A stretch of 23,406 nt of DNA from a virus: IMG/VR virus record IMGVR_UViG_3300042731_003860, positions 1 through 23,406 of that record; one strand, given 5' to 3'. Positions 1 to 23,406 of this stretch are shown here, one piece after another. The translations under genes and the position numbers were made by a program. The notes beneath the pieces were generated by a model. It was not told where the DNA came from. It did no database searches and saw only the letters and a program-made list of their open reading frames with translations. Every line of letters starts with the position of its first letter. Position 1 is the stretch's first letter.

Positions 1-64
1 CGGTCGTCGATGCGGAATCCCACCACGTAATCCGAAGAAGGCCGTCCGGGGTGACGGTGAGGTA
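1..64. repeat. 64-bp terminal overlap, left copy
   Basis: Bases 1-64 are identical to 23343-23406. The repeat lies inside the coding region of the 912-aa tail protein, whose frame is continuous when one copy is removed. It is therefore most simply an assembly overlap of a circular molecule. Confidence 0.95.
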
Positions 65-490
65 GTAGCCCTGCACCTTGATGAGTCCGAAGATGAGATT
101 CTCTTGCGGACGCCAGGTGAGCGGGGCGGAGTCGACCTGAAGTTCGATGTCCCCGCTGACGCTGAGCGCGGCCGAATCGTCGGCGGCGAAGTTACCGTTG
201 TCGTTAACTATCCTCAGTCGCACGGGACCGTTCGCTACCGACACCCTAAGTTGCGTATTTCGTCCTATCTTCCCGAAGTACGGACCGAGCGGGTTACGCG
301 AGGAGAAGCGGCCGTCACGGTTGTTGAGCGTGAGGCGGCACAGGGTCGGGTCGACGGACGAACTCTCGTCCCTGCCCCCGCGAGAGATAGAGATGTTCTC
401 CGCCGTGTAGACGTACGAGGTGATGTCGACCCACGCACCGTCGACGTACATCTCGATCATGATGTCGAGGATGTCCTCGGGGAACGCCAT
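1..490 (-). CDS. Tail-tip / minor tail protein, N-terminal part (continues at 23342)
   Basis: The gene starts at ATG 490, which overlaps the tape measure stop as TGATG, and stays open to base 1. Because 1-64 equals 23343-23406, the frame continues without a stop at 23342 down to 21094. Joined length is 2739 nt, exactly 913 codons (912 aa). The N-terminal 163 residues read MAFPEDILDIMIEMYVDG, then a WVDITSYV segment, then a patch with LTLNNRDGRFSSRNPLGPYF. This pattern is typical of actinophage minor tail proteins encoded just after the tape measure, which build the distal tail and baseplate. The function is inferred from gene order and this N-terminal pattern. It is listed in two pieces only because the window is cut inside the gene. 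Confidence 0.85.
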   Translation of the reverse strand, partial: MAFPEDILDIMIEMYVDGAWVDITSYVYTAENISISRGGRDESSSVDPTLCRLTLNNRDGRFSSRNPLGPYFGKIGRNTQLRVSVANGPVRLRIVNDNGNFAADDSAALSVSGDIELQVDSAPLTWRPQENLIFGLIKVQGYYLTVTPDGLLRITWWDSASTT

Positions 491-2082
491 CACGCACCCC
501 CGAGGGCCAGGTCGACGCCACCACGGATCCTGATGTTCCTACGCAGCCAGGCCATGAAGTCGTCGTCGGCCGCAGCGCTCCCGACCCACTCCAGCTCGAC
601 GCGCAGCGCGCCGCTCCCGCCCCCTCCGCCGAGGCTGTCCGAGGCGGTGTGCACCATCGAGCCCGGCGCGAGGTCGATGTCCTCTGGCCCGTACTCCCCG
701 ACCCGGATGCGACCGGACCTCGGGCCGCCCGACGCGGCACCGGGACCGACGACGCCGCCCATCGCCCGGCGGCTGACCCCGCCGCCAGGTGCGGTGCCGC
801 CGTAGGTGTTCCTGATCTCGTTGATGTAGATCGTCTTGCCGGTCAGCCTCGCCAGTTCCCGACGCAGGGCCGCGACGTCACGCATCGACTCGTTGACCCC
901 GCGCGTGGCCAACCTGATGACCTTGCTGTTCGGGATTGCGAAGACCTGGTTGGCCAGGTTCCTCGCCTGGGCTGCCGTCATGCCCATCTGCCGGGCGGAC
1001 CTGATGAACGCCTGCCGCCCCTCATCGGTTCTGCGGGCCGCGTCCAACTGGCTGCCGCCCGCGTCCAGGACTTCCTGGCCCATCCGGTTCGCCGCTTCGG
1101 CGATGCTCTGCAACGCCTGGCGGTTCTTGCGGCCCTTCTCCGTGTTGACGTCGAGACCCTTGCCGTTCTCGGAGACGGACTCGGACGCGTCTTGGATCGC
1201 CTGGGCGAGCGCGTTCTCCGCGTCCATCAGGCCGAGGGCGCTGTTCGCGGACTCCCGGGCCGCGTCGCTCTCCTTCTTGAGGGCCTTGGCGTGGTCGTCG
1301 GCGGCCTGCTCGGCCTGCTCCGTCGCCTTCTTCAGCTCCTTCTCGGAGTCGGTGGCGTCGTCCCCCGCGCCGACGAGCCTCTTCAACCACCCCCACGCCT
1401 TGCTGACCGCCTCGGCGGCGGCGGCGAACGCGGGCGCGAAGAAGTCGGACAGGTACTCGCCGACCTTCTTCAGCGCAGGCCAGAGAATGTCCGTGAACAC
1501 GTCCCCGATGGCCTGCACGATGTGCCGGAACGTCTCGCTGTTGTTGTAGGCGTAGATCATCCCGGCGGCGAGCGCGGCGAGCGCGACGACCACGATGCCG
1601 ATGGGGTTGGCGTCCATCGCGGCGTTCAGTGCCCACTGGGCCACGGTCACGAGCCCGGTCGCCGCCGCCCCGGCGACGGCCGCTGCACGGTGGGCGATCG
1701 AGGCAACCGTGGCCTTCGCGGATGCGATCGACTCGGCGTTCAGCGCGGCGGCTGCGCTGACGGTCGGGAGGATCAGGTTCACCATGCCGGAGGCCAGGTC
1801 CCCGACACCGGTACCGAGGATGAGCAACTTGTCGCCGAGCGTCTCGGAGGCGGCCTCCCCCTGGCCCATGAGCGCCTGGAACCCGGTCATGGTGTCCTGG
1901 ACACCGGTGATGGTGTCGCGGAACCCCATCGCCCCCTGGTCGACCTTGTCGAACCCCGCGCTCCCTCTCTCCGTCGCCGCGTCGACCTTCTCCTTGAAGG
2001 TGTCCAGACTGCGATTGGCGTCGGTGAACCCGTCCTGGCTCCGGTTCATCGACCGAATGACGATCGCGACATCGCTAGACAC
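490..2082 (-). CDS. Tape measure protein (530 aa)
   Basis: The tape measure sets tail length, helps assemble the tube and in many phages leaves the tail during DNA injection. The GTG start at 2082 has AAGGAG six bases upstream and overlaps the chaperone stop by 8 bp. Visible parts are a polar N-terminus, a long hydrophobic Ala-rich stretch at about residues 85-180 containing NAAMDANPIG (153-162), which is characteristic of actinophage tape measures, a charged Ala-rich coiled coil at about 245-290, and a Gly-rich C-terminal third. No lysozyme, peptidase or transglycosylase motif was seen. At 530 aa it is short for this family; the usual rule of about 0.15 nm per residue suggests a tail near 80 nm. 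Its place after the frameshifting chaperones supports the call. Confidence 0.9.
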   Translation of the reverse strand: MSSDVAIVIRSMNRSQDGFTDANRSLDTFKEKVDAATERGSAGFDKVDQGAMGFRDTITGVQDTMTGFQALMGQGEAASETLGDKLLILGTGVGDLASGMVNLILPTVSAAAALNAESIASAKATVASIAHRAAAVAGAAATGLVTVAQWALNAAMDANPIGIVVVALAALAAGMIYAYNNSETFRHIVQAIGDVFTDILWPALKKVGEYLSDFFAPAFAAAAEAVSKAWGWLKRLVGAGDDATDSEKELKKATEQAEQAADDHAKALKKESDAARESANSALGLMDAENALAQAIQDASESVSENGKGLDVNTEKGRKNRQALQSIAEAANRMGQEVLDAGGSQLDAARRTDEGRQAFIRSARQMGMTAAQARNLANQVFAIPNSKVIRLATRGVNESMRDVAALRRELARLTGKTIYINEIRNTYGGTAPGGGVSRRAMGGVVGPGAASGGPRSGRIRVGEYGPEDIDLAPGSMVHTASDSLGGGGGSGALRVELEWVGSAAADDDFMAWLRRNIRIRGGVDLALGGA

Positions 2083-2697
2083 CGAAGTCTCCTTCCTGGT
2101 CGAAGTCGTGGTCGCCCTGCCGGTCCTTCCCGACCAGCGATTCGATGGTCAGCAACCGCAGTAGCCCGGCGTCCTCCCGGTAAACCTCGGACGGCAACTT
2201 GTGGAACCGGTCGCAGATACCGAGGATCAACTCGGCGTGCTCGACTTCGGCGGGCTTGGTGACGAGACGTCCATCGGAATCGAAGCCACCGCCGAAGTCC
2301 CGCCAGCGTTCGATGTCCCTCCTAAAGGGGGCGTCACACCCACGACCTTGGTCATCCACGTCGTTGCGATGAACATGGCCAGTTCCGGAGCGATCCGCTG
2401 AATCCCTTCGAGGCTCGGCGGGACGGGGACCATCTCCCCGGTCTCGGCGTCCTTCTGCTCGATGTTCCAGTCCAGCAGGTACGGGACGAACACTTCGTAC
2501 AGACGGACCGCCCGCTTCAGCTCCTCTGCGGTCGGTTTGGTGACGACGGAGAGACCCGCTACGTCGCTCAACTTCTGCGTGAAGCCCTCGAACTCACCCA
2601 CGGACATGGTCCGCGTCCTGAAGCGGAGACCGCAGTACCTGTCCTCGGGATCCGTGATCGAGAACGAGATCGTCTGGAGACTCGCGTCGAAGCCCAC
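2075..2697 (-). CDS. Tail assembly chaperone, -1 frameshift fusion (lambda G-T type)
   Basis: This is the long product predicted from a -1 frameshift. It uses the GTG 2697 start, reads 125 codons to TTA at 2325-2323, slips back one base on CCCTTTA (2329-2323) and continues RRDIERWRDFGG in the downstream frame to TAG at 2075, about 207 aa. The downstream frame has no ribosome site near its first codons and overlaps the upstream frame by more than 100 bp, as in lambda G/GT and many siphophages. The second half carries VEHAELILGICDRF and LLRLLTIESLVG, helical segments usual in the T domain. The fusion is thought to bridge tape measure and tail tube during assembly. The slippery site is seen directly; that it is used is inferred. 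Confidence 0.82.
2227..2697 (-). CDS. Tail assembly chaperone, short form (lambda G type, 156 aa)
   Basis: This is the unshifted product, from GTG 2697 to the stop at 2227, following the 133-aa tube gene by 5 bp. The first 125 residues form the shared domain, with a pattern common in actinophage chaperones (SITDPEDRYCGLRFRTR near the start, VRLYEVFVPYLLDWN in the middle, LAMFIATTWMTKVVG at the end). After the slippery site it continues into a low-complexity Gly/Ser/Pro tail, as expected for the default product. No strong Shine-Dalgarno precedes the GTG, so expression may depend on coupling to the gene before it. It probably coats the tape measure until the tube polymerises. Confidence 0.8.
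   Translation of the reverse strand: MGFDASLQTISFSITDPEDRYCGLRFRTRTMSVGEFEGFTQKLSDVAGLSVVTKPTAEELKRAVRLYEVFVPYLLDWNIEQKDAETGEMVPVPPSLEGIQRIAPELAMFIATTWMTKVVGVTPPLGGTSNAGGTSAVASIPMDVSSPSPPKSSTPS
2323..2329 (-). promoter_or_regulatory. Slippery heptamer CCCTTTA for -1 frameshifting
   Basis: Read on the - strand the zero frame is C-CCT-TTA, a match to X XXY YYZ with X=C, Y=T, Z=A. The TTA in the A site is a codon that is very rare in high-GC actinobacteria. AGGAGGG follows at once on the 3' side. A short stem (ATCGAA at 2309-2314 pairing with TTCGAT at 2279-2284) begins eight bases after the heptamer and could act as a weak stimulator. The downstream frame is exactly -1. Confidence 0.8.
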
Positions 2698-2702
2698 TCA
2701 GA

Positions 2703-3104
2703 TCACGTCCACGCCGGGGCGACGCCGTCGGAGAGCACCCCGGGCACCGTCCAGTCCAGGGACCCGGCACCTGACCGGGCGAGCTGGTAGTCCGTCAGCA
2801 GGCACTCGGCGGTCATCGTCGCACCGCCGGTGGCGATGACGACCGTCCGCGAGACCCCGCCCTGGATGTCGTTGAAGACGTCGTGGGCGAGGTTGCTGCC
2901 CGGGTCGAACTTGCCCTTCAGCGAGAGGCTGAAGTCGGACAGCAGGGCCAGGCGCTCCATCGCGGAGCTGTCCACGCCGGTGATGTCCGTGACGGCCTTG
3001 GGCGTGGCGAAGTTGAACTCCGTCACGTCGGTGCTGATGTCCCGCCCGGTACCGCCGCTGTCGTCCACGGTGACGGTCGACCCGAGTCCGCTGGTCTTGG
3101 CCAT
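2703..3104 (-). CDS. Tail tube protein, short paralogue (133 aa)
   Basis: ATG 3104 is preceded by AGGAGAGGATGAGAC, a good ribosome site. The protein begins MAKTSGLGSTVTVDDSGG and includes AMERLALLSDFSLSLKGKFD and a C-terminal LDWTVPGVLSDG. These belong to a small beta-rich tail-tube family common in actinophages, encoded directly before the chaperone pair. It stacks as rings to form the tube. Its N-terminus resembles that of the 245-aa protein at 3548-4285: both have an SGLG start, an AMER motif and a following FD, so the two are probable paralogues. Which one forms the bulk of the tube cannot be decided here; position next to the chaperones favours this one. Confidence 0.78.
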   Translation of the reverse strand: MAKTSGLGSTVTVDDSGGTGRDISTDVTEFNFATPKAVTDITGVDSSAMERLALLSDFSLSLKGKFDPGSNLAHDVFNDIQGGVSRTVVIATGGATMTAECLLTDYQLARSGAGSLDWTVPGVLSDGVAPAWT

Positions 3105-3107
3105 GTC

Positions 3108-3548
3108 TCATCCTCTCCTGATCGCGTCGGCGATCCTGTCGGTGTGGGCGGAGAAGTCCTCCACCCAGTCCTCGGGCCGGGTGTGCATCCGGTAGCGGCC
3201 GGACGGGTTGCCCCGCCAGTCCCCGTCCCGCACGCGGTAGATCGAGGGCCGGTCGACCGGAACGCGGTGCTCGTGCGAGAGGAAGCACTCGGTCCCCGGC
3301 GGGAACAGGTAGGCCGTCACGCCGCCGGGCTCGGCCCACGACCGCGACCACGTCCGGCCCGCCCCCCGCATCACCGCCTCCAGATCGCTCCCGGCGGGTA
3401 CGCGGGTCGTCCAGCCGCCGAGGAAGGCCCGGCAACCGACCTCCTCGCACGTGGCCGGGCGGGAATGCGTGGCCCTGGGTCGGACCATCTCGTACGTCTT
3501 GTACGACGACACCGGACCTACCGGGTCGATGCGGAACGCTCTGTTCAT
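3108..3548 (-). CDS. Conserved tail-module protein of unknown role (146 aa)
   Basis: ATG 3548 overlaps the stop of the 245-aa gene as TGATG and has GGAGGACGTG in front. The protein has two Cys in ATCEEVGCRAFLGG (about residues 33-46), a third Cys with two His in ECFLSHEH, then charged segments RVRDGDWRGN and WVEDFSAHTDR. The Cys/His pattern could bind a metal, but this is inference. Proteins of this shape occur between tail-tube and chaperone genes in actinophages. It lies between two tube paralogues, suggesting a role in tail assembly or as a minor tube component. I do not recognise a biochemical function. Confidence 0.72.
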   Translation of the reverse strand: MNRAFRIDPVGPVSSYKTYEMVRPRATHSRPATCEEVGCRAFLGGWTTRVPAGSDLEAVMRGAGRTWSRSWAEPGGVTAYLFPPGTECFLSHEHRVPVDRPSIYRVRDGDWRGNPSGRYRMHTRPEDWVEDFSAHTDRIADAIRRG

Positions 3549-4285
3549 CACGTCCTCCGGAGTGCGGAGTTCTTGACCAGCGTGACGGCCAGCACGGCCT
3601 CGCTGAAGGTCCCGGCCGTGGCGACCCGCACGTACCGCCGGACCGTCGCGGTCGCCGAAGCGCTCGCCAGCCGCTGCACGGCCGGAGCGGAGGAGACCGC
3701 CGTGAACGAGGCTCCGGACAGCGTGGCGAACGAGGAGTCGTCCGCGCTGTCCTCGATCGTCACCGTGACCGAGGTGCCGGTGAAGGAGAAGACCTGGAGG
3801 TACGCCTGCCAGCCGAACGACGCCGACGCCGCGGTGTCCACGGAGTCGCCGTCGGTGGCCGCGGTGTCGGTGCGCTTGCCGGCAGTGAGCAACCTGCCCC
3901 AGTCCAGGCCGTAGCCGTTGGCTACGGCCGAGGTCTTCAGGGTGTACGCGCCGCCGGTCGTGCGGGTCGGGTCGTAGCCGATCTGCTTGGCGATCATGCA
4001 TGCGGCGGGGTTCCCGAGCGTCGTCCCCCGGCAGTACATCAGGTGCTGATCGGTGGACGGCAGCGAGGAGAGCAGCGTGTGCACGTCGGCGGACTGGTCG
4101 AAGAGGGTGGTGTAGTCGATCCCGCCGTCGAGAACCCCGGCGATCCTCTCCATCGCCTCCTTGTTGATGGGCGTGACGTCGAGCGTGGCCACCGGCGTCG
4201 AGATCTTCGACAGTTCGGAGACCTCGCCGCTCAGGTCGTAACCCGAGACGTAGAGATTGTCGCCCAACCCTGACTGCTTGGTCAT
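3548..4285 (-). CDS. Tail tube protein, long paralogue with C-terminal beta domain (245 aa)
   Basis: ATG 4285 is preceded by AAGGAG at six bases. Residues 1 to about 130 look like a tube domain (MTKQSGLGDNLYV, KEAMERIAGVLDGG, GYDPTRTTGGAYTL). The C-terminal third (GWQAYLQVFSFTGTSVTVTI through VRRYVRVATAGTFSEA) looks like a beta-sandwich that could sit on the outside of the tail. Its N-terminal half matches the 133-aa protein in the spacing of SGLG, AMER and FD motifs, so the two probably arose by duplication. Family knowledge supports a structural tail role; the claim that the C-terminal domain is exposed and binds sugars or proteins is inference. Confidence 0.78.
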   Translation of the reverse strand: MTKQSGLGDNLYVSGYDLSGEVSELSKISTPVATLDVTPINKEAMERIAGVLDGGIDYTTLFDQSADVHTLLSSLPSTDQHLMYCRGTTLGNPAACMIAKQIGYDPTRTTGGAYTLKTSAVANGYGLDWGRLLTAGKRTDTAATDGDSVDTAASASFGWQAYLQVFSFTGTSVTVTIEDSADDSSFATLSGASFTAVSSAPAVQRLASASATATVRRYVRVATAGTFSEAVLAVTLVKNSALRRT

Positions 4286-4305
4286 CGTTCGCTCCTTCCC
4301 GCGTA

Positions 4306-4770
4306 CTAGGCGACCTGGGCCCACAGGTCGTTGATGATGACCGGCAGGACGATGTCCATCACGCGCATGAGTTGGTTGCCCTGACCTGCGACACGGACGT
4401 ACCCGGCCGTGAGCGAGAGCCCCGGACCGTCGGATCCGAGGAGGTCCACGTTCTTCACGGTCTCGGAAAGTCGGAAGTCCCCGCTGTACTTGCCCATCAG
4501 CGTGATAGCGGCCGTGAGCATGTTCGGATCTATCGCGTCCTCGGGCTGCTGGAGCATGTTCGTGTGCAGCCTGACGCGAAGCTCCAGGTACCCGGAGGTC
4601 GCGGCGAGGCCGGAGTTCCCCGGGGACGGCTTCAAGTTCTGCACCCAGATGGCGCACGTGACGCCGTTCCCGGGAGGCGACTTCGGCTCGTGGGTGTTCA
4701 CCCGGTCGAAGAGCCCGGTAGCCGCCGCGTGGGAGACGGCTCGGTCGAAGATGTCGACGATCCCGCTCAC
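4306..4770 (-). CDS. Tail terminator / tail completion-like protein (154 aa)
   Basis: The GTG 4770 start overlaps the previous stop as GTGA, with GGAGG six bases upstream, which rules out the longer open frame to 4911. The product begins VSGIVDIFDRAVSHAA and has TCAIWVQNLKPSPGNSG, LELRVRLHTNMLQQPEDAID and a C-terminal MRVMDIVLPVIINDLW. Size, mixed alpha/beta composition and position just before the tube gene match the tail-terminator slot, which caps the tail tube and joins it to the head connector. The assignment rests mainly on gene order. Confidence 0.68.
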   Translation of the reverse strand: MSGIVDIFDRAVSHAAATGLFDRVNTHEPKSPPGNGVTCAIWVQNLKPSPGNSGLAATSGYLELRVRLHTNMLQQPEDAIDPNMLTAAITLMGKYSGDFRLSETVKNVDLLGSDGPGLSLTAGYVRVAGQGNQLMRVMDIVLPVIINDLWAQVA

Positions 4771-5156
4771 AGCAGACCTCCGATGCGCTGCTCCAGGGCC
4801 CTCTCGGCGATCCCCTCGGCCCGCTTCTCCATCTCGGCACCGACCTGCCGGAAGGTGGCGTACCCCTTGAACCGCGTGGTGGCGTTCCTGGACCCGGTGC
4901 CCTCCAACCACGGCCCGTACACGGCGTCCTGGTCGGTGACCGTGTTGCCGTCGGAGCGTCGCTCGGTGATGATCCGTGACTCGTACCGGCCGGTCGGATT
5001 CTGCAACACCTGACCCAGCCGCTGGTGGATCAGGTTCTCCGCCTCTTGCGACACGGCGTCGTCGATGTCCCCGGTGGCGATCTCGACCGCCGCCGCGAGC
5101 GACCCGTCGAACAGGGGCCCCGTGGCGTCGACCTCGAACCCGACGGAGACGCTCAC
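4767..5156 (-). CDS. Head-tail connector, HK97 gp10-like (129 aa)
   Basis: The likely start is GTG 5156, one base after the TGA of the 354-aa gene, with GGGGTGG six bases upstream; a longer frame to 5186 would overlap that gene. The protein reads VSVSVGFEVDATGPLFDG, then a helix DDAVSQEAENLIHQRLGQVL, NPTGRYESRI, YGPWLEGTGSRN, GYATFRQV and a Lys/Arg/Glu-rich C-terminal helix. These match the small minor capsid / gp10-like connectors that sit between adaptor and tail terminator. It probably helps form the neck. It is coupled by GTGA to the next gene. Confidence 0.72.
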   Translation of the reverse strand: MSVSVGFEVDATGPLFDGSLAAAVEIATGDIDDAVSQEAENLIHQRLGQVLQNPTGRYESRIITERRSDGNTVTDQDAVYGPWLEGTGSRNATTRFKGYATFRQVGAEMEKRAEGIAERALEQRIGGLL

Positions 5157-5157
5157 C

Positions 5158-6222
5158 TCACACCACCCCGATCCGGGACCTGGCACGCCCGTAGGTGTTC
5201 AGGACCTGCATCTGCACGGCCTTCAGACCCGCGCCGGTGGCCTCCCTGGCGTTGTCCCCGGCGCCGACCTGCCGGGAGTACCCGCTCTGCTCCTGGAGCA
5301 ACCCGTCCAGGGCCAGGGCCACGCAGTAGGAGTGCACCCCCTCGGCGTAGACCTGCCTCGACACGGCGACCCCGTCCAGATGACCGGCGGCCGAGGTGCC
5401 CACGGCTGCTCTCGACACCGCCAGCGTCCTCTTGGCGTAGATCTCGGTGCCCGAGGAGTGCGCCGCCAGCGTCGAGCCGTCCCACGCCCTCTTGACCACC
5501 AGGGCGTTCCCGAGGATGTCGACGACCAGCATCTTCTCCGAGTCCAGGGCGATGACCTCCCCGGCCGTGTAGGCGGTCCCGTCGTCGCAGAGCACCGCGT
5601 CGTCGGCCATCGACGACGTCAGCGCGGAGTTGACGGTGTCCGAGGTGGCCGTCCAACTCTTCCCGGTCACGATCATCTTCTCGGAGTCGACGGTGAGCAG
5701 GTCCCAGACCCCGATCGTTCCGTCGGTGACGGTGATCGAGGTGACCGTCGAGCCGATCGTCCCGGACAGGGCCCCCTTGACCTCGGTGACGTCGTCGAAC
5801 CCGAACCAGGCCCGCAGAGCGATGTCGTGCTGGTAACCGGGCCCCTGCCCGAACGAGGAGCTATCCGAGAGGTCGAGTTCGATCCGGTCGTACGGCGGGC
5901 CCTGACCGTTGGGTTCGAGGAAGTAGTCCGTCGCCGGGATGGTCACGGAGCCGGACGTGAGCGAGACGACGCTAACGATCTCGTGCTGCCCCAGCCAGAG
6001 ACGCCACGGGACGGTGACGGAGCGGTCGACGAGCGACGGCCAGTCGAAGTATTTGGTGGCCAGCTCCGGGTAGAAGGTCCTGTCGCACAGACCGTCGATG
6101 AATCTGGACGCCGAGGCGATGGCCCGGTCGATCTGTGCGTAGTTCCTCGCCGTTTCCTTGATGTCGAGGGCGGACTTCACGTCCTCCCTCGTGCAGTATC
6201 GCGGAGCGCTCAACCGGTCCAC
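5158..6222 (-). CDS. Head-tail adaptor with inserted beta domain (354 aa)
   Basis: The N-terminal part, YCTREDVKSALDI and IDRAIASASRFIDGLCDRTFYP, is the helical hallmark of gp6-like head-tail adaptors that bind beneath the portal ring. Residues about 150-268 form an inserted beta-rich segment with two DSEKM motifs (179-183 and 227-231), followed by the C-terminal helix (AVQMQVLNTYGRARSRIG). GTG 6222 has its purine stretch too close (AGAAG directly adjoining); TTG 6213, with AAGGTGG five bases before it, is an equally good start and would shorten the protein by three residues. The 166 bp before the gene (6223-6388) hold no convincing gene or terminator. Confidence 0.78.
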   Translation of the reverse strand: MDRLSAPRYCTREDVKSALDIKETARNYAQIDRAIASASRFIDGLCDRTFYPELATKYFDWPSLVDRSVTVPWRLWLGQHEIVSVVSLTSGSVTIPATDYFLEPNGQGPPYDRIELDLSDSSSFGQGPGYQHDIALRAWFGFDDVTEVKGALSGTIGSTVTSITVTDGTIGVWDLLTVDSEKMIVTGKSWTATSDTVNSALTSSMADDAVLCDDGTAYTAGEVIALDSEKMLVVDILGNALVVKRAWDGSTLAAHSSGTEIYAKRTLAVSRAAVGTSAAGHLDGVAVSRQVYAEGVHSYCVALALDGLLQEQSGYSRQVGAGDNAREATGAGLKAVQMQVLNTYGRARSRIGVV

Positions 6223-6388
6223 CTTCTACGACTGTCGCGGGAACGGCGGCAGAGGTAGCGGTTCGAGGGTCACCCGTGTGCGGGCGGCCCGACGACCGTG
6301 CCTGTTGCGCCCCGTCCTGTGCCCTTGCTTTCTCGGCCGGTCCCCCGAAGGAGAGCGGGTACGGGAGTGTTCTGTTGTTCCGCCCAGA

Positions 6389-8122
6389 CTACTGCTGCGA
6401 CGGCCGATCGCCCGGCCTGTAACCGTCGAACGGACAGTACGGCTCGCCGTCCGGGCCTGGGCGGTACGGAGTGCCGTCGTTGGGGCAGGACATCAGGGGG
6501 AGTTCCGCGTAGGCCCGTGCGGTGTCGAGCACGGAAGCGAGGGTCCACCAGCCCCCGGACGCCCCGGACCGCGTGGCCTCGGCGGAGACCCGGGCCGACG
6601 GGACGACGGCAAGGGCTGCGAGCGCGGTAGCCGTGACGCCGACCGACGCGGAGAGCCCGGACGGTGCGGGCAGCGCGGCGGTAGCCACGGTCGTGCTCGC
6701 GGCCACCACGACGCCCACCGCAACCGTTGTCGCACCGGGCACGGTCGAGGTGGCCGTCACGGCGGACGGGGTGGGTGCGGCTCCGGCGGACGCGGCCGTG
6801 GCGGGGACCGTCGTGGAGGCCGCGACCGCGCTCGGGGTCACGTTGACGCCGCCGGTGGCGACGGACGCCTGAGGGACGGCCGCGCTCGCCTGCACCGCGC
6901 TCGCGTCGATCGTGACCGGGGCAACTACCGCCGGGGCGGGGACCGTCGTGGAGGCCGCGAGCGCGGTTGGTGCGACCAGGATCGTCACTCCCGCCGTCGG
7001 GGCGGGGATCGTCGTGGTGGCTGCGAGCGCGGTGGGCGCGACGTCGACCCCGGCCCCGGCGGCGGAGGCCGGTACCTGCGTGGTGGCGGCGAGCGCGGTA
7101 GCCGCGACGTCGACCCCGGCGGCGGCCGTCGGGGCGGGGACCGTCGTGGAGCCGTCCACCGTGGACGGGGCGATGAGTGTTACCGCAGCGGTGCCCGGGG
7201 TCGGCACCGTCGTAGAACCGGCCACAGCGCTCGCCGTGAGCCCCGCACCGGCGCCGGGAGTCGTGGTCGGCACCGTCGTAGAGGCGGCCACAGCGCTCGC
7301 CGTGAGCGACGTGGAGGCCGCCGTGACCGGTGCGGGCAGGGTCGAGGATCCGGCCACCGCGCTCGCCGCAACGGCGGATCCGGCGCCGGGGGTCGGGGCC
7401 GGTACGGAGGTCGAGGCATCCACGGAAGACGCGGTCAGGGCCGCCCCGGCACCCGGCGTGGCCGACGGGATCGAGGTGGTGCAGGACACGGCCGTCGCGG
7501 TGATCGGCGCGTCGGAACCACCGGCCCCGTCGGTCACTTCGACGTCGTCGAAGGTGACGGCGTGCTGCACCGCGTTGTTACCGGCCCCGACGGTGAGCCC
7601 GGTCTTGCCCGACGACCACGTTGCGTCGGTCTCCTCCACGTCCCACGTGCCGGGCTCGGTCCCGGACCAGATCTTGGCCCGGATCGTGGTCCCGACGGCC
7701 TGGAGACGGAACCCGTAGGTGTTCCCGGCGGACGCGGAGAAGCTGATCGTGCCCAGGGTGGTCCCGGAGTAGGACGTGACCTCCCGGACCGCGAGGGACC
7801 CGGTCTTGTTCAGGGACAAGGAGTAGCCGTCGACGACGTCGGGCCCGGACACGTTCGCCCGCACGAACGCGGCTCCGTACGGCTCGTTCGAGTCCGGGGA
7901 CCACGTGCCGCTGATGTCGGTGTCGGTGGGCGTCGAGATGTTCGCCGAGCGCGTCGTGCGGGCCGCGCCCGAGTAGCCACCGGCCGTGCCGCTGGCCAGG
8001 TACCCGGCGTTGCTCTGGACCGTGGCCTCACCGCCGGATCCGGTGGCCTCGGACGTCCAGTTGGAGGAGGACCACGGGTCGTCGTCCGAGCCGGTGAACG
8101 AGTCGCTCATCAACGTGGTCAC
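6389..8122 (-). CDS. Head-fibre or decoration-like protein with 22-residue tandem repeats (577 aa)
   Basis: GTG 8122 has GGAGG six bases upstream. Residues 1-200 resemble a concanavalin-like beta-sandwich (DSFTGSDDDPWSSSNW, GYSLSLNKTG, AKIWSGTEPGTWDVE, FDDVEVTDG), a fold often used to bind carbohydrate or cell-surface ligands. Residues 208 to about 517 are 14 tandem repeats of about 22 residues, each with a core like SAVAASTTVPAP and almost free of charged residues. The C-terminus has a conserved pair of CPxDG motifs (CPNDG at 546, CPFDG at 563). Lying between capsid and adaptor genes, it is most likely a capsid-attached fibre or a long structural spacer. Host binding is inferred. The 137-bp gap before it holds only a 5-bp stem (CCCGC/GCGGG) near 8142-8157. 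Confidence 0.72.
   Translation of the reverse strand: MTTLMSDSFTGSDDDPWSSSNWTSEATGSGGEATVQSNAGYLASGTAGGYSGAARTTRSANISTPTDTDISGTWSPDSNEPYGAAFVRANVSGPDVVDGYSLSLNKTGSLAVREVTSYSGTTLGTISFSASAGNTYGFRLQAVGTTIRAKIWSGTEPGTWDVEETDATWSSGKTGLTVGAGNNAVQHAVTFDDVEVTDGAGGSDAPITATAVSCTTSIPSATPGAGAALTASSVDASTSVPAPTPGAGSAVAASAVAGSSTLPAPVTAASTSLTASAVAASTTVPTTTPGAGAGLTASAVAGSTTVPTPGTAAVTLIAPSTVDGSTTVPAPTAAAGVDVAATALAATTQVPASAAGAGVDVAPTALAATTTIPAPTAGVTILVAPTALAASTTVPAPAVVAPVTIDASAVQASAAVPQASVATGGVNVTPSAVAASTTVPATAASAGAAPTPSAVTATSTVPGATTVAVGVVVAASTTVATAALPAPSGLSASVGVTATALAALAVVPSARVSAEATRSGASGGWWTLASVLDTARAYAELPLMSCPNDGTPYRPGPDGEPYCPFDGYRPGDRPSQQ
6578..7504 (-). repeat. Coding tandem repeat, 14 units of about 66 bp
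   Basis: Repeat units begin at residues 208, 230, 252, 274, 296, 318, 340, 362, 384, 406, 429, 451, 474 and 497 of the 577-aa protein. Ten units are exactly 22 residues apart, and later ones drift to 22-23. The shared pattern is small-A-S/T-A-V/L-x-A/G-S/T-T-x-V/I-P, then a Pro/Ala/Gly run ending in a hydrophobic residue. The period is kept at protein level while the nucleotide copies differ, so it is an old, selected coding repeat and not a CRISPR or recent slippage. Confidence 0.9.
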
Positions 8123-8259
8123 GGTCCACCTCCCCTCTCCCCGCCGGAATGCGGGCTGACCTGCCGATCGCCACCTCCCGGAACTCGTCCGGACCGGGCG
8201 GCGGTTGCACGGCTACGGCAGCCGGTACGTTCCCTCCGCGTAGCGCGTCCCGGCAGGTC

Positions 8260-8736
8260 CTACGGCGTCAGGTCGATCACGAACACCCCGGCCGCGTCCC
8301 ACGTGATGCTGAGGGTCCCGGCCGTCGGGCTGTAGTCGCCCCCGAAGTCGATCAGGCAGATCGCGTTGTCCCCGGCGAGCGCGTCCGCGTACAGCAGCGC
8401 CGCCCGGGCGGCGGACACGGTGACGGTGGCCACCGACACGTCGGCCATGTCGTAGACCATCGTCCCGGACGACGCGGTCAGCGTCGGGCTGGTCGACCCT
8501 CCGCCGGACGCGGCGGCCGACAGGGCGACGCCGCCGGAGGGCCAGTTCGTTCCGGAGACCTCGTTGGCGTCGTACGGGGAGGCCCCGTAGGCGGTGTCGG
8601 TGGTGAAGTTCGGGGTGATGCTGTTGCTGAACAGCGCCAACTTGTGCGTCGCCAGCGACAGATCCACCGCGAGCTGGGTGGCGTCGAAGGCGTCCACGAA
8701 GGTTGCCACGTACAGCCCGGAGGCGGTGACGGCCAT
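8260..8736 (-). CDS. Conserved phage structural protein, head-decoration type (158 aa)
   Basis: ATG 8736 overlaps no coding sequence but begins 1 bp after the preceding stop, with GGAAGGA seven to eight bases upstream. The product starts MAVTASGLYVATFVDAFDA and contains LALFSNSITPNF, ANEVSGTNWPSGGVAL and a C-terminal LSITWDAAGVFVIDLTP. This is a widespread actinophage virion family with a NEVSGxxY/W centre and a SITWDAAGIF-like end. The fold looks all-beta. Location among capsid-proximal genes suggests a capsid or head-fibre component; the exact role is not known to me. Confidence 0.75.
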   Translation of the reverse strand: MAVTASGLYVATFVDAFDATQLAVDLSLATHKLALFSNSITPNFTTDTAYGASPYDANEVSGTNWPSGGVALSAAASGGGSTSPTLTASSGTMVYDMADVSVATVTVSAARAALLYADALAGDNAICLIDFGGDYSPTAGTLSITWDAAGVFVIDLTP

Positions 8737-8737
8737 G

Positions 8738-8995
8738 TCAGTTCCTTCCCTTCACGGCGCCCTTGGCACGCGCCGGAGCCGGAGTTACCGCGTCGGGGAC
8801 CCGGCCGCGCTCGGTACGCATCGTCTCGCGGGCGACCCGTAGGGCCAGAGCGGCGCCGCGACGCCGGTCCCTCAGGTCCGGGTCGGACGGGTTCTTCAGG
8901 TACTCCGCGTCGGCGGTGTCGTACTCCTCCTGTGCCGTGGCCTCGGCCAGGGCGGCGCTCATCTCGGATCGCAGTTGCTCGACCCTGCCGGTCAT
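8738..8995 (-). CDS. Small charged helical protein (85 aa), unknown
   Basis: ATG 8995 has AGGAGG four bases upstream, which fixes the start; the frame is open to 9169 but that extension would overlap the 67-aa gene. The protein is mostly helical and strongly charged (MTGRVEQLRSEMSAALAEA, YDTADAEYLKNPSDPDLRDR, ARETMRTERGR) with a basic Ala/Pro/Lys C-terminus. It has no membrane segment or Cys motif. It is coupled to the head-decoration genes on both sides. It may be a capsid-associated or assembly factor, but I do not recognise a family. Confidence 0.68.
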   Translation of the reverse strand: MTGRVEQLRSEMSAALAEATAQEEYDTADAEYLKNPSDPDLRDRRRGAALALRVARETMRTERGRVPDAVTPAPARAKGAVKGRN

Positions 8996-9003
8996 GTGTC
9001 CTC

Positions 9004-9207
9004 CTAGCCGTTGCTCATGGCAAGGCGCACCTTGGCGGCCTTCGCGTTGATGTTGACGTCGACCCGGCCGGATCGGTGCTCGGTGGTGTCGTGCCCGGCT
9101 TCGTCGCGGGTGGTGCGGGTCAGGTGACGTCCGTCGAAGCCGATCGACTGCACCTTGCAGCCGAAGCAACCCTCGACCGGCGTGGGGTGCGTCTGTCGGT
9201 GCTTCAC
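9004..9207 (-). CDS. Small Cys/His protein, probable zinc-binding virion accessory (67 aa)
   Basis: GTG 9207 has GGGAGG four bases upstream. The start of the protein, MKHRQTHPTPVEGCFGCKV, has His3, His7, Cys14 and Cys17 arranged like a metal-binding site. Short proteins with H-x-P...GCxGCK are frequent in actinophage head modules, where their role is unsettled. The rest (GFDGRHLTRTTRDEAGHDT, VDVNINAKAAKVRLAMSNG) is polar. It could stabilise the capsid or bind DNA; both are guesses. Its leader contains a 14-bp inverted repeat (9221-9297). Confidence 0.72.
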   Translation of the reverse strand: MKHRQTHPTPVEGCFGCKVQSIGFDGRHLTRTTRDEAGHDTTEHRSGRVDVNINAKAAKVRLAMSNG

Positions 9208-9220
9208 GTGTCCTCCCGGT

Positions 9221-9297
9221 CCGGTGGGGAGCGCCTACAGGTCCTACACGGCTACGGCCGTGCCGTTCTCCGTCGACGTTCGCGCGCTCCCCACCGG
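9221..9297 (-). terminator. 14-bp inverted repeat between head genes
   Basis: Arms 9221-9234 and 9284-9297 are perfectly complementary (CCGGTGGGGAGCGC on the + strand). They enclose 49 nt that contain a second small stem, ACGGC-TACG-GCCGT at 9248-9261. There is no T-run. It lies in the 100-bp gap between the 164-aa and 67-aa genes and may be a transcription or RNA-processing signal that sets their relative expression; this role is inferred. Confidence 0.5.
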
Positions 9298-9307
9298 GGT
9301 CGATGGG

Positions 9308-9802
9308 TCAGGCCGCGACGACCGCCGCGCCGTCGTCGATCGGGATGTAGGTGAGCCGCCACGTGGTGGCTCCGGTGTTGTTGCCGCTGGCCTTCAGGGT
9401 CAGCGACCCGGCGGGCACGATGATGCCCTTCCCCGCCCCGATCCCGGACACGCCGAAGGTCACGTTCGGGACCTCCGAGCCGCCCACCTGCTGCACGGAC
9501 AGAAGGTCGGCGGCCACACCGGTGATGGTGTAGAGCGTGCCGACCGCGTCCGAGGTGCAGACGGTAGCGGCGGAGATGTCGGCGGCCGAGCCTCCGGACT
9601 TGGTGAACTGGAGGTTGAAGGAGTTCGCCGTCGCTCCCTGGACCGTCGTCACCTCCCCGACCAGGCTCGTGATGAGGACCAGGCCGCCGGTCACCGTGAA
9701 CAGCGCGGAGCTGGCGGTCTGCGGGTTGGTGACCGGGCCCTTGGTAACGAGGCCCCCGAGGGAGGCCGCGCGAAGTTGCGACCCGTCGTTCCACACGCTC
9801 AT
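9308..9802 (-). CDS. Virion structural protein, probable head decoration (164 aa)
   Basis: ATG 9802 has AAAGGA seven bases upstream. The protein is Gly/Ser/Thr/Val-rich and looks all-beta: SVWNDGSQLRAASLGG at the start, a central VTGGLVLITSLVGEV and ATANSFNLQFTKSGG, and a C-terminal ATTWRLTYIPIDDGAA. Similar C-termini (WRLTYIPIDDGA) are seen in actinophage minor virion proteins encoded close to the capsid gene. A trimeric decoration or short head fibre is the most likely role. It shares no clear sequence with its 153-aa neighbour, though composition is alike. Confidence 0.7.
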   Translation of the reverse strand: MSVWNDGSQLRAASLGGLVTKGPVTNPQTASSALFTVTGGLVLITSLVGEVTTVQGATANSFNLQFTKSGGSAADISAATVCTSDAVGTLYTITGVAADLLSVQQVGGSEVPNVTFGVSGIGAGKGIIVPAGSLTLKASGNNTGATTWRLTYIPIDDGAAVVAA

Positions 9803-9827
9803 GATCGTGTCCTTTCCGTGTGCCGGC

Positions 9828-10289
9828 TCAGGCCACGATGGACGACTTGAGGTTGGCGGGGGACCGCTTCTCCTTCAGGTCGTGGACGATGGCGGTGCAC
9901 AGGCCCGTGTCCACGGTCACCTGCACCTGGTCGTAGCCGTCGGACAACTGCGGCGCGCTCACCGTGAAGACCCCGGTGTCGTTCGTGGTGTCGTCCGACA
10001 GGTCGGCGGTGTTGTCGGCGGTGGCGGCGAGCGCGGTCCAGGTCCCGCCGACGTCGGGGCCGACGTACAGCGTGGACACGCCGTTCGAACCGGCGGTTCC
10101 GTCGACGGTGAAGACGTTCAGGTCCGCCTCGGAGTTGGTGCCGGTCGAGTCGGTCTGGGTCACGGTTGCGATAGCCGCGCCGGTACCGGCGTCGCCGAAC
10201 ACGAAGGTGACCGCCTGTGCGCGGGTCAGGGGGATGTCCAGGCCCGACGCCGTCTTGATGACGTTGAAGACCCTTCCGAGTCCGTCCAT
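9828..10289 (-). CDS. Virion structural protein downstream of the capsid gene (153 aa)
   Basis: ATG 10289 has AGGA about seven bases upstream. The protein begins MDGLGRVFNVIKTASGLDI and is rich in Thr, Ala, Asp and Val (TFVFGDAGTGAAIATVTQTD, TLYVGPDVGGTWTALAAT, VTVDTGLCTAIVHDLKEKR), with the look of a beta-sandwich. It is the first gene after the major capsid protein, separated from it by an 84-bp gap with a strong hairpin. This position usually holds a capsid cement or decoration protein. No family motif decides the matter. Confidence 0.68.
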   Translation of the reverse strand: MDGLGRVFNVIKTASGLDIPLTRAQAVTFVFGDAGTGAAIATVTQTDSTGTNSEADLNVFTVDGTAGSNGVSTLYVGPDVGGTWTALAATADNTADLSDDTTNDTGVFTVSAPQLSDGYDQVQVTVDTGLCTAIVHDLKEKRSPANLKSSIVA

Positions 10290-10333
10290 GTGGGTGTCCT
10301 GCTTTCCGTTGGGGAGGTGAAGGCCCGCCGAAG

Positions 10334-10367
10334 ACCGGGGGCGGGGAGGTGAGGGCCCGCCCCCGGT
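10334..10367 (-). terminator. 12-bp perfect hairpin just after the major capsid gene
   Basis: Arms 10334-10345 (ACCGGGGGCGGG on the + strand) and 10356-10367 are fully complementary with a 10-nt loop. On the transcribed strand the hairpin begins six bases after the capsid stop and has no U-run behind it. It may be a partial terminator or a 3' stabiliser that lets capsid mRNA exceed downstream messages. GC-rich stems without U-runs are usual terminators in actinobacteria. Confidence 0.6.
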
Positions 10368-10373
10368 TGCCGG

Positions 10374-11756
10374 TTACGCCCTGGCGGCGATCTGGACGAA
10401 CGGGCTCAGGGTCGACCCGCCGTTCTCCGGGGTGATGGCCGAGGCGATCCACGGCCGACCGTCGACCCGCTCGATGACCTTGTAGGCGATCTTGCTGGAC
10501 GAGAACTTGAAGTGCTCGGACGAGGTGGAGGACATCGCCTGCCGGTCGCCGATGAGGTAGTACCCGAAGTCGATGAAGTTGATGTCCCCGGCGTCGCCGA
10601 GGACCTCGGCCTTCTCGGTCACCACGACGGGGCGACCGAGCAGGGTCATCTGCGGGGTGCCGGTGCCGTCGGGCAACCACACGGCCGCGCCGCCGGTGCC
10701 GACGGACAGGGCCATCGTGGCCAGCTCGGGGAAGGTGTCCGGGGAGACGACCCACACCGCGCGCATGAGGGACGAGGGCAGCATCCGGGCGTACATCTTC
10801 ACGATGTTCTGCCAGACGATGGTGTCGGCGGCCTGGCCGGTCTGCTTGGCGACCTGAATCATCGCCGAGGCGTTCAGCGCGCCCAGCGGCTGTCCGGCCC
10901 CGTTCCCCTTCAGGAACGCCCGGTCCTCGTAGAAGGCCATCGCCTCGGGCATCTTGCCCGCCAGGTAGGCGTCGAACGAGATGGCCGAGTCGTTCACGAG
11001 GGTGTCGGGGACCTCGCAGTAGATCTCCAGCCGCCCGGCCTCCAGCGTGACGACCCCGAACTTGGCGGTGTCGTCGGTGGCCTCGGTGCCCTCCGGAGTC
11101 CAGCGGCCGACCAGGCCGCCGAACACGGACCCGACGTGGGTGGTCTCGTCCACGGTGGGGAACGGAACCCTCAGGCTCTCCATGGGGACCACGAACGCGC
11201 GGGGCCGCACGACCGAGGACTCCAGCGCGACGCTGAGCAGGTTGGCCCGCAGGGTCTCGGGGATGAGGAACCCGCCGTCGGAGGGGATGTCGCTGGAGTA
11301 GTTCTTCAGCGCCCGGTAGATCGGCAGTTCCTCGGGGGTGGCGTTCTGCACCGCGTTCCGCGTGATCATGCGGAAGAAGTCGGCGGTCGGGGTCTCGGAG
11401 TTCTCGAAGATCTTGTCGTTCTTCGCACCGATGGCGTGCCGGTTGTAGATCTTGCCGCGCTGGGTCGGCAGGTCCCTGATGCCGAAGGTCGGGTCCAGGT
11501 TGACCTTGCGGGCGGTCTCCCGGCGGGCGTCCTTGTCGTCGCGGAACATCTCCGCAATCGTCGCCTGGACCTGCTCCTTGACCTGCTTGCCGATCTCGTC
11601 GTTCCTGTTGTGAACGGTGGTCGCGTAGTTCTTGAGCAGGGTGGTGAACTCGGGCTTCGGGGTGCCGGTAGCGTCGAACAGGTTCCGCACCTTCGACGGG
11701 TCGGAGAGGAACTCCTCCAACTCCGCGGGAGCCGTGGGAATCGCGGTCGGGCTCAC
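10374..11756 (-). CDS. Major capsid protein, HK97 fold (460 aa)
   Basis: GTG 11756 overlaps the protease stop as GTGA and is preceded by AAGGAGG at seven bases, one of the best ribosome sites in the window; this favours it over the open frame to 11783. Residues 1 to about 160 form a charged, helical N-terminal region of the kind that acts as scaffold (delta domain) and is cut off by the prohead protease. The mature-type domain follows from about DIPSDGGFLIPETLRANLL, with LKGNGAGQPLGAL, VVSPDTFPEL, LLGRPVVVTEKA and INFIDFGYYLIGDRQ, all hallmarks of HK97-type capsid proteins. The protein forms the icosahedral shell. A 23.3-kb genome suggests a smaller shell than the common T=7, which is inference. 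Confidence 0.93.
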   Translation of the reverse strand: MSPTAIPTAPAELEEFLSDPSKVRNLFDATGTPKPEFTTLLKNYATTVHNRNDEIGKQVKEQVQATIAEMFRDDKDARRETARKVNLDPTFGIRDLPTQRGKIYNRHAIGAKNDKIFENSETPTADFFRMITRNAVQNATPEELPIYRALKNYSSDIPSDGGFLIPETLRANLLSVALESSVVRPRAFVVPMESLRVPFPTVDETTHVGSVFGGLVGRWTPEGTEATDDTAKFGVVTLEAGRLEIYCEVPDTLVNDSAISFDAYLAGKMPEAMAFYEDRAFLKGNGAGQPLGALNASAMIQVAKQTGQAADTIVWQNIVKMYARMLPSSLMRAVWVVSPDTFPELATMALSVGTGGAAVWLPDGTGTPQMTLLGRPVVVTEKAEVLGDAGDINFIDFGYYLIGDRQAMSSTSSEHFKFSSSKIAYKVIERVDGRPWIASAITPENGGSTLSPFVQIAARA

Positions 11757-12550
11757 TGGAACGCCTCCTTCAGTGCTGCGCACAGAGCATCGGTATCGAT
11801 CGGGGACGGACCGGGGTTGGCCGTCGGTGCCGCGCCGCTGTTGACCGGTGCGGAGTTGGCGGGGTCGACGACACTACGGTGTCGTCGCCGGGTCGGGTCG
11901 GGGAAGTTAGCGAAGATCGACAGGTCCCAGGAGTCGGTCGTAGCGGTGTCGACCTCCTCGCCGCCGGACTCGACCCTGTCGACCAGCCCGGCCGCTTCGG
12001 CCTCATCGCCCGTGTACCAGGTCTCGGCGTTCATCGCGTCGAGCCAGCTCTGGACCGGGGTGCCGGTGCGTGCGGCGAAGATCCCGGCCACGGAGGCCGT
12101 CATCTTGTCCAGGACGTCGGCGAGTTCCCGCATGTCCGCAGCGGTGCCGACGGCCAGGCCCGAAGCGTTGTGAACCATGACGAACGATGACGTGGACGCG
12201 ACGCGGGTCGTCGCTCCCTGGAGGATGAACGAGGCGGCCGACAGAGCGAAGCCGTCCACGTAGGCGGTCACGTCGCACGTGGCGCTCTTGCGCTTCACCG
12301 CCTCGTAGATCGCCAGCCCGTCCCCGACCTCCCCGCCGGGGGAGTTGATCCGCAGGTTGACCGCATCGACGTCCAGCGCGTCGAACTCGCGGACGAAGGA
12401 GTCGGCGGTCACGCCGAAGTAACCGATCTCTCCGTAGATGTAGACGTCGGCGATGCCGGAGTTCGCCTTGTTCTCGATGCGGTACCAGTCCCGGCGACCC
12501 TTCCTCAGGTCGGCGACCGGGCGGGCCATCTTGAGCCTCTTAGGATCCAC
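11753..12550 (-). CDS. Prohead protease, ClpP-type (S14, 265 aa)
   Basis: Signature pieces are LRINSPGGEVGDGLAIYEAV (about residues 67-86), the nucleophile region VDGFALSAASFIL with probable catalytic Ser104, and SFVMVHNASG with probable His127; the acidic member is likely in the WYTGDEAEAAGLVD region. The enzyme cleaves the capsid scaffold domain during maturation. The GTG 12550 start has GGAGG eight bases upstream and overlaps the portal gene by 11 bp. ATG 12529 (residue 8) has AAGAGG six bases upstream and is a serious alternative. The C-terminal 70 residues are disordered and end in DTDALCAALKEAFQ, possibly a capsid-binding tail. Confidence 0.92.
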   Translation of the reverse strand: MDPKRLKMARPVADLRKGRRDWYRIENKANSGIADVYIYGEIGYFGVTADSFVREFDALDVDAVNLRINSPGGEVGDGLAIYEAVKRKSATCDVTAYVDGFALSAASFILQGATTRVASTSSFVMVHNASGLAVGTAADMRELADVLDKMTASVAGIFAARTGTPVQSWLDAMNAETWYTGDEAEAAGLVDRVESGGEEVDTATTDSWDLSIFANFPDPTRRRHRSVVDPANSAPVNSGAAPTANPGPSPIDTDALCAALKEAFQ

Positions 12551-13793
12551 TGCCAGGACCTCCGGTCGTGGGCGTAGTCGTGGGCGGCACCGACATCGTA
12601 GACCCGGACATGTTCATCGGCGGGAGCCCGCAGACGGCGGCGGCGGAGTCGGGATCGACCCCGGCGTCCAGCAGCGTCTTGAAGGCGTTCGTCTTGGCGG
12701 AGAGCTTCGCGCTCTCTGCGGCCTCATCTTCCGGGACGACGCACTCGTAATCGAACTCGACACCTATCCCCGTAGAGCCGTACAGCGGGAGAAGCCTGGA
12801 GTTGAGCATCCCCTTGAAGCGGTTCAAGCGGCCTTCGAGAAGGTACCTGGCGAAGATGACCTCCGCCGTGTCGGCCGTCGCCCGGTTCACGTCCTCGGAC
12901 AGGCCCAGCATGGTCTTACTGATCCCGTAGGACTCGCGGATCACCTCGCGCCCGAGATTCAACATCTCCACGAACTGCATGTCCCGCTGCGTTGCCGAGC
13001 TGGGGACCCACTTCATCCCGTTCTCCAGGATCCCGACCCGGTGCGCGGCCGACACCCCTCGATGATGCTCCCCCCACTGCATCTGTATCCGCTCGAACTC
13101 CGTGTCCCCGAGCGATGACGGAACTTCTATAACTCCGTTGGGCTCGGCCGAGTTCCTGAAGAAGTTACGGTTCCACCGCTGCGACATGTCGACCGCCTCG
13201 ACCGTCGAGAGAACCGACATGATCGGGGACAGGCCACGGTACGGATCCCTCGGATGGGGGAACTTGATCTGTATAACTTCCTCGTTGGTGAGCGGGACGC
13301 GCTCGCCGGAAGGTCCCGTGTAAATCCATCCGTGCAGGAAGTCCGGTCCACCGGGGACGGGGATCATCCGATCAGGGCGCACCGGCCACAACTCGGAGGG
13401 CAGGGTGGTGCCCTCGAAGTAGGCCACAACCCAGAACGCTTCTCCGGTAAGTTCCAGATGCTGCGCACCCGTCTCCATCAGTGCTTGCCTGGAGTAGAAC
13501 GGGTTCGGGGAGTTCAGAAGGTCCAGAGCCGCGTGACGCGCGACGGTACGGCGCGGGGCGTGCTCGTCGGCACGCGGCCCGTTCTTGCGGTAGAGGCTCC
13601 AGTCGACGGCCGACTCCGACTCCGAGAGCCGGTGGACGATCTGATAGATCGTCCCGTTCTCCTCCATCATCGAGAGCTGACGGGACAAGTTGCCCGGAGT
13701 CGGGGACAGGATGTTCAGACGATTTACCGGATCGCCCACCGTAACCGGGGCGACGTTGAGGAACGTCCGTAGAACCGAACGCAGGGGCTTCAT
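12540..13793 (-). CDS. Portal protein, HK97 type (417 aa)
   Basis: ATG 13793 overlaps the 88-aa gene as ATGA; the frame is open to 14009 but that part is a shadow of the membrane protein gene. Recognisable pieces are YQIVHRLSESESAVDWSLY, LLNSPNPFYSRQALMETG, LTGEAFWVVAYFEG, ELWPVRPDRMIPV, VIQIKFPHPRDPYRGLSPI, then SYGISKTMLGLSEDVNRAT and a Thr/Pro/Gly-rich disordered end. These are typical of the HK97 portal family. Twelve copies form the DNA entry channel at one capsid vertex and bind the terminase. Confidence 0.93.
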   Translation of the reverse strand: MKPLRSVLRTFLNVAPVTVGDPVNRLNILSPTPGNLSRQLSMMEENGTIYQIVHRLSESESAVDWSLYRKNGPRADEHAPRRTVARHAALDLLNSPNPFYSRQALMETGAQHLELTGEAFWVVAYFEGTTLPSELWPVRPDRMIPVPGGPDFLHGWIYTGPSGERVPLTNEEVIQIKFPHPRDPYRGLSPIMSVLSTVEAVDMSQRWNRNFFRNSAEPNGVIEVPSSLGDTEFERIQMQWGEHHRGVSAAHRVGILENGMKWVPSSATQRDMQFVEMLNLGREVIRESYGISKTMLGLSEDVNRATADTAEVIFARYLLEGRLNRFKGMLNSRLLPLYGSTGIGVEFDYECVVPEDEAAESAKLSAKTNAFKTLLDAGVDPDSAAAVCGLPPMNMSGSTMSVPPTTTPTTGGPGSGS

Positions 13794-14056
13794 GCGGCGT
13801 CCTCCACCCGCAACTCCGCCAGCAGGAGCACAGCTCCGAGAGCCACGAATCCGGCGACCGTGGCGACCATGAACGCCGCCGTGACGAACGAGGCCGACCA
13901 CCCGACGGTGAGCGCTCTGCGGGACGTGCGCGCCCGGGCCGCCGGACGGAAGGGGCGGGCCGCCACCAGGAGCACGGCCTCGCGTGCCGACCGGAAGCGT
14001 TCGATCCATCGCGGAGCAGGAGCCGGTACGGCGGCGGTGCGGAGGGTCTTCATCAT
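13790..14056 (-). CDS. Small basic membrane protein between terminase and portal (88 aa)
   Basis: ATG 14056 (or ATG 14053 directly after) is preceded by GAGGTGA inside the end of the terminase gene, and the stop overlaps the portal start as ATGA. The first 47 residues are strongly basic with many Arg (RWIERFRSAREA, RPFRPAARARTSRR). Residues about 50-82 are a long hydrophobic stretch (GWSASFVTAAFMVATVAGFV and beyond) that can form one long or two short membrane helices, and the end is acidic. I do not recognise a family. A basic amphipathic head plus membrane helix would fit a lysis or superinfection-exclusion protein, but this is inference. Confidence 0.7.
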   Translation of the reverse strand: MMKTLRTAAVPAPAPRWIERFRSAREAVLLVAARPFRPAARARTSRRALTVGWSASFVTAAFMVATVAGFVALGAVLLLAELRVEDAA

Positions 14057-14060
14057 GCGC

Positions 14061-15467
14061 TCACCTCACGAACCTGATGTTGTACTCGCCTCGCAGGTCG
14101 AGGTGCGCCACCAGGTAGCGCATCGCATCGCACCCGTCGTCCTCCTCCTTGACCGGAGCCTCCTTCGCCGCGTCCCACACGTACCCGGGGATCTCCTCGA
14201 CCGTGCTGGTCGGCTTGTGGGCGTCGACCAGTTCCTGATCCCGCCTCACTGTACTATCGCGCAGCACGAACAGCCTCGGACGGCCGTCCCCCTGTTTCCT
14301 GAGACGACGTTGGACGGCTTGGATCCCGTCCTTCACGGCCTTCTTCGCCGGGACGGTAGGTAGCCCTAACTCCTTCGTGAGCGTGGCCCTTCCCTCCGCG
14401 TCGTGGTCGCAGATGACCGCTTGCGGGACCGGCTCGATCCATTCCGAGCGCGGTGGCGGGCCTTGGCGACGGCTGTCCCTAACGGAGCCGGTGTTGCGCG
14501 TCACCCACTTGAGGGCGCTCGCTGCGTGCTGATCCACGGTGCAGCCGGTCCGGTAGATCTCGCGGTAGAGGTAGGCCCGCCCGTCCGGGTCGGTCGCCCA
14601 CCACTGGAGAACGAACGGGTGGGTGTACCCGAAGTCGACCACCCAGTAGCGCGGCCACGAGTGCGGGATGTCGAACCTGCTGATGTGGTGGATCGCCGGA
14701 TCCCACTCGTCGTAGATCTGGCCCTCGGCCGCGACCCACAACCCGAGGGCCAGCCGCTTGTGCCGGACACCGGTGAGCCGGTCGAGCTTGGCCAGGTAGG
14801 CCCGGCCGCGCTCGGTGCGCTCGCCGTCGTCGTCGTAGAGCATCGGGTTGTCCTGGTGACGGGACTCCAGCATCGCCGTGGTCCCGGCCTGCGCCCGTTG
14901 GTTCAACCAGTGGGTGGGCTGGGCCGGGTTGGTGTCGGCCATGAGTTGCTGGAAACTCACGCGGCCGTTGCGCAGCCTGGTGGTGATGGCCTCCCAGTCG
15001 TCCAGGGTGAGCTCGATGGCTTCCTGTGCGAACACCACGTCGTACTCGGAGGACATGATCCTGGTCGCCCTGTCCATCCCACCGAGCATCACCCTGCTGC
15101 CGATGCTCCCGCCCGGCCCGTTGAAATACCGGTACTGGGGCGGTTCCTCGGCGGAGCCTCCCCAGTACCGGACCAGGCCGCTCTCGATGGCCTCCTTGGC
15201 CACGTGCTGGCGCCAGGTCACCAGGGCCGTGCTCGTCAGGCTGGTCGCGGTCTTGCGGACGATCAGGCCACGGGCCCCGGGATTCTTGAGCATGATCATG
15301 TGCAGCTTCATCAGGCACGCCATGCTCTTGCCGGTCCCGGCCGGGCCCGACAGCAGGACTTCGTCCCCGCGATGGGTGAACAGTTCGTGGGCCGCGCCCC
15401 TGGGCACGTAGACGCGGCGCGTCGTCGGCACCGCGTCTACGCCCCCCCGGAGCACGGTCTCGGTCAT
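14061..15467 (-). CDS. Terminase large subunit (468 aa)
   Basis: This is the ATP-driven DNA packaging motor and nuclease. The Walker A motif GPAGTGKS is at residues 41-48, and the Walker B-like strand YDVVFAQEA with its catalytic Glu is at 142-150. The RNase H-like nuclease domain carries VVDFGYTHPF (Asp278), VICDHDAEGR (Asp354) and DDGCDAMRYL (Asp447), so the three acidic positions are present. Length is usual for compact actinophage terminases. ATG 15467 lies 7 bp after the 95-aa gene with only a weak ribosome site. At least one TTA leucine codon occurs (TKELG region). Confidence 0.95.
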   Translation of the reverse strand: MTETVLRGGVDAVPTTRRVYVPRGAAHELFTHRGDEVLLSGPAGTGKSMACLMKLHMIMLKNPGARGLIVRKTATSLTSTALVTWRQHVAKEAIESGLVRYWGGSAEEPPQYRYFNGPGGSIGSRVMLGGMDRATRIMSSEYDVVFAQEAIELTLDDWEAITTRLRNGRVSFQQLMADTNPAQPTHWLNQRAQAGTTAMLESRHQDNPMLYDDDGERTERGRAYLAKLDRLTGVRHKRLALGLWVAAEGQIYDEWDPAIHHISRFDIPHSWPRYWVVDFGYTHPFVLQWWATDPDGRAYLYREIYRTGCTVDQHAASALKWVTRNTGSVRDSRRQGPPPRSEWIEPVPQAVICDHDAEGRATLTKELGLPTVPAKKAVKDGIQAVQRRLRKQGDGRPRLFVLRDSTVRRDQELVDAHKPTSTVEEIPGYVWDAAKEAPVKEEDDGCDAMRYLVAHLDLRGEYNIRFVR

Positions 15468-15474
15468 GGCCCGG

Positions 15475-15762
15475 TCAGCCGTTGATCTCGTGGTCCAGCG
15501 CGTCGAGCATGGCGAGCGCGGCCCCGGTGTCGGCGTCCCAGACCGGCTCGAAGGTCAGCGGTTCGGCGTCCGGGTCGACCACGATCGCCACGCCCTTGTA
15601 GGGCCGGTAGTGGCCGCGCTCGAAGAAAGGGTTCTCGGGACTGTCGGCCGTGGCCCTGAGCCGGTCCCAGACGTCACGGCTGACGCGGATGCTCTTGAGC
15701 GAACTGCACATCATGTCCACCTTCACCTTCACCGGGACGACCAGAGTCGGAACGGAGGCCAT
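15475..15762 (-). CDS. Small protein between terminase subunits (95 aa), unknown
   Basis: ATG 15762 overlaps the preceding stop as TGATG and has AGGGGG six bases upstream; a GTG one codon earlier is possible. The protein has a basic helical segment (LKSIRVSRDVWDRLRATAD), then HYRPYKGVAIVVDPDAEPLTFEP and a C-terminal helix LAMLDALDHEI. The second half resembles the adjacent 90-aa protein (GVxIxxD...P...EP followed by a helix), so the two may be paralogues. The segment IRVSRDVWDRL looks like the start of a ribbon-helix-helix or a similar DNA-binding unit, but this is weak. No function can be assigned. Confidence 0.68.
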   Translation of the reverse strand: MASVPTLVVPVKVKVDMMCSSLKSIRVSRDVWDRLRATADSPENPFFERGHYRPYKGVAIVVDPDAEPLTFEPVWDADTGAALAMLDALDHEING

Positions 15763-16034
15763 CACTCGCCCCCTGCGTCGAACGTGAGCATCGATGTCGT
15801 CCCCTCGATCAGGTCGGCCGCACGGCGCAACTCCGACGGCTCCAGGCCCTCGGCGTAGGTGGGCTCGATGTGACCGTAGGGAAGGGCGTCGTCGATCTCG
15901 ATGCGGACCCCGTAGAGCGTGGGCACGCCGGGGACGGCGCGCTCCGCCGTGGCCGGCATCAAGGCGGCCATCAGCTTCAGCCGGTCCAGCGTGGCGTTGC
16001 TCATCGCCACCTCGGTCAGCAGCGCGGCGCCCAT
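15762..16034 (-). CDS. Small protein after terminase small subunit (90 aa), unknown
   Basis: ATG 16034 overlaps the small terminase stop as TGATG. An internal ATG at 16004 has GAGG five bases upstream and would give 80 aa, so the start is uncertain. The sequence has an N-terminal helix NATLDRLKLMAALMP, then PTLYGVRIEIDDALPYGHIE and a helix ELRRAADLIEG. It resembles the 95-aa product in its second half. It might modulate packaging with the terminase, which is inferred only from position. Confidence 0.66.
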   Translation of the reverse strand: MGAALLTEVAMSNATLDRLKLMAALMPATAERAVPGVPTLYGVRIEIDDALPYGHIEPTYAEGLEPSELRRAADLIEGTTSMLTFDAGGE

Positions 16035-16555
16035 CAGGTCAGATCCTCGGGGTCGACCCCGACGACGCGGTACTCCAACGTCCCGCCGACGGAGACCTCG
16101 GTCGGCCGGTCGAGGCCCAGCAACTTACGCCTGGACTCCGACAGCTTCTGGAGAGCGGCGACGGCAGCCAGGCGCGGGCCGTCGTCGGCGACCCCGGTGG
16201 GCACCCCCTTGTAGGTCACTTCGTGGTCCTTCTCCAGGACGGCCAGGGCGGCCTGCTCCAGCCGGTCCAGCTTCATCAACTCCATCTTCCGGACCTCTTC
16301 GGCAGGTTCGGCGACGAGTGCGGCCAGGGCCCGCCGGACGCCGACGTACGCCGACGACGTGCTGATGCCCAGCTCGGCGGCGATCTCGCGGTAACTCATC
16401 GACCTCGACCTCAGTCGGGCGCACTCGGCGTCCCTGGCGGCGACTTCGGGGTCGCGGTCGAACTTGCCGTTACCGTCCCTGACGTAGGGGTTCTCGGTGT
16501 CGTCGGCCTTGCCGTTCGGGCCCTCGGCGGGGTCGGTGATCTCGTCATCGGCCAT
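16034..16555 (-). CDS. Terminase small subunit (173 aa)
   Basis: ATG 16555 has GGAGGGACC upstream (GGAGGG with seven-base spacing), which selects it over the longer frame reaching 17080 through the lipoprotein gene. An acidic, disordered start (MADDEITDPAEGPNG) leads to a helix-turn-helix in SMSYREIAAELGISTSSAYV (about residues 52-71), a helical oligomerisation part (LMKLDRLEQAALAVLEKDH) and a C-terminal ESRRKLLGLDRPTEV typical of small terminases. It recognises the packaging site and loads the large subunit. Position two genes before the large terminase agrees. Confidence 0.86.
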   Translation of the reverse strand: MADDEITDPAEGPNGKADDTENPYVRDGNGKFDRDPEVAARDAECARLRSRSMSYREIAAELGISTSSAYVGVRRALAALVAEPAEEVRKMELMKLDRLEQAALAVLEKDHEVTYKGVPTGVADDGPRLAAVAALQKLSESRRKLLGLDRPTEVSVGGTLEYRVVGVDPEDLT

Positions 16556-16605
16556 GGCTGGTCCCTCCGTCTCGTTCGTCCTCGGTACTGTCGATGATCC
16601 CGGAG

Positions 16606-17169
16606 TCACATTCCGGAGGCCTCTTCGGCGAGCGCGTCCAGATCGGTCAGCGCGACGTTGATCAGTAGGCGGGTTCTGAGCACCGCCGCGACGCACCCCG
16701 AGGTAACTTCCCGGCCGGGAGCACAGGATCTGCCGGGGTCCAGATCGGTGTCGACGATCCGGTTGAGGTCGGTCAGCGCACCGTGGACGATCGAGATGTC
16801 GATGCCACCGGGATCCGGCTGACCGACGAGCGCGGTCCCCGCGTCGAGAGCGGCGGCCACCGCCACGGCGGAGCAGTCGATCATCGCCGCCTCGGACGCT
16901 TCGTCGGGGACGGTCGGGCAGAAGCCGAGGGCGCTCCGTGAGGCGGTCAGGATCTTCGAGGTGGACCGGGTCCAGGCGACGAGCCGGGCGACCGAGGTCA
17001 CCCCGGGGCTTCCGACCACGCTCGGTGACGACGGGGGCGGTGCCGGGCTCGGGTCGCCGGTGCTCCGCCCCGTCCCGCATCCGGTCAGGACCACCAGGGC
17101 GAGGGCCAGGCAGACCACGGTGACGGCGACCGGCGCGGCCTTGATCGGGTCGAACTTACGTAGCTTCAT
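16606..17169 (-). CDS. Secreted lipoprotein with four conserved-looking Cys (187 aa)
   Basis: Residues 1-10 are basic (MKLRKFDPIK), 12-28 are hydrophobic, and a lipobox LTGC places the lipidated Cys at 31. A Pro/Ser/Gly linker follows, then a mainly helical domain with Cys84, Cys99, Cys149 and Cys159 that could form two disulfides outside the cell. It has no enzymatic motif that I recognise. It lies between the candidate origin and the small terminase, 50 bp from the latter. Phage lipoproteins of this design are known in some systems to block superinfecting phages (such as Ltp of phage TP-J34); that role here is inference. Only a weak ribosome site precedes ATG 17169. Confidence 0.78.
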   Translation of the reverse strand: MKLRKFDPIKAAPVAVTVVCLALALVVLTGCGTGRSTGDPSPAPPPSSPSVVGSPGVTSVARLVAWTRSTSKILTASRSALGFCPTVPDEASEAAMIDCSAVAVAAALDAGTALVGQPDPGGIDISIVHGALTDLNRIVDTDLDPGRSCAPGREVTSGCVAAVLRTRLLINVALTDLDALAEEASGM

Positions 17170-17187
17170 GGGGTGTCCGTTTCGTCT

Positions 17188-17313
17188 GGGTTGTGCGGGT
17201 TGTGGGGCTCTCCGAGGGGCCGTGTCAGGGTTGTCAGGGCAATCCGTGAAGTTGGTCGACTCGTTTTCCTATAGGCTCGCGGAGGTTTACGGATTGCTCT
17301 GACAACCCTGACA
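17188..17313. repeat. Iteron cluster with 25-bp inverted repeat, candidate replication origin
   Basis: Arms 17223-17247 and 17289-17313 are inverted copies with a single mismatch, separated by 41 bp that include TTTTCCTATAGG. Each arm holds two tandem 9-mers (TGTCAGGGT then TGTCAGGGC, or TGTCAGAGC in the right arm). The heptamer GGGTTGT appears on the + strand at 17188, 17197 and 17228 and inverted at 17302-17308. The cluster starts 10 bp after the primase-helicase stop. The arms are seen directly; the origin role is inferred from iterons next to a replication initiator. A transcription terminator or packaging site is an alternative. Confidence 0.6.
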
Positions 17314-17322
17314 TGATCTTGG

Positions 17323-19623
17323 TTAGTACCCCCTCCCGCCGACCATCCGGCTCCGGTTCGCGGCCGTGAAGCGCACCCCAGAGAGCACCAGCGGGCGGCT
17401 CGGCAACTCGGGCCATGCCTCCCCGTCCGACGGCGGCCGGACCAGGTCGTCGTCCTCGCGTTGCCTACGCTCCGTGACCCCCGAGTAGGTCGGGTGGGTG
17501 CTCATCCGCTGGACGATCAACTTGGCCGACCACGGGGCCATCCCGTTGCACCTGAGCCACCGGCCGAAGTGCGCCACGAAGTCCGTCTTCGACACCACCG
17601 AGTCGAGGTCGAACTCAAGGTTCTCGTCGGCGTACCCGAGCATCAGGTCGTTCGCCATCCGCCACTGCCTGGTGGCCTCGCGCACGGTCGGGCACCGCCC
17701 GTCGTCGTCGTCCCGCTTGCCGATCCGCAGCGGCGATGCGTCCTCCAGGGCCGCCATCGCCCCCTCCACCAGCCAGGTCACGATGGCGTCGTGCTGGCCG
17801 TCCTCGCCCTTGGCGAGTCGCCGCTTCAGCCCCGGATCCCCGGGCAGCTCCAGCGGGCCGCTCGGGTTCGAGGCGAAGGTGAACGGGAACGGGACCATCG
17901 TCAGCCGCCGCCAGGTGCCCCAGTCGGTCTCGGTGACGTTGGGCGCGTAGTTCGTGTTGATGAACAGGTCATGGCTGGCCCGGAAGGTGATCGGCTTCTC
18001 GTAGAGCTGGCGCGCCCGGATGGTCGACGTCCCGGCCACGTCCTTGATCCGCTTCGTGTTCAGGTAGAAGTCCTGGGGCAACTCCTCGATCAGGGCGAAC
18101 CGTACGCCCCGCAGAGCGACCAGTTCCGGGCTGGCCGACCGGTCGTCCGCCTTCGACCCGCCGACCAGCTCGGAGGGGCTTCTGTGGCCGTAGGAGCCGA
18201 CCGCGACGAACACCCCGTCGTTGCCGATCGCCGTCTTGCCGTTCTCGCCCTCGCCGTGCAGCAGCACCGCGTCGTCGGCGATCTGCTCGCCCACCGTCGC
18301 CGCGCCGAATCGGATCTTCGCCCACGCCCTGGTGTCGTCGTCGGGCAGGGCCTCCAGCGCCTTGGTCCAGTCGGGGTGGGTGAACCCGGGCCGGTACGCC
18401 CCGGCCGTGATCTTCGTGAGCAGCAGGTCCTGGTCGTGCGGCAGCAACTCCCCGGTCCTCAGGTCGGCCACGCCGGACTGGGTGTTCAGCAGGTAGGGGT
18501 CGGCGTCGAAGACGTCCCACGGCTCGTCCCCGTCGACCGTGGACACGAGCCTGAGGGCCGCCACCGTGGCGTTGATCTTGGCGATCGACAACCGGGAGGC
18601 GAAGAACTCGGCCCGCTTCTTCAGGTTCCGCTTCGAGTGGTCGGCCGACCACCCGGCCAGGGCGTGGTCGAACCTGGCCTTGTAGAAGTCCTCCACGGAT
18701 CCGGCCACCTGGGTCTCCGAGCGCGGCGCCCAGCGCTTGCCGTCCCAGAGCAACCAGCCGATCCCGTCGCAGTATTTCAGGCCCAGGTTGATGCTGGACC
18801 AGATGAACCGGGCCTGACCGGCGTCGGTCCCCCAGTCGTTCGGTGCGTGGTCGTCGTCGTCCTCGCCGAACAGTCGGGAGAGCACGTTCTCGTCGTCCGG
18901 GTCTACCGCCTTCGGCAGCGCGCCGACGGGCGGTTCCTCGGGCTCGGCGAACGTCAGCAGTTCCAGCACGGTCCCCGCCGGGTTCTGCGACCGGGCGAGC
19001 ACGTCGTCCAGACCGTCGGTGGGCCCGACCATCAGCTCGGGCGGTAGGTCGATCGTGGACACGTCGGCGGCTCCTGCCTCGTAGGCCAACCGCACGGTGG
19101 TGGCGTGGCCGGTCTTCACGTCGGTGTTGGTGTGCCGGTCCCCGTCGAACGAGACGACGACCTTGCGACCGGACAGCGGGGACAGGTCCGTCAGGCCGTT
19201 GACGAGCGCCTGGCACCCGAACACGGCCCAGACGGCCCACTCGTCCGGTGCCCAGGTAGCCGCTGCTCTGGCCTGCTTGGTGCCTTCCTGGAGCAGCACC
19301 GGGCCGCCGGGCCGGCCCTCGCGGACGACGGCGATCGGGGTGTACCCGCCCTTCTCCTTGCTGCCGAACACGTACTTCACGGGCTTGCCGTCCCTCCCGA
19401 CGGCCGGGTTGTCCGGTCTGGCCTGCCAGTAGGTGCGCCCGTCGAGCCCGGGGGCGGCCAGCATCAGCGCCGGGAGTCGCATTTTCGAGTTCTTGGCGAG
19501 GTAGTCGGGCAGGTCCTCGCCGCGCTCGGCCGTGTAGTCGCCGAGGGCGTCGATCACCCCGTCGGAGATGGCCGCCGCGTGCAAGAGGGCCCGGTGCTCG
19601 GCCGACAGCTTCAGCGAGCCCAT
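17323..19623 (-). CDS. Primase-helicase, Toprim plus D5-like SF3 helicase (766 aa)
   Basis: ATG 19623 overlaps the 71-aa gene stop as TGATG; an open frame upstream to 19695 is a shadow. Residues about 1-210 resemble the Toprim (DUF3854-like) primase region of phage and plasmid replicases, with LLQEGTKQA (Glu113) and VVVSFDGD (Asp160, Asp162). After an acidic linker (about 240-262) comes a D5-N-like region and the SF3 helicase core: Walker A GEGENGKT (457-464), Walker B FALIEELP (509-516), sensor-like DLFINTNYAPNV (552-563) and a WRRL arginine motif (571-574). It is the only replication gene in the window and may melt the origin, unwind DNA and prime synthesis, using the host polymerase. Confidence 0.9.
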   Translation of the reverse strand: MGSLKLSAEHRALLHAAAISDGVIDALGDYTAERGEDLPDYLAKNSKMRLPALMLAAPGLDGRTYWQARPDNPAVGRDGKPVKYVFGSKEKGGYTPIAVVREGRPGGPVLLQEGTKQARAAATWAPDEWAVWAVFGCQALVNGLTDLSPLSGRKVVVSFDGDRHTNTDVKTGHATTVRLAYEAGAADVSTIDLPPELMVGPTDGLDDVLARSQNPAGTVLELLTFAEPEEPPVGALPKAVDPDDENVLSRLFGEDDDDHAPNDWGTDAGQARFIWSSINLGLKYCDGIGWLLWDGKRWAPRSETQVAGSVEDFYKARFDHALAGWSADHSKRNLKKRAEFFASRLSIAKINATVAALRLVSTVDGDEPWDVFDADPYLLNTQSGVADLRTGELLPHDQDLLLTKITAGAYRPGFTHPDWTKALEALPDDDTRAWAKIRFGAATVGEQIADDAVLLHGEGENGKTAIGNDGVFVAVGSYGHRSPSELVGGSKADDRSASPELVALRGVRFALIEELPQDFYLNTKRIKDVAGTSTIRARQLYEKPITFRASHDLFINTNYAPNVTETDWGTWRRLTMVPFPFTFASNPSGPLELPGDPGLKRRLAKGEDGQHDAIVTWLVEGAMAALEDASPLRIGKRDDDDGRCPTVREATRQWRMANDLMLGYADENLEFDLDSVVSKTDFVAHFGRWLRCNGMAPWSAKLIVQRMSTHPTYSGVTERRQREDDDLVRPPSDGEAWPELPSRPLVLSGVRFTAANRSRMVGGRGY

Positions 19624-19838
19624 CAGGCGACCCTGACCTTCAGGGTCGAGCCGTCGCACGTGCAGTCGCACACGCTGCCGAGGAGCACTCTCCACTCGTG
19701 CTCGGTGTGCCTCTCGTGCTCGTCGCCGAGGACGCGGGAGTCGATGTCGGCCAGGATCTCGCGGGCCTGCTCCCCCACGGCGATCTGGTGCCGGAGAAGC
19801 TCTCGGAAGGTGATGGGAGGGTCTGTTATCGTGCTCAT
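19623..19838 (-). CDS. Small Cys/His-rich early protein (71 aa), unknown
   Basis: ATG 19838 lies two bases after a small hairpin with AAGGAG displayed across the loop edge. The protein is helical at the start (FRELLRHQIAVGEQAREILA). It then has three His in HERHTEHEW (41-49), three Cys in VCDCTCDG (57, 59, 61) and a basic strand at the end. The Cys and His could bind a metal. It is coupled by TGATG to the primase-helicase, suggesting a partner or regulator in replication. I know of no family. Confidence 0.68.
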   Translation of the reverse strand: MSTITDPPITFRELLRHQIAVGEQAREILADIDSRVLGDEHERHTEHEWRVLLGSVCDCTCDGSTLKVRVA

Positions 19839-19840
19839 CG

Positions 19841-19857
19841 GGACTCCTTGTCAGTCC
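19841..19857 (-). promoter_or_regulatory. Ribosome-site hairpin before the 71-aa gene
   Basis: On the - strand GGACT and AGTCC pair around the loop GACAAGG, so the AAGGAG ribosome site straddles the loop and 3' arm, and the ATG follows two bases later. The sequence closely matches the leader of the 116-aa gene (20243-20261). Confidence 0.55.
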
Positions 19858-19860
19858 TCA

Positions 19861-19893
19861 TGACCCGGTTCAGGTGCCTGCCTGGCCGGGTCA
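19861..19893 (-). terminator. Hairpin between the 116-aa and 71-aa genes
   Basis: TGACCCGG (19861-19868) and CCGGGTCA (19886-19893) are perfectly complementary, with an inner CAGG/CCTG stem (19871-19874 with 19881-19884). It overlaps the stop of the 116-aa gene. There is no U-run. It may attenuate or process the early transcript. Confidence 0.5.
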
Positions 19894-20241
19894 CTTCGTG
19901 GTCGGGGCGGTGCGGATGCGTTCGGTCTGCTCGGGCGTCAGCTCCGCCTCGCTCATCAGCGCGCGGAAGACGACGTCGGCCCGGTTGACGCGCACCGCGT
20001 GGATCTTCTCGCGCATCGGGTGGCCCTGCGGGTTGACGCACTTCTCGCCGGGCTGCACGCGGCAGTGCTGGCGAGGGCAGTCGACGGAGCGCATCGCCTC
20101 CGTGTAGGCGGCCACCTGCCCCGGGCTGCGACCGCCATGGTCCTCGCGTGGCGCCGCCCGGTAGGCCGCGACGGCGTCCAGCATCTGAGGGGTCACCTTG
20201 ACCGGGATGTTCCGGCGGACGCCAGCCATTACGATGTCCAT
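19891..20241 (-). CDS. Zinc-binding early protein (116 aa)
   Basis: ATG 20241 has AAAGGGAG five bases upstream, held in a small hairpin. Residues 9-28 (RRNIPVKVTPQMLDAVAAYR) look like the start of a DNA-binding or dimerisation unit. Residues 53-86 (VDCPRQHCRVQPGEKCVNPQ and the following HPMREKIHAVRV) match the short Cys/His zinc-finger pattern C..C..PG..C....G...HA.R that is common in actinobacterial phages, with Cys55, Cys60, Cys68 and His81 as likely ligands. It is the first gene after the control region, so an early regulator or replication accessory is likely; the DNA-binding role is inferred. Confidence 0.75.
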   Translation of the reverse strand: MDIVMAGVRRNIPVKVTPQMLDAVAAYRAAPREDHGGRSPGQVAAYTEAMRSVDCPRQHCRVQPGEKCVNPQGHPMREKIHAVRVNRADVVFRALMSEAELTPEQTERIRTAPTTK

Positions 20242-20242
20242 C

Positions 20243-20261
20243 GAGACTCCCTTTCAGTCTC
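20243..20261 (-). promoter_or_regulatory. Ribosome-site hairpin before the 116-aa gene
   Basis: On the - strand GAGACT and AGTCTC pair perfectly around the loop GAAAGGG, so the strong AAAGGGAG site sits in the loop and its edge. The ATG follows one base later. Its similarity to the leader at 19841-19857 suggests a shared control of translation. Confidence 0.55.
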
Positions 20262-20264
20262 CGC

Positions 20265-20295
20265 GCCCCCGACCGATCCGTCTCGGTGCGGGGGC
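20265..20295. terminator. Bulged 12-bp stem in the early leader
   Basis: On the + strand GCCCCCG-ACCGA, a six-base loop TCCGTC, then TCGGT-G-CGGGGGC form a 12-bp stem with one bulged G. It lies between the promoter candidate and the first early gene. On the + strand it is followed by TTTCT. It could be an attenuator for the early operon or a terminator of late readthrough. Confidence 0.55.
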
Positions 20296-20308
20296 TTTCT
20301 ACGCGCCC

Positions 20309-20339
20309 AACCTTGCACCTGATATATGGCGCGTGTCAA
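20309..20339 (-). promoter_or_regulatory. Early promoter candidate with internal palindrome
   Basis: TTGACA (20334-20339) is a perfect -35. After 19 bases AAGGTT (20309-20314) is a five of six match to the actinobacterial TAGGTT-like -10; an 18-base spacing to CAAGGT is the alternative. Between them GCGCC-ATATATCA-GGTGC forms an imperfect palindrome, a possible operator. This is the only clear -35 box seen in a non-coding gap on this strand. Confidence 0.5.
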
Positions 20340-20360
20340 CCTGCCGGTCGTCGTCCGGGG

Positions 20361-20576
20361 TCATCGGGACAGCACGGCGACGACGGTGCCCACGCCGGAC
20401 GTGACGAGAGCCGCCGCGCCCATCCCGAGGGCCGCCCACGCCACCCCGGTACTCATGCCTCGATCGTCGAGCGAGGTCCTGATCTCGGAGATGTCCGAGC
20501 GCATGCCCCTCACGATCTCGTCGACGTCCCGGAGAAGACGCCCCATCTCGGCCATCGTCAGGTCCTCATCGGTCAT
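20361..20576 (-). CDS. Holin-like membrane protein (71 aa)
   Basis: ATG 20576 lies 12 bp after the small tip gene stop, with a weak ribosome site. Residues 1-45 form a charged coiled-coil-like helix (LTMAEMGRLLRDVDEIVRGM, SDISEIRTSLDDRG), and residues 46-69 are one membrane helix (AWAALGMGAAALVTSGVGTV). This layout resembles the XhlA-like or small actinophage membrane proteins found after tail genes. It probably acts in lysis, but no endolysin is next to it. It is the last gene before the control region. Confidence 0.7.
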   Translation of the reverse strand: MTDEDLTMAEMGRLLRDVDEIVRGMRSDISEIRTSLDDRGMSTGVAWAALGMGAAALVTSGVGTVVAVLSR

Positions 20577-20588
20577 CGTGCGCCATCC

Positions 20589-21062
20589 CTAGAAAAGGTA
20601 CCGCAGCGGCACGAGTCGCAGCGTCGCGTAGTTGACCTGGTGCGTGCCGGACGCCGCCTCGCGGTACGCCTGGAGCGTGAAGGTCGACGTCCCCGGGGGC
20701 AACTCGTAGCTCACCGTGGCGGACTTCGTGCCGTACCCGTCGTCGGTGTCCGTGCGGATCACCTCGCCCCAGCCGATGGGGCCTCCGCCGCCGATACCGG
20801 CCGCGATGGTCACCGCGCCGGAGACGCGCGGGCACAGCCTCTGCGCACTGGACGTGGCGGACGTGGTCCACGCCCCGTAGGTAACCATGCACAGCATGTT
20901 CGCCGTCGGGTGCGGGTTGGTGACGGCAGCGATGCACGAAGTGGTCGGCAGGTCGGTGAACGACGTGGCGGTGATGACGTTCGTCCCGTTGCCGTACGCG
21001 GTCTCGGGGTCGGGAAGATCGAAGTCGGCAGCGACGACCTTGGCTCCGGCAAGGATGGTCAT
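20589..21062 (-). CDS. Small tail-tip or receptor-binding protein (157 aa)
   Basis: ATG 21062 has AGGAG six bases upstream. The start, MTILAGAKVVAADFDLPDPE, is common to small tail proteins of actinophages encoded after the large tip protein. The rest is beta-rich, with four Cys (SCIAAV, MLCMV and RLCPRV segments among them) and Gly-rich loops (AAGIGGGGPIGWGEV). No hydrolase motif is visible. It probably forms part of the tail tip or a short fibre that contacts the host; this is inferred from location and composition. Confidence 0.68.
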   Translation of the reverse strand: MTILAGAKVVAADFDLPDPETAYGNGTNVITATSFTDLPTTSCIAAVTNPHPTANMLCMVTYGAWTTSATSSAQRLCPRVSGAVTIAAGIGGGGPIGWGEVIRTDTDDGYGTKSATVSYELPPGTSTFTLQAYREAASGTHQVNYATLRLVPLRYLF

Positions 21063-21093
21063 CTCGCACTCCTCGGATCGTCGACGGCGACCG

Positions 21094-23406
21094 TCACAGC
21101 GGGGCCGCGCCGTTCAGTGAGTAGTAGGTCGGGCGGAACAAGGAGACCTCGTCTCCGGACGATAGTGCCTTCACGATCCCGTTCACGGAGCGGGTCACGG
21201 TGAAGGTCTGGGGGGACGACGAACCGCTGACGGCCGTGACGGTGATGCGCTCCCCGGACACCGTCACGTCCAGGGGGAACTCTCCGCCGTCCGTAGTCCA
21301 CAACGGTCCGTCGGACGTCGCGACCGACAGGGCCGTCGCCGTGCTCGTAGCGTCCGAGGCCAGGGTCGACAGGCCGCCGTCGAACCTGGTGCCGTCCCTG
21401 TCGTCGTCGTAGACGGCCACGTGGTACGGACTCTCGGGAACGCAGGTGAAGGTGATGTCGTGCGTTCTCTGGTTGATGACCTCGGAGTAGCCGCGCACCA
21501 GTTGGGACACGTCGTCCGGCGGCATCCACGACGGGGGGTCGGTGACGACGAACCGGTCCCCGACGTCCAGCCTGAGCAGTTGGTAGACCAGGTCCTGGTC
21601 CGATGCCACGTGAGCGCTCGCCATGCTCACCGAGATGACCGGGTACCTGGCCTCGTCCACGGTACCGAGGTGGAGACGCCACCCGGCCTGGTGCTCGGCG
21701 GAGGCATCCCTCGCGAGGGACACCGAAAACGCGGATGAGTACCGCCCGACGCCGTCCGGCGGTTGCTGCACGCTCATCGGTCCGGACTCCTGCACGGCCC
21801 GGAACGACGAGCCGCCGTTGCGGGAGACCGTAACGTCGTTGCGGATCGTCTGGTCGTCCTCCACGGGGTAGAAGGACTGCAACGCCTTGGAGGTGTAGGC
21901 GACGGTGCACGTCGGGTCCTGGGAGGTCATCGAGGACAGCGTCCGGAGCTGGAGGCCGTAACCGTCCCTCGGCTCGTACAACACCCCGTTGTCGGCGATC
22001 GCCGCGTTGTTCAGGTTGTTGATCAACGTGTCGACGGTCTGGTATCCGGTCATCTCGGAATCACCGTCCCCACCGCCGACGATCCGGAACGGGATACCCT
22101 CCTCGGTGCACAGCCGATTGACGCGCGTCGCGGCCAACTCACCGAAGTAGGCGTTGGCTTCGTTGGCCAGATCGTAAATCGTCGTGATCTCGGACTCGAC
22201 CGTAACGTGACCGATCGCGATACTTCCGACGTCGGCCTCCGCCGGGTTGAAGTCGACCGCGACGGCGCGTCCTATCTGCTCGCTGGAAAGAGTCCCGTCG
22301 ACGTAGTAAGCAGCGGCAATTCCGATCGTCTGCACCGCGAGCACGTAGTAGACGTCGGAACCGGTGTTGTTCACGGCGACGTGGATGCGGATGTGCTTGT
22401 CGTCGACGTCGAAGGCCGTCGGCCCGTCGTCGAGCACCAGGACGTTGTCGTTGTCATACGCCCTGATAGACAGGGCGCCGCCGGTGCCGTAGACGACCTC
22501 CCACTTAGCGGCCGACCCGGACGTGAATAGCTTGGCAACGACCGTCCCGCCGGTCGTGGACGACGGGACGTACGCCAGGAACCGGAACTGAATCTCGCCG
22601 GTCGGGTCGTAGACGTCGACCGGTGCGTACAGACGCCCCGTGCCGAGGGAGACCACGGGGGAGCTGCACACGAACCCCGAGTGGGAGGCGAACGACGGCG
22701 CCCCCCGGTACCGCATGATCGAGTTACCGACGACAGCGGAGACGATCTGCGAGTCGGCCCCGTCCTCGATCGGCCAATACGAGACAAGGCTCGTCGCAGA
22801 CACATTCGGAATCGAACGACGCATCGCGGATTGCAGGTTCGAGGACCCGGAGATGAGGCGACGCCGGATGCTGGCGGCCTCGATCGGGGTGCGCACGTCC
22901 CTCCCGGTGATATCCCAGGTCTGCGGCCACCTCGCCACCTCGCCCCAGAACCGGAAGTGCATGTTGTCGACACCGACGTCCGTGCCGAACATCTCCCAGG
23001 TGTTACCGGCCGCATCGTCGAAGGAGGACACGCCGGACGTCTGGGCCGTGAAGTCCGGATTGGCGACCTCGGTTCCGCCGATTCCGTCGACGACCTTGAG
23101 GGCGTAAACCTCCATCGGGGCGGTCGAGTAGCAGATAAGTTTCGTGCTTCCGTCGTAAATACTGGTCGTTCCGGACCCGGTTACGGTGTCGAACAGAACC
23201 CACGACCCGTCGATCGTCGAATCGTCGCTGGAGTAGAACCTCCCGGTGTGGCCGCCGCTTCCGTTGTCCACGTCGAGCGTGACCCTCAAGGACTTACGCC
23301 CGGAGATGCTCCCAGGGATCGGAACGGTCGACGTGAGCGACCCGGTCGTCGATGCGGAATCCCACCACGTAATCCGAAGAAGGCCGTCCGGGGTGACGGT
23401 GAGGTA
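21094..23406 (-). CDS. Tail-tip / minor tail protein, C-terminal part (starts at 490 across the join)
   Basis: This is the rest of the 912-aa protein; 23343-23406 repeats bases 1-64, and the frame stays open to the window end. The part includes FWGEVARWPQTWDITGRDVR, a LamG/concanavalin-like domain at about residues 345-530 of the joined protein (LVSYWPIEDGADS near its start), a hub-like region (GFVCSSPVVSLG earlier, RLCTEEGIPFRIVGG and FYPVEDDQTIRNDVTVSRNG later), then DPPSWMPPDDVSQLVRGYSE and a small beta domain at the end. These patterns are usual in actinophage tip proteins. It likely joins tube, tip and receptor binding. The LamG-like part may bind cell-surface sugar. A TTG at 23289 is internal, not the start. 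Confidence 0.85.
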   Translation of the reverse strand, partial: YLTVTPDGLLRITWWDSASTTGSLTSTVPIPGSISGRKSLRVTLDVDNGSGGHTGRFYSSDDSTIDGSWVLFDTVTGSGTTSIYDGSTKLICYSTAPMEVYALKVVDGIGGTEVANPDFTAQTSGVSSFDDAAGNTWEMFGTDVGVDNMHFRFWGEVARWPQTWDITGRDVRTPIEAASIRRRLISGSSNLQSAMRRSIPNVSATSLVSYWPIEDGADSQIVSAVVGNSIMRYRGAPSFASHSGFVCSSPVVSLGTGRLYAPVDVYDPTGEIQFRFLAYVPSSTTGGTVVAKLFTSGSAAKWEVVYGTGGALSIRAYDNDNVLVLDDGPTAFDVDDKHIRIHVAVNNTGSDVYYVLAVQTIGIAAAYYVDGTLSSEQIGRAVAVDFNPAEADVGSIAIGHVTVESEITTIYDLANEANAYFGELAATRVNRLCTEEGIPFRIVGGGDGDSEMTGYQTVDTLINNLNNAAIADNGVLYEPRDGYGLQLRTLSSMTSQDPTCTVAYTSKALQSFYPVEDDQTIRNDVTVSRNGGSSFRAVQESGPMSVQQPPDGVGRYSSAFSVSLARDASAEHQAGWRLHLGTVDEARYPVISVSMASAHVASDQDLVYQLLRLDVGDRFVVTDPPSWMPPDDVSQLVRGYSEVINQRTHDITFTCVPESPYHVAVYDDDRDGTRFDGGLSTLASDATSTATALSVATSDGPLWTTDGGEFPLDVTVSGERITVTAVSGSSSPQTFTVTRSVNGIVKALSSGDEVSLFRPTYYSLNGAAPL
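23343..23406. repeat. 64-bp terminal overlap, right copy
   Basis: This is the second copy of bases 1-64. Removing it gives a circle of 23,342 bp. Confidence 0.95.

Follow-up and report, generated by a model that had tools for sequence, protein, structure and literature searches.

The window analysed here, the whole 23,406-nt stretch of viral DNA in IMG/VR record IMGVR_UViG_3300042731_003860, carries a 64-nt exact direct terminal repeat (positions 1-64 and 23343-23406), and the two parts of a single tail gene lie at opposite ends of it (phrog_5313 positions 141-300 and 297-1049). These two features justify treating the sequence as a circle, as had been assumed in the first-pass annotation; the record represents a complete genome of 23,342 bp, either circular or circularly permuted. 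All identifiable genes are located on the minus strand, and include those for tail, tape measure, capsid, protease, portal and terminase, together with a lipoprotein-like ORF and a primase-helicase. In the proteins scanned, no matched family was an integrase or a DNA polymerase, and the nearest phage genes belong to actinobacterial phages.

Between the stop codon of the primase-helicase gene (17323) and the start of the next gene (17169) there is a non-coding gap, most of which is occupied by a single-copy inverted element of 91 bp (Table 1). Its two arms (17223-17247 and 17289-17313) are complementary at 24 of 25 positions around a 41-nt spacer, as had been described from the letters alone; ungapped extension lengthens the arms to 28 nt (93%, with a 35-nt spacer). 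The inverted repeat scores 22, vs. a best score of 11-15 per shuffle when the complete 23.4-kb record was dinucleotide-shuffled 60 times. Both arms consist of two tandem 9-mers (consensus TGTCAGGGT followed by TGTCAGRGC), and a third box comes after the second of these iterons. The word GGGTTGT, with eight copies in the genome, occurs four times in the cluster (plus strand at 17188, 17197, and 17228; minus strand at 17302), and the outer two copies form part of degenerate iteron-like words (3 mismatches in 13). The spacer is among the lowest ~1% of 41-nt windows in GC content. The first-pass annotation had also placed the element right after the primase-helicase gene and seen no coding signal in it; both statements hold, since its outer end lies 9 bp past the stop codon and only a spurious antisense ORF overlaps it. 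A crude terminator and promoter scan detected nothing at the element (neither a T run nor a sigma-70-like promoter), an Rfam search of it returned no family, and a DNA-level similarity search of phages gave no match.

Table 1. Coordinates of the inverted element and of the neighboring features in the window.
Feature	Positions	Strand	Remarks
Two degenerate iteron-like words, CGTCTGGGTTGTG / TGTGCGGGTTGTG	17183..17204	+	outside left arm; 9-bp-spaced
Iteron 1, left arm, TGTCAGGGT	17223..17231	+	
Iteron 2, left arm, TGTCAGGGC	17232..17240	+	tandem at 9-bp period
Third box, left arm, AATCCGTGA	17241..17249	+	TYCGGTTAAC-like in relatives, same register
41-nt spacer	17248..17288	.	51% GC vs. 68% in the genome; proposed melting region
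Third box, right arm, AATCCGTAA	17287..17295	-	
Iteron 2, right arm, TGTCAGAGC	17296..17304	-	
Iteron 1, right arm, TGTCAGGGT	17305..17313	-	
Non-coding gap containing the element, 153 nt	17170..17322	.	
Primase-helicase, D5_N / SF3 helicase	17323..19695	-	790 aa from GTG, 766 aa from internal ATG
C-terminal 127 aa of the primase-helicase	17323..17706	-	modelled winged helix (pLDDT 89); proposed iteron reader

The adjacent gene encodes an SF3 helicase of the D5 type (D5_N match, E = 1.6e-19); the length of 766 aa given for it previously corresponds to the reading from an internal ATG, the full ORF being of 790 aa. At the N-terminus a TOPRIM-like DUF3854 match is weak (E = 0.013), and no match to a Prim-Pol (archaeo-eukaryotic primase) domain was found in the protein. 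For the helicase part, the model obtained (pLDDT 87) is that of a D5/SF3 ring subunit, and its best PDB folds are full-length viral D5/PrimPol primase-helicases forming hexamers and dodecamers. The C-terminal model is closest to RFX DNA-binding winged helices in the PDB, with a probability of 1.00 and modest E values of 0.008 and 0.06; the P4 C-terminal domain is not among the 50 structure matches listed for this model, and a sequence search for the P4 C-terminal structure did not find it.

The exact arms were found in no viral contig, and conservation was therefore sought in form. The only exact-arm match in bacterial genomes (L055, Lachnospiraceae) was rejected: at positions 2146-2331 of that locus, TGTCAGGGTTGTCAGGG words are joined to a GGACGGTTCTTCTGTCACC hairpin, a REP-like arrangement beside an unrelated gene. 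A primase profile search of viral contigs gave 28 loci, which were scanned for long-arm inverted repeats (score of at least 16, spacer of at least 15) within 260 bp of the helicase unit. Nineteen such repeats lay near helicase units (14.6 kb), vs. 4 in the remaining 270.6 kb. Within the arm, the tandem period that fitted best was 9 for 15 of the 19, weakly so in one case, and two others had arms made of two 10-mers. The iterons themselves vary by lineage, e.g., TAGACGGGT-TAGACAGCT, GAGACAGGG-GAGACAGGC, GGGGAACAG-GGTGAACAG or AGGGACAGC-AGGGACAGC. A second scan, in which four 9-mers were scored with mismatches (threshold of at least 24) over 49 loci comprising relatives and reference replicons, gave 26 inverted tandem 9/10-mer pairs beside the helicase unit (38 kb) vs. 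4 elsewhere (416 kb), and none in 400 kb of Markov background. The period was 9 in 21 of the pairs and 10 in five, and the outer span had a median of 87 bp (interquartile range 84-89). Three of the four outsiders (L044, L048, and BPP-1) are clearly elements of this kind situated farther from the gene. Many distinct iteron families are represented among the loci, but the P values for the association take no account of the relatedness of some loci (six share one iteron family) and are therefore too favorable.

Other traits recur with this layout. A TYCGGTTAAC-like third box is common to the window and to loci L029-L042 despite their different iterons; the third box after the second iteron recurs more than in shuffled sequence (6.1 vs. 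5.2 ± 0.2), the motif having been picked by eye in the same data. Iterons of the GGTGAA type are found in L028, L064, and L065. In L028 (6728-6818), L036 (7089-7177), and L059 (4751-4839), the inverted iteron pair is part of a fused ORF and occupies the linker that follows the helicase part, where the iterons encode repeats such as GEQGEQ or GGPGGP; in L028 and L036, this iteron-bearing linker precedes a DNA polymerase domain. In L046, L049, and P4 crr, the iterons are kept without good pairing of the arms, which favors protein binding sites over a structure. An RNA hairpin after the primase gene, such as a terminator or an mRNA structure, is accordingly a very improbable reading: the 25-bp stem does fold well as RNA (z -5.1), but its loop would be of ~41 nt, with neither a T run nor an Rfam family to its credit, and such a hairpin needs neither a tandem 9-bp periodicity nor a fixed span. 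A mobile miniature repeat (MITE/REP) would explain a short element with inverted ends, and the Lachnospiraceae locus does have the same words in a hairpin; nonetheless, that hairpin has a 3-nt loop and no primase, the window element is present once with no target duplication seen, and from lineage to lineage the sequence changes while position and spacing persist. We give this possibility hardly any credence.

The close relatives of the virus qualify this picture. The presence of the arms in relatives had been suggested as a check; in this sense, the layout does recur beside helicase genes, whereas the arms in their exact form do not. The closest primase relative (L003, 42% identity) has no element on its 16.4-kb contig, a comparison that is incomplete because the contig, which has no end repeat, begins inside the replication region. 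No convincing element was found anywhere in the genomes of phages OscarSo and Isperia, nor was one found near the primase-helicase gene of phages LuckyBarnes and FuzzBuster. L014, whose terminase is 69% identical to that of the window and which has no detectable homologue of the window primase, carries iterons of its own (GCAGGGAAC, three times, at 8141-8261) 3' of its replication genes. A cos or pac packaging site near the terminase genes would be in keeping with the small terminase candidate that begins about 0.6 kb from the element; however, only one of the 13 loci picked by their large terminase (L015) has an element, this locus is also the only one with a D5 primase, and its element adjoins the primase and not the terminase. 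Since plasmids carry the element too (see below), we consider a packaging role highly unlikely.

Repeats of other kinds were also observed in the loci examined. In Streptomyces phage Geonosis (L011, 3524-3674), a perfect 33-bp inverted repeat with an 85-bp spacer, bearing TGGCAGAAG-like repeats at its edge, is located on the 5' side of the primase gene, at a distance of about 0.4 kb. In L010 (8742-8867; CAAGTAGC repeats) and L012 (8620-8701; paired CGTGAGTCGTCTCACG), sigma-factor-like or DNA-binding genes are preceded by clusters of repeats, possibly operators. A cluster of GGATGCCAG / CATCCCC repeats is present at 2471-2579 of L020, which is related by its terminase but differs in its replication region.

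Plasmids with related primases (n = 8) were sampled after the layout rule had been set. All eight possess an inverted iteron pair, which in seven is beside or overlaps the helicase unit. In the six Streptomyces plasmids the element follows the helicase unit at 60-115 bp on its 3' side, and in one of them it lies inside a fused ORF; in the Deinococcus plasmid it overlaps the 3' end of the gene (GGTGAA iterons), and in the Thermaerobacter plasmid it is placed 0.6 kb 5' (GTGAAC iterons). The latter two plasmids (L064, 754-859, Thermaerobacter; L065, 3863-3975, Deinococcus) show three tandem GTGAAC/GGTGAA iterons per arm, near to P4 type I. As the plasmids share neither late genes nor packaging functions with the window, the element speaks for replication, and against a packaging or late-promoter role. 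The latter would involve repressor dyads flanking a spacer promoter of the late operon that starts at 17169 (lipoprotein, small terminase, terminase, and capsid). Such an operator would fit the location of the element, where early genes give way to late ones, and the word TATAGG in its spacer. It would also fit the TAGACGGG group, whose element has TATAGAG in the spacer and precedes the primase-polymerase gene by 160-200 bp. On the other hand, no sigma-70-like promoter emerged from the crude scan, the element tracks the helicase unit even in plasmids devoid of phage late genes, and in L028, L036, and L059 it is found inside the fused ORF after the helicase part; this reading is thus quite improbable.

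From sequence, structural models and analogy, we consider that the element very probably serves a small tailed actinophage-like virus as its origin of replication, or as an essential portion of that origin, and is most likely a new member of the P4/pRN1 type of origins. We infer that binding, melting and initiation all occur at the element. In the mechanism that we propose, the primase-helicase, whose gene ends 9 bp from the element, would bind the two tandem 9-mers of each arm through its C-terminal winged helix; on the inverted arms, two helicase assemblies would be seated facing in opposite directions, at an end-to-end distance of ~90 bp and positioned by the fixed ~87-bp span; the SF3 motors would then melt the AT-richer spacer, and the N-terminal primase domain would prime both forks, to be extended by host enzymes. 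The arms could also form a hairpin. Iteron similarity tracks the recognition-helix region beyond helicase-core similarity (partial Mantel r = 0.25, P = 0.016, a modest effect), also in a thinned locus set (r = 0.27, P = 0.008). The first-pass annotation had proposed cumulative GC skew as a check, with a minimum lying elsewhere counting against an origin here; the minimum is near 5.8 kb and the maximum near 12.7 kb, neither at the element, which formally goes against the proposal but is uninformative, as skew is a poor origin test when all identifiable genes are on one strand.

The same annotation had compared the element with the iterons found beside SF3 initiators in P4-like and plasmid replicons, and this layout does recur in unrelated phages, in plasmids, and in P4 crr, pRN1, and BPP-1. 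The origins of PICIs (including SaPIs) have two iteron sets around an AT-rich region just 3' of rep (PMC6092414), and in the window, too, an AT-richer region is bordered by two sets of iterons directly after the 3' end of the initiator helicase gene; the likeness is one of layout, the iteron letters lying outside the comparison. PICIs are helper-dependent satellites, whereas the window has its own terminase, portal, protease, capsid and tail genes. In SCCmec, the D5-type helicase Cch2 binds direct repeats downstream of its own gene via its C-terminal domain (PMC7581432), the difference being that these are three 5-nt iterons.

The likeness to P4 extends further. Tandem 9-bp-spaced iterons in an inverted pair, 3' of an SF3 primase-helicase gene, are present in both; P4 crr, directly 3' of the alpha gene, contains TGTTCACA and TGTTCACC 9 bp apart, and its inverted pair is separated by a 35-bp gap. 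The C-terminus of P4 alpha is described as a winged helix (Yeo et al., 2002, as cited in PMC4234260), the fold modelled for the window protein. The iterons differ (GGTGAACA for P4 type I, TGTCAGGGT in the window), although viral-contig locus L028 uses GGTGAACAG, akin to P4; a literature search with the P4 iteron string gave unspecific matches. Furthermore, P4 is a satellite and the window a full phage, and P4 has, apart from crr, an annotated origin containing repeats of types I and II, while the window has one element only. In P4, alpha binds crr, yet the annotated origin lies elsewhere, so the window element could by analogy be an accessory site: bound by the helicase and needed in cis, with synthesis starting at a second site. 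P4 has exactly such a layout at crr, 3' of alpha. We regard this as unlikely, given that no second comparable iteron cluster was found in the window (next best score 21 vs. 25) and that the single element of pRN1, its stem-loop, is necessary and sufficient in cis for replication (PMC4234260).

The origin that we favor also resembles that of pRN1, where a ~100-bp inverted repeat (91 bp in the window) lies just 3' of a primase-SF3-winged-helix gene; in stem-loops of this type, the form is conserved and the sequence is not. pRN1 differs in its archaeo-eukaryotic primase domain, its 58-nt loop and its archaeal host. Its origin has been said to have no iteron structure, and the motifs recognized were left unidentified (PMC4234260); nevertheless, the stem-loop arms can be read as tandem 9-mers, TTA followed by TGTCCATAG and TGTCCAACT. 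In the same way, the arms of the BPP-1 stem-loop, 3' of the replication gene, read TTGCCTCGT-TTGCCTCGT (the near-identical stem-loop of BIP-1 is the one named in PMC4234260). These sequence comparisons are a sign of a new point, i.e., that the “stem-loop” and “iteron” origins of this helicase family share one layout. Taken to its full extent, this point would mean that a single architecture underlies every SF3/D5 primase-helicase origin, from P4 crr and the stem-loops of pRN1 and BPP-1 to the elements of actinophages and Streptomyces plasmids: an inverted pair of tandem 9-bp iterons with a fixed outer span of ~87 bp, joined in one large group by a TYCGG-like third box, and recognized by the C-terminal winged helix. 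What is called a stem-loop would then be a geometric template seating two helicase rings rather than a hairpin, and it may sit in the coding linker of fused primase-polymerases; we see the arguments for and against so broad a generalization as evenly balanced. The layout provides a simple rule for finding the origins that go with P4-family primases in phages and plasmids alike, namely an inverted pair of tandem 9-mers spanning ~87 bp beside the helicase unit, and the tandem 9-mers in the pRN1 arms offer an answer to the question, left open in PMC4234260, of which motifs the pRN1 initiator recognizes.
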